DNA from: Streptomyces sp. V3I8
GTDB taxonomy: Bacteria; Actinomycetota; Actinomycetes; Streptomycetales; Streptomycetaceae
Assembly: GCF_030817535.1 (NCBI RefSeq)
Contig: NZ_JAUSZL010000002.1
Location: forward strand, 7,936,001-8,000,000
Length of the DNA stretch: 64,000 nt
Direction: 5' to 3'
Under the pieces are notes generated by a model, which saw nothing but the letters and a program-made list of their open reading frames with translations, was not told where the DNA came from and searched no databases. The position numbers and the translations under genes are program-made. Positions 1 through 64,000 of the stretch are shown here, one piece after another (position 1 is the first letter of the stretch; each line of letters begins with the position of its first letter).

Positions 1-191
1 AGTGGAAGGGTCAGATCCTTGGTCAGGCCATTCGTGGGTGTCTTCTCGGGCCAGTTTTCCTTGTTCACAATCGGTTTGCCGTCAGCCACGCTCTCCGTGG
101 TGTGCGCACTCGTGCCGGAGGAGCAAGCGCTGAGCAGGAGAGCTGAAGCGGTCAGGGCCACTGCGGTGGCGGTCCGCTTGATGTGCTTCAC
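1..191 (-). CDS. Putative lipoprotein, C-terminus cut by window edge
   Basis: A GTG start at 191 is preceded by an AGAAGGA ribosome-binding site, and the frame stays open to the window edge, so only the first 63 residues are visible. The product starts VKHIKRTATAVALTASALLL and continues into a lipobox (LLSAC), so it should be exported and lipid-anchored at a cysteine near residue 23. The visible mature part is short and polar (GKPIVNKENWPEKTPTNG) and I do not recognise a family. It begins 12 bp after the stop of the I36-like inhibitor gene and is probably cotranscribed with it. The reading is too short for the usual ORF cut-off. Confidence 0.7.
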   Translation of the reverse strand, partial: MKHIKRTATAVALTASALLLSACSSGTSAHTTESVADGKPIVNKENWPEKTPTNGLTKDLTLP

Positions 192-203
192 GGGGGTTCC
201 TTC

Positions 204-716
204 TCAGCCGAAGTGGGAAGAGGCGTTGTTGTTCTTCAGGGCGGAGATCAGGTTGGTGATGTTGCAGTCTCCGTAGGGTCCGTTCGCCGCAAAATACTGA
301 GAGGTGCCGCCGAAGCCGGAGTTGTAGTACACGCGGTAGTTGTCGTCTCGGGCGCAATTCTCCACGGACGCCGCATTGTTCTTCGTGTACTGGCCGTTGC
401 CATTGCCGCCGTTGCCGAAGACGTACCGGTAGGTCGTCAGTGACGATCCCTGGTACTGGCTCGTACCCCAGTGGTCGTCCACGTTGGCGTAGAACGACGT
501 GAACGCCGACTTGTAGTAGCCATCCTGGATGGCAAGGTCCTTCGAGTTGTAGAAGAGCCGCAAATCACCGTACGAGCAGGTGATCCATGGAACATCGCAG
601 TTGTCGGTGACGTTGTAGGTGGCCGCCTGGGCGGGTGTGGCGGTGGCCAGCACGGCCGCCACGGTAACGGCGAACGCGCCTGCGGCGGTCTTCGCGCGTA
701 GCGAGATGAGCTTCAA
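204..716 (-). CDS. Secreted peptidase inhibitor family I36-like protein
   Basis: I chose a TTG start at 716 because a GGGAGG ribosome-binding site lies just upstream and the product then begins with a clean signal peptide (LKLISLRAKTAAGAF ... ATPAQA, cleaved near residue 30). The 170-residue product matches the general pattern of Streptomyces I36 (SMPI-like) proteins: repeated short aromatic motifs (LRLFYNSK, YRVYYNSGFGG), a central KNNAASVENCARD, several cysteines that could pair, and an NNASSHF ending. Known I36 members inhibit metallopeptidases outside the cell; inhibition by this one is inferred. A longer upstream reading in the same frame lacks a ribosome-binding site and is unlikely. 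It heads a two-gene operon with the lipoprotein gene. Confidence 0.75.
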   Translation of the reverse strand: MKLISLRAKTAAGAFAVTVAAVLATATPAQAATYNVTDNCDVPWITCSYGDLRLFYNSKDLAIQDGYYKSAFTSFYANVDDHWGTSQYQGSSLTTYRYVFGNGGNGNGQYTKNNAASVENCARDDNYRVYYNSGFGGTSQYFAANGPYGDCNITNLISALKNNNASSHFG

Positions 717-937
717 AAATTTTCCCTCCCCCAGTCCGGTGTACCGAAGGGCCGCCGGAGATCCGATCAGGCGACTGGGCAGTCCAGTCGCCTGGCCCGC
801 GCGCCCCGTGTTGGCCGGATTCTGAGAATTCGGTGTGGAGGTTGCAGGCCGTCGGGAGATTAACACGGCATGCTCATGACGGTCGATCATCTTTTGTGAT
901 CTTCGTTCGCGGAGGGGGAAGCCTGTCTTCCTGCTGC

Positions 938-1852
938 TCACGTGCCCGTCACCGAGCGCCTGTCGCGGCCCTCGTTCCGACGCCCGTGGGCGTCACAGGC
1001 GCCGAGTTGGTCGGCGTACGGCGAGGCAACAGCCAGGACTTTCTCACCGAAGTCGGTAAGCCGCATCCGATGCCCGTGCTGGCCGCGGATCAACAGCTGC
1101 CCCTGGACGTCTTGTTCCAGGTGCTGGAGCTGCGGGGTCAGCGTGGAGGGGCGGATGCTGACCGCGCGGCAGAACGCCGCCAGGGTGGGGTAGGTCACTG
1201 CCTGCAGGAACCGGTGCAACCGCCGTTGCCCGGCGTGGGTGCGCACCGCGGGTTGCAGGAGGGTGGGAAAGCAGTCCACATTCGGGGCGTCGTCCGTGCG
1301 CTGGGCCCGCGTCTCTTGCGTTGTTCGTGCGGCAGGCGAGGGCCGGGGCGCTGATTGCCGCCAGGTCTCGCGCGGCTGGTCCACGAGAGTGTGGGCCCAG
1401 TCCTCGGCGGCCCGTACAACGTCTTCGCCGAGAGGGGTGAATTCGAGTTGTCGGCCGCGGCCAGCGCGGGTCAGTAGGGAGCGCAGAGGTCGGTCTCCAG
1501 GCGCTGGAGCTGCTGGGTGAGGGTTCCGGGAGACATGCCGTGGGTGCGGCACGCCTCACCGAGAGTGAGGTAGCGGACAATCTGAAGGAAGACGCGGCAG
1601 TCGGCGGATGGCGTTGGTGTTGTTCAGGCTGGGCTGGATCACTGCGGATGCCGATGTGAAGTCGTACCGCGCACCCCGGGGTTGCCTGTTGTTGTGCACC
1701 GGTATCCCATGGTTGCGGTCTCGGGCTGCCACGACAGCTCCGCTCATGCCGGTCTCACGCCCGAAGTCGGTCAGGGTGCGGCCTCGTATGGTTTCAGGAA
1801 CGAGAAGGTCGTGGAGAGCGCTGCTGTCGGGGCTTCTTCGCCGTGTTGCCAC
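938..1852 (-). pseudogene. Decayed array of helix-turn-helix modules, related to the TniQ tail
   Basis: Three HTH-like modules can be read on the minus strand but in different frames. First is a sigma-type HTH (RTLTDFGRETGMSGAVVAA) at about 1700-1790. Second is a LysR-like winged helix (YLTLGEACRTHGMSPGTLTQ) at about 1500-1595, which hits a stop after LCAPY and resumes in another frame as LLTRAGRGRQLEFTPLGEDV. Third is another LysR-like module (PTLAAFCRAVSIRPSTLTPQ) at about 1050-1170 in the 938-1552 frame. The order sigma-HTH then LysR-HTH matches the end of the TniQ-tail frame just upstream, so this looks like a duplicated or continued part of that protein that has accumulated frameshifts. 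No single intact reading frame covers it. Confidence 0.6.
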
Positions 1853-3423
1853 GCGTGGATGGCGGCGAGGATGCGGCGTCCTGGGTCGGTGAGCTGCATC
1901 GGCGTGGTGGGGGTGGCGCGTTCGATGAGGTGGAGGCCGAGGTCGGCTTCAACATGGCGGATGGCAGCTCGGAGGGTTGCGTCAACGATGTCGAGGGCTT
2001 GGGCGGCTTTGGCGAGACTGCCGTAGGGGGCTGCGGCGGCGAAGAGTTCGAGGCGGGTTCGGCCCAGTCTGCCGGTGAGTGCGGGCCGCAGAGGTGGCGG
2101 GATGTGTTGGAGTTCGATGTCGGGGTGGAGAACGCGTTGGTGGCTGCGTCCACCACGTGTGCGGGTTTGTATGCCGGCTTCCTTGATTCGCTTGAGCAGT
2201 GTGGATGCGCCGATGCCTTGCTCGGCCGCGAGATCGGTGGCGGAGCGTTGATGGACGATGTACTGCTCTTGCAGCCATTCCCGGTCGATGTGGACAGTTC
2301 GATTGTGTCCGGGTTCGCGTGGGCGACGTAGGGGGATGCCGTATTCGTCGGCGAGGTTGGCGATCACACGTGCACTGACCCCGATCTGGTCGCCGATCTG
2401 TTGGAGTGTGCGCTGCTGCTCGGTGTAGTGGCGGGTGAGGTCGTCGGTTGGCAGTGCCTCGCGTGCGTAACGCAGGGCCGCGTTGGGTCGCCAGCCGTGA
2501 GCTGCGCGCTGGGTGGTGGGAGCGGGGTGGAGGGCCAGGAGGTAGCGGATCGCTTCGGGCGTGGTGTCGAGTTTCTGCGCGGCCGCGGTGGGTGACTGGG
2601 AATGGCCGCGGATGAGCTGGTGCAGTCGGGCGAGGTCGACGGTGTGGGGGTCGCATCCGGGCAGGTCGAGTCCGTCGAGCAGGGTTGTGGGTGGCTGCCA
2701 GGTGAGTGGTTCGTGGGCGAGGTGGTGGCGGTCCAGGAAGGCGCGGGCCACGTCGTCGAGGGCTTCGGTCAGGGCGGGGGTGTGCCAGACGGGGAAGTTG
2801 ACCTTGTGGTCGCGCACGGTTCGAGGTGTCGTGTTGGGGGTGGGTTGTGTGCTGAGGCGTTCGACGAGCACCGCGCGTACGATGCCGGCTCTGCGCTGCT
2901 TGCCTGCCGAGATGCCCACGGTGCGGCAGATGCTGTGCCACTGCTCGTCGGGCAGCAGTTGGTGGTAGTCCAGGTGTCGGCGCCGGTGGTAGTCGATCGG
3001 GATGTCGGTGTTGTCGAGGTAGTCGCTGACGCGGGTGAGTGCTTCTTGGACGGCATCCCAGTGGCCTGACTTCTCCAGTACGCGCAGCATGCGGGACATG
3101 TGGCTGGAGTTGAGGTGAGAGCCGAGGCTGGTGAAGGCTGCCTTCTTGTCTATTTGGCTGCCGACGATCAAGAGCATCGCGGACAGGGCCTGACGCATGA
3201 TCGTGTCGAACGCGCCTTGCGCGGGGGCTGTCCGTAGCCACCAGCCCGGCCAGGCGAGAGTGGGGATCTTGCGGGCGCGTTGGGTCGCCGAGCCCGCGTC
3301 GGCGGGTGGCTTTCGGGGGCCGAAGTGACGGCTCGATGGCGCAACTGCTCGCTCAGCGGCCGGCGGTGCAGGGCAGCGGCAAGGTGCACGGACTTGAGAA
3401 GAGGGCTGATGTCGGCGCCCCAC
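1771..3423 (-). CDS. TniQ-family protein, C-terminal HTH-rich part (separate frame)
   Basis: The open frame begins at 3423, inside the 3' end of the upstream tniQ frame. It has no convincing ribosome-binding site and reads like the rest of the same protein. About 45 residues in, the segment RARKIPTLAWPGWWLR resembles the usual TniQ continuation. It is followed by helical regions and several HTH modules: LQQIGDQIGVSARVIANLAD, SATDLAAEQGIGASTLLKRI, and a LysR-like winged helix (SLAKAAQALDIVDATLRAAI) near the end. Joined to the upstream frame it would give a protein of about 890 residues. An independent start at ATG 3198 is possible but less attractive. The many DNA-binding modules suggest target-site recognition, which is inferred from the known roles of TniQ/TnsD. 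Confidence 0.6.
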   Translation of the reverse strand: MGRRHQPSSQVRAPCRCPAPPAAERAVAPSSRHFGPRKPPADAGSATQRARKIPTLAWPGWWLRTAPAQGAFDTIMRQALSAMLLIVGSQIDKKAAFTSLGSHLNSSHMSRMLRVLEKSGHWDAVQEALTRVSDYLDNTDIPIDYHRRRHLDYHQLLPDEQWHSICRTVGISAGKQRRAGIVRAVLVERLSTQPTPNTTPRTVRDHKVNFPVWHTPALTEALDDVARAFLDRHHLAHEPLTWQPPTTLLDGLDLPGCDPHTVDLARLHQLIRGHSQSPTAAAQKLDTTPEAIRYLLALHPAPTTQRAAHGWRPNAALRYAREALPTDDLTRHYTEQQRTLQQIGDQIGVSARVIANLADEYGIPLRRPREPGHNRTVHIDREWLQEQYIVHQRSATDLAAEQGIGASTLLKRIKEAGIQTRTRGGRSHQRVLHPDIELQHIPPPLRPALTGRLGRTRLELFAAAAPYGSLAKAAQALDIVDATLRAAIRHVEADLGLHLIERATPTTPMQLTDPGRRILAAIHAWQHGEEAPTAALSTTFSFLKPYEAAP

Positions 3424-4448
3424 GTGCTCACGGTCAGGGCCGCCTGGGGCGACACCCGCGAGACGGCTTCCACCAGGGTCCTCATGCGCTGGCCGGCTTC
3501 AGCGAAGGCGGGCTGGTTGAGGATGTTCAGTGCAACAAGAACGGCTGCGGCTGTGGATGGCGCCCCCGGTGGTGCCGATGCGCCGGGGCGGTCGGGGAAG
3601 CGCGAGGTGCGTTCCTGGGTGGGTATGCGGGTGACGATCTCGGCGGGCATGTCGCGGGTGAGGCAGGTGTCGGACATCAGATCCGCTGGCCGGGAGGCGA
3701 CCATGAGGAAGCGGGCGGCCAGCGCGCGGATGTCAGCGAGGGCGACCCGGGCCGGCTGGGGGTCGGCCGCGTAGATCCCGAAGTCGGCCCTGCCGGTGTC
3801 GATGCAGGTGGCAAGCAGGTGCTGAGCCTGGATCACCGGAGATTCGGCCGGGAACGGGAGGCTGGGGGCCGAGGTCAGGTCGTGGTGGCAGCGGGGGTGC
3901 TTGTCGCTGCCCCGCGTCGTGTTCGCGCACCGGCCGGGGATCGGGATGCCGTAGCCGCTGTGCGGGCGCATGCGTTGCGGGCGCAGGCAGCCCGGGCAGT
4001 CGTCGGCCAGCAGCCGGTTGTGCACCAGGCAGGCGAACGACCAGCCCAGCCGCCACGACACCTGCCAGCGTCCGCCGCTCTCGGCCAGGCAGACGGGACA
4101 GTAGCGCGAGCCCCTCGCGCGGCCCCAGAGCAGCCGCTGGTCGACACGCCTGCTGTGCGGGTTGAGCACCAGGGCGCGCTGGTCGTAGGGGCGCAGCGTC
4201 ATCCGGTGCACCTGCCCGGCCGTGATGCCGGTGGCCGACGCGATCGACTCCAGCTCCAGGTCAGTGGGCATCCCCGACCAGTCCCACCGGGCCGGTGACA
4301 GCCCCTCGTGGCGCGGAAGAAAGCCCAGGGCGGGCAGGAGGTCATTGAGGTAGGTGTCCGTGCGGTGTGCGATCGCCTCGACCCAGGAGTCCAATGCTTC
4401 TCCCGACACCGGTGCCACGCGGATCGGTAGCGTACGGACGAAGCTCAC
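3168..4448 (-). CDS. tniQ: TniQ family transposition target-selection protein, N-terminal part
   Basis: The GTG start at 4448 overlaps the tnsC stop (GTGA), which indicates translational coupling. The product begins VSFVRTLPIRVAPVSGEALD, the usual TniQ opening, and has a zinc-binding region with CPVC, then C-LVHN and CPGC near residues 120-160, followed by a second Cys/His cluster (GRCANTTRG..PRCHHDL). In Tn7 and Tn5053 relatives this protein links the TnsC ATPase to the target. The last 60 or so residues before the stop at 3168 are Arg/Pro-rich and do not resemble the family, while the -1 frame does, so the gene is probably frameshifted between about 3300 and 3420. A C5 run at 3315-3319 is one candidate site. 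Confidence 0.8.
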   Translation of the reverse strand: MSFVRTLPIRVAPVSGEALDSWVEAIAHRTDTYLNDLLPALGFLPRHEGLSPARWDWSGMPTDLELESIASATGITAGQVHRMTLRPYDQRALVLNPHSRRVDQRLLWGRARGSRYCPVCLAESGGRWQVSWRLGWSFACLVHNRLLADDCPGCLRPQRMRPHSGYGIPIPGRCANTTRGSDKHPRCHHDLTSAPSLPFPAESPVIQAQHLLATCIDTGRADFGIYAADPQPARVALADIRALAARFLMVASRPADLMSDTCLTRDMPAEIVTRIPTQERTSRFPDRPGASAPPGAPSTAAAVLVALNILNQPAFAEAGQRMRTLVEAVSRVSPQAALTVSTWGADISPLLKSVHLAAALHRRPLSEQLRHRAVTSAPESHPPTRARRPNAPARSPLSPGRAGGYGQPPRKARSTRSCVRPCPRCS

Positions 4449-5581
4449 GCCACGCGCTTCGCAGTGCGCGAGCGGCGAGAGTTGGGCTTGGTCGTCATGC
4501 GACCGCGTTCGAACTTCTTCGCCAGCGCCTTGCGCGCCCGCTCCGCCGCCGCGTCGAGCTTCACCTGGTCGAGGAGTTCCTCGTCCAGGAGCTCGGCGCC
4601 GGTGCGGGCAGCACGCTGGCATCCACGGTTGATCAGCGTCATCAACGAGCCGATGTGCCCGGTGGTGCGGATGTAGAGGTAGTCGGACAGGCCGTCGGCG
4701 AGCATGCCGGGGAACTTCCGGCACAGCACGATCCGCTTTTCCAGGGCGAGCAGCATGCTGCGCCACTCACGGCGGTGCTTGTCGTTGGTGACGACGAACG
4801 GCTCCATCGTCAGCGGGGTGGTGCGGCGCGCGGTCTGGGCGAGGGTGATGTTGCCGCGGGAGTTGGCCTCGGAGTACAGGCCGCGGTTGCCCAGCTCGAC
4901 ACCGATGAAGATGATCGTGACGGGGAACTCGTTCGCGATGTACTTGAAGTGGTTGCTGACCTCGGTCCCGTTGCGGTCATGCCACTTCAGGAAGTGCATG
5001 TCGTCAATAACCAAGACGCGCGTTTCACATTCCAACACGCAGTCCAGGGCGCGCTGAGCGAAGAGCGTGGCGGTGCCGCTCTTGCGGCCGGGGTGCGCGT
5101 AATACTCCAGCAGCGACCGGTTGAAGTCCTTCATGCCGATGTTGCTGGTCAGGCCGACCCGGCAGACCGGCCACCGCTCGTGTCCGGAGGCGGTGAACGC
5201 ACCCTCCCGCTCGATCACCCGCCGGTGATACTTCAGCACGAAGTCCAGGACCGCGGTGGTCTTGCCGAGCCCGGGGAAGGCGTCCACCGCCACGGCGCCC
5301 TTGGCCTTGTCACCGTCCTGCTGATTGCTATCGACGATGTCCCGCAAGTCCTCGTGCAGTGCCTTGAGTTGCGGCGTACCGATCGGACCCAGGTTGGCGT
5401 GCCAGACGCTCCGGGCCTGCTCGTACTTCAGCAACGCCGCCTCGCCCAGGAGCGCCTTCTGTTTCAGGGTGAGCAGTTCCGGCGGCTGCCGCTTCGGCGC
5501 CTCGGCAAGAGCCCGTAGGCCCTCCTTCCGGGAGAGCGTGAGGTTGTCCAGCGGCGGGTTCTCGGGGTGGGGCGGCATCAT
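4445..5581 (-). CDS. tniB: TnsC/TniB-type transposition ATPase
   Basis: The 378-residue product starts with ATG at 5581, overlapping the tnsAB stop (ATGA), and ends 4 bp into tniQ. It has a Walker A motif (DAFPGLGKTTAV, about residues 100-111) and a Walker B motif (RVLVIDDMHFLKW), followed by conserved AAA+ elements (FIGVELGNRGLYSEANSRG). This matches TniB/TnsC ATPases, which assemble on DNA, recruit the transposase and receive target information from TniQ. The C-terminus is basic (RRSRTAKRVA). The frame is intact, unlike its two neighbours. Whether it is still functional depends on those genes. Confidence 0.88.
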   Translation of the reverse strand: MMPPHPENPPLDNLTLSRKEGLRALAEAPKRQPPELLTLKQKALLGEAALLKYEQARSVWHANLGPIGTPQLKALHEDLRDIVDSNQQDGDKAKGAVAVDAFPGLGKTTAVLDFVLKYHRRVIEREGAFTASGHERWPVCRVGLTSNIGMKDFNRSLLEYYAHPGRKSGTATLFAQRALDCVLECETRVLVIDDMHFLKWHDRNGTEVSNHFKYIANEFPVTIIFIGVELGNRGLYSEANSRGNITLAQTARRTTPLTMEPFVVTNDKHRREWRSMLLALEKRIVLCRKFPGMLADGLSDYLYIRTTGHIGSLMTLINRGCQRAARTGAELLDEELLDQVKLDAAAERARKALAKKFERGRMTTKPNSRRSRTAKRVA

Positions 5582-8500
5582 GCGTCCTCCAGGGCATCGT
5601 CGTAGAAGTCCCCGTCGTCATCGGGGCCGTCGAGTTCGTCGTCCTCGTCGTCGTAGCTGGGCACCGGGCCCTCATACGGCTCGGCCTCGCCCACCTGGGG
5701 CTCCTCCGCGTCTTCGTCTTCGTCTTCGTCGTCGCCGGTGGCGGCGGCCAGGATCCGGGCGACGGACGGCAGCGCGCGTACGTCGTCCCACACGGTCTCC
5801 GGCAGGTCGAAGGCGGACTGTTCACGGGCCTGGCGCAGGGCAAGCCGCCGCTCCGGCAACGTCAGCCCCAGTCCCAAGTGCCACCGTTCCAGGAGCTCGG
5901 CTACCGCGGTCTCGTCGTCGGGGAAGGGCGACTTCTCGCCCGCCATCTTCCGGGCGAGTTCGATGGCTCCCTCGCTGATCGGGAACTTCAACGCCGGCGC
6001 GTGCTCCCACTCAAGGGCGTGCCAGCGGCGGGTGTCCGGGCGCCGGAAGTAGATGTAGTTGATGTTGTCCGGGTCGACCTGGATGGGCCACATGCCCTTG
6101 GCCTTCACCCCGGTGTACTCGCTGCTCTCGCCCCGGTAGCCGTCCAGCCCGGGGCCGTTGTAGCGGCACTTGCGGATCTCGACACCGTAGTGGTGCAGCG
6201 GCTTCCACTCGGTCTTGAGGAACTCGAAGCCGAGCGCGGGGTCGCGTGGCACCTCGACGTACCCGGCGCGGGCAATCCCGTGCTCGAACATCATCGCCGG
6301 CGACAGCCGCTGGCCCGGCACGTTCGCGTCGAGGAGCCCCCTACGCGGCCGGTGGTGATACGTGCAGGCCACCCACTCACGGATGATCGCCTCCAACTCG
6401 TGGAGGAAGAAGAACGCCGCGTCCTCCGGCCGCTCGCCCCGCGAGAACACATCCGGCCCCTTGTACCCGGGCAGCGACTCCAGCAGCCCCTCGCGCAGGG
6501 TCTTGAAGAATCGCTCAAGCGGACCTTTGTCGCGGCCCGTTCGCAGGCGAGCCGGCTGGATCGACAGACCAAGACGCTGGCACACCGAGGTGATGTGCTC
6601 GCTGATGTACGGCTTGCCGTGGTCGACCACGATGGTCTCGGGAACCAGCGCCGGGCCCGCGACTCCTTTCGCCTCGCCGTCCTCCGGGTCTTCCTTGGCG
6701 TCCTTCTCGAGCGCCTTGCGCTCGACGAAGACGGTGCGGGGGATGCCGTGATCGGGCCAGACCGCCCACGATGGCCAACCCTTGCCTGGCGGCCGTGGAC
6801 GATAGGTCTGAAACAGCACCGCCGCGACGTCGATGGACTGCGTGGATACCGGCGTCACCCGGATCCCCGTGACGCACCGGTCGTACCAGTCCATCGCGAC
6901 GGTCAGCTCGGCCTGCACCCACTTCAGCGTGATCGGGTCCATCGCGAAGACGTCCAGGCGCGTCGTGTCCATCAGCAGGTACTCGCCCGGCCTGGTCGGT
7001 CGCAGCTTTCCGTACGCGCCCGGCGGCCGGGAGGCGATGTCCCGGTTGCGTTTCGTGCTGAGGCGGAACGTCGGCAGCCGCCGCTCCAGCTCCTCCAGCC
7101 ACCGGTACGCGGTCGCCCGGGTCGGCAGCTTCACCTCGCCCTTGCCGTAGCGGGCTTCCAGTCGCGGGCCGACGGCGCGGATCACCTTCGCGCGGGTCGG
7201 TTTTGACTCCGACTCCTGCCCGTGCTCGGCCATGATCTCCAGGGCCATCTCCACCCACCGCTCATCGGCCCGGCCGAGCCTGCCCATGTCCCCGCTCCCG
7301 CGATCCGGGCCGCCGTGCACCAGCCCGGCCTCGCGGTCAAGCAGGAAGGCGCGCACCCATCGCTTGATGGTCCGCACGCTCACGCCCACCTCGGTGGCCT
7401 TCGTTTCGTAGCGCTGCAGCTTGGGCACCGTGGCCGCGTACTGGGGCCGCGGCTCGCCCGGCTCCGGCGCCTCCTCACTGCCCGAACGAAAGCCGGTCAG
7501 AACCTCGTTGACATGGGCCGCCCGTTCCCTGACCTCGGCCAGCTCCTCCTCGCTGAGCAGAGCGAACAGCACCGAGGCCCTCTCGCCGTCATCGTCGGCC
7601 TCCGGCCCCGGCCCGGTCGCGATGACCGTGGCCCGGCCCGAGGAGAGCGCCACTCTCAAGGACAGCCGGAACCTGCGGTCGGCCCCATCGCGGACCAGGA
7701 GCTCGTTGCCCGCGGCCGAGCCGAACATCTCTTCCACCACGACGACTTCGCCGTCGTACTTCAGCCTCGTGCCCACCCCGACACGTACCGCGGCTCCGTT
7801 CACATGTCCTCCCGAACGAGATCCCCGTATTCGATAGGCCGGTTCGTCGTCACCGTCGTCGAGCTCGGACTCGTCGATGGGATGAGGAAGGTCGCGTCGA
7901 CCGGAGCCGACCACCGTGGCCGGCCCCTGGCCCAGGACGTGCCGCTGGGACAAGACCTCCGTCAGGTCGGTCACGAAGTGCTGGCTCCACAACAGCCGCA
8001 GCACGGCGGCCCGTACCTTCCAGGCGGGGTGTAGAGGGAAGGCGTGAAACGCCTCGCCCAGGGTCGCCCCGTGCAGATCCGCCTGCCGTATCTCCACGAT
8101 CAGGTCTTCGTCGAAGAGCCAGTCGCGCCGATAGCCCGCGAGGAAGCGCAGGTTGGCCAACTCGCCCTCGGGCGGCTCGGACCACACTTCGAAGTCCCAG
8201 CCGTGCGACAGGACGACCTCGCGGGCCCAGTCGAGCGCGAAATTCACCTTCGGCCGGGTGAGCAGGTGCCGCGGCTTGACGTCCACGACCAGTGGAACGT
8301 CCTGCTCGCGCAGCACGAGGTAGTCCGGGACGTGGCGACGCTTCCGCCCGTCCACGGTGGTGGTGAGGAGGAACGGCTGGGCGAAGACGGCCGTCACGTT
8401 CTGGTCGAAGTCGGCGTAGAGCAGGCGTGTCAGCTCAAGGCGGGACTCGTAGACGACGTGGTCCCGCATGTGTGGAAGACCAGTGCGTGCCGGAGTAGTG

Positions 8501-8647
8501 CTTCTGCCCGTTGCGCCAGCGGAACGTACGCCACGGGATGGAGGGCTCGAAGACATCGACTCCCGACGTCGACCAGATCAGGTTCTCGTCGATCTTTCCG
8601 TTCGTACGACGGAGACTCATCGAGACTTCGTCGATCACCCGCGACAT
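5578..8647 (-). CDS. tnsB: TnsA-TnsB fusion transposase, frameshifted near its N-terminus
   Basis: The first frame starts at ATG 8647 after a strong CGGAGG site and encodes PWRTFRWRNGQKHYSGTHWS, a typical TnsA-like opening. It then runs off frame near 8470, and the +1 frame continues as MRDHVVYESRLELTRLLYAD to the stop at 5578. The likely TnsA nuclease residues lie after the shift: E in YESRLEL, D in RHVPDYLV, and K in VVDVKPR. Further on are an HTH (TEVGVSVRTIKRWVRAF), an RNase H-fold core with D in LLMDTTRLDVF, D in TIVVDHGKPYI and E in GPLERFFKT, and a Mu-type C-terminal domain. The tail is very acidic (DDEDEDEDAEE). Restart at ATG 8469 would give 963 residues with the nuclease core kept. 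Confidence 0.82.
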
Positions 8648-8849
8648 GCCCCGCCTCCGAGCAGCCAGAGCGGGGCGCAGAGCTCCCGGACTCGACCAGC
8701 TGCGACGTCTCTACGATCGAGCTGAAGGGGACCGCTGCATAGAACAGGACCGGGAACAGCACTACGACGAGTGAACGATCAGACAGCAGTTCGTCTCACC
8801 GCGCTGTCCTTTGGGCCGGACAAAGGCCACTGTCAACAAGAAAGGGACA
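8648..8849. repeat. Putative right end of the Tn7-like element with short repeated motifs
   Basis: No gene is seen here. Read inward on the minus strand from 8849 the sequence begins TGTCCCTTTCTTGTTGACAG, followed by a second TGTCC paired with GGACA (TGTCCGGCCCAAAGGACA, about 8804-8821) and further CTGTC/CTGTT motifs. Tn7-like and Tn5053-like ends characteristically begin TGT and carry several transposase-binding repeats, so this fits a terminus. The flank outside is TGCGA at 8850-8854, repeated as TGCGA two bases later. The matching left end was not found. Confidence 0.5.
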
Positions 8850-9350
8850 TGCGAAATGCGAACCTACAAGGGTCTGGGCCAGCGGGAGCTCGTGAGAGGT
8901 GACGAGGTTCGGCAGGGCTGCCTCAGGGATCGGGCCCGCGACAGCGGCCGACACGGACAACACGGCCAGGCAGCCCAGGGCCAGAGGGACAGAGCCTGTG
9001 TGAAATGCGGCCAGCAACCCGACGACCGGCGCGATCGCACCCAGGTCGCATGCGATCCGCAGGCGTTGCCGGTCGAATCGGTCAGTGAGCGGGCCGATCA
9101 ACGGCAGTAGCAGAACCCCCGGGAGTGAGTTGACGGCGAACAGCAGTGCCGTCCAGCCCGGTGAGCCCGTGCGGTGGTAGACGAAACTGCTCAGGGCGAC
9201 GAAGGTGAACCAGTCACCTGTCAGGCTGAGCGCGGAAGCAGAGAAAAGGCGTCGGAATTCGGCATTGTCACGCAGTAGCGCGACCGGACTTCCGTGAGAG
9301 CGGCGGAGTGCGAATAACACCCGGTGACTCCAGCGGTGATGGCGTCCCAA
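8796..9350 (-). pseudogene. MFS transporter, 5' fragment truncated by the transposon
   Basis: From ATG 9350 the frame encodes the first 160 or so residues of an MFS transporter: a cytoplasmic start (ALLRDNAEFRRLFSASALSL), TM1 (GDWFTFVALSSFVYHRTG), the loop motif between TM2 and TM3 (PLIGPLTDRFDRQRL), and TM3-TM5. The reading follows the family through PNLVTSHELPLAQTLVGS at about 8860 and then changes to SHFACPFLVDSGLCPAQRTA, which is encoded by transposon-end sequence. The remaining two thirds of the transporter are absent from the window. The product cannot be a working transporter. Confidence 0.8.
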
Positions 9351-9741
9351 ACAATGACCGGGACGAACGACGGAGATGACGTCGTGTGTGCTCCAGGGCT
9401 TGAGTGGCCGTGGAACAACCGCTGATCAGTCACAGAGGCGATACATGGCAGGCATGTTATTACTGGCGCCTCCGCTTACGTCCGGAGGCTGCGAGAACTG
9501 CACCTGCCGGCGAGCATGATCTCTGGTGGCACGTCTGACGAGCTCGTTGTGAACCGTCCCGCTATCCGGCTCATCAGTCCCTCGAACGCCTCCTGCCGGC
9601 GGGCAGGGTCTACGCTGTGACCTGCGGCCACAGCGTGATCGTTTGTCTTCACACACCGATGATCAACGGGTGGCCGCACCCGTCTCCACAACGCGTCGGG
9701 GTCGCGCAGCGTCCGCCCGCCGTCCTGTGTCAGGAGGACAT
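9351..9741. other. Gap with a short IS701-like transposase scrap
   Basis: No intact gene. On the minus strand, about 9540-9640 encodes RRQEAFEGLMSRIAGRFTT, which resembles the N-terminus of IS701-type (DDE_5) transposases. The resemblance stops at once, and a neighbouring frame gives VRRATRDHARRQ, which could be the same segment after a shift. The piece is too short for a firm family call. The rest shows nothing recognisable apart from the AGGAGGA ribosome-binding site at 9732-9738 that serves the toxin gene. Confidence 0.35.
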
Positions 9742-10146
9742 GTGCAACGTGGCGAAGTCTGGTGGGCGGAGTTCGACGAGCGGCGGCCGGTCGTGCTGCT
9801 GTCAGGAGACGACGCGTCCGGGATCCAGGTGATGCAGGTCGTCGCTCGGGCGGGTGTCGACATCACCGGTCTGGGCGTCGAAGTGGCAGTAGGCGCCGTG
9901 GAAGGACTGCCCTTTGAAGGCGTGCTTCGGTTCGCGTTCCCGCGTCCGGGCTTTACCCCTTGCACGTGGCTGACCACCGTGTCCCGGGACGACCTGATCG
10001 AGCGGGCGGGCGCCCTGTCCTCCGCGAAACTCAGCGAGATTGAGAACGCCCTCCATCTCGATGAGCAGGCGAAGGTGTGGACCCCGGCGACGACCGCGAA
10101 GCTCAGCGAGATAAGGAACGCCCTCCGCCTCGGTGGACTCGGGTAG
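9742..10146 (+). CDS. PemK/MazF-family growth inhibitor (toxin), C-terminus duplicated
   Basis: The GTG start at 9742 follows an AGGAGGA site, and the product begins VQRGEVWWAEFDERRPVVLL, the standard opening of MazF/PemK-type mRNA interferases. The conserved strand order of the SH3-like fold can be followed through EGVLRFAFPRPG and CTWLTTVSRDDLIERAG. The C-terminus ALSSAKLSEIENALHLDEQ is followed by a second copy, TTAKLSEIRNALRLGG, produced by a 72-bp (24-codon) direct duplication. Total length is 134 residues, longer than the usual 110 or so. No antitoxin gene is visible directly upstream or downstream, so it is either an orphan or a lone member of the family. Ribonuclease activity is inferred from family membership only. 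Confidence 0.8.
   Translation: MQRGEVWWAEFDERRPVVLLSGDDASGIQVMQVVARAGVDITGLGVEVAVGAVEGLPFEGVLRFAFPRPGFTPCTWLTTVSRDDLIERAGALSSAKLSEIENALHLDEQAKVWTPATTAKLSEIRNALRLGGLG
10024..10132 (+). repeat. 72-bp-period direct duplication inside the toxin gene
   Basis: A 37-bp segment at 10024-10060 is repeated at 10096-10132 with 31 of 37 bases kept, by eye. The period is exactly 24 codons, so the reading frame is preserved and the last helix of the toxin is doubled. Confidence 0.85.
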
Positions 10147-10310
10147 GCGGAGAAGGAAACGGACGCCCGCGACGGCGTGGTCGGTCTCGTCCAGATGATC
10201 GACGCTGCCGGCTGCCTCCTCAGCACCCCTCACGATCGAGATCACGAAGTACTGAGCCGTTTCCAAGCCGGCCGTTCTGGTGGCGAGTTGGACATTCCTG
10301 CGCAACGACG

Positions 10311-10364
10311 AAGCTCCTGGTAGACGGGTTCTCGACCAAGATCACCCGTGTGCGCCAGGAGCTT
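10311..10364. repeat. Interrupted inverted repeat at the transposase start
   Basis: AAGCTCCTGG (10311-10320) pairs with CCAGGAGCTT (10355-10364), and ACGGGT (10324-10329) pairs with ACCCGT (10344-10349), leaving a small central loop. The structure ends four bases before the GTG start of the IS5-type transposase. It may mark the IS end, or fold in mRNA entering from upstream and hide the start site. Confidence 0.6.
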
Positions 10365-10367
10365 CAC

Positions 10368-10727
10368 GTGCTTGTCCACCCGTCCTCGATTGATCTGTCC
10401 AGCCGCACTTTGCGGTTCCTGACGGGACAACTGACCGTGCGTCGTAAGGAGATCGGGACGCGGTGGCGACGTCTCTGCGCTGCACGTCAGGCTCTGCTCG
10501 CCCTGGCTTATCTGCGGTGCGGTGACACCTACGCCCAGCTCGCCGCCGGGTTCGGTATCGGGATCGCGACCGTCTACCGCCACATACGTGAAGCCGTCGA
10601 GGTCCTGTCCACCCTCGCCCCGTTCCTGGCCGAGGCGGTGAGGGCGATCCGAGCGAAGGCGTTCGTCATCCTCGACGGCACCCTGCTGCCGATCGACCGC
10701 GTCGCCGCCGACACTCCCTACTGTTGA
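10368..10727 (+). pseudogene. IS5-type (DDE_4/HARBI1-like) transposase, N-terminal fragment
   Basis: From GTG 10368 the frame encodes VLVHPSSIDLSSRTLRFLTG, an HTH segment (YAQLAAGFGIGIATVYRHIR) and the first catalytic aspartate motif (AFVILDGTLLPIDRVAADTPY). Family members normally continue with Y-SGKHKRHG and two further acidic residues, but here the gene stops two codons after TPY. The interrupting sequence begins at 10723 and is the 3' end of a group II intron in the opposite orientation. The downstream half of the transposase is not present, so the gene is dead. Confidence 0.85.
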
Positions 10728-11035
10728 GTCGGCACGGAGCGCGGTGCCGGTGTTGCCACCGGTCCGTTTCTCCGTGCCGCTCGCCGAACCCGGCGTGCGG
10801 CTCTCACCGCACCGGGCTCTCCACGGTCTCTGCCGTTCAAGCGTGGTTGAGTGTCCAGGGGTTGACTCGAACGGGCTTCGGGCCGGTGGAACCGGGGCGG
10901 CGACGGTGGCGTCGATGCCAGCTTTGGCCATGGGGCTGCGATGACGGCCGGTTGACCTGGCCTGCGGGAGGGAGGCGGCGGAACGGACCTCGACGGATCG
11001 CCCGCCAGTGCCCGGCGGCGTCCGACGTCGACGCC
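10723..11035 (-). mobile_element. 3' end of a group II intron, antisense within the IS
   Basis: On the minus strand a 34-nt hairpin at 10819-10786 matches domain V: it begins GAGCC, has a GAGA tetraloop and ends GGTTC with the usual internal bulge. About 15 nt further on is a domain VI-like hairpin, with outer arms CGGCACGGAG and CTCCGTGCCG and inner arms CCGGTG and CACCGG around a GCAA loop. The intron then ends near AC at 10723, directly against transposase coding sequence. Upstream of domain V an open frame stops at 10837 (ending RVNPWTLNHA) and may be the tail of the intron-encoded maturase. The 5' part of the intron is missing. The inner limit at 11035 is approximate. Confidence 0.75.
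10786..10819 (-). ncRNA. Group II intron domain V
   Basis: The 34-nt element forms an 8-bp lower stem (GAGCCCGG with CCGGGTTC, containing one G-U pair), a bulge, a 5-bp upper stem and a GNRA tetraloop. Length, loop and the 5' AGC triad agree with the catalytic domain V consensus. Confidence 0.85.
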
Positions 11036-11089
11036 GTGTTCAGTCCCCGGGCACGTGGCGGGCTGATCTGTCTGTGCCGTACGCGCGCT

Positions 11090-11995
11090 TCAGATGGAGA
11101 TGACGATCTTGCCGCGTGTGCGGCCACGCTCGGCGTGCGCGTGGGCGTCGGCGATCTTCTCCAGGGGGTAGCTCTCTTCGATGCGGGGTGTGTAGCGGCC
11201 TTGCCGACCCAGTTCGGCCGCCGCGGACAGGAGGGTCGAGTCGTTCTCCGCGTTGACCACATGCGTGCCCAGGCGCTCCCCGCGCGCGTGGTCGGCGACC
11301 GTCGCGACGCGCGTCGGGTCGCCCGTGATCGCGACGAGGTCGTCCAGGGATCCGGAAGCCGCGGTGTCGAGGACGATGTCGACGCCGTGCGACGCCAGCA
11401 CGGAGAGGCGCTGTGCGAGGCCCGGGCCGTACGTTGTGGGCGTGGCGCCGAGCGAGGTGAGCAACTCGTGGTTGCGTTCGCTCGCTGTCCCGATCACGGT
11501 GGCACCCTGCGCCACAGCGATCTCGACAGCGGCACTGCCCACCCCTCCGGCCGCGCCCTCGATGAGCAGGGTGCACCCTGCCAGAGAGCCGAGCGCGTTC
11601 AGCCCGCCCATCGCGGTCACCGCAGCGAGACCGGCTCCCGCGGCCTGCTCGTCGCGCCACTCGGCGGGGACGGCGGCCCAGGCCGAGAGAACGGCCAGCT
11701 CGGCAGTAGCGCCGGTGACACCACCCAGTCCGAAGACGCGGTCACCGATGCTCACTCCCTGTACGCCGTCACCGATCTCGTCGACCACGCCGGCGGCATC
11801 CCGCCCGGGAATGGCAGGCAACTCCACTGGAAGGAACCGGTGCAGGGCGCCGGCGCGCAGCTTCCAGTCGATGGGATTGACGCTGGCCGCCGCGACCCGG
11901 ACACGGATCTCGCCAGGTCCGGGATGAGGGTCGGGCGCCTGCTCGATCACCAGGTTGTCCACGCCGCCGTACTCGTGGAAGCGAGCTGCACGCAT
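11090..11995 (-). CDS. NADPH-dependent quinone-type oxidoreductase (MDR superfamily)
   Basis: The 301-residue product is a medium-chain dehydrogenase/reductase of the zinc-free quinone-reductase type. It opens MRAARFHEYGGVDNLVIEQA, contains the GroES-like domain with ASVNPIDWKLRAG and IPGRDAAGVVDEIGDGV, and has a nucleotide-binding motif EGAAGGVGSAAVEIAVAQGA followed by IGTAS. No zinc-ligand pattern was seen. The substrate is unknown; relatives reduce quinones or alkenals. It diverges from the MerR gene at 12119 across a 123-bp gap with a MerR-type dyad and a long-spacer promoter, so it is probably the regulator's target. Confidence 0.9.
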   Translation of the reverse strand: MRAARFHEYGGVDNLVIEQAPDPHPGPGEIRVRVAAASVNPIDWKLRAGALHRFLPVELPAIPGRDAAGVVDEIGDGVQGVSIGDRVFGLGGVTGATAELAVLSAWAAVPAEWRDEQAAGAGLAAVTAMGGLNALGSLAGCTLLIEGAAGGVGSAAVEIAVAQGATVIGTASERNHELLTSLGATPTTYGPGLAQRLSVLASHGVDIVLDTAASGSLDDLVAITGDPTRVATVADHARGERLGTHVVNAENDSTLLSAAAELGRQGRYTPRIEESYPLEKIADAHAHAERGRTRGKIVISI

Positions 11996-12057
11996 AATGT
12001 CCTGCCTTACCTTTTTGGTCCGAAGTGACGCATTCCTTCGGTGTCCGCTACTCTAAA

Positions 12058-12077
12058 ACCTGACATTGACGTGAGGT
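12058..12077. promoter_or_regulatory. Likely MerR operator with a long-spacer promoter
   Basis: ACCTGACATTGACGTGAGGT is an imperfect palindrome with ACCT/AGGT ends and inner AC..GT matches. On the minus strand it lies between a TTGCAC -35 and a TAGAGT -10 about 20 bp apart. A 19-20 bp spacer is the hallmark of MerR-activated promoters. It would drive the oxidoreductase gene. Confidence 0.65.
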
Positions 12078-12118
12078 GCAAGTCGGCAAGCCGGAATTCC
12101 CCGGCCGGAGGAGGGCAG

Positions 12119-12484
12119 ATGCGGATCGGTGAGGTCGCCGAGCGAGCGGGGGTGAGTGTGAGAGCCCTGCGCTACTACGAGGAACAGCATCTGCTCCCCG
12201 CCGACCGCAGCGCCGGTGGCCAGCGGCACTACCCCGAATCCGCCGTCGCCCGCGTCAGGCTGATCCAGCAGCTGTACGCCGCGGGCCTGACAAGCACCAC
12301 AGTCCGCGACGTACTGCCGTGCGTGGACGCGGGCGAGGTGCCCCCTGGCCTGCTGGACCGGCTGACGGCCGAACGCGCACTCGTCGACCAGCGGATCACC
12401 GACCTGCTGACCGTGCGCAACCGGCTCGACGACGTCATCGGTGTCGCGCGGAACCCAGACTCTGACTGTGCGCACGAACAGTGA
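12119..12484 (+). CDS. MerR family transcriptional regulator
   Basis: ATG at 12119 follows a GGAGGAGGG site. The 121-residue product begins MRIGEVAERAGVSVRALRYY, the MerR winged HTH, continues with EEQHLLPADRSAGGQRHYPE, and ends in a coiled-coil segment (LDRLTAERALVDQRITDLLT). Only one Cys is present, near the C-terminus (DSDCAHEQ), so a metal-binding site of the classic MerR kind is not evident. It probably senses a small organic compound and controls the divergent oxidoreductase. A longer upstream reading in the same frame has no ribosome-binding site. Confidence 0.9.
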   Translation: MRIGEVAERAGVSVRALRYYEEQHLLPADRSAGGQRHYPESAVARVRLIQQLYAAGLTSTTVRDVLPCVDAGEVPPGLLDRLTAERALVDQRITDLLTVRNRLDDVIGVARNPDSDCAHEQ

Positions 12485-12653
12485 CCTGAGCCAACGCGCG
12501 AACCTGACGTCACGCTCAAGGGCTTGTTGACCGCGCTGCTGCAGCTGACCGGTCACGTACACACCGTCTCACTGCTGTCGGACCTGACAGCCCTACAAGA
12601 GGCTCCAGGTGAAGGCCGGATCGCCGGGGACGGTGCCCGACTTCTCGAAGAGA

Positions 12654-13949
12654 TCATGGGCCGCGCGCGGTGCGGGTGGGCTGGGGCCATGCGTGGTGCT
12701 CGGCCCGTTCGAGCCGGTAGTTGGACATCTTGTGCTTCACGACGCGGGGCTGGCTGCGGAGCCGTCTGGCGGGCAGGAGCCTTGCCAGTAGGTTCTCTTG
12801 GAGGATCTGCAGTGCTCTCACCGGAAGCTCAAGGGGAAAACCGCCCGGAGCGGGGGTCACGCTGCGCCGGGCGGAGCGCAGAGTTTCGGTGAACGAGATG
12901 CGGTCGGGGTCGAGTTCACGGGTGGCAGAGATTCAGGTTCTCACCATGAGTTCGCGCAGTGCGTGGTGGACCAGGAGGTGAGCTCAGACCTGCTGGAGGA
13001 CGCCGTCGGGGGTCTTGCTGCTGAGGGCGACCTTCGCGCCGCACTGGCAGGTCTTGAGCTCGGCGAAGACGGCTTCGATCTCCCAGCGCTCACAGTGGAG
13101 AGCGGCCAGCTGCCCGGCAGGATCCGTCGTGCAGGAGTGTGTGCACGGGCAGGACGCGGTTGGCCGGCACTCGCCACAGCAGGTCGGCGCCGGTGGCGGG
13201 AAAGGCCCGCCACAGCGGGACGCCCAGGAACTCGCGGTCGGCCGTAACCAGCTGGCCTGCACTGCAGGAGCGGGGCGGGCGGCCCACGAGAGTCACCTCA
13301 CCGATGCGGCAGCCCGCGCGAGTTCCGCATCCAGCACCGCGTGAGTACTCACTTCCACCAGGACTGACATCAGGACTGCCATCCGCACCTGGACGAAGGC
13401 ACTGCGAACCGTTCCATGACCGTTGCCGGGACGGCCGAAAGCCACCTGGTCGGCTTCGGTATCGGCGACGTTCCAGCAGGCCGCGTCGACGGCCAGCACC
13501 CGCAGACCCCGCCACAACGCACCCGGTGTCGCCTCGGTCGCCACGGGTTTCGCAGTCGCCGCGAACAGCACGTGCAGCAGCTCGGACCGCAGCCTCTGGC
13601 GGGTTCTGGACAGCTAGGACTTCGCCGGAACGTGCCACTCACCCAGCGGTCCCAGCCCTCGCAGACCCGCCACCAGGTGCCGCATGACCTCCAGACACGG
13701 AGCGGGCGAGAACAGTGCCGACCCCAACACGAAGTACACCACCAACCGCGCGGGAAGCAGACGCCCACGTTGCTCCGCACGTCCGTACGCGGCCACCACC
13801 CGGTCCACCAATCCTGGCGGATACACCCAGGTCAACAGGCCCAGACCCGATAAGTCAGACGCACTCGCATCATCCGTACCACCCCCGGCACCAGCTCCCA
13901 ACCAGCCTACGACCACGACAAAAGCAACGGCATTGGCTCTAGAGCTCAT
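12654..13949 (-). pseudogene. IS4-family transposase, broken by frameshifts and a stop
   Basis: The pieces read in order on the minus strand. The N-terminal IS4 domain (LGLLTWVYPPGLVDRVVAAY) starts at 13949 and stops at 13614. A second frame carries ALWRGLRVLAVDAACWNVAD, with the first catalytic Asp. A third carries VTADREFLGVPLWRAF. A fourth carries CERWEIEAVFAELKTCQCGA, with the catalytic Glu. That last frame is cut by TGA in GVLQQV*AHLLVHHALRELM, where TGG would be expected, and the C-terminus continues to 12654 (SQPRVVKHKMSNYRL). At least three frameshifts and one nonsense change are needed, so the gene is inactive. No clear terminal inverted repeats were found. Confidence 0.85.
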
Positions 13950-13987
13950 TGGCTCTAGAACTCATTGGCCCTGGAGCTCATTGGCCC
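13932..13987. repeat. 16-bp tandem repeat at the IS4 pseudogene start
   Basis: Three full copies of ATTGGCTCTAGAGCTC (13932-13947, 13948-13963, 13964-13979), with one to three changes between copies, are followed by a partial fourth copy. The array overlaps the presumed start codon of the pseudogene and may be a junction product. Confidence 0.85.
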
Positions 13988-14204
13988 GGGCGGCGATCTG
14001 GGCGGCTTCGCGCAGCTCCGCTTCCCGGATGGCCGAGGCCGCGGCGTCCGTAGCTCGACCCGGACGATGTCTTCGGCGCCCAGGCCGTAGACGGTGCCCG
14101 GCGACGTAGCGACGAGCAGCTGGGACCGGTGGCCGCCTTGTCCGGTATGGACGACCGCAGCTGCCGCATCGTGGTCTGCGTGAACATGCTCGCCTTGACT
14201 GCTG
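13988..14204. other. Gap with an unrecognised coding-like remnant
   Basis: No intact gene. On the minus strand one frame gives AIREAELREAAQIAARANEL, a helical stretch ending at a stop inside the tandem repeat, and another gives VYGLGAEDIVRVELRTPR. They could be parts of one broken gene, but I cannot name a family. Confidence 0.25.
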
Positions 14205-15182
14205 TCAGCCCTGGTCCGTGCCTCCTTGGCGTAGAGCCCGCAGGGTTGTGCCCCGGCGGTGGCGGACCAGTTTCCGCAAAGTGCTGGTGTTGCGGTAGCC
14301 GACACGGTCAGCGATGGCGTCAGGGCTCAGGGATGTGGTGCGCAGCAGGAATGTCGCCTCGTCGAGGCGGATTTCCTGGACGAAGTCCAGAGGTGACATG
14401 CCGATCACCGACTGGGTGGTGCGCTGCAGTGTCCGTTCACTTATGCCCAGAGCCTGGGCAGCTGTCCTGAGTGAAGGTGAGTCGGACATGTGATTGCGTG
14501 CCCAGCGCTCGAACGCGGCTACCACAGGATCGGCTTGGGCCAGCAGGGTCGGAGCGGCGAAGGCGGCTTGCGAGGGACGGTCCCCGATCAGGAGATATCG
14601 GGCAACCGTATCGGCCAGGGTTGGGCTGTGGCGGTGCACTACGGACAACGCAAGGTCGATGTGCGCAAAGGCCGCGCCAGCTGTGGTGACGGGGCCGTCG
14701 TGGACCAGGGTTCGCGAGTCGTCCAGGTGCACCTTCGGGTAGCGGGCGCGGAAGGCCGGCCCCGCCCACCAACTGGTGGTGGCGCGTCTCCCGTCAAGAA
14801 CTCCGGACTCCGCCAAGAAGAAGCTGCCGGTACACGCGGCTGCGAGTTCGGCCCCGGTCGCGTGTGCCTCGCGTGCGAGCGCCGGAACCCACGCGTTGGC
14901 GTCCGACCGCACACTCGCGATGATCCGGTCGACGCTTTCGAGCCCGACCGCAGGCAGCAGCAACAGGTCTGGGCTGTCGGCCAGTTGGGCAACGGGCCGG
15001 GTTGTCAGGAGCAGTCCGTTGCCCGTGCGGACCTGAGAACCGACACTCACCGTGGTCACGGCGAACGGGACGGAGGCCGACCCCTGTTCCCTCACCAGCA
15101 TGTTGGCCGCTCTGAGCACATCAAGGACTGCGCAGAGTCCGGAGTCGAAAATTCCGTCCACAACAGCAACAGCAATTCGCAT
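14205..15182 (-). CDS. GlxA-family transcriptional regulator (DJ-1/PfpI-like domain plus AraC HTH)
   Basis: The 325-residue product has an N-terminal class I glutamine-amidotransferase-like domain (residues 1-180). The nucleophile-elbow region reads AAACTGSFFLAESGVLDGRR, followed by ATTSWWAGPAFRARYPKV. The C-terminus is an AraC-type double HTH with LRTAAQALGISERTLQRTTQ and SPDAIADRVGYRNTSTLRKL. This architecture is common in Streptomyces regulators. It diverges from a small monooxygenase-like gene at 15345 across a 162-bp gap, which makes that gene the nearest likely target. The signal is not known. Confidence 0.9.
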   Translation of the reverse strand: MRIAVAVVDGIFDSGLCAVLDVLRAANMLVREQGSASVPFAVTTVSVGSQVRTGNGLLLTTRPVAQLADSPDLLLLPAVGLESVDRIIASVRSDANAWVPALAREAHATGAELAAACTGSFFLAESGVLDGRRATTSWWAGPAFRARYPKVHLDDSRTLVHDGPVTTAGAAFAHIDLALSVVHRHSPTLADTVARYLLIGDRPSQAAFAAPTLLAQADPVVAAFERWARNHMSDSPSLRTAAQALGISERTLQRTTQSVIGMSPLDFVQEIRLDEATFLLRTTSLSPDAIADRVGYRNTSTLRKLVRHRRGTTLRALRQGGTDQG

Positions 15183-15344
15183 GACGGAAACAGTACTGAA
15201 GGAGTCGCTTCCGCCACTTCAGGGCGGATCACGGTCCCCGTACCTTCATCGGTAAGCGGTGCGGAACGATCACTTATCCCTGCACCGTCCACCATGAACC
15301 AAGCCCTCCGGACGAGATGTCCGGGCAGAACGAAGGACGACGAC

Positions 15345-15653
15345 ATGACGCTCAAGCTGGGTGTGCTGGCACTGCTGAAGGCCAAGCCGGGCAGTGAGAA
15401 CGAGCTCGCGGCATTCCTGGAGAGCGGGGGCAAGATCGTGGCCGACGAACCCGCTACCCGCACCTGGTACGCATTCCAGGTCGACGACAGCACCTTCGGG
15501 ATCTTCGACACCTTCGAGGATGAGGCCGGCCGACAGGAACACCTGAACGGGAAGATCCCCGCTGCCCTCGGCGAGATCGGCGACTCCCTGCTCGCCGACG
15601 CCCCCGATATCCGTCTGACCGACATCCTCGCCGTGAAGGACGGCTCCTACTGA
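15345..15653 (+). CDS. Antibiotic biosynthesis monooxygenase (ABM)-domain protein
   Basis: ATG at 15345 begins a 102-residue protein, MTLKLGVLALLKAKPGSENE, with the ABM-type ferredoxin-like fold pattern: LLKAKPGSENELAAFL, then RTWYAFQVDDSTFGIFDTFE, then HLNGKIPAAL. ABM proteins act as small cofactor-free monooxygenases or as dimeric binding proteins; the substrate here is unknown. An upstream extension of the frame is shadow coding over the divergent regulator. The gene is separated from its regulator by a promoter-sized gap and has no other partner nearby. Confidence 0.85.
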   Translation: MTLKLGVLALLKAKPGSENELAAFLESGGKIVADEPATRTWYAFQVDDSTFGIFDTFEDEAGRQEHLNGKIPAALGEIGDSLLADAPDIRLTDILAVKDGSY

Positions 15654-16195
15654 GGTTTTCGGGGTGGGGCCGGTGGTGCGAGGGTCGAACCGGTGGCGGT
15701 GAGGCAGCCGTCGACCAGGTGGGGTCGGAGCCGGATCCTGCGTAAGTGCCTGATGCTGTCGGGGATCTTGTTCCCGATGGGCGGCAACGGGGCAGGTGGT
15801 ACCTGGAGCCCTGGTCGTATCCGAGATCCCCGACAGCATCGGGCACCGAAGGTCCGCGGCGCGCTCGGGCGGGCAGTCCTTGAGCACCAGGACGACCAGC
15901 GGGGCGCCCTCCGCGCTCGGGCGATCGGCCAGGTGCGCGGCGAGCAGACGAGCGTGCAGGTGCGGGTCGGCCTGGCCGATCCGGGCCCATGTCCGCAGCC
16001 GTTCCGTGAGCGGGAGTCCGGCGGCGGCATCCGCGGTCGCGAGGATGAGGATCGGCCCTGCAGAGACGTACCGCACCCGCATGCCTCTCCAACAGCCGGG
16101 AAAACAGCGGGGACTCAAGGGTTCCACGGTCTGTCCGGCCGGCAGGCGCCGGGGCGGGCCGTGATCAGCTCTCGATACGGGGGCAGAGCCGGTCG
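15654..16195. other. Gene-free stretch with a 17-bp inverted repeat
   Basis: I see no gene I can support. A minus-strand frame across 15830-16090 (VRYVSAGPILILATADAAAG ...) is open but matches no family I recognise and has no clear start. The stretch lies beside an ISAs1-like scrap and is probably mobile-element debris. Confidence 0.4.
15752..15840. repeat. Perfect 17-bp inverted repeat
   Basis: GATGCTGTCGGGGATCT (15752-15768) is the exact complement of AGATCCCCGACAGCATC (15824-15840), with 55 bp between. It may represent two facing IS ends or a large stem-loop. Confidence 0.85.
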
Positions 16196-16400
16196 CAGTG
16201 GTAGAACACAGACGTGATGACACGTGGGGCAGCGGCCACGGCCACTGCGAGATCCGCCGGATCGAGGTCGCCACCGGTCAGTGGCTTGCTCTTCCCCGGC
16301 GCCTGCCAGGCGGTCCGGATCAAGCGCCACCGCACCGACCGCGAGACCGGCAAGGTCACCGTCGCCACCGTCTGTGCGGTCACCGGTCGGCATGAGCTGC
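16196..16400 (+). pseudogene. ISAs1-family transposase scrap
   Basis: Two plus-strand frames together give [17 protein letters not shown] and then [20 protein letters not shown] ... [10 protein letters not shown]. This is the region of ISAs1-type transposases after the second catalytic position (E-RGHGR-E-R followed by FP-A-QA-R). A frameshift separates the halves near 16270. Neither the N-terminal nor the C-terminal part of the transposase is present. Confidence 0.6.
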
Positions 16401-16484
16401 CCGGTGTGGAGGGTACGTACAGCGGGGTGACGATCGCGATGGAAGAGCGAATCGTTGGATATCTCCATGGGGTATCTCCAGGGA

Positions 16485-16550
16485 GTCTGGGAGAAGGAGG
16501 TGGTGGGAGCCGGGCTGTGGACACCCGCATTTCCCCTGCCTCTCCCAGAC
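16485..16550. repeat. 10-bp inverted repeat upstream of the kinase/Nudix gene
   Basis: GTCTGGGAGA (16485-16494) is the exact complement of TCTCCCAGAC (16541-16550). It lies 57 bp before the next start codon and could be an operator or the terminator of an upstream relic. Confidence 0.5.
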
Positions 16551-16606
16551 GAACCGGCGAAACCCGCTCCGCCGCTGTTCAGCGGCCTTCCCACCCTGGA
16601 GTGCTA

Positions 16607-17650
16607 GTGATTGTCGTCTGGATCAACGGGGCGTTCGGTGCGGGGAAGACCACCACCGCACGGGAACTGATCGACCTGATCCCGAACAGCACACTCTTCG
16701 ACCCGGAACTCATCGGTGCCGGGCTGGCGCGCCTGCTGCCCGCCAAACGTCTCGCCGAGGTCAACGACTTCCAGGACCTGCCGATCTGGCGGCGACTCGT
16801 GGTGGACACCGCGGCCGCGATGCTCTCCGAGCTCGGCGGCGTGCTCGTGGTTCCCATGACGCTGCTCCGGCAGGACTACCGCGACGAGATCTTCGGCGGC
16901 CTCGCGTCCCGCAGGATCGCGGTACGCCATGTGCTCCTCGCCCCGGCGGAAACGATCCTGCGCGAGCGAATAGCCGCCCGGGAGGTCCCGCCGGACCTCC
17001 CCGACGGCGAGATACGGGTGCGCCAGTGGGCGTACGACCAGATCGAGCCCTACCACGCCGCCCTTGCCGGCTGGCTCGCCACGGACACCCACACCGTCGA
17101 CAACGGCACGCTGACCCCGTACGAGACCGCCGTACGCGTCGCCGAGGCCGTGAACGGCGGATCCGTGCCGGTCTGCGACATCGTGCAGACCCCCGAACCC
17201 ACCGCGGAGACCGTGGCGGCGGGGGTGCTCCTCTTCGACGAGCAGGACAGGGTCCTGCTCGTCGACCCGACGTACAAGGCCGGCTGGGAGTTCCCCGGCG
17301 GCGTCGTCGAGTCCGGCGAGGCACCCGCGCGCGCGGGTATCCGCGAGGTGGCCGAGGAGACCGGCATCCACCTCACCGACGACCCCCACCTGCTGGTCGT
17401 CGACTGGGAACCGCCGGTGCCCCCCGGCTACGGCGGTCTGCGCCTCCTCTACGACGGCGGCCGGCTCGACGGCGGCTCCGCCCGCGGCATGCTGCTGCCG
17501 GGCCCCGAACTGCGCGGCTGGCGCTTCGTCACGGAGGAGGAGGCCGCCACGCTCCTGCCGCCCGTCCGCTACGAACGCCTGCGCTGGGCGCTGCGCGCGC
17601 GGGAACGGGGGGCGGCGCTGTACCTGGAGGCGGGGGTGCCGAGAGGCTAG
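16607..17650 (+). CDS. TmrB-like P-loop kinase fused to a Nudix hydrolase
   Basis: GTG 16607 is chosen because GGAG lies just upstream and the product then opens like TmrB ([20 protein letters not shown]); GTG 16601 is also possible. Residues 1-170 carry the P-loop [10 protein letters not shown], the [10 protein letters not shown] and [10 protein letters not shown] segments and [13 protein letters not shown], all shared with the tunicamycin-resistance ATP-binding protein family. From about residue 205 a Nudix domain follows, with the box [14 protein letters not shown] then [10 protein letters not shown]. The two parts are in one 347-residue chain. Joint function is unknown; a role in detoxifying or recycling a nucleotide-linked compound is inference. 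A hairpin follows the stop. Confidence 0.88.
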
Positions 17651-17688
17651 CCGTACCGCCGGCCGGCCTCTCGGCTCGTCTTCCGGCT

Positions 17689-17726
17689 CGTCTTCCGGAC
17701 GGCGGCACGCCGCATGCCGGAAGACG
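17689..17726. terminator. Hairpin after the kinase/Nudix gene
   Basis: CGTCTTCCGG (17689-17698) pairs with CCGGAAGACG (17717-17726), with a smaller inner GCGGC/GCCGC stem. It lies between the converging kinase/Nudix and peptidase genes and can act on both. Confidence 0.7.
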
Positions 17727-17766
17727 TCGGGCACGCCCGGACGAAGGGCGGGCCCGACGACCGGGC

Positions 17767-19122
17767 TCAGCCGGCGGCGTACTTCGTGAGGAAGAGCGCC
17801 TCGGCGACAGCCAGCCGCTCCAGCTCCTCGGGCGACACGCTCTCGTTCACGGCATGGATCTGCGCCTCCGGCTCACTGAGCCCTATCAGCAGGATCTCCG
17901 CCTGCGGGTACAGCGACGCAAGGGTGTTGCACAGCGGAATGGACCCGCCCTGCCCCGCGTACTGCATCTCCGCCCCGTCGTACGCGGCACTCATCGCCTC
18001 CGCCATCGCCGCGTACGCGGGACTCGTGGTGTCGGCACGGAACGCCTGGCCCTGCCCCGTCTGCTCGATGCTCACCCGCGCCCCCCACGGGGTGTGGGCC
18101 TCCAGGTGGGCCTCCAGCAGCTTGGTGGCCTCGACGGCGTCCACGCCCGGCGGCACCCGCAGGCTGACCAGCGCGCGGGCGCCCGCCTGCACGGACGGGG
18201 TGGCGCCGACGACCGGCGGGCAGTCGATGCCGAGCACGGTCACGGCGGGCCGCGCCCAGATGCGGTCGGCGACCGTCCCGGAACCGATCAGCCCGACCCC
18301 GTCGAGCACCTTGGCGTCCTTGCGGAACTGCGCCTCGTCGTACTGCAGGCCCTCCCACCGCGACGTGCCCGTCAGCCCGTCGACCGTCGTCGACCCGTCC
18401 TCGGCGCGCAGGGAGTCCAGTACGCGGATCAGCGCGCCCAGCGCGTCGGGCGCCGCGCCGCCGAACTGCCCGGAGTGCAGGTTGCCTTCGAGGGTGTCGA
18501 CCTGGACACGGAGCAGCGTCATGCCGCGCAGCGCGGTGGTGACCGTCGGCACACCGACCCGGAAGTTGCCGGCGTCCCCGATGACGATCGTGTCGGCGTC
18601 GAGCAGCTCCGGGTGCTCCTCGGCGTACCGCTCGAGGCCGCCCGTGCCCTGCTCCTCCGACCCCTCGGCGATCACCTTGACGCCGACCGGCACGCCGCCG
18701 TTCGCCTTCAGGGCGCGCAGCGCCAGCAGATGCATGACCAGGCCGCCCTTGCAGTCGGCTGCCCCGCGCCCGTACCAACGGCCGTCCCGCTCGGTCAGTT
18801 CGAACGGCGGCGTCCGCCAGCCGGCCTCGTCGAGGGGCGGCTGCACGTCGTAGTGCGCGTACAGCAGGACGGTCTTCGAGCCCTCGGGGCCGGGCAGGTG
18901 GCCGTACACCGACTGCGTCCCGTCCGGGGTGTCGAGCAGGGCGACGTCTTCGAAACCCTCGGCGCGCAGCGCATCGGCGACCCAGTTCGCGGCGCCCTCG
19001 CTCTCGCTGCGCGGGAACTGCTCGAAGTCCGCCACCGACTTGAAGGCCACCAGCTCGGTGAGCTCCGCCTTCGCCCTGGGCATGAGGGAGGCGACGGTCT
19101 CGGCGACCGGATTCGACGGCAT
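17767..19122 (-). CDS. M20-family metallopeptidase (dipeptidase)
   Basis: ATG 19122 follows a GAGGAG site. The 451-residue product has the M20 metal-site motifs in order: LLYAHYDVQP (His and Asp ligands), GRGAADCKGGLVMH (bridging Asp), EGSEEQGTGG (catalytic and ligand Glu), IVIGDAGN, and a late His region. The lid domain around residues 190-320 contains EGNLHSGQFGGAAPDALGAL, as in the dipeptidase branch (PepV/CNDP-like). It has no signal peptide and should act in the cytoplasm on dipeptides or N-acyl amino acids. It diverges from the flavoprotein gene at 19293. Confidence 0.92.
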   Translation of the reverse strand: MPSNPVAETVASLMPRAKAELTELVAFKSVADFEQFPRSESEGAANWVADALRAEGFEDVALLDTPDGTQSVYGHLPGPEGSKTVLLYAHYDVQPPLDEAGWRTPPFELTERDGRWYGRGAADCKGGLVMHLLALRALKANGGVPVGVKVIAEGSEEQGTGGLERYAEEHPELLDADTIVIGDAGNFRVGVPTVTTALRGMTLLRVQVDTLEGNLHSGQFGGAAPDALGALIRVLDSLRAEDGSTTVDGLTGTSRWEGLQYDEAQFRKDAKVLDGVGLIGSGTVADRIWARPAVTVLGIDCPPVVGATPSVQAGARALVSLRVPPGVDAVEATKLLEAHLEAHTPWGARVSIEQTGQGQAFRADTTSPAYAAMAEAMSAAYDGAEMQYAGQGGSIPLCNTLASLYPQAEILLIGLSEPEAQIHAVNESVSPEELERLAVAEALFLTKYAAG

Positions 19123-19292
19123 GGGCACGCTCCTCGTGGGTGCGACGTTGTGCGTACGGGTGGGTGCGGATGCGCGCGTACGGATGTGCGCCGCATACGC
19201 TGCCGATCCTCCCACAGCGGTCTTCGCCGGACGCCGCCGTAGGATGCGTGGAGCAGGTGCGGCAGGCGGCTGGATCGGAGCAGCAGACCATC

Positions 19293-20507
19293 GTGAGCAG
19301 CGAGAACTCTTCGGACGACGGACAGGACGACGGGCAGCGGGTGTGGGACGTCGTCGTGGTCGGGGCGGGGCCGGCGGGCGCCTCGGCGGCCTATGCGGCA
19401 GCGGTCGCGGGACGGCGCGTCCTGTTGCTGGAGAAAGCGGAACTGCCCCGCTACAAAACGTGCGGCGGCGGCATCATCGGACCGACCCGTGACGCACTGC
19501 CGCCCGGATTCGAACTGCCCTTCCGGGACCGGATCCACGCGGTCACGTTCTCGCTGGAGGGGAAGTTCGCGCGGACCCGGCGCTCCAAGCAGATGCTCTT
19601 CGGGCTCATCAACCGGTCCGAGTTCGACCAGCAGCTCGTCGAGCACGCGCAGAAGGCGGGCGCCGAGCTGCGTACGGGGGCCACGGTCTCGCGGGTCGAG
19701 CAGCACGGCTCGGCGGTCCCCGACCGGCGCTCGGTCGCCGTCGTCCTCCAGGACGGCGAGACGCTGCTGGCGCGGACGGTGGTCGGCGCGGACGGCAGCG
19801 CCAGCCGGATAGGGGCACATGTCGGGGTGAAGCTCGACCAGGTCGACCTCGGCCTGGAAGCGGAGATCCCGGTGCCGGAGACCGTCGCGGAGGACTGGAA
19901 GGGCCGGGTCCTCATCGACTGGGGTCCTCTTCCGGGCAGTTACGGCTGGGTGTTCCCCAAGGGCGACATCCTCACCGTGGGGGTGATCTCGGCCCGGGGC
20001 GAAGGCGCCGCCACCAAGCGGTACCTGGAGGACTTCATCGCCCGGCTCGGCCTCGCCGGCTTCGAGCCCAGCGTCTCGTCCGGGCACCTCACGCGCTGCC
20101 GCGCCGACGACTCGCCGCTGTCGCGGGGGCGGGTGCTGGTGTGCGGGGACGCGGCGGGACTCCTGGAACCGTGGACCCGCGAGGGCATCTCCTTCGCGTT
20201 GCGCTCGGGGCGGCTCGCGGGGGAGTGGGCGGTGCGGATAGCGGAGGCCCACGACGCGGTGGACACCCGGCGGCAGGCGCTGAACTACGCCTTCGCGATC
20301 AAGGCCGGGCTGGGCGTGGAGATGAGCATCGGCAAGCGGATGCTCGCGATCTTCGAGCGCCGGCCCGGGGTGTTCCATGCGGCGCTCACCGGCTTCCGGC
20401 CGGCGTGGAAGGCGTTCGCGGGCATCACCCGCGGGTCCACCTCGCTGGGCGAGATGGTGCGGTCGCACCCGATGGCGGAGCGCGCGCTGACGAGGCTCGA
20501 CCGCTGA
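19293..20507 (+). CDS. Geranylgeranyl-reductase-family FAD oxidoreductase
   Basis: GTG 19293 starts a 404-residue flavoprotein. The Rossmann motif VVVVGAGPAGASAAYAAAVA is at residues 18-37, the substrate-side motif YKTCGGGIIGPT follows near residue 54, and the second FAD motif GRVLVCGDAAGLLEPWTREG is near residue 285. These define the geranylgeranyl reductase (ChlP/GGR-like) group. In Streptomyces such enzymes may saturate menaquinone or other isoprenoid chains; the actual substrate is not shown by context. It probably shares a divergent promoter region with the M20 peptidase gene (170-bp gap). Confidence 0.9.
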   Translation: MSSENSSDDGQDDGQRVWDVVVVGAGPAGASAAYAAAVAGRRVLLLEKAELPRYKTCGGGIIGPTRDALPPGFELPFRDRIHAVTFSLEGKFARTRRSKQMLFGLINRSEFDQQLVEHAQKAGAELRTGATVSRVEQHGSAVPDRRSVAVVLQDGETLLARTVVGADGSASRIGAHVGVKLDQVDLGLEAEIPVPETVAEDWKGRVLIDWGPLPGSYGWVFPKGDILTVGVISARGEGAATKRYLEDFIARLGLAGFEPSVSSGHLTRCRADDSPLSRGRVLVCGDAAGLLEPWTREGISFALRSGRLAGEWAVRIAEAHDAVDTRRQALNYAFAIKAGLGVEMSIGKRMLAIFERRPGVFHAALTGFRPAWKAFAGITRGSTSLGEMVRSHPMAERALTRLDR

Positions 20508-20831
20508 CGGACGGCCTCCGGCGGCCGGCGGTCGACGGCTGAACGTGGGTGGTGGGCCCGGCCCTGGGCGGGCGAGAGGCGGCCCGGGACCGGTACCGGC
20601 GGACCTGGGAAACTCCAGGCGGTCAGGCGGTCAGGCGGTCAGGCGGTCAGGCGGTCGGGCGGGCGGCCGACGACCCGGCGTCGGCGGACCTGCCTCCGGC
20701 GGACCTGCCGCCGGAGGCAGGCGTCGCTCCTGACGGTGGCCCCGGTCCGCGCGCGTACTCCGCCGGGAGTACGCGTGATCACTTCGCCCGGCCGACGCTC
20801 CCGACCGGCCCCGGCGTCTAGCGTGGCGGGC
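20508..20831. other. Intergenic region with short tandem repeats, no gene
   Basis: No gene is supported. The stretch contains the 8-bp tandem array described separately and an imperfect palindrome (GGCGGACCTGCC ... CCGCCGGAGGCAGG, about 20692-20723) that could terminate transcription of the flavoprotein gene. It also provides the upstream region of the sensor-kinase gene. Confidence 0.6.
20617..20656 (+). repeat. Five perfect 8-bp tandem repeats
   Basis: AGGCGGTC is repeated five times without change from 20617 to 20656 and then degrades into GGGCGGGC. Copy number is likely to vary between strains. Confidence 0.95.
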
Positions 20832-22109
20832 ATGGAAGAGCGGCGCCCACACCGGTGGGACGGACCCCCGTGGTGGAATCACCGTGCCGAGGAGGAAGAG
20901 GGCGCCGGGCACCCGCGCCCGCCCTGGCGTTCGACGCTGATGCTCACCGCCTTCGTGCTCCTCGGCAGCGGCTTCGCCGCCCGGGGACAGCCCGAGCGGG
21001 AGCGGCTCGACGCCCTCGCGTACGCCCTGCTCGCCGGGGGCGCGCTCCTGCTGCTGTGGCGGCGCCGGTGGCCGCGGCCCGTGCTCTGCGCCACCGCGGC
21101 CTCGGCACTCGTCTACTTCGGCGCCGGATACCCGTACGGACCGATCTTCCTCACGGTCGCCCTCGCCTGCTTCGGCGCGGTCGTCGCCGGGTACCGCCGC
21201 ACGGCCTGGACCGTGCTCGGCGCCCTGTGGGCGGTCCACCTCCTGGCCGGGCACTGGCTCCACCCGTGGCTGCCGCCCGCGGGTGACCCGGCCGCCGCGT
21301 GGGGCGAGGAGGTCGCGACGGCCGCCTGGGTGGTGGCGGTCCTCGCGGTCTCCGAACTCGCCCGCGTCCGCCGCGAGCAGGGGGACCGCGACCGGGCGGA
21401 ACGCCGGAGGGCGGCCGGGCGGCGCGCCGACGAGGAACGACTGCGCATCGCCCGCGAACTGCACGACGTCCTGGCGCACAGCATCTCGGTCATCAACGTC
21501 CAGGCGGGCGTCGGTCTCGCGCTGCTCGACTCCGACCCGGAGCAGGCGCGCAGCGCGCTCAGCACCATCAAGGCCGCGAGCAAGGAGGCGCTGGGGGAGG
21601 TGCGCCAGGTGCTCGACACGCTCCGCACGCCCGGTGACGCGCCGCGCGCGCCGGCACCCGGCCTCGACCGCCTCCCCGAACTCGTCGAACAGGCCGCGGG
21701 TGCCGGCCTGAGCGTCGCCGTCGAGCGCCGGGGCGGTGGCGGGGACCTGTCGCCGGGGACCGACCTCGCCGCGTTCCGCATCGTCCAGGAGGCGCTGACC
21801 AACGTCGTACGGCATTCCGGTTCGCGGCACGCGCGCGTGCGGGTGGACCGCACGCGCGCCGCGCTGCGGCTCCGTGTCGACGACGACGGCCCCGCGACCG
21901 GTGCGGAAGCGGGCGGCAGCGGCAACGGGCTGGCCGGGATGCGGGAGCGGGCCGCGGCCCTGGGTGGCACGATCGAGGCCGGACCGCGCGACGACGGAGG
22001 CTTCCGGGTCCTGGCCGTACTGCCGCTGCGGACCGCACCGGGGGCGCGGAAGCCCTCCGCCCTCGCGAAGCCCGAGAACCGCTCGAAGCCCGAGAAGGAG
22101 GACCGGTGA
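20832..22109 (+). CDS. NarL-type sensor histidine kinase
   Basis: ATG 20832 opens a 425-residue kinase. An acidic cytoplasmic start is followed by about five membrane segments (residues 36-175), a coiled linker, and a HisKA_3 box LRIARELHDVLAHSISVINV with phospho-acceptor His211. The HATPase domain has IVQEALTNVVRHSG (N box) and GSGNGLAGMRERAAALGG (G box). The short loops give no clear extracellular sensor, so it probably detects a membrane signal. Its stop overlaps the response-regulator start by 4 bp (GTGA), so the two form a translationally coupled pair. Confidence 0.93.
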   Translation: MEERRPHRWDGPPWWNHRAEEEEGAGHPRPPWRSTLMLTAFVLLGSGFAARGQPERERLDALAYALLAGGALLLLWRRRWPRPVLCATAASALVYFGAGYPYGPIFLTVALACFGAVVAGYRRTAWTVLGALWAVHLLAGHWLHPWLPPAGDPAAAWGEEVATAAWVVAVLAVSELARVRREQGDRDRAERRRAAGRRADEERLRIARELHDVLAHSISVINVQAGVGLALLDSDPEQARSALSTIKAASKEALGEVRQVLDTLRTPGDAPRAPAPGLDRLPELVEQAAGAGLSVAVERRGGGGDLSPGTDLAAFRIVQEALTNVVRHSGSRHARVRVDRTRAALRLRVDDDGPATGAEAGGSGNGLAGMRERAAALGGTIEAGPRDDGGFRVLAVLPLRTAPGARKPSALAKPENRSKPEKEDR

Positions 22110-22771
22110 TCCGCGTACTGCTCGCCGACGACCAGTCACTGGTCCGCGCCGGCTTCAAGGCGCTCCTCGACGCCCAGCCGGACATCGAGGTCGCCGGTGA
22201 GGCCGCGGACGGGGCGCAAGCCCTGCGAGGGGTACGCGAACTGCGCCCCGACGTCGTCCTGATGGACATCCGCATGCCGGTACTGGACGGCCTCGCGGCC
22301 ACCCGCCGTATCACCGAGGACGCGGACCTGCGGGAGGTGAAGGTCGTCATGCTCACCACCTTCGAACTCGACGAGTACGTCTTCGAGGCGATCCGCGCCG
22401 GCGCGTCCGGCTTCCTCGTCAAGGACACCGAACCGGACGAACTCCTGCGCGCCGTCAGGGCGGTCGTCGAGGGTGACGCGCTGCTCTCGCCGGGGGTGAC
22501 GCGTCGCCTCATCGCCGAGTTCGCGGCCCGCTCGAAGGAGCCGACGGCGGCCGGCGCGCCGGCCGGGCTCACCGAGCGGGAGCGGGAGGTGATGGCGCTG
22601 GTCGGCATCGGACTGTCGAACGACGAGATCGCGCGGCGGCTGGTGGTCAGCCCCCTCACGGCCAAGACCCACGTCAGCCGCACGATGGTGAAACTCGGTG
22701 CCCGGGACCGGGCCCAACTGGTGGTGCTGGCCTACGAGTCGGGGCTGGTGCGACCGGGCTGGCTGGGCTGA
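22106..22771 (+). CDS. NarL/LuxR-type response regulator
   Basis: The 221-residue product has a receiver domain starting VIRVLLADDQSLVRAGFKAL, with phospho-acceptor Asp54 in VVLMDIRMPVLDG, the switch residues MLTTFEL, and Lys in GFLVKDT. The LuxR-type HTH is at residues 155-215 (LTEREREVMALVGIGLSNDE ... LTAKTHVSRTMVKLG). It is the partner of the kinase directly upstream. Targets are not evident. Its 3' end overlaps the converging small membrane-protein gene by 40 bp. Confidence 0.94.
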   Translation: MIRVLLADDQSLVRAGFKALLDAQPDIEVAGEAADGAQALRGVRELRPDVVLMDIRMPVLDGLAATRRITEDADLREVKVVMLTTFELDEYVFEAIRAGASGFLVKDTEPDELLRAVRAVVEGDALLSPGVTRRLIAEFAARSKEPTAAGAPAGLTEREREVMALVGIGLSNDEIARRLVVSPLTAKTHVSRTMVKLGARDRAQLVVLAYESGLVRPGWLG

Positions 22772-23016
22772 TCCCCTTGCCGGAAGCGAAGCAGCACCGA
22801 GATCACCCGTACGAAGAAGAGGACGGCGGCAAGCGCGGTCCCGGCGGCGGGCAGGATCTTCTCCAGGGCCCGCGGCAGGTCGAAGAGCAGCGCGGGACCG
22901 GCGAGGACCCCGAACACCACGGCCGCGGCGAACACGGCGCTGGCCACCGCGTACCCGATCTCCACGGTGAACGCGTCCCGTTGGGACTGCGTCCGGCGCC
23001 CCTGGGTGCGTTCCAT
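22732..23016 (-). CDS. Small two-helix membrane protein, DUF6332-like
   Basis: ATG 23016 gives a 94-residue protein: a polar N-terminus (MERTQGRRTQSQRDAFTVE), two hydrophobic helices (residues about 20-45 and 55-78) and a polar tail. The sequence around DAFTVEIGYAVASAVFAAAV agrees with my memory of the Streptomyces DUF6332 family. Function is unknown. It converges on the response-regulator gene and overlaps its last 40 bp. Confidence 0.7.
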   Translation of the reverse strand: MERTQGRRTQSQRDAFTVEIGYAVASAVFAAAVVFGVLAGPALLFDLPRALEKILPAAGTALAAVLFFVRVISVLLRFRQGDQPSQPGRTSPDS

Positions 23017-23089
23017 ACGCGGAGTGTCACAGCTGTGCGCCCGGCGGGGCAAGGCAGCCCGCCGGGCGCAGGATTCGCCGGAGCCGGGA

Positions 23090-24655
23090 TCAGTCGCGTA
23101 CCGTCACGTGTCCGTCGGCCGCCGTCACCGTCGCCGTCGCCGTGATGTGTCCGTCGGCTGTCACCGCCTGTCCGTCGGTCTCCCGCGGTCGCTCCGGCGC
23201 CGGGACGGGGTCGGACTTGGCGACCAGGACCGTCGTCTGCTGCGGCGTACGCCGCCGGCGCAGTCCGGTGGCGGTGATCAGCAGGCCCGCCAGAGCGACC
23301 GCGGTCACCACGAGCAGACCGGGCCGGTAGCTGTCGAGGACGGCCTGCGGCGAGGAGTCGTCGGCGGAGCCCGCCGTCACGACGGCCGTCACGACCGCCA
23401 GGAAGATCGCCCCGCCCACCTGCACCGAGGTGTTGAGCAGACCCGAGACCATGCCCTGCTCGTGGTCGTCGACGCCGTCGGTGGCCTGGATGTTGAGCGA
23501 GGGGAAGACCAGCGCGCAGGCCGCGCCGATGAGCAGCATCGACGGCAGGATCACCGCCGCGTACACCGGTTCGAGGTCGACGCGCAGGAACAGCGCGTAG
23601 CCCACCACCATCAGGGCGAAGCCCAGCACGATGAGGCGCGGTGTCCCGAACCGGTCGACGATCGCGCCCATCTTCGTCGCCGAGAGCGCCACGAGCGCGC
23701 CCGCGGGCAGGAAGGCGAGGGCGGTGTGCAGGGCCGACCAGCCCAGCAGCGACTGCATGTACAGCGTGACGAGGAACTGGAAGCCGACGTACGAGCCGAA
23801 GAACATCATGGCGCCGAGCTGGGCCCGGACCTGGTTGCCGGAGCGCAGCACGCCGAGCCGGATCAGCGGGCTCGCGCTGCGCCGCTCGACGCGGACGAAG
23901 ACGGTGAGCAGGACCGCGACCGCGAGGAACGACAGCAGCGTACGGGCCGAGGTCCAGCCCGCCTCGGACGCCTGGACGACGGTGAAGACGAGCAGCAGCA
24001 TGGAGCCGGTACCGATGACGGCGCCCGGGATGTCGTAGCCGCGGTGGGTCCGGTCGCGCTCGCTGCGCGGGATGAGCTTCAGGCCGAGGACCAGGGCGAC
24101 GACCGCGATGGGCGCGGGCAGCAGCATGGTCAGCCGCCAACTGGCCTCCGTGAGCAGCCCCGACAGGACGAGACCCATCGAGAAGCCGGTGGCGGCGCAG
24201 GTGGTGTAGATCGAGAGGGCGCGGTTGCGCAGCGGGCCCTGGGGGAACGTCGTGGTGATGATCGACAGGCCGGCGGGGGCGGTGAACGCGGCGCTCAGCC
24301 CCTTGATGAACCGGCTCGCGATCAGCAGCGGTCCGGAGTCGACGAGTCCGCCGAGCAGCGAGGCGAGGGCGAACACGCCGAGCGCCACCAGGAAGACCTG
24401 ACGGCGGCCCAGCAGGTCGGCGGTGCGGCCGCCGAGGAGCAACAGGCCGCCGTAGCCGAGTATGTAGCCGCTGACGATCCACTGCAGGGTCGAGGTGGAG
24501 AGGTCGAGTTCGGAGCCGATGGACGGCAGGGCGACGCCGACCATCGACACGTCCAGCGCGTCCAGGAACATCGCGGCGCACAGCACCAGGAGGGTGCCCC
24601 ACAGGCGGGGCGTCCAGCGTCCCTGGGGCGCGGGGGCGGTGAGCGGAGAGGTCAT
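23090..24655 (-). CDS. DHA2-type MFS exporter (EmrB/QacA-like)
   Basis: ATG 24655 starts a 521-residue transporter with about 14 membrane segments. TM1 contains FLDALDVSMVGVALPSIG (the motif typical of drug/H+ antiporters of this group), followed by STLQWIVSGYILGYGGLLLL, the loop motif GGRTADLLGRRQ, and motif C-like IYTTCAATGFSMGLVLSG in TM5. The C-terminal tail is an odd imperfect repeat (TADGHITATATVTAADGHVT). It is divergent from a MarR regulator across an operator-bearing gap, which suggests drug- or metabolite-induced efflux. Confidence 0.92.
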   Translation of the reverse strand: MTSPLTAPAPQGRWTPRLWGTLLVLCAAMFLDALDVSMVGVALPSIGSELDLSTSTLQWIVSGYILGYGGLLLLGGRTADLLGRRQVFLVALGVFALASLLGGLVDSGPLLIASRFIKGLSAAFTAPAGLSIITTTFPQGPLRNRALSIYTTCAATGFSMGLVLSGLLTEASWRLTMLLPAPIAVVALVLGLKLIPRSERDRTHRGYDIPGAVIGTGSMLLLVFTVVQASEAGWTSARTLLSFLAVAVLLTVFVRVERRSASPLIRLGVLRSGNQVRAQLGAMMFFGSYVGFQFLVTLYMQSLLGWSALHTALAFLPAGALVALSATKMGAIVDRFGTPRLIVLGFALMVVGYALFLRVDLEPVYAAVILPSMLLIGAACALVFPSLNIQATDGVDDHEQGMVSGLLNTSVQVGGAIFLAVVTAVVTAGSADDSSPQAVLDSYRPGLLVVTAVALAGLLITATGLRRRRTPQQTTVLVAKSDPVPAPERPRETDGQAVTADGHITATATVTAADGHVTVRD

Positions 24656-24670
24656 GCGGCACACAGTACA

Positions 24671-24695
24671 TGCGCATGCATTAATTGCAAGCGCA
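24671..24695. promoter_or_regulatory. Likely MarR operator between exporter and regulator
   Basis: TGCGCATGCA and TGCAAGCGCA face each other around TTAAT, a 25-bp palindrome with 9 of 10 matched pairs, in an AT-richer gap of 86 bp. On the plus strand TTGCAA and CAATAA 18 bp apart could be the regulator promoter, overlapping the palindrome, which fits autorepression. Confidence 0.7.
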
Positions 24696-24741
24696 TTTAA
24701 TTCCGCTGCAATAATCGCCGGTGCCCTGCTGAAGTGCGGCC

Positions 24742-25182
24742 ATGACGGCGGCGGAGAGGGCCGAACGGGGGCTCGTGGAACAGTGGCGCGAGATCCTCGC
24801 GGTGCACGCGCGGACCCTGTGCGAACCGGACCGCGCCCTGCACCGGCACGGCCTGTGCGCGAGCGACTTCGAGGTCCTCGACGTGCTGGCCGCGGGCGCG
24901 GGCGTGTCCGTGGACGGCGGGCCGGCGTACCGCGTGCAGGAGATCGCCGAGCGGGTGCGTCTGAGCCGGAGCGCGCTGTCCCGGCTGATCGCCCGCCTCG
25001 CCGGGGACGGCCTCGTGGAGCGCTGTCCGTGCCCCGAGGACCGGCGGGGCGTACGCGTGTCGCTCACGGCGAAGGGGCGCGACCTGCACGGCCGGGTGCT
25101 GCCGCTCCGGCGGGCGGTGCTGGAGCGGATGCCGGCGGACGGTCCGCGGGACCGGGGGACGCCTGCGGGCCCGCAGGACTGA
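24742..25182 (+). CDS. MarR family transcriptional regulator
   Basis: The 146-residue product has the MarR winged-HTH layout: VQEIAERVRLSRSALSRLIA as the recognition region, then LAGDGLVERCPCPEDRRGVR, the wing with the conserved D-R-G, then VSLTAKGRDLHGRVLP. It begins 87 bp from the divergent exporter gene, and a palindrome lies between them, so it most likely represses the exporter and itself until a ligand binds. ATG 24742 is used; no strong alternative was seen. Confidence 0.9.
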   Translation: MTAAERAERGLVEQWREILAVHARTLCEPDRALHRHGLCASDFEVLDVLAAGAGVSVDGGPAYRVQEIAERVRLSRSALSRLIARLAGDGLVERCPCPEDRRGVRVSLTAKGRDLHGRVLPLRRAVLERMPADGPRDRGTPAGPQD

Positions 25183-25249
25183 GGGGTCCCGCGGGCCCTC
25201 CGGGGCCGTACCCCGGCCGCCGGTCCGCAGGCCGCGCCCGGCCGGCGGC

Positions 25250-26176
25250 TCAGCCCCCGGCGTTGTCGTCCGTGTTCTTGTCCGTGCTCTCGTCCGTGGT
25301 CTCGTCGAAGCTCGCGAAGTACGCGGCGGCCATGTCCTCGTCGCCGTGGCCCTGGGCGGCGGCGCGGGCGAAGCGTTCGGCGCTCGCGGCCGCGACGTCG
25401 AGGCGGACCCCGTGCCGCTCGCCGGCCTCGACGATCAGCCGGGCGTCCTTGGCGGCGGTCGTCACGGCGAAGGACGCCGGCGACAGCCGCCCCTCCAGGA
25501 TGAGGGCGCCCTTGGCGTGCAGGTAGCCCATGTCGAGCGGCCCGCCGGCGATGGTGTCGAAGAAGCTCTGCGGATCCACCCCCAGCGCCTTGGCCAGGGC
25601 GAGGGTCTCACCGGTCGCGTTGGTGGCCGCGACGACCCAGCTGTTGGCCACGAGCTTGAGGCGGGTGGCGCTCGCCGCCGCTCCGTCCTCGCCGGTCCAC
25701 ACCGTGCGGGCGCCGACCGCGTCGAAGACCGGCGTCACGGCGTCGCGGCCCTCGCTCGGACCGGCGGCCAGGACGGTCAACTGCCCCGCCTCGGCCGGCT
25801 GCCGGGTGCCGAGCACGGGCGCGTCGTAGAAGACCAGGCCCTTCTCGCGGGCGAAGGCGGCCAGCTCGCCGACGGACTCGATGCCCGCGGTCGTCGACTG
25901 CGCCCACGGGGTGCCGGCGCGCAGGGCGGGCGCGGCCTGCCGCATCACGTCCAGCACGGCCGGGCCGTCGTACAGCATGGTCAGGACGGCATCGGCGCCC
26001 TCGACGGCCTCGGCGGGCGTACCGGCGACGTGCACGCCGTCGGCGGCGAGCGGTTCGGCCTTGTCGCGGCTGCGGTTCCAGGCCCGGACGGTGTGCCCGG
26101 CGGCGGCGAGGTTACGGGCCATCGCGGCGCCCATGATCCCGGTGCCCAGGACACTGACAGTGAGCTTGTCGGTCAT
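25250..26176 (-). CDS. NAD(P)-dependent beta-hydroxyacid dehydrogenase (3-HIBADH family)
   Basis: ATG 26176 with an AGGAAG site gives 308 residues. The dinucleotide motif VLGTGIMGAAMARNLAAAGH is at residues 8-27, the substrate loop reads AQSTTAGIESVGELAAFA, and the catalytic lysine sits in ATRLKLVANSWVVAATNA. The C-terminal helical domain is complete, followed by a charged tail DETTDESTDKNTDDNAGG. Relatives oxidise 3-hydroxyisobutyrate or reduce small aldehydes such as succinic semialdehyde; the substrate is open. Longer readings upstream cross into the MFS gene and are shadows. Two palindromes upstream may be operator sites. Confidence 0.9.
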   Translation of the reverse strand: MTDKLTVSVLGTGIMGAAMARNLAAAGHTVRAWNRSRDKAEPLAADGVHVAGTPAEAVEGADAVLTMLYDGPAVLDVMRQAAPALRAGTPWAQSTTAGIESVGELAAFAREKGLVFYDAPVLGTRQPAEAGQLTVLAAGPSEGRDAVTPVFDAVGARTVWTGEDGAAASATRLKLVANSWVVAATNATGETLALAKALGVDPQSFFDTIAGGPLDMGYLHAKGALILEGRLSPASFAVTTAAKDARLIVEAGERHGVRLDVAAASAERFARAAAQGHGDEDMAAAYFASFDETTDESTDKNTDDNAGG

Positions 26177-26205
26177 GACATCAACTTCCTGATCCGTTCG
26201 GTGCG

Positions 26206-26233
26206 GTGGATTCCACTGCGCGGTGGACACCAC
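26206..26233. promoter_or_regulatory. Pair of 11-bp palindromes upstream of the dehydrogenase gene
   Basis: GTGGATTCCAC (26206-26216) and GTGGACACCAC (26223-26233) are both perfect palindromes around a central base or triplet, with centres 17 bp apart. They lie 30-57 bp upstream of the dehydrogenase start and look like a tandem operator. Confidence 0.55.
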
Positions 26234-26349
26234 TGTGCCGTGCGCGGCGGCGTGACGGCGGCACGGGGGGCAGGCGCGGTCCCGGGTGTCGCGCTCGCCC
26301 ACCCGGCCCGCCGGCCCGCCGGGCGGCCGTCGTCGGCCGGTGTCAGCCG

Positions 26350-27618
26350 TCAGCCGTCGGCCCGGGTCACCCCTCGCGTCCCGTACCCGATGACCGCCGC
26401 CACCGCCGCGAGCGCGGCCATGCTGGTCAGGGCGGCGGGCAGCGAGAACCGGTCCGCCATGAACCCGATGGCGGGCGGCCCGAGGAGCATGCCGCCGTAC
26501 CCGAGGGTGGAGGCGGTGGCGACGCCGCCGGGGCCCGCCAGCGCGCCGGCGCGTTCGATGGCCACGGGGAACAGGTTCGCGAGTCCGAGCCCGGCGACGG
26601 CGAAACCGAGCAGGGCGGCCCACACGGAGGGGGAGAGCGCGCCGAGCAGCATCCCGGCCGAGGCCATGGCGCCGCCGGCGACGACGGTCCGGCTCGGCCC
26701 GAGCCGCTCCAGGAGCCCGGTCCCGGTGAGCCGGCCGACCGTCATGGCGAGCGCGAAAGAGGTGTAGCCCGCCGCGGCGACGCCCGGGTGGGCGCCCAGG
26801 TCCTGTTCCAGGTGCAGCGCGCCCCAGTCGGCCAGGGCGCCTTCGCCGTACGCCGTGCAGAGGGCGATCAGGCCGAAGACGACGACCAGCCGGCGGGTCC
26901 GTGCGTCCGGTCGGCGAGGAGGCCGCTCCCCGGCCGGCGCACGCTCGCCGACCGGCGCACGCTCCCCGGCCGGCATGCGCGTCCCGGGCCTCCCGGCGTC
27001 GGGCGGTACCGGGGGCGCGCAGCGCAGCAGGACGCGTCCCGCGCCGGCGGTCACCAGCAGCCCGATCACCGTCAGGCCCAGCAGGTGCCGCGTGGGGGAC
27101 AGGGACCCCGCGACCAGTCCGCCGAGCCCCGCGCCGACCATGCCGCCCAGGCTGAAGGCGGCGTGGAAACTCGGCATGATCGGACGCCGCAGCACGGCCA
27201 CCAGGTCGACGGCGGCACTGTTGAAGGCGACGTTGATCCCGCCGTAGGCCGCGCCGAAGACCAGCAGCACGGCACCGAGGGCGGAGGCGGAGTGGGTGAG
27301 CGGGGGCAGCGCGATGCCGAGCGAGAGCAGGACGCCGCAGACGACGGTCACGGGGTGGCTGCCGTAGCGGCGGCACAGGTGCCCGGTGAGCATCATCGTG
27401 ATCACGGCTCCGGCGGACACGCCGAGCAGCGCGAGACCCAGCGCGCCGACGGAGGCGCCGGTCTGCTCCTTGATGGCGGGGATGCGGACGACCCAGCCCG
27501 CGAAGACGAAGCCGTCGAGGGCGAAGAAGACGGTGAGGGCGGTACGGAGCCTGGCGAGGTCACTGCTGTCGTGGCCCGGCACGGCGTTGTGCTTGCGGGC
27601 TTTGTTTATCGGCGGCAC
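26350..27618 (-). CDS. MFS transporter
   Basis: The 422-residue product has about 12 membrane segments: TM1 contains FFALDGFVFAGWVVRIPAIK, motif A-like HLCRRYGSHPVTVVCGVLLS lies between TM2 and TM3, and IMPSFHAAFSLGGMVGAGLG is in TM5. This pattern is seen in sugar or metabolite permeases of the FucP/YbjJ-like group. The central cytoplasmic loop carries an imperfect repeat (GERAPVGERAPAGERPP). Substrate is unknown. It diverges from the carbonic anhydrase gene at 27748 across an AT-richer promoter gap. Confidence 0.88.
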   Translation of the reverse strand: MPPINKARKHNAVPGHDSSDLARLRTALTVFFALDGFVFAGWVVRIPAIKEQTGASVGALGLALLGVSAGAVITMMLTGHLCRRYGSHPVTVVCGVLLSLGIALPPLTHSASALGAVLLVFGAAYGGINVAFNSAAVDLVAVLRRPIMPSFHAAFSLGGMVGAGLGGLVAGSLSPTRHLLGLTVIGLLVTAGAGRVLLRCAPPVPPDAGRPGTRMPAGERAPVGERAPAGERPPRRPDARTRRLVVVFGLIALCTAYGEGALADWGALHLEQDLGAHPGVAAAGYTSFALAMTVGRLTGTGLLERLGPSRTVVAGGAMASAGMLLGALSPSVWAALLGFAVAGLGLANLFPVAIERAGALAGPGGVATASTLGYGGMLLGPPAIGFMADRFSLPAALTSMAALAAVAAVIGYGTRGVTRADG

Positions 27619-27747
27619 AAAATGAGGCTAGGTCGTGCCGGCGGTGTTGCCAAGAAAAGTTCAACTCCCGCTCATGGTTTACCAACGTGCGCCCATGATT
27701 GAGCAACCACAAGCGAGGAATGACCAGTTGGACATACGTTCCCCTCC

Positions 27748-28533
27748 GTGATCTCTGACCCGACATCCCCCATGGCCGCCCGCGCGGAGCGGACGGCATC
27801 GGCCGCCGAGGCCTTTGGCGAGACTCCTCCCGCCCGGCGTTCCCTTCTGCGCTCCGCGCTCACGGGCGCCGCGGTCCTCGGTGCGGGCCTGGCCGTCGGC
27901 GCCGGCCCCGCGACGGCGGCGCCCGCCGTGGCGCCCGCGCGCAGGCGGCCCGCCACCGCCGAGGAGGCGCTGCGGGAACTGGCGGCGGGCAACCGCCGCT
28001 GGCGCACCTTCCACGAGCGGCACCCGGACGAATCACCCGCCGTGCGGCGGGAATTGACGACCGGTCAGCACCCGTTCGCGCTCGTGCTCGGCTGCATCGA
28101 CTCCCGGGTACCGCCGGAGCTGGTCTTCGACCAGGGCCTCGGTGACCTGATGACGATACGCAGCGCCGGCCAGGTCCTCGACGAGGCGGTGCTCGGCAGC
28201 CTCGCGTACGGCGTGCTCGAACTCGGCATCCCCCTGCTCATGGTGCTCGGCCACCAGTCGTGCGGAGCGGTGAGGGCCACGGTCGAGGCGGACGAGTCGG
28301 GCGCACGGCTGCCGAACCACATCCAGTACCTGGCGGACCGGATCAGCCCGGCCATCGACCGCACCGAGGAGGGCGACGCGCGCGTCGACGCCACGGTCGA
28401 CGCCAACATCAGGCTGATCCGCGCCCAGCTCGCGGCGGAGCCGGACCTCGCCGCGAAGGTGGACTCGGGCGCGCTGGCCATCGTGGGCGCCCGCTACGAG
28501 CTGACCACGCAGCGGGTGCACCGGATCGGCTGA
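27748..28533 (+). CDS. Tat-exported beta-type carbonic anhydrase
   Basis: The 261-residue product begins at GTG 27748 and carries a twin-arginine signal (ARRSLLRSALTGAAVLGAGL) ending near ATAAPA at residue 55. The mature part has the beta-carbonic anhydrase zinc site: Cys, Asp and Arg in GCIDSRVPPELVFDQ, then His and Cys in LGHQSCGAVRATVEA. It should interconvert CO2 and bicarbonate outside the membrane. ATG 27772 is an alternative start that would also keep the signal. A strong terminator follows the stop. Confidence 0.9.
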   Translation: MISDPTSPMAARAERTASAAEAFGETPPARRSLLRSALTGAAVLGAGLAVGAGPATAAPAVAPARRRPATAEEALRELAAGNRRWRTFHERHPDESPAVRRELTTGQHPFALVLGCIDSRVPPELVFDQGLGDLMTIRSAGQVLDEAVLGSLAYGVLELGIPLLMVLGHQSCGAVRATVEADESGARLPNHIQYLADRISPAIDRTEEGDARVDATVDANIRLIRAQLAAEPDLAAKVDSGALAIVGARYELTTQRVHRIG

Positions 28534-28536
28534 ACC

Positions 28537-28580
28537 GTGAGGGCGGGGGAGACGACCACGGCCGTCTCCCCCGCCCTCAC
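28537..28580. terminator. Perfect 18-bp bidirectional terminator hairpin
   Basis: GTGAGGGCGGGGGAGACG (28537-28554) is exactly complementary to 28563-28580, with an 8-base loop. It lies between the converging carbonic anhydrase and tctA genes and can serve both. Confidence 0.93.
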
Positions 28581-28584
28581 GTGA

Positions 28585-30108
28585 TCAGGCCTTCGTGTGT
28601 TCGGGCTCCGCCCGCCCGGGTTTCGTCCCGCCCCGGCGCACGAGCCTCGTCAGCAGGGGCCAGAGGAGCAGCAGCGCCGTCACCGCGTACACCGTCACCG
28701 CGAACGGGGTGTTCACCAGGCCCGAGACGCTGCCGTCGCTGATCTGCAGGGCCCGGCGGAGCTGTTGTTCGGCGTTCGGGCCGAGGATGACGCCGATGAC
28801 GGCGGGGAGCACCGGCAGGCCGTACCGCCGCATGCCGAAGCCGATCAGGCCGATGATCAGCAGGATCACCAGGTCGACGGTCTCGCCGCCGACCGCGTAC
28901 GCGCCGACCGCCGCGAAGAACAGGATGCCCGCGTACAGGTAGGGGCGGGGGATGCGCAGCAGCTTCGCCCACACCGGGGCCAGCGGGAGGTTGAGGGCGA
29001 GCAGCAGGACCATCCCCACGAAGAGGGACGCGATCAGGCCCCACACCAGGTCCGGTTCGCGCTCGAAGAGGAGCGGGCCCGGCTGGATGCCGTACTGCTG
29101 GAAGGCGGCGAGCATGACGGCCGCGACCGCCGTCGTCGGCAGGCCCAGGGTCAGCATGGACACCAGCGTGCCCGCCGCGGAGGCGGAGGCCGCCGACTCC
29201 GGTCCCGCCACGCCCTCGATGGCGCCCTTGCCCCAGTCGTCCTTGTGCTTCGACAGGCGCTTCTCGGCGGCGTACGACAGGAACGTGGGGATCTCGGCGC
29301 CGCCCGCCGGGATGGCGCCGAACGGGAAGCCGATGAGCGGCCCGCGCAGCCACGGCTTCCAGGTCCGCCGCACATCGTCACGGTCCAGCCAGGGCCGGCC
29401 CACCGGGATCGGTTCGGCCGGCCTGCTCCGCAGGTGCGCCGCCACCCACAGGGCCTCGCCGATCGCGAACAGGCCGACCGCCACGATCACCACGTCGATG
29501 CCGTCGGCGAGTTGCAGCGAGCCGAAGGTCAGCCGCTGCTGGCCGGTCATCTGGTCCAGGCCGACGAGGCCGAGGGTCAGGCCGATGAGCAGCGACGCCA
29601 GCCCCCTGATCCGGGACGAGCCCAGGACCGACGTCACGGCGATGAACGCCAGCACCATGATGGCGAAGTAGTCCGGCGCGCCGATGTCCACCGCCAGGGC
29701 CGCGACCGTCGGGGCGAGCGCGACCAGCAGGACCGTACCGATCAGGCCGCCCGCGAAGTGGCCGATGGCGGCGGCCGCGAGCGCCTGCGCGCCCCGCCCC
29801 GACTTGGCCATCGGGTTGCCCTCCATGGCCGCGACCACGGCGGCGCTCTCGCCGGGCGTGTTCAGCAGGATCGAGGTGGTCGAACCGCCGAACATCGCCC
29901 CGTAGTAGATCCCCGCGAACATGATGAACGCGCCGATCGGCTCGAGTCCGTACGTCACCGGCAGCAGCAGCGCCACCGCCATCGCGGGACCGATGCCGGG
30001 CAGGACGCCGATCGCGGTGCCGAGCAGCACGCCGAGGGCCGCCCACAGGATGTTGACCGGGGTGAGGGCCGTACCGAAGCCGTCCATCAGGGAGTTGAGG
30101 GAATCCAT
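28585..30108 (-). CDS. tctA: Tripartite tricarboxylate transporter, large membrane subunit TctA
   Basis: The 507-residue product has about 12 membrane segments and the two conserved TctA signatures: [20 protein letters not shown] near residue 38, with [20 protein letters not shown] close behind, and [20 protein letters not shown] near residue 258. It forms the channel of a secondary transporter for citrate-like tricarboxylates, fed by the binding protein TctC. It starts two bases after the tctB stop and ends the operon at an 18-bp terminator. Confidence 0.96.
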
Positions 30109-30109
30109 G

Positions 30110-30679
30110 TCACAGCACTCCCATCAGCGGGCCGCCCGGCAGCGGCACGCCGAGCAGGTTGTCGAAGACCGCGTACGTGACGAGGGAGAGGACGGCCGCG
30201 ATGAGCGGGTCCCGGTCGGCCCGGCGGCTGCCCAGCGCGAACGCGGCGCCCCAGAAGAGGAGCGCGCCCGCGACGGGGAAGCCGAGCGGTTCGATGAGGA
30301 CGGCCGAGCCGAGGAACACCCCGGAGAGCAGCAGCACCGTACGCCAGTCGGCCGGTTCGGACAGGTCGACGTCCTCGCCGCCCTCCGCCTCGCCGCGACC
30401 GCCGCGCAGGACGTCGACGGCGAGCAGCGCCGCGATCACCAGGAGCCCGGTGCCCACCACGACAGGCACGGTCCTCGGGCCGACGGGCCCGCGCTGCGTG
30501 AGGTCGACGTCCATGGTGAGCGCGTCGGTCAGGACCAGCACGCCGAGCGCCAGCAGCAGGACGCACACGCCCAGTTCGGAGTGCTCCCGCAGCCACGAAC
30601 GGCGCGTGCCTGCGGGTGTCGGGGGCGTCGGCGGTGTCGGAGGCGTCCCGGGGACGTCGGTGGCCGGCGTCGTCGTCAC
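30110..30679 (-). CDS. tctB: Tripartite tricarboxylate transporter, small membrane subunit TctB
   Basis: GTG 30679 overlaps the tctC stop (GTGA). The 189-residue product has a cytoplasmic Thr/Pro-rich head ([10 protein letters not shown]), then four membrane segments, beginning [20 protein letters not shown] and ending in [20 protein letters not shown], the typical TctB ending. It partners TctA in the membrane. A longer upstream reading through tctC in this frame is a shadow. Confidence 0.93.
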
Positions 30680-31659
30680 AGTCCCAGCTCCTTCAGCACC
30701 GAGATCACGCGCCTGTCCTGGGCGTCCAGGAAGTCGCCGAACTCCTCGCCGGTCAGGAAGGCGTCGTCCCAGCCGTTGGTCTCCAGGGACTTCTGCCACT
30801 CGGGGGAGTCGTGCAGCTCCTCGACGAGGCGTACGAGCTTGCCGCGTTCGGCGTCGGACAGGCCGGGCGGGGCCACGATGCCCCGCCAGTTGGTGAAGTC
30901 CACGTCGTAGCCGGACTCCTTGAGGGTGGGCGCGTCCAGTTCGCCGACCCGCTCGGGGCCGGTGACCGCCAGCACCCGCAGCTCGCCCGCCTTGATCTGG
31001 TCGAGGTACTCGCCGACACCGGACACCCCGAAGGCGACCTTGTCGCCGAGGATCGAGGCCAGCAGCTCGCCGCCGCCGTCGAACGGGATGTAGTTGACGT
31101 CCTTGGGGGCGATGCCCGCGGCTTTCGCCATCAGCATGGGCGCCAGGTGGTCGGGCCCGCCCGGCGAGGAACCGCCGCCCACCGGCAGCTTGCCCGGGTC
31201 GGCCTTCCAGGCCTCCACGAGCTGGTCGACCGACGTGTACGGGGAGTCCTTGCCGACCACGACGACGTCCTGCTCCTCGGTGAGCCGGGCGATCGGGGTG
31301 GTGTCGGCGAGCGTCTTGGGCGCGTCGTTGGAGTGCACCGCGCCGACCACGCCCAGGCCCATCGACATGGCGAGCTTGCCGTTGCCGTGCTCGCTCACCA
31401 GCCGGCTCAGCCCGACGGTGCCGCCGGCGCCCGGGAGGTTGAACACCTCGACGTTGTGCGTGAGCCCGGCGTCCTCGGCGTTCTTCGCCGCCGTACGGGC
31501 CGTGATGTCGTACCCGCCACCGGGCGTGTTGGGCACCATGAAGCGCAGGCCGGGGATCTGTGTGCCGGTCGCGGCGCCGCTGCCCGTCGTGAGCAGCGGA
31601 GGCCCCACGAGCACGAGCACTGCCGCCCCGAACAGGGCCAGGGGGGTGCGCTGGCGCAC
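30676..31659 (-). CDS. tctC: Tripartite tricarboxylate transporter, solute-binding protein TctC
   Basis: The 327-residue product starts at 31659 with a signal peptide (MRQRTPLALFGAAVLVLVGP ... GSGAATG). The Bug-family features are present: the ligand-loop FMVPNTPGGGYDITARTAAK, the second loop NLPGAGGTVGLSRLVSE, and GGGSSPGGPDHLAP. No lipobox cysteine is seen, so it may be released or tethered by its hydrophobic N-terminus. It captures the tricarboxylate outside the membrane and delivers it to TctAB. It is the first gene of tctCBA, and the divergent sensor kinase lies 225 bp upstream. Confidence 0.94.
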   Translation of the reverse strand: MRQRTPLALFGAAVLVLVGPPLLTTGSGAATGTQIPGLRFMVPNTPGGGYDITARTAAKNAEDAGLTHNVEVFNLPGAGGTVGLSRLVSEHGNGKLAMSMGLGVVGAVHSNDAPKTLADTTPIARLTEEQDVVVVGKDSPYTSVDQLVEAWKADPGKLPVGGGSSPGGPDHLAPMLMAKAAGIAPKDVNYIPFDGGGELLASILGDKVAFGVSGVGEYLDQIKAGELRVLAVTGPERVGELDAPTLKESGYDVDFTNWRGIVAPPGLSDAERGKLVRLVEELHDSPEWQKSLETNGWDDAFLTGEEFGDFLDAQDRRVISVLKELGL

Positions 31660-31699
31660 GGTTCACCACCTGATGTCGGTACGTCGGGAGAGGGGGGAG

Positions 31700-31740
31700 G
31701 GGCGTCCCCGCACACATGGGGGGGAAGCACGGGGACGCCC
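31700..31740. promoter_or_regulatory. Stem-loop in the tctC/kinase intergenic region
   Basis: GGGCGTCCCCG (31700-31710) pairs exactly with CGGGGACGCCC (31730-31740). It lies 41 bp upstream of tctC on the minus strand and could be an operator or a leader hairpin of the tct mRNA. Confidence 0.6.
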
Positions 31741-31884
31741 TGGGGGAGGTGACGTGTGCCACATGCTGCCCGCCCGCCCGCGCTCTGTCTCGCTTCCGGA
31801 ACCAACGGAGGTTGTGGTCTTTGTGTCACCCGGCACCGGACTCTCGTCACCGGCCCCCGACGGGGGCCATGATGGTGCGATCCG

Positions 31885-33663
31885 GTGACCGAGCCGTTCA
31901 CCGCCGTGCCGGCAGGAGAGATCGAGTCCGTCGTGGTCGCCGCCCCCCGTCGCCAGACCCTCGCGGGCGAGATGCTGGTGCTGCAGCTCGTCATCATGGT
32001 GGTCGTGCTGATGGCCGTCGCCGCGGTCTCGCTCGCGCAGTCGCAGGCGACGTTCGACCGCGTCGAGGGCCGCCGGGTCACCGCGCTCGCCGAGCAGTTG
32101 GCGGCCAACCCCCTCACGCGCAGCCAGCTCGTGCTGCCCGCGCCGCAGCGGGCCCTCGCCCCCCTGGTGAACTCCACGCAGACCCAGTCCGGGGTCACCT
32201 CGGTGACGGTGGCCGACGCGGACGGCCGGATCGTCAGCTCCACGGACCCCACGGCGGTCGGTGCCGCGCTGCCCCTCGGCAAAGGCGTCGCCCGGGGCCG
32301 GGGCTGGTCCGGCTCGGTGACCCTCGACGGCGGACGCGAACTCGTGGCCCAGGTGCCCGTGCTCGGTGAGACCCAGGAGAACCTCGGCGAGCCGCTGGGC
32401 ACGGTGATGATCGGCGAGGCGGACCCGACGGTGTGGCAGCGGCTCAGCGGCGCGTCCTCGTACCTCGCCGCCTACCTGGGCATCGCCAGCGTGCTCGGCC
32501 TGGCCGGCTCCTGGCTGCTGGCCCGGCGCGTCAAACGGCAGACCCTCGGCCTGGAGCCCCGCGAGATCGCCGGTCTCGCCGAGCACCGCGAGGCGATGCT
32601 GTACGGGATCGCCGAGGGCGTGATCGCCCTGGACCCGCACCTCAGGCTCACCCTGGCCAACGACATGGGCCGGCGCCTCCTCGGCCTCCCCGCGGACTGC
32701 GTGGGCCGCAGTCTCGCCGAACTCGGTGTCGAGGGACGGCTGCGGGACGTCCTGGCGGGGGACGGCGAGGACGGTGAGCGCGACGAGGTCGTCGTCCGCG
32801 ACGGCCGGGTGCTGGTGATGAACCGGATGACCGTCGTCAAGGACGGCCGCCCGCTGGGCTCGGTGACCACGCTGCGGGACCGCACCGAACTGGCCCGTCT
32901 GGAACGGGAGATCGGGTCCTTCCGCAGCTCCTCCGAACTGCTGCGCGCGCAGGCGCACGAATTCGCCAACCAACTGCACACCATCTCGGGACTCATCCAG
33001 ATCGGTGAACAGGACGAGGTCGTGCGCTACATCCGTGCCCTGAGCCGGCGCCGTCAGTCGCTGGACGTCACGCTCGGCCGACGGGTCCGGGACACCGCCG
33101 TCGCCGCCCTGCTCATGGCGAAGGTCTCCCTGGCGGCCGAACGCAAGGTCAGCCTGCGCATCTCGGACGGGACCGCCCTGGACCGGCTCACCCCGGAGGA
33201 CGCCGCGGACGTGGCGACGGTGGTCGGCAACCTCGTCGACAACGCCGTGGACGCCGCGTCCGTCGCGGCCGGCGGCCGCACGTCCGACGGCCCGGGGCAC
33301 GCGGATCACGAACACACCGGTCACGAACACACCGGTCACGGACTCGACGGCCACGGACCCGACGGCCACGAGGCCTGGGTGGAGGTCGAACTGCGGCAGG
33401 ACGCCTCCGGTGTGGAGATCGTGGTCCGCGACTCGGGCCCCGGTGTCGCACCCGAACTCGCCCGGGAGGTCTTCTCGCACGGCTTCACCACCAAGGCCGC
33501 GCAGGAAGGAGAGCGGGGGATCGGCCTGGCGCTCACGCGTCTGGTCTGCGAGCGTCACGGGGGTGAGATCTCGGTGACCAACACCCGTGACGGGGCCGTG
33601 TTCACCGCACGCATGACCGTCAGCCACCTCACCGACGCGGTGGCGGAAGGAGCGACACCATGA
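31885..33663 (+). CDS. CitA/DcuS-type sensor histidine kinase with a His-rich insert
   Basis: GTG 31885 opens a 592-residue kinase: TM1 (residues 28-52), an extracytoplasmic PDC-like sensor (about 55-190), TM2 (190-212), a PAS domain (REAMLYGIAEGVIALDPHLR onward), and the dimerisation box LLRAQAHEFANQLHTISGLI with His358. The HATPase domain has VVGNLVDNAVDAASVAAGG and ends with GERGIGLALTRLVCERHGG. Between these two motifs is an unusual insert of about 28 residues rich in His, Gly and Asp (HADHEHTGHEHTGHGLDGHG). This kinase group senses citrate and other carboxylates, and its position divergent from tctCBA supports that role. Confidence 0.93.
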   Translation: MTEPFTAVPAGEIESVVVAAPRRQTLAGEMLVLQLVIMVVVLMAVAAVSLAQSQATFDRVEGRRVTALAEQLAANPLTRSQLVLPAPQRALAPLVNSTQTQSGVTSVTVADADGRIVSSTDPTAVGAALPLGKGVARGRGWSGSVTLDGGRELVAQVPVLGETQENLGEPLGTVMIGEADPTVWQRLSGASSYLAAYLGIASVLGLAGSWLLARRVKRQTLGLEPREIAGLAEHREAMLYGIAEGVIALDPHLRLTLANDMGRRLLGLPADCVGRSLAELGVEGRLRDVLAGDGEDGERDEVVVRDGRVLVMNRMTVVKDGRPLGSVTTLRDRTELARLEREIGSFRSSSELLRAQAHEFANQLHTISGLIQIGEQDEVVRYIRALSRRRQSLDVTLGRRVRDTAVAALLMAKVSLAAERKVSLRISDGTALDRLTPEDAADVATVVGNLVDNAVDAASVAAGGRTSDGPGHADHEHTGHEHTGHGLDGHGPDGHEAWVEVELRQDASGVEIVVRDSGPGVAPELAREVFSHGFTTKAAQEGERGIGLALTRLVCERHGGEISVTNTRDGAVFTARMTVSHLTDAVAEGATP

Positions 33664-34532
33664 ACGGGGCGACCGGCAGGTCCGACGAGACCGTCCGAAC
33701 CGACGGAACCGACGGAACCGACGGAACCGACGGAACCGACGGAACCGACAGAGCGGGCAGAGCAGGCAGAGCCGATGCGGCCGATGGGGCCCGGGGAACG
33801 GCCGGCGCCGACACGATCGACGTGCTCGTGGTCGACGACGACTTCATGGTGGCCCGGGTCCACCGTGCCTTCGTCGAGCGTGTCGAGCCCTTCCGCGTCG
33901 TGGGGGTCGCCAGCACCGGCGAACAGGCCGTTCGCCTCGTCGGCGAGCTGCACCCGGACCTCGTCCTCCTCGACCTGTACCTGCCGGACCTCTTCGGCCT
34001 GGACGTCATCCCCCGGCTGCGCACGGCCGGCCACGACTGCGACGTCATGGTCATCAGCGCCGCACGGGAGGCCGACACGGTCCGTGGCGCGGTCCGGCAC
34101 GGCGTCGTCGACTACCTCCTCAAACCGTTCGAGTCCGAGGACCTGCGGGTCCGGCTCGATCGTTACGCCGGCCGGCGCGGGCGCCTGCTCGCCACCGTCG
34201 TGCACGGCCAGGCCGACGTCGACCGGGTGCTGGCGGGAGCGACGGCCTCGGCCTCGGCCGCCGGCACCCTCCCCAAGGGCATGAGCGTGGAGACGGCCGC
34301 GCTGATCGAACGCACGCTGCGGACCGCGCAGGGCACCCTGTCGGCCGCCGAGTGCGCGACCCTGGCCGGCGTCTCCCGCGTCAGTGCCCGCCGTTACCTG
34401 GAGCACTTCCACGACGTAGGCAGCGCCGACGTGACCCTGCGCTACGGGGCGGCGGGGCGGCCCGAGCGCCGCTACCGCTTCCGCGGCCGCGCGGCGCCGC
34501 AGCGGCGGCCGGGCGACGAGGCCCGCGCCTAG
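33660..34532 (+). CDS. CitB/DcuR-type response regulator
   Basis: ATG 33660 overlaps the kinase stop (ATGA). The 290-residue product has an unusual N-terminal extension of about 50 residues that includes TDGTDGTDGTDGTDGTD, then a receiver domain (IDVLVVDDDFMVARVHRAFV) with Asp105 in LVLLDLYLPDLFGLD and Lys in DYLLKPFE. The C-terminal region has the HTH of this group (LSAAECATLAGVSRVSARRY). It probably activates tctCBA in response to the adjacent kinase. The extension may be non-essential, since no ribosome-binding site supports a later start. Confidence 0.93.
   Translation: MNGATGRSDETVRTDGTDGTDGTDGTDGTDRAGRAGRADAADGARGTAGADTIDVLVVDDDFMVARVHRAFVERVEPFRVVGVASTGEQAVRLVGELHPDLVLLDLYLPDLFGLDVIPRLRTAGHDCDVMVISAAREADTVRGAVRHGVVDYLLKPFESEDLRVRLDRYAGRRGRLLATVVHGQADVDRVLAGATASASAAGTLPKGMSVETAALIERTLRTAQGTLSAAECATLAGVSRVSARRYLEHFHDVGSADVTLRYGAAGRPERRYRFRGRAAPQRRPGDEARA
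33698..33751 (+). repeat. 9-bp tandem repeat in the response-regulator gene
   Basis: AACCGACGG is repeated five times exactly (33698-33742), followed by one variant copy. It encodes the Thr-Asp-Gly repeat and keeps the frame whatever the copy number. Confidence 0.95.
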
Positions 34533-34551
34533 GGCGTGCCCGCCGTACGGG

Positions 34552-35379
34552 TCAGAGCTCGGACTCGCCCCACAGGCTGACGTCCACGGTGTCGCCGACC
34601 GACACCCTGCCGGTCCGCAGGATGGAGAACTTCGTACCGAACGCGATCCCGCCCCCGGCCGCCCGGCGGTACCCGGCGAGGGTGCGCAGCGGTTCCGGGC
34701 CCGCTCCCGCGCCCACTTCCTGGTCGACCATGGTCACGGCACAGCGCAGGGCGAGCTTCGCGTACGCCAGTTCCGTACCGCCGACGGTCATGCGGTGGGC
34801 GCGGTCCTCGGTGTGCGGTTCGTCCCAGCCGTCGACCACGATGTTGGGGCGGAAGCGGTCCATGGGCAGCGGGCGCGCGCCGCGTTCGGCCAGCTTCCGG
34901 TGCAGCAGGTCCAGCGTGGAGCGCGACACGACGTGCAGGGCGCCGCTGTCCGCGTAGCCGCAGGTACCTGGGGTCCTGCCGTCGGTCACCCTCTCGTGCT
35001 CCGGCGGCACGCGTACGAGCCGGCTGGGCGCGCCGAGCACGCCGGAGAGCCAGTCGGCCGCCGCCGGGCCCTGGTCGATCCCCTGGTACGCGACCCCGAA
35101 GAGGTCGACCGGCCGTCGGGCGCCGACGGTGTCGACCTCCACGTCCACGCTCCCGTGTCCGGGCGCGCGGAGCGTGAGGCGGCCGCCGTCGGCGCCGATG
35201 CCGGGCCGGATCACGGCCAGCCGGGGATCGCGCCGCTGCGTGCGGTGGACGCCCTCCTCGCTGACGACCATGAAGCTCCGGTCGTGCGCCAGCCCGGCGG
35301 GCGTCACCAGGGTCTCGCCCACCGGGACCCCGGCGCACCCCTTGACGGGGTAGTACGTCAACTCGACGATGCTGCCCAT
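34552..35379 (-). CDS. MOSC-domain protein (MOSC_N plus MOSC)
   Basis: ATG 35379 follows AGGAGAG. The 275-residue product opens MGSIVELTYYPVKGCAGVPV, the MOSC N-terminal beta-barrel, and has the MOSC core from about residue 130, including PMDRFRPNIVVDGWDEPHTE and LALRCAVTMVDQEVGAG, with the conserved cysteine that binds sulfur or molybdenum cofactor in relatives (mARC/YcbX-like). It probably takes part in molybdopterin-linked reduction; a partner is not visible nearby. Longer upstream readings cross a gene-free region and are not supported. Confidence 0.9.
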   Translation of the reverse strand: MGSIVELTYYPVKGCAGVPVGETLVTPAGLAHDRSFMVVSEEGVHRTQRRDPRLAVIRPGIGADGGRLTLRAPGHGSVDVEVDTVGARRPVDLFGVAYQGIDQGPAAADWLSGVLGAPSRLVRVPPEHERVTDGRTPGTCGYADSGALHVVSRSTLDLLHRKLAERGARPLPMDRFRPNIVVDGWDEPHTEDRAHRMTVGGTELAYAKLALRCAVTMVDQEVGAGAGPEPLRTLAGYRRAAGGGIAFGTKFSILRTGRVSVGDTVDVSLWGESEL

Positions 35380-35899
35380 ACGCTGACCTGCTCTCCTCTG
35401 TACCGACTGCCTGTTCCGCTCCGCTGGTGCGGTCATACGATCACAACCCGCTCCACCGTCTCCCGGCCGCCACCGCGCCCGCCGGGCAGATGCGGGCGAA
35501 GGCCCGGTGACCCAGTCTGCTGGAGTCGGCGGCGACGACCACACGTTCGGCGCGATCTTGAACCGGGGGCTCACGGCCGGCTCGTCGGCGATGTCGAGCG
35601 CGTTCGTTTCGCGATGCGCCGCTTCTCCGAGGCGCGGCGGGAGCGCGCACCGACCCGGCCGAGGCCCGTGCCGTCGTTGCCGACGCGGGCGTGGACGCGC
35701 CGGCCGTCTCGCCGCCCGCCTCGACGTGTCGCCCGCCTCGACGTGTCGCTCGTGCCGCTCGTACCGCACGGTTCGTCCGGTGTACCGGACACCGAACTGC
35801 GGGCGGCGGACCATCGGCGTCCTGGACGCCGACACGCGCCCCCGGAGGCGCGTGTCGGCGCTCATCCGTGCCGGGTGCCGCCGCTGGTATTTTTTCACC
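35380..35899. other. Intergenic region, possible ferredoxin remnant
   Basis: No intact gene. On the minus strand at about 35450-35560 one frame reads RVVVAADSSRLGHRAFARIC then PAGAVAAG before a stop. This resembles the C-terminal end of small single-cluster ferredoxins (the C-P-x-G-A ligand). The rest of such a protein is not found in any frame. Otherwise this region supplies the upstream sequence of the divergent MOSC and AraC genes. A direct repeat (CCCGCCTCGACGTGTCG, twice, about 35719-35752) is present. Confidence 0.35.
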
Positions 35900-36715
35900 A
35901 TGCGGGAGACCCGTATCCACCTGGGCGAGCCGCCCGTCGTCGTCGACGCGGGCGTCGGCGTGCACGGGGTCGCGAGCCGCACGGACGTCTTCCGGCTGCC
36001 CGGTCTGTGGCAGCTGCACCTGTACCAGTACGAGGCCGAGCTGACCGTCGACGGCACGCCGCACCTCGTCCGCCCCGGCCGGGTCAGCCTCGTACCGCCG
36101 GGCGCGACGGTCCGCTTCCGCTACCGGGGCCGCTCGGAGCACCTGTACGCACATCTGCGCACCGCCTCCGCCGGAACGCCGCTCACCGTGCCCGTACTGC
36201 AGGACACGGGAGCCGAACTGCCGCTGCTGACCGCCTTGTTGCTACAGGCGGTCGCCTCCGCGCGGGGCGAGCCGGACCGCGCCCGGGCCGAGATCTGGAC
36301 CGTGCTGTGGCGTATCGCCCACCTCGCCCCGGCCGCCGAACGTCCCGGACCGCACCCGGCCGTCACCGCCGCGATCGCGTACATCGAGGCGCACCTCGCC
36401 GCCCCGCTCACCGTGCCCGCCGTGGCCCGTGCCGCGGGCGTCTCGCACAACCACCTGACCCGGCTCTTCCGCGCCGCCACGGGCGCCACGGTCGTCGCGT
36501 ACATCCGCCGCCGCAGGCTCGACCGCGCCCGGCACCTGCTGCGGGCCTCGACGCTGTCCATCCCGGCGGTCGCCGCGTCGGTCGGCATCGCGGACCTGCA
36601 GGCCTTCAACAAGGCCTGCCGGCGCGAACTGGGCGGATCGCCACGAGCCCTGCGCGGCGAGCCCGGTCCGGGGCCCGGTCCGGGGCCCGGTCCGGAGTCC
36701 GCCGTTACGACCTGA
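35900..36715 (+). CDS. AraC family transcriptional regulator
   Basis: ATG 35900 starts a 271-residue regulator. Residues 1-110 form a cupin-like ligand domain (LWQLHLYQYEAELTVDGTPH, RVSLVPPGATVRFRYRG). The C-terminal AraC domain has two HTHs: LTVPAVARAAGVSHNHLTRL and LSIPAVAASVGIADLQAFNK. A Gly-Pro tail (PGPGPGPGPGPE) is encoded by a 12-bp repeat. An in-frame extension upstream to 35507 has no family match and is rejected. Its last 11 bases overlap the converging methyltransferase gene. The target is unknown; the divergent MOSC gene is a candidate. Confidence 0.9.
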   Translation: MRETRIHLGEPPVVVDAGVGVHGVASRTDVFRLPGLWQLHLYQYEAELTVDGTPHLVRPGRVSLVPPGATVRFRYRGRSEHLYAHLRTASAGTPLTVPVLQDTGAELPLLTALLLQAVASARGEPDRARAEIWTVLWRIAHLAPAAERPGPHPAVTAAIAYIEAHLAAPLTVPAVARAAGVSHNHLTRLFRAATGATVVAYIRRRRLDRARHLLRASTLSIPAVAASVGIADLQAFNKACRRELGGSPRALRGEPGPGPGPGPGPESAVTT

Positions 36716-37862
36716 CGGCCTTCAGGACCACGAACTTCGCGTCGCTCGCGACCAGTTCGCTGTTGCCGAAGAGGCGCCGCAGCTTCACGTGGTAGCCGAG
36801 ATGACGGTTGCCGACCACCCACAGTTCGCCCCCCGGACGCAGCGCACGGCGTGCCCCGCTGAACATCCGCCACGCGGTGGCGTCGGTCGTCGCCTGGTGG
36901 GAGTGGAAGGGCGGGTTGTTCAGGACCAGGTCGACGCTCCCTTCCGGGACGCCGTTCAGGCCGTCGTCGACGCTGAACTCCGCCTTGCCGTACTCCGCGG
37001 TGCCGTCGGTGTTCGCCCGGTACGTCGCCTCCGCCGAGGCCACCGCCTGGTACGACTCGTCCACGAACAGCACCTCGCCCGCCGGCCGCGCCAGCGCCAG
37101 CGCGGTACCGACCACGCCGTTCCCGCAGCCCAGGTCCACGATCCGCCCGGCACCACCGTCGTACGGCAGGTGCTGCAGGAAGAACCTGGTGCCGATGTCC
37201 AGGCGCTCGGCGCAGAAGACGCCCGCCTCGTTGACGACGGTGCGTCCGGAGACCGGGCCGATGCCGTCGGGCAGCGTGTAGCGCAGCGGCCAGGGGTTCG
37301 CCGGCGGCACCAGCCCGGGGTTCGGCGTGCAGAAGATCAGCCGCGCCTTCTTCTCGGCCAGCGACGTCCGGGTCGGACCCAGGATGCGTTCGAACAGTTT
37401 GAGCGTCGAGGTGTGGATCTCCTTCACCATGCCGGTGCCGACGACGACCGTCCCCTCGTGCACGGCGGGCGCCAGGCGCAGCAGCTGGTCCTCCAGCAGC
37501 GCGAGGCTCTTCGGCACGCGCACCAGCAGCACGTCCACGCGCCCCGGTACCGCGTCCTGGGTGGTGAGGAGGCGTACGGAGTCCTGGTCGACGCCGTTGC
37601 GCGCCAGGTTGGCGCGGGTCGCCTCCCGGGTGAGGAACGAGTCCGTGACCTGCACGGGGTGGTGTGCCGCGAGCGCCGTGGTGAGGGCGCCCCACCGGTC
37701 GCCGACCACGACGACCGTGCCGTCGAGCGCCCGGTCGCTCTCCGCGACATGCCGCAGCAGATACTCGTCGGAGGCGTCCCACGCACGGAGCTGGTCACGG
37801 GAATCCTCGGGGAAGCGCGCCAGCACAAGCTCGGCCGAGGGGGTCGTCATACGGTCGGTCAT
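36705..37862 (-). CDS. RlmG/RsmC-type class I methyltransferase
   Basis: ATG 37862 is used (37850 is an equally plausible start). The 385-residue product has a degenerate N-terminal methyltransferase-like half (ALDGTVVVVGDRWGALTTAL) and an active C-terminal half: SAM-binding IVDLGCGNGVVGTALAL at residues 240-256 and the catalytic NPPFHSHQATTDATA at about 315. Two tandem halves with NPPFH are diagnostic of the RsmC/RlmG group that methylates guanine N2 in rRNA. The exact rRNA position cannot be decided from sequence alone. Confidence 0.9.
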   Translation of the reverse strand: MTDRMTTPSAELVLARFPEDSRDQLRAWDASDEYLLRHVAESDRALDGTVVVVGDRWGALTTALAAHHPVQVTDSFLTREATRANLARNGVDQDSVRLLTTQDAVPGRVDVLLVRVPKSLALLEDQLLRLAPAVHEGTVVVGTGMVKEIHTSTLKLFERILGPTRTSLAEKKARLIFCTPNPGLVPPANPWPLRYTLPDGIGPVSGRTVVNEAGVFCAERLDIGTRFFLQHLPYDGGAGRIVDLGCGNGVVGTALALARPAGEVLFVDESYQAVASAEATYRANTDGTAEYGKAEFSVDDGLNGVPEGSVDLVLNNPPFHSHQATTDATAWRMFSGARRALRPGGELWVVGNRHLGYHVKLRRLFGNSELVASDAKFVVLKAVRS

Positions 37863-37957
37863 CGGGTCCAGGCTAACTGAGGCGCAGCTCAGCGCGGATC
37901 GGCAGCCCGCCGCACTCCCCTCGGGGGTGCGCCGGCGCGTGCGCGAGGATGGGGACC

Positions 37958-38722
37958 ATGGACGCCGAACTGTTTCCGAGGAACCGGACGCAGATCGCGC
38001 CGGGCGCCGTGCACGTGCCGGACTGGCTGACGGCCGGGCGCCAGAGGGAGCTTCTGGAGGCCTGCCGCGACTGGGCCCGTCCGCCCGCCGGACTGCGGAC
38101 GGTGCGTACACCCGGCGGCGGCACGATGACCTCCCGGCAGGTCTGCCTCGGTTGGCACTGGTATCCGTACGGTTACGCGTCCACGGTCGTCGACGGGGAC
38201 GGGGCACCGGTGAAGGAATTCCCCGCCTGGCTGGGAGAACTGGGCCGCCGGGCGGTACGGGACGCCTTCGGCGCAGGTGAGGGGGAGGGGGAGGGGGAAG
38301 GTGCGAACGGGGGCGGGGACGGGGCCGGGGGCGGGGGCGGGTACGGCTACGACATCGCGCTGATCAATTTCTACGACGCCGACGCCCGCATGGGGATGCA
38401 CCGCGACAGCGACGAGAAGTCCGGCGCCCCCGTGGTGTCGCTGAGCCTCGGTGACACCTGCGTCTTCCGGTTCGGCAACACCGTGTCGAGGAGCCGCCCC
38501 TACACGGACGTGGAACTGCGCAGCGGCGACCTGTTCGTGTTCGGCGGCGCGTCCAGGTCCGCCCATCACGGCGTGCCGCGCGTCCACCCGGGCACGGCCC
38601 CGCCCGAGTTGGGACTGACCGGCCGTCTGAACATCACCCTGCGGGTGAGCGGTCTCCCGGCCGTCCGCCCGGCCGCCGCCCGGCCACCGGGCGACCGGAT
38701 CATGGGAGACTCGCCCTCATGA
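37958..38722 (+). CDS. AlkB-like 2-oxoglutarate/Fe(II) dioxygenase
   Basis: ATG 37958 (GAGG nine bases upstream) begins a 254-residue AlkB-family protein. Iron ligands are visible as His and Asp in GMHRDSDEKSGAPVVSLSLG and the distal His in ASRSAHHGVPRV, and the 2OG-binding Arg is in RLNITLRVSG. The substrate lid motif is LINFYDADARMGMH. It should repair alkylated bases by oxidative demethylation. An insert of about 22 Gly/Glu residues (GEGEGEGEGANGGGDGAGGG) precedes the iron site and is encoded by G-runs. The ROK gene overlaps its end by 4 bp. Confidence 0.9.
   Translation: MDAELFPRNRTQIAPGAVHVPDWLTAGRQRELLEACRDWARPPAGLRTVRTPGGGTMTSRQVCLGWHWYPYGYASTVVDGDGAPVKEFPAWLGELGRRAVRDAFGAGEGEGEGEGANGGGDGAGGGGGYGYDIALINFYDADARMGMHRDSDEKSGAPVVSLSLGDTCVFRFGNTVSRSRPYTDVELRSGDLFVFGGASRSAHHGVPRVHPGTAPPELGLTGRLNITLRVSGLPAVRPAAARPPGDRIMGDSPS
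38278..38342 (+). repeat. G-run tract with G-quadruplex potential inside the AlkB-like gene
   Basis: Runs of five guanines separated by single adenines (GGGGGAGGGGGAGGGGGA) are followed by further G4-G5 runs up to 38342, all on the coding strand. At least four G-runs of three or more occur within short loops, which meets the usual G4 pattern. Confidence 0.85.
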
Positions 38723-39960
38723 GCGGCGATGCGGCCCCCGGCGCGGTGGGAGAAGGAAGCACCAGGACACGGCTGGACCGGGGACGGGGTGCGCTCGGGC
38801 CCGCGCTGGAACTCGTGCACACCGGACGGGCACCGACCCGTGCCGTGCTCACCGCCGAACTGGGCGTCACGCGCGCCACGGCCGGCGCGGTCGCCGCGGA
38901 GCTGGAGGCGCTCGGCCTGATCCGCGTCGACGCCCGCCCCGGCGCGGCCGCCGGCTCGCAGGGCCGTCCCTCGCACCGTCTCGAGGTCGCCGAGGACGGA
39001 CCCGTCGCCCTCGCCGCCCAGGTGCACTCCGACGGCTTCCGGGCCGCCCTGGTGGGCCTCGGCGGCCGGCTCGTGGCGACCGCCCCCGGCTGCGAGACCG
39101 TGGACGCCGACCCCGCGAAGGTGCTCGGCTCGGTCGTCGAGGCCGGCGCCGAACTGCTCCGGCGGACCGGACGCCGCTGCGTGGGCGCCGGACTCGCCGT
39201 CCCGTCGGCCGTCGCCGAACCCGAGGGCACCGCGCTCAACCCGCTCCACCTGGCCTGGCCGGCCGGGGCGCCCGTGCGGGAGATCTTCGCCGAGTGCGTG
39301 CGGGCGGCGGGCATCACCGGTCCGGCGTTCGCCGCCAACGACGTGAACCTCGCCGCGCTCGCCGAGCACCGGCACGGCGCGGGCCGCGGCGCCCGCGACC
39401 TGCTGTGCGTGGCGACCGGGCACCGGGGTGTCGGCGGTGCGCTGGTGCTCGACGGGCGCCTGCACACGGGCAGTTCGGGCCTCGCCCTGGAGGTCGGCCA
39501 TCTCACGGTCAGCCCGGAGGGCCGCCCCTGCCACTGCGGCAGCCGGGGCTGCCTGGACGTGGAGGCCGACCCCCTCGCGTTCCTGACGGCGGCCGGCCGC
39601 GACCCCGGGCCCGAGGTGTCACTGCTCCAGCAGGCGAACGAGCTGATCCGCCGCCACTACGCCGACCCGACCGTACGCACCGCCACCGAGGCGCTGATCG
39701 ACCGGCTGGGCCTGGGTCTTGCGGGCCTGGTCAACATCCTCAACCCGGACCGCATCATCCTCGGCGGTCTGCACCGCACCCTGCTGGACGCCGACCCGGA
39801 CCGGCTGCGGGCCGTCGTGGCCGACCGCAGTCTCTGGGGCCGGAGCGGGAGTGTCCCGATCCTGGCCTGCACGCTGGACCACAACAGCCTGGTGGGGGCG
39901 GCCGAGTTGGCATGGCAGCCGGTCCTGGACGACCCGATCGGGGCGCTGGCACCCGTCTGA
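38719..39960 (+). CDS. ROK-family regulator (HTH plus sugar-kinase-like domain)
   Basis: ATG 38719 overlaps the AlkB-like stop (ATGA). The 413-residue product has an N-terminal winged HTH (RAVLTAELGVTRATAGAVAA), then the ROK fold: a sugar-binding region (VGAGLAVPSAVAEPEGTALN), the phosphate loop DLLCVATGHRGVGGALVLDG, the metal motif CHCGSRGCLDVEAD, and LEVGHLTV. Such proteins usually repress sugar-use genes. Coupling to an AlkB-like gene is unexpected and may simply reflect dense packing. The regulated sugar cannot be read from this neighbourhood. Confidence 0.92.
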   Translation: MSGDAAPGAVGEGSTRTRLDRGRGALGPALELVHTGRAPTRAVLTAELGVTRATAGAVAAELEALGLIRVDARPGAAAGSQGRPSHRLEVAEDGPVALAAQVHSDGFRAALVGLGGRLVATAPGCETVDADPAKVLGSVVEAGAELLRRTGRRCVGAGLAVPSAVAEPEGTALNPLHLAWPAGAPVREIFAECVRAAGITGPAFAANDVNLAALAEHRHGAGRGARDLLCVATGHRGVGGALVLDGRLHTGSSGLALEVGHLTVSPEGRPCHCGSRGCLDVEADPLAFLTAAGRDPGPEVSLLQQANELIRRHYADPTVRTATEALIDRLGLGLAGLVNILNPDRIILGGLHRTLLDADPDRLRAVVADRSLWGRSGSVPILACTLDHNSLVGAAELAWQPVLDDPIGALAPV

Positions 39961-40146
39961 ACGGGTCCACCGGCCGCGCATCTTCTCAGCCGTCCGGCGT
40001 CCGAGGACCGGGGGTTCGGGGCGGAGCCCCCGAGGTCGGGAACGGGCAGGGGCGGCGGGGGCGAGAACAACGAGGCGTACCCACCCGTATACGCCCCCGG
40101 CCACCCCCCGGCGGTCCCCGCCGCGAAGCGGGCTGTCACCGCCCGG

Positions 40147-40680
40147 TCAGCCGGCAACGGCCGACCGGGCGGGAGCGTGTCCCTGGAGCGCATGCGCCTC
40201 GGCGACGCGCTCCACCTCCACGAACCCGCGGACGGGCGACTCGACGACCGTGGCGAACGGCGGACGCACGGGCGGTGCCGCCACGGGGGAGGGGGCCGCG
40301 AGGGTGAACCACACGACCTTGCCCGACTCGCCGTTCGGCCGCGCACCCCAGCTCTCGCTCACCGCGGCGACCATCGACAGACCACGCCCGCAGGTCGCGG
40401 AGGAAGTGGCGTCCTGCACCTCGGGGAGGCGCGGATCGAGGTCGTGCACGGAGACCGTGAGCCGGTCGAGCCGCAGCTCGATCTCGACCGTGCACAGCTT
40501 GTCGGGCCGCGCGTGCAGGTGGACGTTGGTCAACAACTCGGTCACACCCAGCGCGGCCCGGTCTATCAACGGGTCCAGACGCCAGTAGCGCAATTGCGCA
40601 GATACGATTCTGCGGACCTGGCCGATCCTTGAGGGCAGAGCCTGGAGCTCCACGGTGCAATGCCTTGGCTGGCTGATCAC
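40147..40680 (-). CDS. RsbW-like ATP-binding protein (anti-sigma type HATPase)
   Basis: GTG 40680 follows GGGGAG. The 177-residue product has a single-domain HATPase_c: AALGVTELLTNVHLHARPDK (N box with E and N) and SATCGRGLSMVAAVSESWGA (G box), in the style of the many Streptomyces RsbW/SpoIIAB-like kinases. The N-terminus is short (VISQPRHCTVELQALPSRIG), so no sensor is present. The 40-residue C-terminal extension is specific. It may bind a sigma factor or an antagonist, but none is encoded adjacent. Confidence 0.85.
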   Translation of the reverse strand: MISQPRHCTVELQALPSRIGQVRRIVSAQLRYWRLDPLIDRAALGVTELLTNVHLHARPDKLCTVEIELRLDRLTVSVHDLDPRLPEVQDATSSATCGRGLSMVAAVSESWGARPNGESGKVVWFTLAAPSPVAAPPVRPPFATVVESPVRGFVEVERVAEAHALQGHAPARSAVAG

Positions 40681-40897
40681 GCTGCGACTCCCCGAATTGA
40701 GGTCCGGAAGAAGACGAGTACGGATCCAGCGGGCTGCCTGCGCGCGCCGGCCGCCCTGCTGTCGTTGGCCGGCGGGCTGGTTCGCAGCGTTATCGCCGGT
40801 AAACCCAGAGTGACGTGACAACAGAGTGACCCAGGAGGTGAGGGACCGCAACTCGCCGTGGTCCGGGCGCCCTGGCGTGCGGCGGCCGACGGGGGCC

Positions 40898-41221
40898 TCA
40901 GCGCCCGCGCCCCGCCGCGTTGCGCACGGCCTCGATGAACCGGCGGGCGGCCGGCGGACCGGGTTCCCCCGGAGCCGGGTCCTGGTCGCCCAGGGTGAGC
41001 AGGTAGCGGGTGCCGTTGACGTCCGCCAGGGCCCGGTCCCCGTTGGCGAACCAGGGCTTCGACGCCCGGACCGCCTGCACCGGCGCGCTGTCGATCTCAC
41101 TGCCGTAACTGGTGAGCAGCTCCAGCCGGCCGTCGCTGATCCGGACCTGCCCGGCCCGGGTGAGCGAACGCAGCCTCTTCCCGATCCGCACGCCTCTGGC
41201 TGTGAACTCCGGCTCCGCCAT
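40898..41221 (-). CDS. Conserved hypothetical protein
   Basis: ATG 41221 gives a 107-residue protein, MAEPEFTARGVRIGKRLRSL, with a beta-rich middle (QVRISDGRLELLTSYGSEID, APVQAVRASKPWF) and a helical end. No signal peptide or membrane helix is present. I recall similar proteins in other Streptomyces but no assigned function. It follows the same strand as the RsbW-like gene, 217 bp upstream of it, and may or may not share transcription. Confidence 0.7.
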   Translation of the reverse strand: MAEPEFTARGVRIGKRLRSLTRAGQVRISDGRLELLTSYGSEIDSAPVQAVRASKPWFANGDRALADVNGTRYLLTLGDQDPAPGEPGPPAARRFIEAVRNAAGRGR

Positions 41222-41565
41222 GTGCCCCACCCCCTCGTGCGCTCGGGTCGTACTCCGTCGTGAGAACCCGCCGGCCCCGTTCACCTGTCCGTCCCGCCGG
41301 GACCGGCGTCCTGTGCGTACATGCTCCGTGCGTGCAGTCTGCCCGCGCGGGGCGGCGCGCACCAGTGCGCATCGTGGCGTGGCACATGCCCTCGGGCGCA
41401 CTCGCGCGAATGCGCCCCCCGGCCTCTGGGCGACCGGCGGCACCAGTGGTTCCTTTGAGGTTCCCAAAGGAGTGTTTATGCAGGTGAGAAGCGTGTGGAA
41501 GGTGCCTATGATCGAGGCGTCCGACCGCGCGGCCCAAGGCCGGCACCATCCGAAGGAGCCCCGCC
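41222..41565. other. Divergent promoter region of the PLP-enzyme gene
   Basis: No gene. TCCTTTG (41451-41457) and CAAAGGA (41465-41471) form a 7-bp inverted repeat with a 7-bp spacer, and TATGAT at about 41507 is a good -10 box for the downstream gene. The first 200 bp shows nothing else I can name. Confidence 0.5.
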
Positions 41566-42699
41566 GTGAGCACCCCGCAGCAGGCCCGCCCGCACGAACC
41601 GACAGCCACGCTCGACGTCGACCACAGCGACGCGGAGTACCGGCACTGGCTCAAGGAGGCCGTACGGAAGGTGCAGGCCGACGCGAACAGGTCGGCCGAC
41701 ACCCACCTGCTGCGCTTCCCGCTGCCCGAGCGCTGGGGCATCGACCTGTACCTCAAGGACGAGTCCACCCACATCACCGGCAGCCTCAAGCACCGCCTCG
41801 CCCGTTCGCTCTTCCTCTACGGCCTGTGCAACGGCTGGATCCGCCGCGGCCGCCCCGTCATCGAGGCGTCCAGCGGCTCCACGGCCGTCTCCGAGGCGTA
41901 CTTCGCCGGCCTGATCGGTGTGCCGTTCATCGCCGTGATGCCGCGCACCACGAGCGCCGAGAAGTGCCGGCTGATCGAGTTCCACGGCGGCCGGTGCCAC
42001 TTCGTCGACGACCCGCGGACGATGTACGAGGAGTCGGCGGCCCTCGCGGCCGAGACCGGCGGCCACTACATGGACCAGTTCACCTACGCCGAGCGGGCCA
42101 CGGACTGGCGCGGCAACAACAACATCGCCGAGTCGGTCTTCCGGCAGCTGCGGCTGGAGCGCTATCCCGAGCCCGCCTGGATCGTGGCCACCGCGGGGAC
42201 CGGCGGCACCTCGGCGACCATCGCCCGCTATGTGCACTACATGCAGTACAACACCCGTATCTGCGTGGCCGATCCGGAGAACTCCTGCTTCTTCGAGGGC
42301 TGGACCACGGGCGACGCGGGGGTCACCACCGACTGCGGCTCCCGTATCGAGGGCATCGGCCGGCCGCGCATGGAACCGAGCTTCGTGCCGGGGGCCGTCG
42401 ACCGGATGATGAAGGTGCCGGACGCGGCGAGCGTGGCGGCCGTGCGGGCACTGGAACGGGCCATCGGCCGCAAGGCGGGCGGTTCGACCGGCACGGGGCT
42501 GTGGAGCGCGCTGAAGATCGTGGCGGAGATGGCGGCGGCGGGGCGCACCGGAAGCGTGGTGACGCTGTTGTGCGACCCCGGGGACCGCTATCTCGACAAG
42601 TACTACTCGGACGACTGGCTGGCCGGCCAGGGACTGGACATCGCGCCCTACGCGGCTACGATCGAGTCGCTGCTGGCCACGGGGGTCTGGCCGGCCTGA
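41566..42699 (+). CDS. PLP-dependent cysteine synthase/desulfhydrase-family enzyme (Cds1-like)
   Basis: GTG 41566 follows GAAGGAG. The 377-residue enzyme has the fold-type II PLP lysine in [20 protein letters not shown] (Lys75), the substrate loop [20 protein letters not shown], and a phosphate-binding Gly-rich loop [15 protein letters not shown]. The sequence pattern is that of the actinobacterial Cds1-like group (as in M. tuberculosis Rv3684), which breaks L-cysteine to sulfide, pyruvate and ammonia. A synthase function is the alternative. It faces a DeoR-type regulator gene that ends at 42860. Confidence 0.88.
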
Positions 42700-42859
42700 G
42701 CGGCCCGCGCGCGGTGGACCGCCGAGCGGGACGAGGCCGTCCCTCCCGCGCACACCGGGCGTACGGGAACGGTCCCGGCGAAGTACGGTCCCACCGGCCG
42801 CGGTCGACGGGTCATGCGCCCCGTCCCGGCGTGCGGACGACGACAGGGGGAGCGGCCCC

Positions 42860-43705
42860 TCAGTCGTCGAGCCCGTCCTCCGGCTCGGAGGGCTCGGGTT
42901 CGCCCGCGACCACCAGGCGCCGCAGGTGCTCGGAGACCTCCGCGCGCGCCTCGGCGGGCAGCCCGCCGTCCGTCACCAGCGTGTCGACCTGTTCCAGCGC
43001 GGCGAACGAACTCAGGCCCACCGTGCCCCACTTGGTGTGGTCCGCGACCACGACGACACGCCGCGCGGACTGCACGAGGCGCCGGTTCGTCTCGGCCTCC
43101 GCCAGATTCGGCGTGGACAGGCCCGCCTCCACCGATATGCCGTGCACCCCGAGAAAGAGCACGTCGAAGTGGAGCGCCTCGATGGCCTGGTCCGCGACCG
43201 GCCCCACCAGGGAGTCCGACGGCGTGCGCACCCCGCCCGTCAGTACGACCGTCGCCGCGCCCTGCCGCTGCCCCGTCGTGCGCTGCGCCGAGTGGAAGAC
43301 ATCGGCCACCCGCACGGAGTTGGTCACCACGGTCAGGTCCGCCACGTCGAGAAGCTGCTGGGCGAGCGCGTACGTCGTGGTGCCGCCCGACAGCGCGATC
43401 GCCGTGCCCGGCGCCACCAGCGCCGCGGCCGCCCGCGCGATGTCCTCCTTGGCCGTCAGCTCCAGCCCCGACTTGGCCTCGAAACCCGGCTCGTGCGTAC
43501 TCGCCTCGGCCACCGGGACGGCGCCGCCGTGCACCTTCTCCACCACGCCCTGCCGGGCGAGCGCGTCCAGGTCGCGACGGACCGTCATGTCGGACACGCC
43601 GAGCTTCCTGGTGAGTTCGTTGACGCGGACACCGCCGCGCCGACGGACCTCGTCGAGGATCAGAGCGCGTCGCTGCTCCGCGAGGAGGTTCTGATTCTCG
43701 CTCAC
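42860..43705 (-). CDS. DeoR/GlpR family transcriptional regulator
   Basis: GTG 43705 gives a 281-residue regulator. The DeoR HTH reads RRGGVRVNELTRKLGVSDMT then VRRDLDALARQGVVEKVHGG; the sensor domain (DeoRC) has IALSGGTTTYALAQQL, TVVTNSVRVADV, and VVVVADHTKWGTVGLS. These proteins normally respond to phosphorylated sugars. The reading from 43870 lacks family similarity before this start. No sugar gene is adjacent, so its target is unknown. Confidence 0.92.
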   Translation of the reverse strand: MSENQNLLAEQRRALILDEVRRRGGVRVNELTRKLGVSDMTVRRDLDALARQGVVEKVHGGAVPVAEASTHEPGFEAKSGLELTAKEDIARAAAALVAPGTAIALSGGTTTYALAQQLLDVADLTVVTNSVRVADVFHSAQRTTGQRQGAATVVLTGGVRTPSDSLVGPVADQAIEALHFDVLFLGVHGISVEAGLSTPNLAEAETNRRLVQSARRVVVVADHTKWGTVGLSSFAALEQVDTLVTDGGLPAEARAEVSEHLRRLVVAGEPEPSEPEDGLDD

Positions 43706-44006
43706 GTCCGCTCCGGTTCCCTTCGTCTCGCCCCGTCCGGCACACCCCTGTGTGGCCCCGCGTCGACCGCCGACGAGGGCGTTCCCCTCACCTGCGGACC
43801 GCGGGACGCCCCATCCTCGCACGGGTCGCCGCAGGTCGCGCCACTGCCTGTGGTGACCCGCACACGTCACGCTGCCGTCCGCCGTCCGGCGCGGTCACAC
43901 GGATCGGGGAGATTCCGTGACGAGTGGTGCACGCGGCGGCGGCGAGGAGGATCCTTGTACCTGGACATGACACATGTCGTACGGGCGGCACGGGGGAATC
44001 ACCACG
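43706..44006. other. Divergent intergenic region, no gene seen
   Basis: The stretch separates the DeoR gene from the membrane-hydrolase gene. I see no conserved feature beyond a GGGGGA ribosome-binding site at 43992-43997 for the plus-strand gene. Confidence 0.5.
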
Positions 44007-46349
44007 ATGGAGCGTCAGACGGGGCACGCCCCGACCGAGGGGCCGAACGGTTCCGGGCGGCGGCCGGCGGCCGACACCGCGCTGGAACTCCTGGTGCACG
44101 GCGTCGGCGGCACGACGCCCCAGGAGATGCTGAACGATCCGCGCACGGTCCGGATCACCGGCGACGACACGGCCGCGGTGTTCCGCCGCGCCGACGACGT
44201 CGAGGCGGAGCACCACGCGGCACGGCGGCCCGAGGAGCAGCGCGGCCGACCGGTCCCCGAGGCGTACGTCTGGTGCAACCTCACCTCGGGCAACGGCTCC
44301 AGGGCCCTGTGGCTGCTGCTCCTGCCGTTCATGGTCGTCAACCTCGCCCACTGGATGCGGCCCACGGTGAGCGACAACCGCAGACCGGCCGTGCGCCTGT
44401 ACGGCCTGCTGGTGCGCCTCGCCGGTCTGGCCCTCACCGTGCTCCTGGTGGCCGCGGCCTGCGAGGTCGCCCTGGACCTGACCGCATGGCAGTGCGCGGG
44501 CACGCGCGCGTGCGCCGGGGAACACTCCTGGCTCGGCTTCCTGTCCCCGGCGCCGTCGGGCGACGGCTGGTGGAGCCAGCCCGGCCGTCGGCTCGCCCTC
44601 GCCGCACTGGTGCCCGCCCTCCTCACCGGCCTCCTGTGGTACCTGTCGCACCGCACCTGGAGCGCCTACGAGTCACAGCAGCCGAGGGTGCGCGAGGTCG
44701 AGCCCGACGAGGAGGAGAACCGGGCGGGCCTCGGCCGGCCCGGCTTCTGGTACGGCCGCCGGCTGGTCGCCCGGCTGCGCGTCGCCCACACCGCCGCGGG
44801 CCTCCTGACGATCGCCGCGGCCGTCGGCACCGCCGCCGCCCGGTACGACGGCCGGTCCGGCGGTCCGGCGGTCCTGGAGGCGCTCGGGTGGCTCCTGACC
44901 GCAACACTGGTGGCGGGAGCGGCCGTTGTGCTGTGGGTGGTCTGCAGCCGCGGCCGCAGCGAGCTGCGGCCCGACCGGCACCTCGACGCGGCCCTGGTCC
45001 GTCTGCTGCCCCTCGGCTCGGTCGTCCTGCTCGCCCTCACCCTCGTCTACGCCGGCTGGTCGCGCCCGGACTGGCGGTCGGACCACCGGCTGCCGGGCGA
45101 CACCGCGTTCGGCGCCCTCACGCTCGTCGAAGGCCTGCTCGTGCTCGCCCTCGGCGTGGTGGCCCACCTCCTGTACCGCGCCCACCCGGACCCCCGTACC
45201 GCGATGCGGGGCCTGGCCGGGCCCGCCGTCGCGATGCTGGCCTGCGCGCTGGGCGGAGTGATGTCCGGCGGCGTCTCCCAGCGCGTCGCCGACTGGCTGG
45301 ACGGCACCGGCGGAACCATCGAGGGACCGCCCGTGCTCCTGACCTGGCAGGCGTCCGTCATCCCGCCCCTGCTGCTCGTCCTGCTCGTCCTCGTCGGCTG
45401 GCTGGCCCGGCGCACCCTGCAGCTGCGGCGCACCGAGGCGGTCGCGGTGGACCGCGCCTACGCGGGCGAGGCCAAGGACCCCGGAACCACCCGCCGTATC
45501 GCGGGCATCCGCGCGATGGCCTCGCTCACCGACCGGGCACCCCGGATCATCGGCGTCAGCTCCGTCGTGACACTGGTCCTGGGCGGCCTGGCGCTGGCGG
45601 GCGCCCTGTCCACCGGCGAGACCCCGGCCGGGGCGGCCGACGGCGCGCCCGCCGTCGTCCGGGGCGCGGCCGAGACCGCGCAGGCGCTCGGCTCCTGGCT
45701 GATCGGCGTCGGCTTCATACTGTTCGTCACCTGGGGCCGCCGTGCCTACAAGGACCCGACCGCCCGCCGGACCATCGGCATCCTGTGGGACGTCGGTACG
45801 TTCTGGCCGCGTGCGGCGCACCCCTTCGCGCCCCCATGCTACGCCGAGCGCGCCGTACCCGACCTGACCTGGCGCATCGCCGGCTGGACCCGGGCCACCG
45901 GCGGCCGCCTCGTCCTGTCCGGACACTCCCAGGGCAGCGTCCTCGCCGCCGCCGCGGCCTGGCAGCTCGAGCCGTCGGTGCGCAGGCGGGTGGCGCTGCT
46001 GACCTACGGCTCACCGCTGGAACGGCTCTACGGGCGCTGGTTCCCGGCCCACTTCGGGCCCGCCGCGCTCAGTGACCTGCACCGGGACGTCGACTGCTGG
46101 CGCAACCTGTACCGGGCCACCGACCCCATCGGCGGCCCGATGCGGCTGCCCGGCGACTGCGGCCCCCAGGTCGACCGTGAGGCACTGGAGGACCCCTTGG
46201 CGTACGGCAGGACGGAGCGGCACCCGCTGCCCGCGCCGATCCTCGGGCACTCCGACTACCAGGCGGACCCCCTGTTCGCCGAGGAGCGGGAGATACTCCT
46301 CTCCCGGCTCGGGACGGACGTCCCGGCACCCCGGGCCTGCGACTCCTAG
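44007..46349 (+). CDS. Membrane protein with alpha/beta-hydrolase parts flanking a large membrane domain
   Basis: ATG 44007 is preferred over 43974 because GGGGGA lies nine bases upstream. The 780-residue product opens with a hydrolase-like strand and oxyanion loop (ALELLVHGVGGTTPQEML, residues 25-42). It then has about ten membrane segments (residues 100-590) and returns to a hydrolase core with the nucleophile elbow GGRLVLSGHSQGSVLAAAAA (Ser641), VALLTYGSPLERLYGRWFP, and possible acid and base residues in RATDPIGG and GHSDYQADPLF. The membrane domain thus sits inside the hydrolase fold. The substrate is unknown; a lipid or lipid-linked ester is a reasonable guess. Confidence 0.8.
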   Translation: MERQTGHAPTEGPNGSGRRPAADTALELLVHGVGGTTPQEMLNDPRTVRITGDDTAAVFRRADDVEAEHHAARRPEEQRGRPVPEAYVWCNLTSGNGSRALWLLLLPFMVVNLAHWMRPTVSDNRRPAVRLYGLLVRLAGLALTVLLVAAACEVALDLTAWQCAGTRACAGEHSWLGFLSPAPSGDGWWSQPGRRLALAALVPALLTGLLWYLSHRTWSAYESQQPRVREVEPDEEENRAGLGRPGFWYGRRLVARLRVAHTAAGLLTIAAAVGTAAARYDGRSGGPAVLEALGWLLTATLVAGAAVVLWVVCSRGRSELRPDRHLDAALVRLLPLGSVVLLALTLVYAGWSRPDWRSDHRLPGDTAFGALTLVEGLLVLALGVVAHLLYRAHPDPRTAMRGLAGPAVAMLACALGGVMSGGVSQRVADWLDGTGGTIEGPPVLLTWQASVIPPLLLVLLVLVGWLARRTLQLRRTEAVAVDRAYAGEAKDPGTTRRIAGIRAMASLTDRAPRIIGVSSVVTLVLGGLALAGALSTGETPAGAADGAPAVVRGAAETAQALGSWLIGVGFILFVTWGRRAYKDPTARRTIGILWDVGTFWPRAAHPFAPPCYAERAVPDLTWRIAGWTRATGGRLVLSGHSQGSVLAAAAAWQLEPSVRRRVALLTYGSPLERLYGRWFPAHFGPAALSDLHRDVDCWRNLYRATDPIGGPMRLPGDCGPQVDREALEDPLAYGRTERHPLPAPILGHSDYQADPLFAEEREILLSRLGTDVPAPRACDS

Positions 46350-46603
46350 GCGGTGTCCGCGAATCCGCGTACACGTTTCCGCGGGCGGGCCACGGACGGG
46401 ACGGTCGTACGTCGATGCCGGGGCGGGAGCGGGAGCGGGGGAACTCGGCAGGGGGTGGTCACACCATCGTGACGACGACCGGGCCGGCCTTCGCGCGATT
46501 CCTGCCGTGGCCCCCGGGTCCGCAGGAACCGGCCGCCGGGCTTTCGGGGGTCGGGCCACCGGCACGGCGCCGACGACGGCCGTCCCCTGCCGAGAGCGTG
46601 AGG

Positions 46604-47716
46604 TCACGGTGTCCGGCGCAGCGGCAGACGCAGGTGCAGTTCGTGGCCGCCGTCCGCGGTCGGGGCGGCGGTGACGGTGCCGCCCAGGAGTTCGGCCCGC
46701 TGGCGCAGTCCGGCCAGGCCGTGATGGGCGCCGGGCAGCAGCAGGGCGGGCCGGGTGGGCGCGCTGTTGGTGACGGCGGCGTGCACGGTGTCGTCCTCCT
46801 GCCGGATGCGGATGACGGCCGTGGCGCCGGGGGCGTGCTTGCGGACGTTGGTGAGAGCTTCCTGCACAGCGCGGTAGACGGCGCGTTGGTGGGGCGGAGG
46901 CAGGGCGGCGGGCAGGTCGGTGTGCAACTGCGTCTCGATGCCGCTGGTGTCGACGAGGTGCTGCAGGTCGGCCAGGGAGGGCTGCGGGGTCAGTTCGGTG
47001 GGGCGGCTGCCGGCGGCCCTGAGGACGCTGACCATGTGCCGCAGCTCCTCCAGGGTCTGCACGCTCAACCGCCTGATGGTGGTGGCGGCCTCGCGCGCCG
47101 CGGCGTCGTGGGTGGCGACCTGCAGCGCTCCGGCGCGTACCGCGATCAGGCTGACCTGGTGGGAGACCACGTCGTGCATCTCCCGGGCGAGCTGGGCGCG
47201 TTCCTTGGCCAGCACGCTCTGGGCCAGCAGTGCACGCTCGTGCTCGCGGGCCTGGGAGATCTCGGCGAGGCGCAGCGACAGCTCACGGCGGGCCTGGACG
47301 AGCTGGCCGAGGAAGACCGGCGCGGTGGCGGTGGCCAGGCTGTACGTGACGATGACCAGGTCGGAGGAGTCGGAGAAGTCGGCGAACTCCGGTCCGGGCC
47401 AGGTCCAGTAGGTCAGGTCGCAGGCGGTCAGAGCCAGGGCGCCGACCGCCAGCAGTACTCGGCGGCGGTTGAGCGAGGCCAGGGAGTACAGCGCGGCCAG
47501 CGGCGCGAAGATCGCATCGCTGACCAGGGCGGCGGGCAGCGTGAGCAGGAAGGCCGGCAGCGGCGTGTGGCGGCGCAGGACCAGGGCGGCGGTGGCCAGC
47601 AGGGCGGCGGCTCTGCGCAGCGGTTCATCGGATTCCTCGTGCACCCAGATGTCCAGCAGGGAGACGACGACGACCACGGCGTCCAGTACGGGCGCGGGTA
47701 TCCGGCGGTCCTTCAC
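46604..47716 (-). CDS. NarL-type sensor histidine kinase
   Basis: GTG 47716 overlaps the regulator stop (GTGA). The 370-residue kinase has four or five membrane segments in residues 8-140, a coiled linker (ISQAREHERALLAQSVLAKE), and HisKA_3 with LAREMHDVVSHQVSLIAVRA (His181). The ATPase domain has VQEALTNVRKHAPGATAVIR and LLPGAHHGLAGLRQRAELLG. No large external domain is present. The reading that extends to 48520 overlaps the regulator gene and is a shadow. Confidence 0.93.
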   Translation of the reverse strand: MKDRRIPAPVLDAVVVVVSLLDIWVHEESDEPLRRAAALLATAALVLRRHTPLPAFLLTLPAALVSDAIFAPLAALYSLASLNRRRVLLAVGALALTACDLTYWTWPGPEFADFSDSSDLVIVTYSLATATAPVFLGQLVQARRELSLRLAEISQAREHERALLAQSVLAKERAQLAREMHDVVSHQVSLIAVRAGALQVATHDAAAREAATTIRRLSVQTLEELRHMVSVLRAAGSRPTELTPQPSLADLQHLVDTSGIETQLHTDLPAALPPPHQRAVYRAVQEALTNVRKHAPGATAVIRIRQEDDTVHAAVTNSAPTRPALLLPGAHHGLAGLRQRAELLGGTVTAAPTADGGHELHLRLPLRRTP

Positions 47717-48378
47717 CTCTCCTCCCGCCGGTCCGGCGCCCTGAGCAGACCGGCGCGTTCGGCCAGCAGGGCGGCCTGGACGCGGCTGACCACCCGCAGT
47801 TTGGACAGCACGGCGCTCACGTGGTCCTTGACCGTGCCGGTGCTCAGGTGCATCCGTGCCGCGATGGCGGTGTTGGACAGCCCTTCGGCGATCAGGACCA
47901 GCACGGCGCGTTCCCGGTCGCTCAGCACCTGGATGCGGTGCATGGCGGCGTGCTGGGGGCCGTTGTCGAGGTAGCCGTGCACGACGGTACGGGTGACGGA
48001 GGAGGACAGCACGACGCCGCCTTCGGCCAGGTTGCGCACCAGCACGGGCAGTTGCAGCGGATCCGTGTCCTTGAGCAGGAAACCGGCCGCCCCCGAGCGC
48101 AGGGCGGCGGCCACGTATTCGTCCATGTCGAACGTGGTGAGCATGGCCACCACCGGTTTCCCGGCGAGTTGCCGCAGCTGGGCCAGCACCGTCAGCCCGT
48201 CCACGTCCGGCATCCGGATGTCCAGCAGCACCACGTCCGGGCGCAACTCCTCGGCCGCCCTCACCGCTCGGCCGCCGGCGACCGCGGCCACCACCTCGAT
48301 GTCGTCGGCCGCGGACAGGATGTGTTCGAAGCCCGTTCGGACCAGCGCCTCGTCGTCGACCACCAGTACGCGAATCAC
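47713..48378 (-). CDS. NarL/LuxR-type response regulator
   Basis: GTG 48378 starts a 221-residue protein with a receiver domain (VIRVLVVDDEALVRTGFEHI; Asp53 in VVLLDIRMPDVDG; Lys in GFLLKDTDP) and a LuxR-type HTH (LSDRERAVLVLIAEGLSNTA ... GTVKDHVSAVLSKL). It is the first gene of a coupled pair with the kinase and diverges from the DUF418 gene at 48565, a likely target given the 186-bp shared gap. Confidence 0.94.
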   Translation of the reverse strand: MIRVLVVDDEALVRTGFEHILSAADDIEVVAAVAGGRAVRAAEELRPDVVLLDIRMPDVDGLTVLAQLRQLAGKPVVAMLTTFDMDEYVAAALRSGAAGFLLKDTDPLQLPVLVRNLAEGGVVLSSSVTRTVVHGYLDNGPQHAAMHRIQVLSDRERAVLVLIAEGLSNTAIAARMHLSTGTVKDHVSAVLSKLRVVSRVQAALLAERAGLLRAPDRREER

Positions 48379-48564
48379 GTGCGTCCCCCTCTATCGGCTG
48401 TCGACGTGGGACCGCCTGAGGATTCGTACCACGCGGGAGAGGGTCCGGAAGTTCCCGCGGCGCTTTCACCCGCCGGGTGACGGGGAGCCTCCAGCCGGTC
48501 GGCGGGAGGACGGCGGCCACGTGCCGGATGGGCCCGGACGCGGTGCGTCGTCAGTCTGGGAGCC

Positions 48565-49809
48565 ATGACACACCACGCGCCCCCGGTCCCCGACCCCGCT
48601 GTGTCGCAGCCTCTCCCGCAGCCGGGCCGGCCGCCCGGCACCACCCGTCCGCCCTCGGCCGGCCGCCTCGTCGGCATCGACCTCGCCCGGGGCCTGGCAG
48701 TCCTCGGTATGTACGCCGCCCACGTCGGCCCCGAACCGGCGATCGGCGGACCGCCGGGCTTCCTCGCCGAACTGGCCCGCGGCCGGTCCTCCGCACTGTT
48801 CGCGCTGCTCGCCGGGTTCTCCCTCATCCTCATCACCGGCCGCCCGCAGCCGTACACCGGCCGGCCCGGGCGGCAGGCCGCGGGCCGCGTCGTCGTCCGC
48901 GCGCTGATCCTGATCGCCGCCGGCTATGCGCTGACCGCCCTGGACACCGACGTCGACGTCATCCTCTCCTTCTACGGGCTGCTCTTCCTGTTCCTCGTGC
49001 CGCTCTGCCGGTTGCGGGCCCGCACCCTGGCCCTGCTGGCGGCCGCCGGCGCCCTGGTCATGCCGGTGATCCTCTACGCGATCCGGCAGACCCTCCACGA
49101 CGGCGACTGGGGCGACGCGGTCGTCGCCGCGGATCCCCTCGCGCGCCTGACCGGCACCGACGGCCTGCTGGAGCTGTTGTTCACCGGCGAGTACCCGGTG
49201 CTCACCTGGATGCCGTTCATGCTGGCCGGGATGGCGCTCGCCCGCCTCGATCCGGCCCGGGCCCGCGTCCGTACCCGGCTGGCATGGACCGGCGGCGTCC
49301 TGACCGTGCTCGGCTACGGAGGCTCCTGGCTGGCCCTGCACTTCGTCCCGGACGCCCGCGCCACCATCGCGGCCGCCACCGACGGCGACGGCGCGGCCTG
49401 CGCCTGGTGGTCGGACACCGTCGGCCACCTCGACGACGACACCCCCGCCGCCTGGCTGCTGGTCGGCGCACCCCACAGCCAGACCACCTTCTCCATCCTG
49501 GGCGGTACCGGTGTCGCACTGCTCGTGGTGGCCGCCTGCGTCACCGCCGCCGCCCGGATGCCGCGTCTCACGCGATCGGCCCGGCCCCTCGCCGCCGTCG
49601 GCACGGTCGCGCTGTCCGCCTACGTCGCCCACATCCTCGCCATCCACCTGGTCGGCATGGAGGAGGAGACCGGCCCGGCCCTGATCGCGCTGGCCGTGTT
49701 CAGCGGGGTCGCCATGCTGGTGGCCACCCTCTGGACGCGGTACCTGCGCCGCGGTCCGCTGGAGTACCTGCTGCACAGCGCCACCCGCATCACCCGCCAC
49801 ATCAAGTGA
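48565..49809 (+). CDS. DUF418/DUF1624-type membrane protein
   Basis: The 414-residue product has a Pro-rich cytoplasmic start and about ten membrane segments. RLVGIDLARGLAVLGMYAAH near residue 33 is the signature of this acyltransferase-like group (heparan-alpha-glucosaminide N-acetyltransferase relatives), and LFTGEYPVLTWMPFMLAGMA is the conserved central motif. The end LLHSATRITRHIK is cytoplasmic. It may transfer an acyl group to an exported sugar or act as a transporter; there is no direct evidence for either. The divergent two-component system probably controls it. Confidence 0.87.
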   Translation: MTHHAPPVPDPAVSQPLPQPGRPPGTTRPPSAGRLVGIDLARGLAVLGMYAAHVGPEPAIGGPPGFLAELARGRSSALFALLAGFSLILITGRPQPYTGRPGRQAAGRVVVRALILIAAGYALTALDTDVDVILSFYGLLFLFLVPLCRLRARTLALLAAAGALVMPVILYAIRQTLHDGDWGDAVVAADPLARLTGTDGLLELLFTGEYPVLTWMPFMLAGMALARLDPARARVRTRLAWTGGVLTVLGYGGSWLALHFVPDARATIAAATDGDGAACAWWSDTVGHLDDDTPAAWLLVGAPHSQTTFSILGGTGVALLVVAACVTAAARMPRLTRSARPLAAVGTVALSAYVAHILAIHLVGMEEETGPALIALAVFSGVAMLVATLWTRYLRRGPLEYLLHSATRITRHIK

Positions 49810-50027
49810 CACCCGCCCGGGACGGTTCCGGTCCAGGCCTGCGGTCGGAGTCGGCGGTGCGACCACGCCGCCCCTTCGGGCGACCTCCCTCAGGGCCCGC
49901 CACCGTGAGCCGATCTTCGTTCGCGAGTCCGGCGATCCCGGCGAGCGCGTCCCGGCCGGCCTTGAGCGGGCTGACCCGAAGGCGCCGTCACGATCGCGTT
50001 CAGCGCGGTCCGGTCGTCCCGCCGCTT

Positions 50028-50049
50028 CCGCCTCCCCGCGGGGAGGCGG
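50028..50049. terminator. Perfect 22-bp palindrome after the beta-helix/AAA+ gene
   Basis: CCGCCTCCCCGCGGGGAGGC plus GG is fully self-complementary and starts 21 bp past the stop of the minus-strand gene. It fits a rho-independent-like hairpin of the U-less type common in Streptomyces. Confidence 0.8.
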
Positions 50050-50069
50050 GCAGCGGGGGAAGAGGCTGC

Positions 50070-52505
50070 CTAGGGCAGTTCCGGCAGGTCCTCCGCGTAC
50101 AGCAGGGTGAGGTCGTCCGTGCTCGGCTCGGTGAGCTGGGCGACCCGCCCCGCGTGCCGCTCCACCATCGCCTCGAAGGTCTGCCGCGCGGTACGGCCGT
50201 TGCCGAACGCGGGCCCCTTCGGGACGGCCGTGAAGTACTTCACCAGCGCCTCGGGCGTGCCCGGCGCCAGCCGGTACTCGTGCTCGTCCGCCTGCTGCTC
50301 CACGATCCGCAGCAGCTCCTCGGAGCCGTAGTCGTGGAAGGTGATGGTCCGTGAGAAACGGGACGCCACCCCGGGGTTGACCGACAGGAAGCGCTCCATC
50401 TCGGCCGTGTAGCCCGCGACGATCACGACGACCGCCTCCCGGTGGTCCTCCATGAGCTTCACCAGCGTGTCGATCGCCTCACGGCCGAAGTCGCGCCCCG
50501 AGTCCTCCGGCGACAGCGCGTAGGCCTCGTCGATGAACAGGACGCCGCCGCGCGCCTTGTCGAACGCCTCCTGCGTACGGATCGCCGTGGAACCGATGTG
50601 CTCGCCGACCAGGTCGACGCGGGACACCTCGACGAGGTGCCCCTTCTCCAGGACGCCGAGCGAGGCCAGGATCTCGCCGTACAGGCGGGCGACCGTCGTC
50701 TTGCCGGTGCCGGGGGAGCCAGTGAAGACGAGGTGGCGCCGGGCGGAGGCCGCCTTCAGGCCCGCCTCCTGGCGGCGGCGGCCCACCTCGATCATGTCGG
50801 TGAGCGCCCGCACCTCGCGCTTGACGCCCTCCAGGCCCACCAGCAGGTCCAGTTCGCTGAGCACCGCCTCCGAGCTGCGCGTGGGCTGCTCCGGCACGGA
50901 CACGCCGGCCGGCGGCTCCGGCTCGCCGGCGCGCGGACCCGGGATCGTCCCGAGCAGACCGGAGGACCCGCCCGCGGTCTGTACGGCGGGCTCCGGGGCC
51001 GGGGTCCGCGCGTGGGCGCTCTCGTCGCTCGTGCAGTCCTCGACGAGGGGACCCGTGCCGGACGCCTGGTCGCCACCGGCGTCGGCGAACTCGTAACCCC
51101 CGCGCGCGCACCGCTCCGTACGGCACTTCTTCAGCGTCGCCCGGCAGCCGTCGATCACATGGAAGCCGTAACCGCCGCTGCCCGTCACCCGGCAGCCGTG
51201 GAAGCTGCCGCGGCCGCCCGCCGACACGTAGAAACCCGCCTCCGCGGGCGAGGTGACGGTGCACCGCTCGATGGTGGGGTCGGCGCCCTTGGTGACGATC
51301 ACACCCGTCTGCGTGCCGTCGACCGTGCAGCCCGAGAGCGTCCCGCCGCTGCCGTGGTCGCGGAACCAGGCACCCGTCGCGGCGTCCCGGATCCGGCAGT
51401 CGTCCAGCTGCGCGGTGGCGCCGTCGCTCACCGACACCGCCGTGTTGCGGACCTGCGAGATGTCGCTGTCGACGACGTCCGCGCGCGAGCCGCGGTCGAG
51501 CACGAACAGGGCGTCCGGCACGTCGTGCACCCGGCAGGACTCCAGGACGACCGTCGCGCCGTCGCTGACCCACACCGCGGGGTAGTCGCCCGTGCTGTCG
51601 TGGATCTCGCACTGGTTGGCGTCCACCCGGGTGCCGGGGTCCCACACCGACAGGCCGTTGCGCCCGAACTGCCGCACGGTGGAGCGGGTCATGGTGAGGA
51701 TCGAGCGGGACCGCAGGTCGACCGCGTTCTCCGGGATGTCGTGGATGCGGCAGTCGGCGAGCGTCAGCACCGCGTCCGTGTCGAGCGTGACGCCGTCCGA
51801 CGTCGTACGGTGCACGTCGCAGTCGGTGAGGTGCGCCGTGGCCCGCGCGGAGACCTGTACGCCGCTGCCCCTGACCTCGTACACCTCGCAGCCCACCGCT
51901 TCCAGGGCGGACTGCTCGCCGGTCACCGACAGGCCCGCGCCCGCCGTGTGGTGCACCCGGCAGCGCTCCAGGCGCGGATGGGCCCCGCCGCGCACCGAGA
52001 TGCCCGACTGTCCGGCGGCCACGACCTCGCACTCCTCGAAGACCCCGCCCCCGCCGTCGAGCACGGAGATGCCGACGCCCGCCGGATTGTCCACCGTGCA
52101 CCGCCGCACCGTCGGCCGGGCCCCGCCGCGCACCTCTATGCCGGCCGCGGACCGGGTGACGATCCGGATGTCCATGAGCTCCGGCGTGCCCTCCTCGACG
52201 AGCAGCGCGGGGGCGGCCGAGTCCTGGCCCTCCACGAGCAGGTCCTGGACCACCGCGGAGGCGCGCACGGTCAGCGGCACCCCGTCGACGGGCGCGATGC
52301 GCACGGAACCGGCCGAACCCTCGGGACCGCGCAGCGTCACCGCACGCTCGATCACGAGGTTCTCCCGGTAGGTGCCGGGAGCGATGGTGAGCACGTCACC
52401 GTCGGCCGCGGCCTCCAGGGCGGCGGCGAGCGATACGTACTCACCTGTGCGACGCCGCCACCGCGACGTGCCGGTGTGCGTCACCTGGACCGTGCCCTGT
52501 GCCAT
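50070..52505 (-). CDS. Right-handed beta-helix repeat protein fused to a CbbX/SpoVK-type AAA+ ATPase
   Basis: The 811-residue product starts MAQGTVQVTHTGTSRWRRRT with no signal peptide. Residues about 25-470 are parallel beta-helix repeats of roughly 22-24 residues, each with a pattern like G-V-V-DGA-A-LTDCRIHD (for example ATAHLTDCDVHRTTSDGVTL). After a Pro-rich linker (470-540) comes an AAA+ domain with Walker A (FTGSPGTGKTTVARLYGEIL, near 594), Walker B (GGVLFIDEAYALSPEDSGRD, near 651) and the sensor region ASRFSRTITFHDY. The AAA+ part resembles CbbX/SpoVK and the ESX EccA ATPases. The beta-helix may bind a polymer or protein that the ATPase remodels. The fusion is unusual but lies in one clean frame. 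Confidence 0.9.
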   Translation of the reverse strand: MAQGTVQVTHTGTSRWRRRTGEYVSLAAALEAAADGDVLTIAPGTYRENLVIERAVTLRGPEGSAGSVRIAPVDGVPLTVRASAVVQDLLVEGQDSAAPALLVEEGTPELMDIRIVTRSAAGIEVRGGARPTVRRCTVDNPAGVGISVLDGGGGVFEECEVVAAGQSGISVRGGAHPRLERCRVHHTAGAGLSVTGEQSALEAVGCEVYEVRGSGVQVSARATAHLTDCDVHRTTSDGVTLDTDAVLTLADCRIHDIPENAVDLRSRSILTMTRSTVRQFGRNGLSVWDPGTRVDANQCEIHDSTGDYPAVWVSDGATVVLESCRVHDVPDALFVLDRGSRADVVDSDISQVRNTAVSVSDGATAQLDDCRIRDAATGAWFRDHGSGGTLSGCTVDGTQTGVIVTKGADPTIERCTVTSPAEAGFYVSAGGRGSFHGCRVTGSGGYGFHVIDGCRATLKKCRTERCARGGYEFADAGGDQASGTGPLVEDCTSDESAHARTPAPEPAVQTAGGSSGLLGTIPGPRAGEPEPPAGVSVPEQPTRSSEAVLSELDLLVGLEGVKREVRALTDMIEVGRRRQEAGLKAASARRHLVFTGSPGTGKTTVARLYGEILASLGVLEKGHLVEVSRVDLVGEHIGSTAIRTQEAFDKARGGVLFIDEAYALSPEDSGRDFGREAIDTLVKLMEDHREAVVVIVAGYTAEMERFLSVNPGVASRFSRTITFHDYGSEELLRIVEQQADEHEYRLAPGTPEALVKYFTAVPKGPAFGNGRTARQTFEAMVERHAGRVAQLTEPSTDDLTLLYAEDLPELP

Positions 52506-52684
52506 GGCGCTGCTGTGCCCCCACCTCGTCGTACGCGGGTCCTGAGAAGCCGTGTTCCCGGTACGGGGCCGTCAACTCGGCTCGCGGGGAACGTGAAACA
52601 GCCTCTCATGACGGTGCCGAAGACCTCGGCCGGTCCACCGTAGCGTGCGCGGGCCCGCGTGGTTGACCGGAGCGGGGAAGGCCG

Positions 52685-53293
52685 TCAGCTGCCCGTGCCC
52701 GTCCTGCCCCAGTCCGGCCCCACCCGTGACCAGGCCCGGTCCCAGCGGTCGTACCTGCGCCGCACCATGTGCCGGACCAGCAGGCGCCGGGAGCCCTCGA
52801 CGACGCCCGCGCAGGCGACGGCCGTGCCGAAGCCGGCCAGGACGGCGTGCGTCGCCGCGGTCGCGGTGTCCAGCGGCCGGCCCACCACGTGACCGCGCCC
52901 GTCCGTCCACACCGTGAAGCGGTCGCCGGGGCGCGGGGATTCGAGGGCCGCGACGACCGTGCCGCGACGGGTCGAGCCGTCCGGTCCCGTCCAGTGGGCG
53001 AGCACCCGGCTGTGGGAGTCCCGCCCGGTGGCCGTCTCGGGGTCGGGGTCGAGCGGGGTGGGGTCCGCCGTATGGACGACGGTCGCGGTCACCGGGTGGC
53101 GGTTCACGCGCTGTTCCCGCACGGACCGCTGGAGGGCGTCCCCGGCGAGTCCGCCGGCCAGGACACCCACCAGGGGCGCGGCGACGAGGATCAGCAGGAG
53201 CGCCCCCAGCGCCACCCACGCCTCGACCAGGTCCGTCGTACGCCGGAGCGGGTTGTGCCGCCAGCGCCGGAGCCCCCTGATGGTCCGCACCAC
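52685..53293 (-). CDS. Rv1733c-like membrane protein
   Basis: GTG 53293 follows GGAAGGGGG. The 202-residue product begins with a basic segment (TIRGLRRWRHNPLRRTTDLV), a first membrane helix (WVALGALLLILVAAPLVGVL), a beta-rich extracytoplasmic part (TATVVHTADPTPLD ... GRDSHSRVLAHWTGPDGSTR ... GDRFTVWTDGRGHVVGRPLD), and a second helix near residue 160. This two-helix pattern with a head WRHNPLRR-D-E is typical of the Rv1733c family found many times in Streptomyces. Function is unknown. Confidence 0.85.
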   Translation of the reverse strand: MVRTIRGLRRWRHNPLRRTTDLVEAWVALGALLLILVAAPLVGVLAGGLAGDALQRSVREQRVNRHPVTATVVHTADPTPLDPDPETATGRDSHSRVLAHWTGPDGSTRRGTVVAALESPRPGDRFTVWTDGRGHVVGRPLDTATAATHAVLAGFGTAVACAGVVEGSRRLLVRHMVRRRYDRWDRAWSRVGPDWGRTGTGS

Positions 53294-53559
53294 TGCGCAC
53301 CCCCTTCCGCGTCCGTGATAACCCCCTCGGGAGTCGTTCACGCGCGGCACCGGCCGGGAGAGAGCGAAATCACCTCTCCCGCCGGTCTCCCATGAACTTC
53401 TCGCACAGGCTCAACGGCCGTACCCGGTGGCGGTGTTCCCGGGCGGCGGACCTGTTCGGGTCCGAGGAGTTCGGGGCGTCGGGAAGTACGGACCGCGCGA
53501 CGGCGGCCGGACGGTCGCCGGACCGGGCGTCCGCCGCGGAGGTCCTCCCGCCGAATTCC

Positions 53560-54021
53560 TCAGTAACCCCGGTACTGCTGGTTGTTGTACGGGTCCTGGT
53601 ACGGCGCCTGGGCCGGACGGGGAGCCGCCTGCGCGGGACGCGGAGCCGCGGGGCGCATCGCCTCGTAGCCCGTGCCGCCGGTCATCGGGCGCTGCGGCTG
53701 GGGAGCCTGCTGGCCCGGGTAGCCGCGCGGCGCGCCGCCCTGCTGCGGGATGTACGGCGCGGCGGCCTGCTGCAGCGGAGCGGGCTGCTGGGCCTGGGGG
53801 TAGCCGTACTGGGCGGCCTGTGGAGAGGGGGCGGCGGCCAGCGCGGGCAGGGCCGACGGCAGGGCCGGCAGGTTGCTGCCCGCGGTGTCGTAGGCCGCGG
53901 GGACCCGGATCGGGGCGATCTGCGGGGTGCCCCGCTCGGCCACGAGGGAGTCGTAGATCGGGGTGTCCGGGAAGGAGGCGGAGTAGTAACCGCCGCCATA
54001 GGTGGAGCGGGGGGAGGTCAT
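53560..54021 (-). CDS. DUF6643-like proline/glutamine-rich protein
   Basis: ATG 54021 follows GGGGGAGG. The 153-residue product opens MTSPRSTYGGGYYSASFPDT, followed by PIYDSLVAERGTPQIAPIRV, then a long Gln/Pro/Ala-rich disordered tail (QYGYPQAQQPAPLQQAAAPY) ending NNQQYRGY. The conserved N-terminal part matches my memory of the Streptomyces DUF6643 family; the tail is low-complexity. No membrane segment is present. It diverges from the TerD gene at 54310. Confidence 0.78.
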   Translation of the reverse strand: MTSPRSTYGGGYYSASFPDTPIYDSLVAERGTPQIAPIRVPAAYDTAGSNLPALPSALPALAAAPSPQAAQYGYPQAQQPAPLQQAAAPYIPQQGGAPRGYPGQQAPQPQRPMTGGTGYEAMRPAAPRPAQAAPRPAQAPYQDPYNNQQYRGY

Positions 54022-54309
54022 GACACATAAGTTAAGCCCACGATGTGCTGGTTGGGGAGACCGATAAGAGGGTTGTTTTCCGTGCCGGCAGTGACGCGGA
54101 ACCCCCAATGCGAGCGAATTTGGCGAAAAAGGGCAGCGGGCGGTGCAAGGATCGTGTAAAAGCCGAGTTCCGGGCGGGTTACCCGCGGGTCGGCCGGTGA
54201 TCCCACCGGCGTGGTCATGGGCGTTCGCCGCCCGGGGGATTAGGTTTGGCGCGGAACGACCGAATGTGACGAGGCGCGGTCTTCGCGGAGACACCCGAGG
54301 GGGGCGGAC

Positions 54310-55605
54310 ATGTCAATGTCTAAAGGTTCGAACGTTCCGGTGCCGACGACCGGACTGCGCGTCGAACTGGGCTGGCGGGCCGGTCCCGGCGTGCCCGACG
54401 CGGACGCCTCGGCGCTGCTGCTGGCGTCCGGGAAGGTCCGCTCGGACGCGGACTTCGTGTTCTACAACCAGCCGTCGCACTCCTCCGGCGCGGTGCGCCA
54501 CGAGGGCAAGCGCACCGCCGGCGGCCAGGTGAACGACACCCTGTTCGTCGACCTCGCGCGCGTGGAGTCCGCGATTGAGAGGGTGGTGCTCGCCGCCTCC
54601 TCGGACGGCGGCACGTTCGGGCAGGTCCCCGGGCTCTACATCCGGATCCTCGACGACCGGCAGGGCACGGAGATCGCGCGCTTCGACAGCGAGGGCGCGA
54701 GTGTCGAGACGGCGTTCGTGCTCGGCGAGCTCTACCGCAGACAGGGCGCGTGGAAGTTCCGCGCCGTCGGACAGGGGTACGGCAGCGGACTCGAGGGCCT
54801 CGCCACGGACTTCGGGATCACGGTCGACGAGCCCCGGCAGGCGGCGCCGCCCGTCCCCGCGGCCCCCGCCCCGCCCGCGGCCCCCGCCCCGGCCCCCACG
54901 GCCCCGCCGGTCACGGCCTCCCGGCCGACGACGCCCCCGGCCCCGCCCGCCCCGCCCGCCGCTCCCGTACGGCTGACCAAGGTCACGCTCACCAAGGACG
55001 CGCCGTCCGTCTCGCTGACCAAGCAGGGCGGCACCTCCGGCGTGATGCGTGTGAACCTCAACTGGACGGTGCGCAAACAGTTCTCGGGCTGGCAGGCCAA
55101 GCTGGGCCGGGCCATCGCCATGCACGCGGACCTCGACCTCGACCTGTGCGCCCTCTACGAGCTCTCCGACGGCAGCAAGGGCGTCGTCCAGGCCCTCGGC
55201 AACGCCTTCGGAGCGCTGCACCAGCCGCCGTTCATCCACCTCGACGGCGACGACCGCACCGGCGCGACGACGAGCGGCGAGAACCTCAGCGTCAACCTCG
55301 ACCACCTCCAGTACTTCCGGCGCATCCTCGTCTTCGTCACCATCTACGAAGGGGCGCGTTCCTTCGCCGACCTCGACGCCACGGTCACCCTCCAGCCGCT
55401 GCACGGCGCGGCCGTGGACTTCTCGCTCGGCGAGTGCACCGTGCCCTCGACCGTGTGCGCACTCGCCCTCATCACCAACACCGGCAACGACCTCGTCGTC
55501 CAGCGCGAGGCGCGCTTCCTCGTCCCGGACCGCGGGGTGAGCCCGCAGCGCACCGTGGACTACGCCTACGGGTGGGGCATGAACTGGACCCCCGGCAGGA
55601 AGTGA
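54310..55605 (+). CDS. Double TerD-domain protein
   Basis: ATG 54310 begins a 431-residue protein with two TerD-type domains. The first (residues 1-180) has [20 protein letters not shown] and [19 protein letters not shown] Pro/Ala linker of about 45 residues ([20 protein letters not shown] ...) follows. The second domain (225-431) has [20 protein letters not shown] and [20 protein letters not shown], with the acidic Ca2+-binding residues. TerD proteins are linked to tellurite resistance and to calcium-dependent stress or development functions in Streptomyces. There is no other ter gene nearby, so this is probably the developmental or regulatory type. Confidence 0.9.
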
Positions 55606-55633
55606 GCCGTCCCGGCACGTGTCCCGGAAGGGC

Positions 55634-56809
55634 TCACGGCTGCTCCGGAGCCGCGTCGGGGCGGGCATAGGTGCGGCCCTTCCAGGCCGCGCCGCGCCCC
55701 CGGTGGTGCTGCACCGCGGAGTCCACCGTCATGAAGAGGTACAGCAGGGCGGTGACCGGCAGCAGCGGGGCGAGCCGGAGCGGCTGCCGGTAGTAGCGCA
55801 GCATCGGCAGGTACGTCGCCGTCATCGTCAGCCACGCCAGCCCGCCGGCCGCCGCCGCCGTGCGGCCGCCCGTCGCGAGCCCCGCGACGAGGGCCACCGG
55901 GGGCACCAGGTACACCACGGCGAGACCGGCCACGGTGCCGGCCAGCACCAGCGGGTTGTGCCGCAACTGGGTGTACGCGCTGCGCGAGACCATCCGCCAC
56001 AGGTCGTGCAGCCGCGGATAGGGACGCACACTGTCGACACGGTCGGCGAGTCCGAGCCAGATGCGCCCCCCGGACCCCTTCACGGCCCGCGCCACCGCCA
56101 CGTCGTCGATGACGGCCTGCCGGACGGCGTCCGGGATGCGGGCCCGCTCGGCGGCGGCCGTCCGCAGCAGGACGCAGCCGCCCGCCGCGGCGGCCGTCCG
56201 CGACCCCTTCGCGGCGATCCACCGGAACGGATACAACTGCGCGAAGAAGTAGACGAACGCCGGCACCACCAGCCGCTCCCAGACGCTCTCCACCCGCAGG
56301 CGGGCCATCTGCGAGACGAGGTCGTACTCCCCGGTGACGGCCGCGGCCACCAACTCCCTCAGGCTGTCCGGTTCGTGGGCGATGTCCGCGTCGGTGAGCA
56401 GCAGGTACCCGGGTTCACGCGCGCGTGCCAGACCGATGCCGTGACGCACGGCCCACAGCTTGCCGGTCCAGCCCGGAGGCGGCTCTCCGGGCGAACCGAC
56501 GGTCAGCGGCAGCCCGCCGTACCGCCGGCCCAGCTCGCGGGCCAGCTCCCCGGTACCGTCCGAACTGCCGTCGTCGACGAGGAAGACCTCGGCCCGCCCC
56601 GGATAGTCCTGCGCGAGGAGCGACGGCAGGCTGTCGGGCAGGACGGCGGCCTCGTCGCGGGCCGGCACGACGACACACACCGACGGCCAGGTGTCCGGAT
56701 CCCGGCGCGGCGGCAGCCGGACGTCCGTGCGCCAGAAGAAGCCCTGGCCCAGAAGCAGCCACAGCCAGGCGGTCAGTGATCCGACAGCGGTCCATGCGAG
56801 GGCGCTCAT
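55634..56809 (-). CDS. Family 2 glycosyltransferase (HpnB-like)
   Basis: ATG 56809 gives a 391-residue enzyme with an N-terminal membrane helix (AVGSLTAWLWLLLGQGFF), a GT2 catalytic domain (VCVVVPARDEAAVLPDSLPS, VFLVDDGSSDGTGELAREL, DXD-like YLLLTDADIAHEP), a product-side motif (GGCVLLRTAAAERARIPDAV ... DDVAVARAVKGSGG), and three or four C-terminal membrane helices. This layout matches the HpnB-type transferases of hopanoid clusters and their relatives. No hopanoid genes are seen, so the acceptor is open. It diverges from the racemase gene at 56868. Confidence 0.88.
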   Translation of the reverse strand: MSALAWTAVGSLTAWLWLLLGQGFFWRTDVRLPPRRDPDTWPSVCVVVPARDEAAVLPDSLPSLLAQDYPGRAEVFLVDDGSSDGTGELARELGRRYGGLPLTVGSPGEPPPGWTGKLWAVRHGIGLARAREPGYLLLTDADIAHEPDSLRELVAAAVTGEYDLVSQMARLRVESVWERLVVPAFVYFFAQLYPFRWIAAKGSRTAAAAGGCVLLRTAAAERARIPDAVRQAVIDDVAVARAVKGSGGRIWLGLADRVDSVRPYPRLHDLWRMVSRSAYTQLRHNPLVLAGTVAGLAVVYLVPPVALVAGLATGGRTAAAAGGLAWLTMTATYLPMLRYYRQPLRLAPLLPVTALLYLFMTVDSAVQHHRGRGAAWKGRTYARPDAAPEQP

Positions 56810-56867
56810 CCTCCGCAGTCTTCCCCACCGCGGCGGCCCGCCGGGGCCCATCGACTATGGTGACCGG

Positions 56868-57662
56868 GTGAAGATCGCGCTCATGGACTCCGGAATCGGA
56901 CTGCTCGCCGCGGCCACCGCGGTTCGTCGGCTGCGACCCGACGCGGAGCTCGTTCTCTCCTCGGACCCCGGCAGCATGCCGTGGGGGCCCCGCACCCCGC
57001 AGGACGTGACCGCACGCGCCCTCGCCGTCGCCGAGGCGGCCGCCGCGCACCGGCCCGACGCGCTGATCGTGGCCTGCAACACCGCTTCCGTGCACGCGCT
57101 GCCCGCGCTGCGCGCCCGGCTGGAGCCCGGGGTGCCCGTCGTCGGCACGGTCCCGGCGATCAAGCCGGCCGCGGCGGGCGGCGGGCCCGTCGCGATCTGG
57201 GCCACGCCCGCGACCACCGGCAGTCCCTACCAGCGCGGGCTCATCCGTGAGTTCGCCGGTGGGGTCGCCGTCACCGAGGTGCCCTGCCCGGGCCTCGCGG
57301 ACGCCGTCGAGCACGCCGACGAAGCGGCCGTCGACGCGGCGATCGCCGCGGCCGCGGCCCGCACCCCCGAGGACGTGCGGGCCGTCGTCCTGGGCTGCAC
57401 CCATTACGAACTGGTCGCCGAGCGCATCCGCGCGGCCGTGCAGCGGCCCGGCGCCGCGCCGCTCGTCCTGCACGGCTCCGCGGGCGCCGTGGCCGCCCAG
57501 GCACTGCGCCGCGCCGGTGGGGCACCCGCCTGCGACGCTTCCGGTGTCTCGGGCCCGGGCGCCGTCACGGTGCTGCTCGGCGGACGCGAGGGCGTACTGC
57601 CCGCGACCGCGCTGACGTACGACGAGGGCAGACTCCTCCAGGCGGTCAGTCCCGCGCGCTGA
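56868..57662 (+). CDS. Aspartate/glutamate racemase family protein
   Basis: GTG 56868 opens a 264-residue MurI-like protein. VKIALMDSGIGLLAAATAVR corresponds to the DSGxGG start of glutamate racemase, and the two catalytic cysteines are in LIVACNTASVHALPALRA and AVVLGCTHYELVAERIRA. All core motifs are present, so it is probably an active racemase for Glu, Asp or a related amino acid. The second Gly of the DSGxGG motif is replaced by Leu (DSGIGL), so it may not be the cell-wall MurI itself. The neighbouring gene is a glycosyltransferase. Confidence 0.88.
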   Translation: MKIALMDSGIGLLAAATAVRRLRPDAELVLSSDPGSMPWGPRTPQDVTARALAVAEAAAAHRPDALIVACNTASVHALPALRARLEPGVPVVGTVPAIKPAAAGGGPVAIWATPATTGSPYQRGLIREFAGGVAVTEVPCPGLADAVEHADEAAVDAAIAAAAARTPEDVRAVVLGCTHYELVAERIRAAVQRPGAAPLVLHGSAGAVAAQALRRAGGAPACDASGVSGPGAVTVLLGGREGVLPATALTYDEGRLLQAVSPAR

Positions 57663-57779
57663 ACACCGGCCCCTCGGCACGAGCCCCGCGTCCGGGAGGA
57701 CCCGGCGCGGGCCCGCCGCAGGACAGTGACCCTCCGCGACCGGGTGCCCGCTCTGCGGAACGTGAGTACGCTCGTGGGC

Positions 57780-58337
57780 ATGACGGACCACCCCCACGGC
57801 GAACAGGGCGCTGCCGACGCCCCGCACACCGAGGTCTGGCACGGCCGCGCGTCCAACCGCATGCAGTGGCTGCTCGCGAGCATCGGAGCCGCCTGCCTGG
57901 CGCTGGGCATCGAGCTGGCCGTCGACTCGGCATGGACGTCGGGCGTCGCCCCGCTCGCCATGTCCGTGGTCGGCTGCATCGCCGCAGGGCTCCTGGTGCT
58001 CTTCGGCACGCTCGCGTTCGTCCACGTCGCGGTGAAGGTCGACAAGGAGTGCCTGGAGGTGCGCTGCGGCCACATGGGCCTCCCGCGCCGCCGCATCCCG
58101 CTGTCGCACATCACGGGCGCCGACTTCGCCCCCCGGGTCACCCCCCGCCAGTGGGGCGGCTGGGGTTACCGCTGGCGTCCCGAGCAGGGCACGGCGGTGG
58201 TCGTCCGGCGCGGCGAGGGCCTGGTCCTCCTCCTGGGCGACGGCCACACGTTCACGATCACGGTGGACAACGCGGAGGCGGCCGTACGGGTGATCCGCGA
58301 CCGCCTGCGTGCCGCTGCCACGGGCCACGTCCGCTGA
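57780..58337 (+). CDS. Two-helix membrane protein with a bacterial PH-like domain
   Basis: ATG 57780 starts a 185-residue protein: short polar head, two membrane helices (WLLASIGAACLALGIELAVD and VVGCIAAGLLVLFGTLAFVH), then a cytoplasmic beta-rich domain with RRRIPLSHITGADFAPRVTP and WGYRWRPEQGTAVVVRRGEG. The last part (VDNAEAAVRVIRDRLRA) is the final helix of a bPH-type fold. It is conserved in Streptomyces and of unknown function; membrane anchoring and ligand binding are inferred. Confidence 0.75.
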   Translation: MTDHPHGEQGAADAPHTEVWHGRASNRMQWLLASIGAACLALGIELAVDSAWTSGVAPLAMSVVGCIAAGLLVLFGTLAFVHVAVKVDKECLEVRCGHMGLPRRRIPLSHITGADFAPRVTPRQWGGWGYRWRPEQGTAVVVRRGEGLVLLLGDGHTFTITVDNAEAAVRVIRDRLRAAATGHVR

Positions 58338-58619
58338 CATCCGGCCCCGCGGCCCGGCCTGGACGGGGCGCGCCGCCGGGCCCGCGCCGCGGACGGCGCT
58401 GTCGCGGGTCCGGCCGGCGGCATCGCGAGGCGCTCTTCTCCCGGGACCGGGACCGGGGGCGGCTCGACGAGATGTGCGCCCCGGTGCCGTCCCGGCAGGA
58501 CGCGGAGACGCCGTCGGCCCCACCACCCGACAGACCCTGCCCGGCCGCGCCACGGGGCACCGTTCTGCCGACGGCCGGCCCCGAACCCCACCTGGCCGAC
58601 CCCCGCCCCGGGGCACCTG

Positions 58620-59660
58620 TCAGGGGCCGCCCGGTCTCCCCGGTGGTTCCGGTGCGGCCGGGCGGGCCGTGGCCAGGCCCGCCAGCAGGCCCGCGCCCGC
58701 CGTGACCGTGGTGAAGCTCAGCGCGTTGCCGACCGCGGCGATCGCGGCCAGGGCCGCCAGCGCGGCGCCGGCCGTCAGGACGACCGGGGTGGGGCGCGGT
58801 GACCTCCACAGCGCGTACAGGACCCAGCAGAACACCGCGGCCAGCAGCGCGACGCCCAGGACACCCTGTTCGGCGGCCTGCTGGAGCGGCGCCGAATGGG
58901 GTTTGCCGTCCGGTGGCAGCGCCTGGGTGGCGGTCGGGCTCAGTTCGGCGAAGCGGCCGGGCCCGACGCCGAGCCCCGGCTCCCGGGCGGCCATGTCCAG
59001 CGCGTCGTGCCACAGCAGCACCCGGTGCCGGGTGAGCTGCCCTTCCAGGGACGTGGCCAGACCGTCCGGCAGCACGTCCTCGGCGATCGCCCAGGTCGCC
59101 CCGGTGACCAGGACCACCGCGAGTGCGAGACCGCCGAGCCCCACGGCCCTGCGGCGTATACGGTCCGCGGCGAGTGAGCAGAGCAGCACCCCCAGACAGG
59201 CCACGAAGCCCGACGTCGATCCCAGGACGGCCGCGGTCGCCGCCGTGCCGGCGGCCAGCAGGCGCAGCGCGAGCCGCAGTCCCGGCGGCCCGGCCGCCCA
59301 GGCCGCGCAGCACGCGGCCCCCGCGCAGAGGGTGAGCAGCGCGGCGGTCGCCCCGGTCTGCCCGAGCGGCGAGGTCGCCTGGCTGCCCGGATCGATGTGC
59401 GGGGCCGCCACGACCAGCCCGAGCCCCGCCAGCGCGCCCGCGCCGGGCGCGGCCACCGGCAGGAGTTCGCCGCAGATCCGTCCCGAGGCGTACCCGGCCG
59501 CGACGGCGAGCACGGCGAGCAGCACCCCTTCGGGCCGGCCGCCGTGCGCCGCGGCGGTGATCAGGGACCAGGCGGCGCAGGCGCCGAGCGCCACGACCCC
59601 CGCCGCGTCCGACGCACTGCGTCTGTCGTGTGCCGACGCCGGACCGGCCGGCGAAGTCAT
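58620..59660 (-). CDS. O-antigen-ligase-like membrane protein
   Basis: ATG 59660 is used; a GTG 15 bases earlier in frame is possible. The 346-residue product has about ten membrane segments, then the Wzy_C signature in the loop: RHRVLLWHDALDMAAREPGL and GVGPGRFAELSPTATQALPP, followed by KPHSAPLQQAAEQGVLGVAL. This is the pattern of O-antigen ligases and polysaccharide polymerases that join sugars outside the membrane. No sugar cluster is adjacent, so the glycan remains unknown. Confidence 0.85.
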   Translation of the reverse strand: MTSPAGPASAHDRRSASDAAGVVALGACAAWSLITAAAHGGRPEGVLLAVLAVAAGYASGRICGELLPVAAPGAGALAGLGLVVAAPHIDPGSQATSPLGQTGATAALLTLCAGAACCAAWAAGPPGLRLALRLLAAGTAATAAVLGSTSGFVACLGVLLCSLAADRIRRRAVGLGGLALAVVLVTGATWAIAEDVLPDGLATSLEGQLTRHRVLLWHDALDMAAREPGLGVGPGRFAELSPTATQALPPDGKPHSAPLQQAAEQGVLGVALLAAVFCWVLYALWRSPRPTPVVLTAGAALAALAAIAAVGNALSFTTVTAGAGLLAGLATARPAAPEPPGRPGGP

Positions 59661-59934
59661 CCCCGTGGACCCCACCCCGACGCCCCCCGACCTGTGACGG
59701 GCCCCGACCACCCGGCCGGAAACGGCCTGTACGTCGAAGGCTCCGGCACACCGTAACGGGTGATGCGCCGCTTTGTGGACGAGTTGCGCAGAAACGATGC
59801 GGCAAGTGAGGGGCGAGCCCCCGTACAGCGCCTGTACGGCGCTCGTACAGGGCCCGTCCACGGTCGGTCGGCGCCCGTTCGGACGCCGGAGGCCGCGCTG
59901 TCGGCGCCCCGGTCACGCGCCGTAGACTCCCGGA

Positions 59935-61536
59935 GTGACCGTCACAGCGACCTCCGTAGACGAGCCGGAACAGCTCGAACCGCAGACCCGGCCCGTCCCG
60001 CGCGTGGTCGGCCTGGCGCGACGACTCCTGCCGGCCGCCGCCGCGGCACTCTCCGGAGTGCTGCTGTACGTCAGTTTTCCGCCACGCACCCTGTGGTGGC
60101 TGGCGCTGCCGGCCTTCGCGGTCCTCGGCTGGTGCCTGCGCGGCCGCACCTGGAAGGCGGCCCTCGGTCTGGGCTACCTCTTCGGCCTCGGCTTCCTGCT
60201 GCCGCTGCTCGTGTGGACCGGCGTGGAGGTCGGCCCCGGGCCCTGGCTGGCGCTCGTGATCATCGAAGCGGTGTACGTCGCCCTCGTCGGCGCGGGCATC
60301 GCGGCCGTGTCGAAGCTGCCCGGCCGGCCCCTCTGGGCGGCCGCCCTGTGGACCGCCGGAGAGGCGGCACGCGCGCGCGTGCCCTTCGGCGGCTTCCCCT
60401 GGGGCAAGATCGCCTTCGGCCAGGCGGACGGCGTCTTCCTGCCGCTCGCGGCGGTCGGCGGCACCCCCGTCCTCGGGTTCGCCGTCGTCCTGTGCGGCTT
60501 CGGCCTGTACGAAACCGTCCGGCAGGTCGTCGAGGCGCGGCGCACGAGTGCCGTGCGCCGCGGGGCCGCCGCCGTGGCACTGCTCAGCCTCGTCCTCCCC
60601 GTGGCCGGCGCCTTCGCCGCACGCCTGCTGGTCAGCGACCGTGCCGAGGACGGCACCGCGACCGTCGCCGTCATCCAGGGCAACGTGCCGCGCGCGGGCC
60701 TCGACTTCAACTCCCAGCGCCGCGCCGTCCTCGACCACCACGCGCGGGAGACCGAGCGTCTCGCCGCGCGGGTCGAGGCGGGCAAGGCCGCCCGGCCGGA
60801 CTTCGTGCTGTGGCCGGAGAACTCCTCCGACATCGACCCGTTCCGCAACTCCGACGCCTACGCAGTCATCGACAAGGCGGCCAAGGCGATCGGCGCGCCC
60901 GTCTCGGTCGGCGCCGTCGTGCAGAGGGACGGCAAGCTCTACAACGAGCAGATCCTCTGGGACCCGGTGAAGGGCCCCGGCGCCACCTACGACAAGCGGC
61001 AGGTCCAGCCGTTCGGCGAGTACCTTCCGATGCGCTCGCTCATCGGCGCCGTCAACGGGAACTGGACGTCCATGGTCAGCCAGGACTTCAGCCGAGGCGA
61101 CAAGCCGGGCGTGTTCACCATGGCGGGCACCGAGGTCGGCCTCGCGACCTGCTACGAGGCCGCCTTCGACTGGGCCGTGCGCGACACCGTCACGAACGGC
61201 GCGCAGATCATCTCCGTACCGAGCAACAACGCCACGTTCGACCGCAGCGAGATGACCTACCAGCAGCTCGCCATGTCCCGTGTCCGCGCCGTCGAGCACA
61301 GCCGTACCGTGACCGTCCCGGTGACCAGCGGTGTCAGTGCCGTGATCATGCCGGACGGGAGGATCACCCAGCGGACCGGCATGTTCGTGGCGGACTCGCT
61401 CGTCCAGAAGGTGCCGCTGCGCTCCTCCGAGACCCCGGCCACGCGCCTCGGGATCGCGCCCGAGATGCTGCTGGTCCTGGTCGCGGCGGGCGGGCTCGCG
61501 TGGGCGGTGTCGTCGGGCGTGCGCCGAACGCGGTGA
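59935..61536 (+). CDS. lnt: Apolipoprotein N-acyltransferase
   Basis: GTG 59935 begins a 533-residue protein with six or more N-terminal membrane helices (residues 30-215) and a nitrilase-like catalytic domain. The triad is visible as Glu in FVLWPENSSDIDPFRNS, Lys in ATYDKRQVQPFGEYLPMRS, and Cys in VGLATCYEAAFDWAVRD. A final helix anchors the C-terminus. It transfers an acyl chain to the amino group of lipoprotein cysteines after signal cleavage. The length agrees with family members. The Nudix gene follows 32 bp later on the same strand. Confidence 0.95.
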   Translation: MTVTATSVDEPEQLEPQTRPVPRVVGLARRLLPAAAAALSGVLLYVSFPPRTLWWLALPAFAVLGWCLRGRTWKAALGLGYLFGLGFLLPLLVWTGVEVGPGPWLALVIIEAVYVALVGAGIAAVSKLPGRPLWAAALWTAGEAARARVPFGGFPWGKIAFGQADGVFLPLAAVGGTPVLGFAVVLCGFGLYETVRQVVEARRTSAVRRGAAAVALLSLVLPVAGAFAARLLVSDRAEDGTATVAVIQGNVPRAGLDFNSQRRAVLDHHARETERLAARVEAGKAARPDFVLWPENSSDIDPFRNSDAYAVIDKAAKAIGAPVSVGAVVQRDGKLYNEQILWDPVKGPGATYDKRQVQPFGEYLPMRSLIGAVNGNWTSMVSQDFSRGDKPGVFTMAGTEVGLATCYEAAFDWAVRDTVTNGAQIISVPSNNATFDRSEMTYQQLAMSRVRAVEHSRTVTVPVTSGVSAVIMPDGRITQRTGMFVADSLVQKVPLRSSETPATRLGIAPEMLLVLVAAGGLAWAVSSGVRRTR

Positions 61537-61568
61537 GACGAAGGAATTCGGCCCCTTAGGGTCGGTCC

Positions 61569-62042
61569 ATGGCTACTCCTGACTTCATCCGTACGATCCG
61601 GGCCACCGCAGGCCGCCAGCTCCTCTGGCTGCCCGGAGTCACCGCCGTCGTCTTCGACGACGAGGGCAGAGTCCTGCTGGGACGCCGCGTCGACACCGGC
61701 AAGTGGGCGGTCGTCGCCGGAATGTCGGAGCCGGGCGAACAGCCCGCCGCCTGCGCCGTCCGGGAGGTGTACGAGGAGACGGGCGTCCGGTGCGTCGCCG
61801 AACGCGTCGTGCTCGTACAGGCCCTGAAGCCGATCACGTATCCGAACGGCGACGTCTGCCAGTTCATGGACATCACCATCCGGTGCCGGGCCGTCGGCGG
61901 CGAGGCCCGCGTCAACGACGACGAGTCGCTCGAGGTCGCCTGGTTCGACGTGGACGCGTTGCCGGAGCTGAACGAACACGGGCTCTTCCGGATCAAGCAG
62001 GCGCTGTCCGACGAGCCCACGTGGTTCGACCCCGCGACCTGA
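61569..62042 (+). CDS. Nudix hydrolase
   Basis: ATG 61569 starts a 157-residue enzyme with a perfect Nudix box, GMSEPGEQPAACAV then REVYEETGV (residues about 56-78). The region before the box reads GVTAVVFDDEGRVLLGRRVD, and the C-terminal side has EVAWFDVDALPEL. This branch usually hydrolyses NDP-sugars, NADH or oxidised nucleotides; the specificity cannot be assigned. It lies 32 bp after lnt and may be cotranscribed. Confidence 0.92.
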   Translation: MATPDFIRTIRATAGRQLLWLPGVTAVVFDDEGRVLLGRRVDTGKWAVVAGMSEPGEQPAACAVREVYEETGVRCVAERVVLVQALKPITYPNGDVCQFMDITIRCRAVGGEARVNDDESLEVAWFDVDALPELNEHGLFRIKQALSDEPTWFDPAT

Positions 62043-62186
62043 GGGCGAACTGCGGTGATGACCACATGCCGGGCCGGGCCGGCCGGGCGCGCGTCCGCCG
62101 GCGCGTACGGGCAGCCGGTGCGGCCGGCCCGCGCGGACGGTCCGGCCCCCGGCCGGATCGCGGCCCTGGCCCGTCCGCGCACGCCG

Positions 62187-62828
62187 TCAGGCCAGCGTCG
62201 CGTAGACGATGAGGTTGTTCACCGGGTGCCCCTGGGCGTCGAAATCGCCGTCGCAGGTGACCAGGCGCAGTGCGCGTTCGCCGGTGGGGCCGTAGACCTT
62301 CTCGGTCGGGAAGGAGCTCTTGCTGACGCTCTCGGTGCCCGTGACGGTGAAGCGCGCCGAAGCTCCCCGGCTGTCGGTGACGGTGATGTCCGCACCTTTG
62401 GTGATCTTCCCGAGGTCGTGGAAGACGGCCTTGCCGAAGCGGGTGTCGTTGTGGCCGATGATGACGGCGGGACCGACCTCTCCGGGCACGGAACCCCCGA
62501 CGTACCAGCCGGCGGTCATCCCCTTCTCGGCCGGGGGGACCTCGACGGTCCGGTCCGCGTTGAGGCCGAGTTCCATCAGTGGGCCGGTGATCCCGACGGA
62601 GGGGATGGCGACCTCGGTGGGAACAGCCGGCCGCTCGGCGCCGGCAGCGCCTGGCGCCAGGGAACCGGCGGCGGCGGGGGAGTCCGCGGCGGCCGGAGCG
62701 GCCGTGCCGGGGGTGGACGAGCAGCCGGTGAGCACGGTGAGGACCGCGGTGACGGCAAGGGCGAGGCGGGCGAGGACCGGCAGGCCGGCCGGACGCCGTA
62801 CCGGATGCGGACGAGGTGCAGAGGACAC
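62187..62828 (-). CDS. Class F sortase
   Basis: The 213-residue product has an N-terminal hydrophobic segment with a possible lipobox (VLTVLTGCSS), an Ala/Pro-rich linker, and the sortase domain from about residue 70. The catalytic His is in GPAVIIGHNDTRFGKAVFHD, and the Cys in ALRLVTCDGDFDAQGHP, ending NNLIVYATL. It should cleave a C-terminal sorting signal and join the protein to the wall. The gene following in the same direction encodes a likely surface protein, but the latter lacks a canonical LPXTG. Confidence 0.9.
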   Translation of the reverse strand: MSSAPRPHPVRRPAGLPVLARLALAVTAVLTVLTGCSSTPGTAAPAAADSPAAAGSLAPGAAGAERPAVPTEVAIPSVGITGPLMELGLNADRTVEVPPAEKGMTAGWYVGGSVPGEVGPAVIIGHNDTRFGKAVFHDLGKITKGADITVTDSRGASARFTVTGTESVSKSSFPTEKVYGPTGERALRLVTCDGDFDAQGHPVNNLIVYATLA

Positions 62829-62948
62829 AGCGGACTCCGGAGCAGAACCGCGTACCGGACGGATACGCGGAGGCGGGTGGACGCACGAGGTGGCACCGCC
62901 CGGTGAGGGGCGGCGCCACCGTCGTGCCGGGTCGGACGCCGTACTGGA

Positions 62949-63308
62949 TCAGCCGTCGTGCCGTGCGGCGGAGCGGCGACGCAGTACGTAGGTGCCGGCG
63001 CCCGCGAGCAGCAGGGCGCCGGCGGCCGAACCGGCGAGGGTGGTGACACCGGTGTCATCGGCCGGGGCCTCGCCCGCCGCGACACCGCCCCTCGGCAGAT
63101 CCTTGCCGGCCGCGGCCTTCCTGGCTTCCAGCTCCTTCGTCCTCTTGTCGGCCGCGGCCTTCTCCTTGGCCGTGGGCCCGTCGTCCGACGCGGACGCGGT
63201 CTGCGTGGGGGTCCGGTCGTCGGCGACGGCCGCGGACGCCGGGACGAGCATCGCGCCGGCCGCGACGGCGGTCAGTACGGCGAGACGCAGGGTGTGATGG
63301 CGGGACAT
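62949..63308 (-). CDS. Small secreted surface protein with C-terminal membrane anchor
   Basis: ATG 63308 gives a 119-residue protein: a signal peptide (MSRHHTLRLAVLTAVAAGAM ... ASAAVA), a charged linker rich in Lys, Glu and Ala (TAKEKAAADKRTKELEARKA), and a C-terminal helix (TTLAGSAAGALLLAGAGTYV) followed by LRRRSAARHDG. The layout is that of a sortase substrate, but only PADDTG stands where LPXTG would be. It lies 120 bp upstream of the sortase gene in the same direction. Anchoring may be by the membrane helix alone. Confidence 0.75.
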   Translation of the reverse strand: MSRHHTLRLAVLTAVAAGAMLVPASAAVADDRTPTQTASASDDGPTAKEKAAADKRTKELEARKAAAGKDLPRGGVAAGEAPADDTGVTTLAGSAAGALLLAGAGTYVLRRRSAARHDG

Positions 63309-63430
63309 GAACACTCCAGTTCCGGCCCGGACTTGGTGGTACCTGGGGGCCGAACCGCACCAGGTTCCGGGCACGGCCCAAGACTGGCGGCCACGTGTGA
63401 AGAACCTGTCAGAGCGCCATGGTCATCGCA

Positions 63431-64000
63431 TCATGGTCGGGCGGCGGTCTCCCCGGGCTCCGCCCGCTCGGCACCCCGGTCCGGCGCGGCCGGCAGGCGC
63501 AGGGTGAAGACCGAGCCCCGTCCCTCCGTGCTCACCACGCTCGCCGTACCACCGTGGGCCTCGGCGAGTTTGAGGACGATCGCCAGGCCGAGGCCGCTGC
63601 CGCCGGTGCTCCGGTTACGGGACTTCTCCGCCCGCCAGAAGCGGTCGAAGACGTGCGGGACGTCGTCCTGCGGTATGCCGCTGCCGGTGTCGGAGACTTC
63701 CACGGCCACCTCGTCCCCGGACCCGTTGGCGTACGAGCGCAGCGTGACCCGGCCGCCGGGCGGTGTGTGGCGTACCGCGTTGGAGAGCAGATTGCTGACG
63801 GCCTGGCGCAGCCGTACGGGATCGGCGTCGAGCGGCGGCGGAACAGGTGCGCCGGGCGCCGCCGCGCAGACCGTCAGCGTGACGCCCGCGGTCTCGGCCA
63901 GCCCCTGGTGGGCCGCGGCGACCTGGCCGAGCAGGTCGTCGACGCGGACCGGCTCCAGGTGCAGGCGCAGCGCGCCCGCGTCGGCGGCCCCCAGGTCCTG
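63431..64000 (-). CDS. Sensor histidine kinase, N-terminal part beyond the window
   Basis: The frame is open at 64000 and shows the last 189 residues. The ATPase domain is complete: LRQAVSNLLSNAVRHTPPGG (N box), VEVSDTGSGIPQDDVPHVFD (G1), RFWRAEKSRNRSTGGSGLGL (F and G2), and HGGTASVVSTEGRGSVFTLR. The HisKA part lies beyond the edge. The domain style is that of OmpR-linked kinases (HisKA plus HATPase_c), unlike the two NarL-type kinases in this window. Its regulator is expected further upstream, outside the window. Confidence 0.9.
   Translation of the reverse strand, partial: QDLGAADAGALRLHLEPVRVDDLLGQVAAAHQGLAETAGVTLTVCAAAPGAPVPPPLDADPVRLRQAVSNLLSNAVRHTPPGGRVTLRSYANGSGDEVAVEVSDTGSGIPQDDVPHVFDRFWRAEKSRNRSTGGSGLGLAIVLKLAEAHGGTASVVSTEGRGSVFTLRLPAAPDRGAERAEPGETAARP

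Follow-up and report, generated by a model that had tools for sequence, protein, structure and literature searches.

The window, a stretch of 64,000 nucleotides from Streptomyces sp. V3I8, holds one end of a Tn7-like element, including the transposition genes and the right end (Table 1). The whole element comprises 16,241 bp, has TGT/ACA ends and a 5-bp target duplication, ACCCT, and extends from position 8868 to 7,372 bp before the start of the window, with 7.4 kb lying outside it; the limits of 938 and 8849 given in a preliminary description of this locus are therefore too narrow.

Table 1. Features of the Tn7-like element and its insertion point in the window
Feature	Position	Strand	Remarks
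Cargo region, start (ORFs 204-941 and onward)	1..941	-	Continues outside the window to the left end
Broken tail of a putative second TniQ-type gene (HTH and LysR-type HTHs)	938..1808	-	Adjoins the first TniQ
TniQ, C-terminal part	1771..3423	-	Different reading frame; frame lost where both ORFs overlap
LysR-type HTH_1 winged helix of TniQ	1876..2055	-	HTH_1 E 3.5e-11; aa 457-516 of the C-terminal part
TniQ, N-terminal part, cysteine-rich region	3168..4448	-	PF06527 E 1.3e-20
TniB/TnsC AAA ATPase, 378 aa	4445..5581	-	PF05621 E 6.9e-11
TnsA-TnsB fused transposase, 992 aa	5578..8556	-	Single frame; NF033179, rve, Mu-transpos_C
Right end of transposon	8700..8868	-	Terminal TGTAGGTTCGCATTTCGCATGT at 8847-8868 plus stretch inward
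Target site duplication ACCCT, 5 bp, right-end copy	8869..8873	-	Other copy lies outside the window, past the left end
Interrupted host MFS transporter gene, 5' part	8869..9350	-	Flanks joined with one ACCCT give an open frame

Anatomy of the element

The right-end boundary was set by comparison with a 97%-identical element in genome G169, the identity of which (96.7%) breaks off at 8868. The terminal TGTAGGTTCGCATTTCGCATGT occurs once in the window when up to three mismatches are allowed and in none of 100 shuffles, and the TGTAGG right end is common to the window element and its relatives. Joining the MFS flanks over a single ACCCT yields an open frame of 463 residues. Left ends with a matching 5-bp duplication were found in 17 of the 30 entries tested. 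Repeat-like strings are present in the right-end sequence, and an additional match to a left end with 5-bp duplication inside the TniQ of the window is attributed to chance.

In profile searches, the fused transposase matched NF033179 (TnsA_like_Actin) at E 1.7e-53, above its cut-off; its matches to rve, Mu-transpos_C and IS481-type profiles were weak, all under their cut-offs. TniB contains the strings GLGKTT and VLVIDD, which we take to be Walker A and Walker B. TnsAB and TniB overlap by 4 bp at 5578-5581, as do TniB and TniQ at 4445-4448. The open reading frames and profile matches thus bear out the earlier reading of TnsA and TnsB in one frame, followed by TniB and TniQ with 4-bp overlaps. 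The term "degraded" is apt for TniQ and the stretch beside it but not for the remainder, as both ends are present and TnsAB and TniB are open.

Tn7 has TGT/ACA ends and a 5-bp target duplication, and Tn5053/Tn402-like elements lack TnsA and carry a resolvase and a res site. The window element has TnsA, fused to TnsB, and combines this TnsA-like endonuclease and DDE TnsB with a TnsC/TniB ATPase, a TniQ/TnsD selector, and TGT...ACA ends with a 5-bp duplication, which places it with the Tn7-like elements.

TniQ and the remnant beside it

In the element of G169, TniQ is one uninterrupted frame of 901 aa, so that the earlier estimate of about 890 residues for the composite protein was right. The frameshift in the window may stem from an assembly error. 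Both TniQs are about 93% identical, yet the two elements are inserted in different genes. PF06527 is also found in all 14 relatives of alignment A1. In a structural model of the TniQ of a relative (pLDDT 86), the N terminus matches TnsD and TniQ and the end, equivalent to the LysR-type HTH_1 region of the window, matches LysR DNA-binding domains, with the comparison informative for residues 7-198 and 788-876 and the middle HTHs outside that range. The tail with HTHs and a LysR-like winged helix, as originally described, is thus confirmed, and a TniQ with such an HTH-rich tail is likely a target selector. The TnsD-like selectors described by Faure et al. (2023, PMC10293859), in which a core of Hel1, zinc finger and Hel2 is followed by a long HTH tail thought to recognize the attachment site, likewise carry multiple C-terminal HTHs; the words "LysR", "winged" and "actinobacteri" are absent from the main text of that paper. 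Matches were obtained in 68 of 150 genomes overall; most of the weaker ones cover the LysR part alone, resemble ordinary LysR regulators and were not used.

Further modules, previously noted in the remnant at 938-1852, do exist, as the ORF at 938-1552 holds a second HTH_1 (E 3e-6). Since the similarity to G169 ends at window position 1808, about 60 bases short of where the G169 TniQ terminates, they seemingly do not belong to the same protein. The remnant starts afresh: a segment with weak alignment (30-43%) to the C termini of related TniQs precedes the second LysR HTH, an arrangement also seen in element L046. It hence has the appearance of a tail from a second TniQ. That it is instead a longer tail of the one TniQ, split by mutations, would fit its strand and its kinds of module, which are those of the TniQ tail, but is quite improbable given that the G169 protein is complete without it.

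Insertion sites downstream of dnaB

Relatives were found via alignment A1, which yielded 114 stretches and 77 loci; a search of genome contigs with the C-terminal part of the window TniQ alone returned 65 pattern stretches and no confirmed relatives. Seventy insertion flanks were compared, from 37 of the 77 loci and 33 places in further genomes or the window, after flanks with no TGT[AG]GG end, with less than 60 bp, or from a place already present under another name had been dropped by hand. A loose clustering threshold merged 57 of the 70 and was replaced with stricter limits. Under these, 34 flanks form one cluster (33 of 68 once the exact duplicate pairs L034/L142 and L167/L168 are each counted as one). 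In all 34 cases, the stop codon of dnaB, an essential helicase gene, is followed by the element end at a distance of 5-12 bp, one of the genes being a DnaB-like paralogue. Elements of S. hygroscopicus NBRC 3401 (L132) and S. acidicola (L136) are examples of intact copies at dnaB. The other 36 comprise 20 flanks in eight groups of two to four and 16 single ones. A junction of dnaB end, N3-16 and TGTRGG is present in 48 of 392 genus genomes and the reversed pattern in none. The junction is found in Streptomyces, Streptantibioticus, Actinospica, Nonomuraea, Pseudonocardia, Amycolatopsis, Nocardia, Tsukamurella, Mycolicibacterium and Actinoplanes.

These positions might reflect vertical inheritance of, or hitchhiking with, a few old insertions rather than repeated homing, as many hosts belong to one genus and some dnaB-site elements are close kin on the TniQ tree. 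We regard this as very improbable. The junction spans ten actinobacterial genera, from Streptomyces to Actinoplanes; the offsets vary; 344 of the 392 genus genomes have no match to the junction pattern, a strict one that misses variant dnaB ends; and the same position is occupied in a distant mycobacterial lineage whose end sequence is different. The 5 bp adjoining the element end differ between most elements (L032 and L099 both have CACGG), so most insertions look independent. Repeated homing is thus the preferred reading, and the flank and junction counts suggest that much of the family behaves in a TnsD-like manner, the main group using a single site, with exceptions that include L045.

The insertion sites of relatives, which the preliminary description had proposed to list, are thus indeed shared. 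Its further suggestion, that the HTH-rich tail signals a departure from single-site TnsD targeting, is not borne out in that form: with 33 of 68 distinct flanks at dnaB, much as Tn7 uses glmS, the tail alone is no such sign. The idea is kept alive for the elements with fused TnsAB, which have no one fixed site. Nor does the dnaB site appear to require the LysR domain, as a domain search of ten TniQs chosen as short or odd gave no LysR match in five from dnaB-site elements.

TnsD of Tn7 is a selector with an N-terminal TniQ domain and a C-terminal DNA-binding part that directs insertion just 3' of a conserved gene (PMC2918618, PMC11406308). The family described here shares with Tn7 and its attTn7 site at glmS the set of TnsA, TnsB, TnsC/TniB and TniQ/TnsD and the insertion immediately downstream of a conserved gene, but differs in its commonest site, in a selector of about 880 aa that often ends in a LysR-type winged helix, and in the fusion of TnsA and TnsB, which within the family is confined to the group of the window. 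Benler et al. (2021, PMC8649781) described a Tn7-like clade dominated by transposons of Actinobacteria, none reported there as experimentally characterized. Sharing its phylum and its core genes, the window's family presumably corresponds to that clade; the main text of that paper nowhere mentions "dnaB", and its relevant passages name no attachment site for the clade. Tn7706 of Rhodococcus erythropolis, for which plasmids and genomic islands are the reported locations, is likewise actinobacterial with tnsA, tnsB, tniB and tniQ, and "dnaB" is absent from the main text describing it (PMC12915292). We found no paper on Tn7-like elements or TniQ that names dnaB as an attachment site in the open-licence PubMed Central literature, supplements being outside the scope.

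The sites follow the tree of 64 TniQs, a quick tree with no bootstrap. Across 49 tips carrying 19 site states, 19 changes suffice, compared with a mean of 25.7 and a minimum of 23 in 500 shuffles, and dnaB versus other requires 7; this count left out L146, L168 and tips of unknown site, labeled L150 (dnaB) and L184 (rsmB-like) from sequence, and gave L117 and L118 one label by eye though clustering had left both single. The agreement is no proof that TniQ reads the site, because TniQ and the rest of the element mostly share one history. The reader of the address could instead be an RNA, a protein of the host or a second selector that went undetected, with TniQ as adaptor only. Short TniQs with partner selectors, namely TnsF and Cascade, are known (PMC10293859), L045 lies at dnaB with a TniQ of the group found at DUF317-like genes, and similar TniQs of a short group (about 720-740 aa) occur at several sites. 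Nevertheless, we hold this to be unlikely, as most related TniQs have 720-1080 aa with HTH matches, which is TnsD-like and unlike an adaptor TniQ, and as there are compact elements (6.1-8.4 kb) that have both ends, in which an unsystematic look noticed no common extra gene.

We therefore favor, as probable, a Tn7-like cut-and-paste transposon with a TnsD-type TniQ selector, the commonest address of the family being the dnaB 3' end and the window element belonging to a fused side group off dnaB. In this scenario, TnsAB would perform cutting and joining, and TniB/TnsC would be the ATPase licensing insertion. The N-terminal core of TniQ would touch TnsC, and we infer that its C-terminal HTH array reads the chromosomal address, most often the dnaB 3' end, other TniQ groups reading others. 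As insertion occurs past the stop codon, the essential gene stays whole. The window element has entered the MFS gene and since lost its TniQ frame, with what looks like a second TniQ tail on the cargo side. A recurrent site after dnaB, in a genus of natural-product work, would offer protein-guided integration that can be put to the test and that keeps the gene intact.

Sites of the fused TnsA-TnsB group

The TnsA-TnsB fusion was found in seven genomes, including that of the window, and none of these elements lies at dnaB; fused and separate loci number 11 and 139, in a count in which one place can recur. The window element is inside the MFS gene and its kin are elsewhere, with no single conserved site. 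Nine elements of or near this group have a readable right end (a tenth, G376, does not). Those of G169, G326 and S. albicerus are inserted in one common lipoprotein gene, and the remaining six are at six places: the MFS gene, a dnaE2-like gene, an ECF sigma-like gene, the starts of an FAD monooxygenase and a sirtuin gene, and an rsmB-like 3' end (names assigned by eye, MFS excepted). Pairwise alignment revealed no motif shared among these sites, nor any sequence common to the window site and those of its kin.

The possibility of relaxed targeting or of a second pathway in this group, the MFS insertion being a semi-random event, comes close to an even chance. The scatter over six places with no common motif speaks for it. 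Three insertions into one gene family are, however, not random, and among the nine, both ends and a 5-bp duplication are seen in no more than three, those of the window, G169 and G326, so that some of the others may be rearranged; no left end with a duplication was found for L129, L130, L177 and L184, and none for L124 and L125 either.

In L177, a right end of 92.5% identity is retained together with TnsAB and much the greater part of TniB, but its TniQ is a different one (36% identical to that of G169) and its site is another; no 5-bp duplication was found for it. The fused group and this natural swap supply matched pairs with which to locate the part of TniQ that determines the address. Tn7-like elements with fused TnsA-TnsB that home to tRNA genes, the source of CAST I-B2 and I-D (PMC11406308), resemble the group in the fusion and in TniQ partner exchange; their sites are tRNA genes, whereas here both features are those of actinobacterial elements akin to the dnaB homers. 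It is conceivable, though doubtful, that a dnaB-homing TnsD lineage gained, along with the fusion, a relaxed or reprogrammable selector, with HTH and LysR modules gained and lost, whole TniQ genes swapped on one core, and near-identical elements in different, partly recurrent, gene-interrupting sites. If true, a Tn7-like transposon would here have been caught in the midst of protein-based retargeting.

A resemblance of the window site to the dnaB end is unconvincing, as the 11-bp match was equaled by 3.9% of 1500 background segments. The genome's own dnaB is followed by an apparent decayed right end, which matches two of the nine right ends tried; that at the dnaB of G169 matches weakly. The window lineage may thus once have used dnaB.

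Limits, core genes and cargo of the transposon

Our analysis of the window's open reading frames confirmed TnsA and TnsB joined in one reading, a TnsC/TniB ATPase and a TniQ ending in a LysR-like winged helix, as the preliminary description had proposed, with a 4-bp overlap between each pair of neighbouring core genes; positions and domain make-up are given in the table.

Coordinates of the core genes, TniQ domains and the matching segment of L177 (the S. olivochromogenes locus)
Feature	Position	Strand	Details
TnsA-TnsB fusion	8556-5578	minus	992 aa
TniB/TnsC ATPase	5581-4445	minus	
TniQ, frame lost part way	starts 4448; parts 3168-4448 and 1771-3423	minus	parts in different frames
LysR-type HTH closing the TniQ C-part			PF00126, E 3.5e-11 (Pfam)
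Second HTH_1	within ORF 938-1552		
L177 versus window core	L177:5601-9953; window 4490-8868		92.5% identity

The element of genome G169 shares 96.7% identity with window positions 1808-8868, and this identity breaks off at 8868. The sequence there, TGTAGGTTCGCATTTCGCATGT, has a single occurrence in the window and is absent from all 100 shuffles. For the left end, we took the 5 bp preceding the right end (ACCCT) and sought an ACA end followed by ACCCT. Of the two candidates obtained, one inside TniQ was set aside as a chance match, and the other is the left end, 16,241 bp off and 7,372 bp ahead of the window's first base. When both flanks are joined through a single copy of this 5-bp duplication, a 463-residue open frame results, an MFS transporter by Pfam on its window part. 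Since the left end is outside the window and the MFS frame is restored, the module described at 938..8849 is real, but it represents only one extremity of a larger transposon that interrupts the MFS gene and reaches 7,372 bp beyond the window.

A protein of 1488 aa that matches Golvesin_C and NucA/NucB DNase is among the cargo products encoded outside the window, together with a SUKH-family (SMI1_KNR4) protein from the opposite strand; a short ORF there contains a transposase-associated domain. The large NucA/NucB-match protein is encoded near the SUKH-family gene (L101:13536-18663, the window element's cargo), and the two are possibly a competition toxin/immunity pair.

Insertion downstream of dnaB

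The TGT[AG]GG end adjoining TnsA recurs in relatives and in many of them comes after a reading frame closing with GHYSRFVDMAQT and a stop; from its sequence we take this to be the C-terminal end of DnaB, the replicative helicase. Listing the insertion sites of relatives, a check that the preliminary description had proposed, revealed a shared target: in 70 flanks (from 37 of the 77 named loci, other genomes and the window), a single dnaB cluster accounts for 34, or 33 of 68 once two exact duplicates are removed. The element end recurs 5-12 bp past the stop codon in all 34 members, most often at 10 bp (n=10), 8 bp (n=8) or 11 bp (n=7); one member, L049, adjoins a DnaB-like paralogue (39% identical). 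By eye, we found further dnaB junctions at L150 (7 bp) and L154 (3 bp). Hosts include Streptomyces, Streptantibioticus, Actinospica, Nonomuraea, Pseudonocardia, Amycolatopsis, Nocardia, Tsukamurella, Mycolicibacterium and Actinoplanes. The dnaB end followed by N3-16 and TGTRGG occurs in 48 of 392 genomes of the genus, a lower bound for such junctions given the strictness of the pattern, and the reversed junction pattern in none of the 392. Two elements or ends are stacked at a single dnaB site in both L036 and L140, which suggests repeated use of the site. Among main texts of the open literature, we found no paper naming dnaB as a Tn7-like, TniQ or TnsD attachment site.

The window's own genome had no match to this junction pattern. 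The stretch past its chromosomal dnaB (G000:C2:4374496, locus L106) aligns to two of nine right ends tried, with scores of 91 and 102 versus 34 for the largest of 300 shuffles. This stretch looks like a right end in decay, left by an element of the dnaB site, and the genome therefore probably once hosted one there. The corresponding alignment in G169 is weak (33 versus a shuffle maximum of 30), and the plasmid-type DnaB gene located on a different contig of the window's genome is followed by no detected right end.

The 36 non-dnaB flanks comprise 20 in eight groups of two to four and 16 single sites. Groups, with genes named by eye, include an NlpC/P60-like 3' end (3), DUF317-like genes (4), a Ku-like gene start (2) and a lipoprotein gene (3); GAPDH-like and GH15-like 3' ends, likewise named by eye, are among the single sites.

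TniQ, site choice and the fused group

On a quick TniQ tree, with 49 tips scored for 19 site states, 19 changes of site are required (minimum possible, 18), versus a mean of 25.7 and a lowest value of 23 in 500 label shuffles; scored as dnaB versus other, 7 changes are required, against a shuffle mean of 16.6 and a shuffle minimum of 9. TniQ and the remainder of the element move together, so this agreement demonstrates consistency, not cause, and L045 is a counter-example, its TniQ belonging to the DUF317-like-site group, yet its element lying at dnaB.

Direct observation covers the domain make-up, both ends, the 5-bp duplication, the disrupted gene and the repeatedly used insertion positions. 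By analogy with Tn7, the TniQ core would sit on TnsC and the tail on DNA, with insertion at a set distance; the tail likely reads the dnaB 3' end. PMC10293859 already describes long TnsD-like selectors with several HTHs. Five TniQs of dnaB-site elements (L143, L149, L150, L158 and L170), drawn from ten chosen for shortness or oddity, lack a LysR match at E 0.05, so that the LysR part is not essential for the dnaB site. The three HTHs preceding it are better candidates for reading the dnaB 3' end.

Of 150 loci tested, a count that includes repeats, 11 have TnsA and TnsB in a single frame; these 11 represent seven genomes: the window's, G169, S. olivochromogenes (L177), S. fildesensis (L130), S. 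albicerus (L129), S. hygroscopicus NBRC 13472 (L184) and G160. In none of the seven does the element lie at dnaB. The elements of G169, S. albicerus and the related G326, which retains only part of TnsA, occupy the same position of one lipoprotein gene family; the remaining fused-group elements are in or beside different genes, and no common motif was found among fused-group sites. In G326 (L126:11993-12001, reverse strand), two element ends adjoin, with 7 bp between a left end and the right end that follows.

In the tree, the TniQs of G169, L129 and L130 form the sister group of 18 rows; the site is known for 13 of these and is dnaB in every case (assigned by eye from the sequence for L150); joint-branch support is 90. 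As dnaB also appears in rows outside both sister groups, the simpler reading is that this TniQ lineage left dnaB. Not every fused-core element has a TniQ of this type: that of L184 falls elsewhere in the tree. L177 matches the window over 4,380 bp, from the right end through TnsAB into the greater part of TniB, its TniQ is about 36% identical to that of G169 and 53% to that of L147, and similarity switches near the TniB-TniQ junction; no full-length TniQ frame was found in this locus. L177 is thus a probable natural exchange of target selector. TniQ partner exchange has already been described for fused-TnsAB elements (PMC11406308).

More distant relatives

In seven mycobacterial loci (L179, L182, L186, L188, L198, L200 and L204), in which one end each was read, a different end (TGTCGAG...) sits 5-12 bp past the dnaB stop codon. 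Their TnsB, where matched, is 25-27% identical, and these loci represent a distant Tn7-like lineage at the same dnaB spot.

TnsB-like places about 32-33% identical lie within tens of kb of both ends of chromosome-sized contigs (C1 of G058, G167 and G213), and possibly represent a telomere-associated TnsB family. In the plasmids collection, 58 records at E 1e-60 carry related TnsAB, 31 from Rhodococcus and 18 from Streptomyces, and the gene order in the two records inspected is tnsA, tnsB, ATPase, tniQ.
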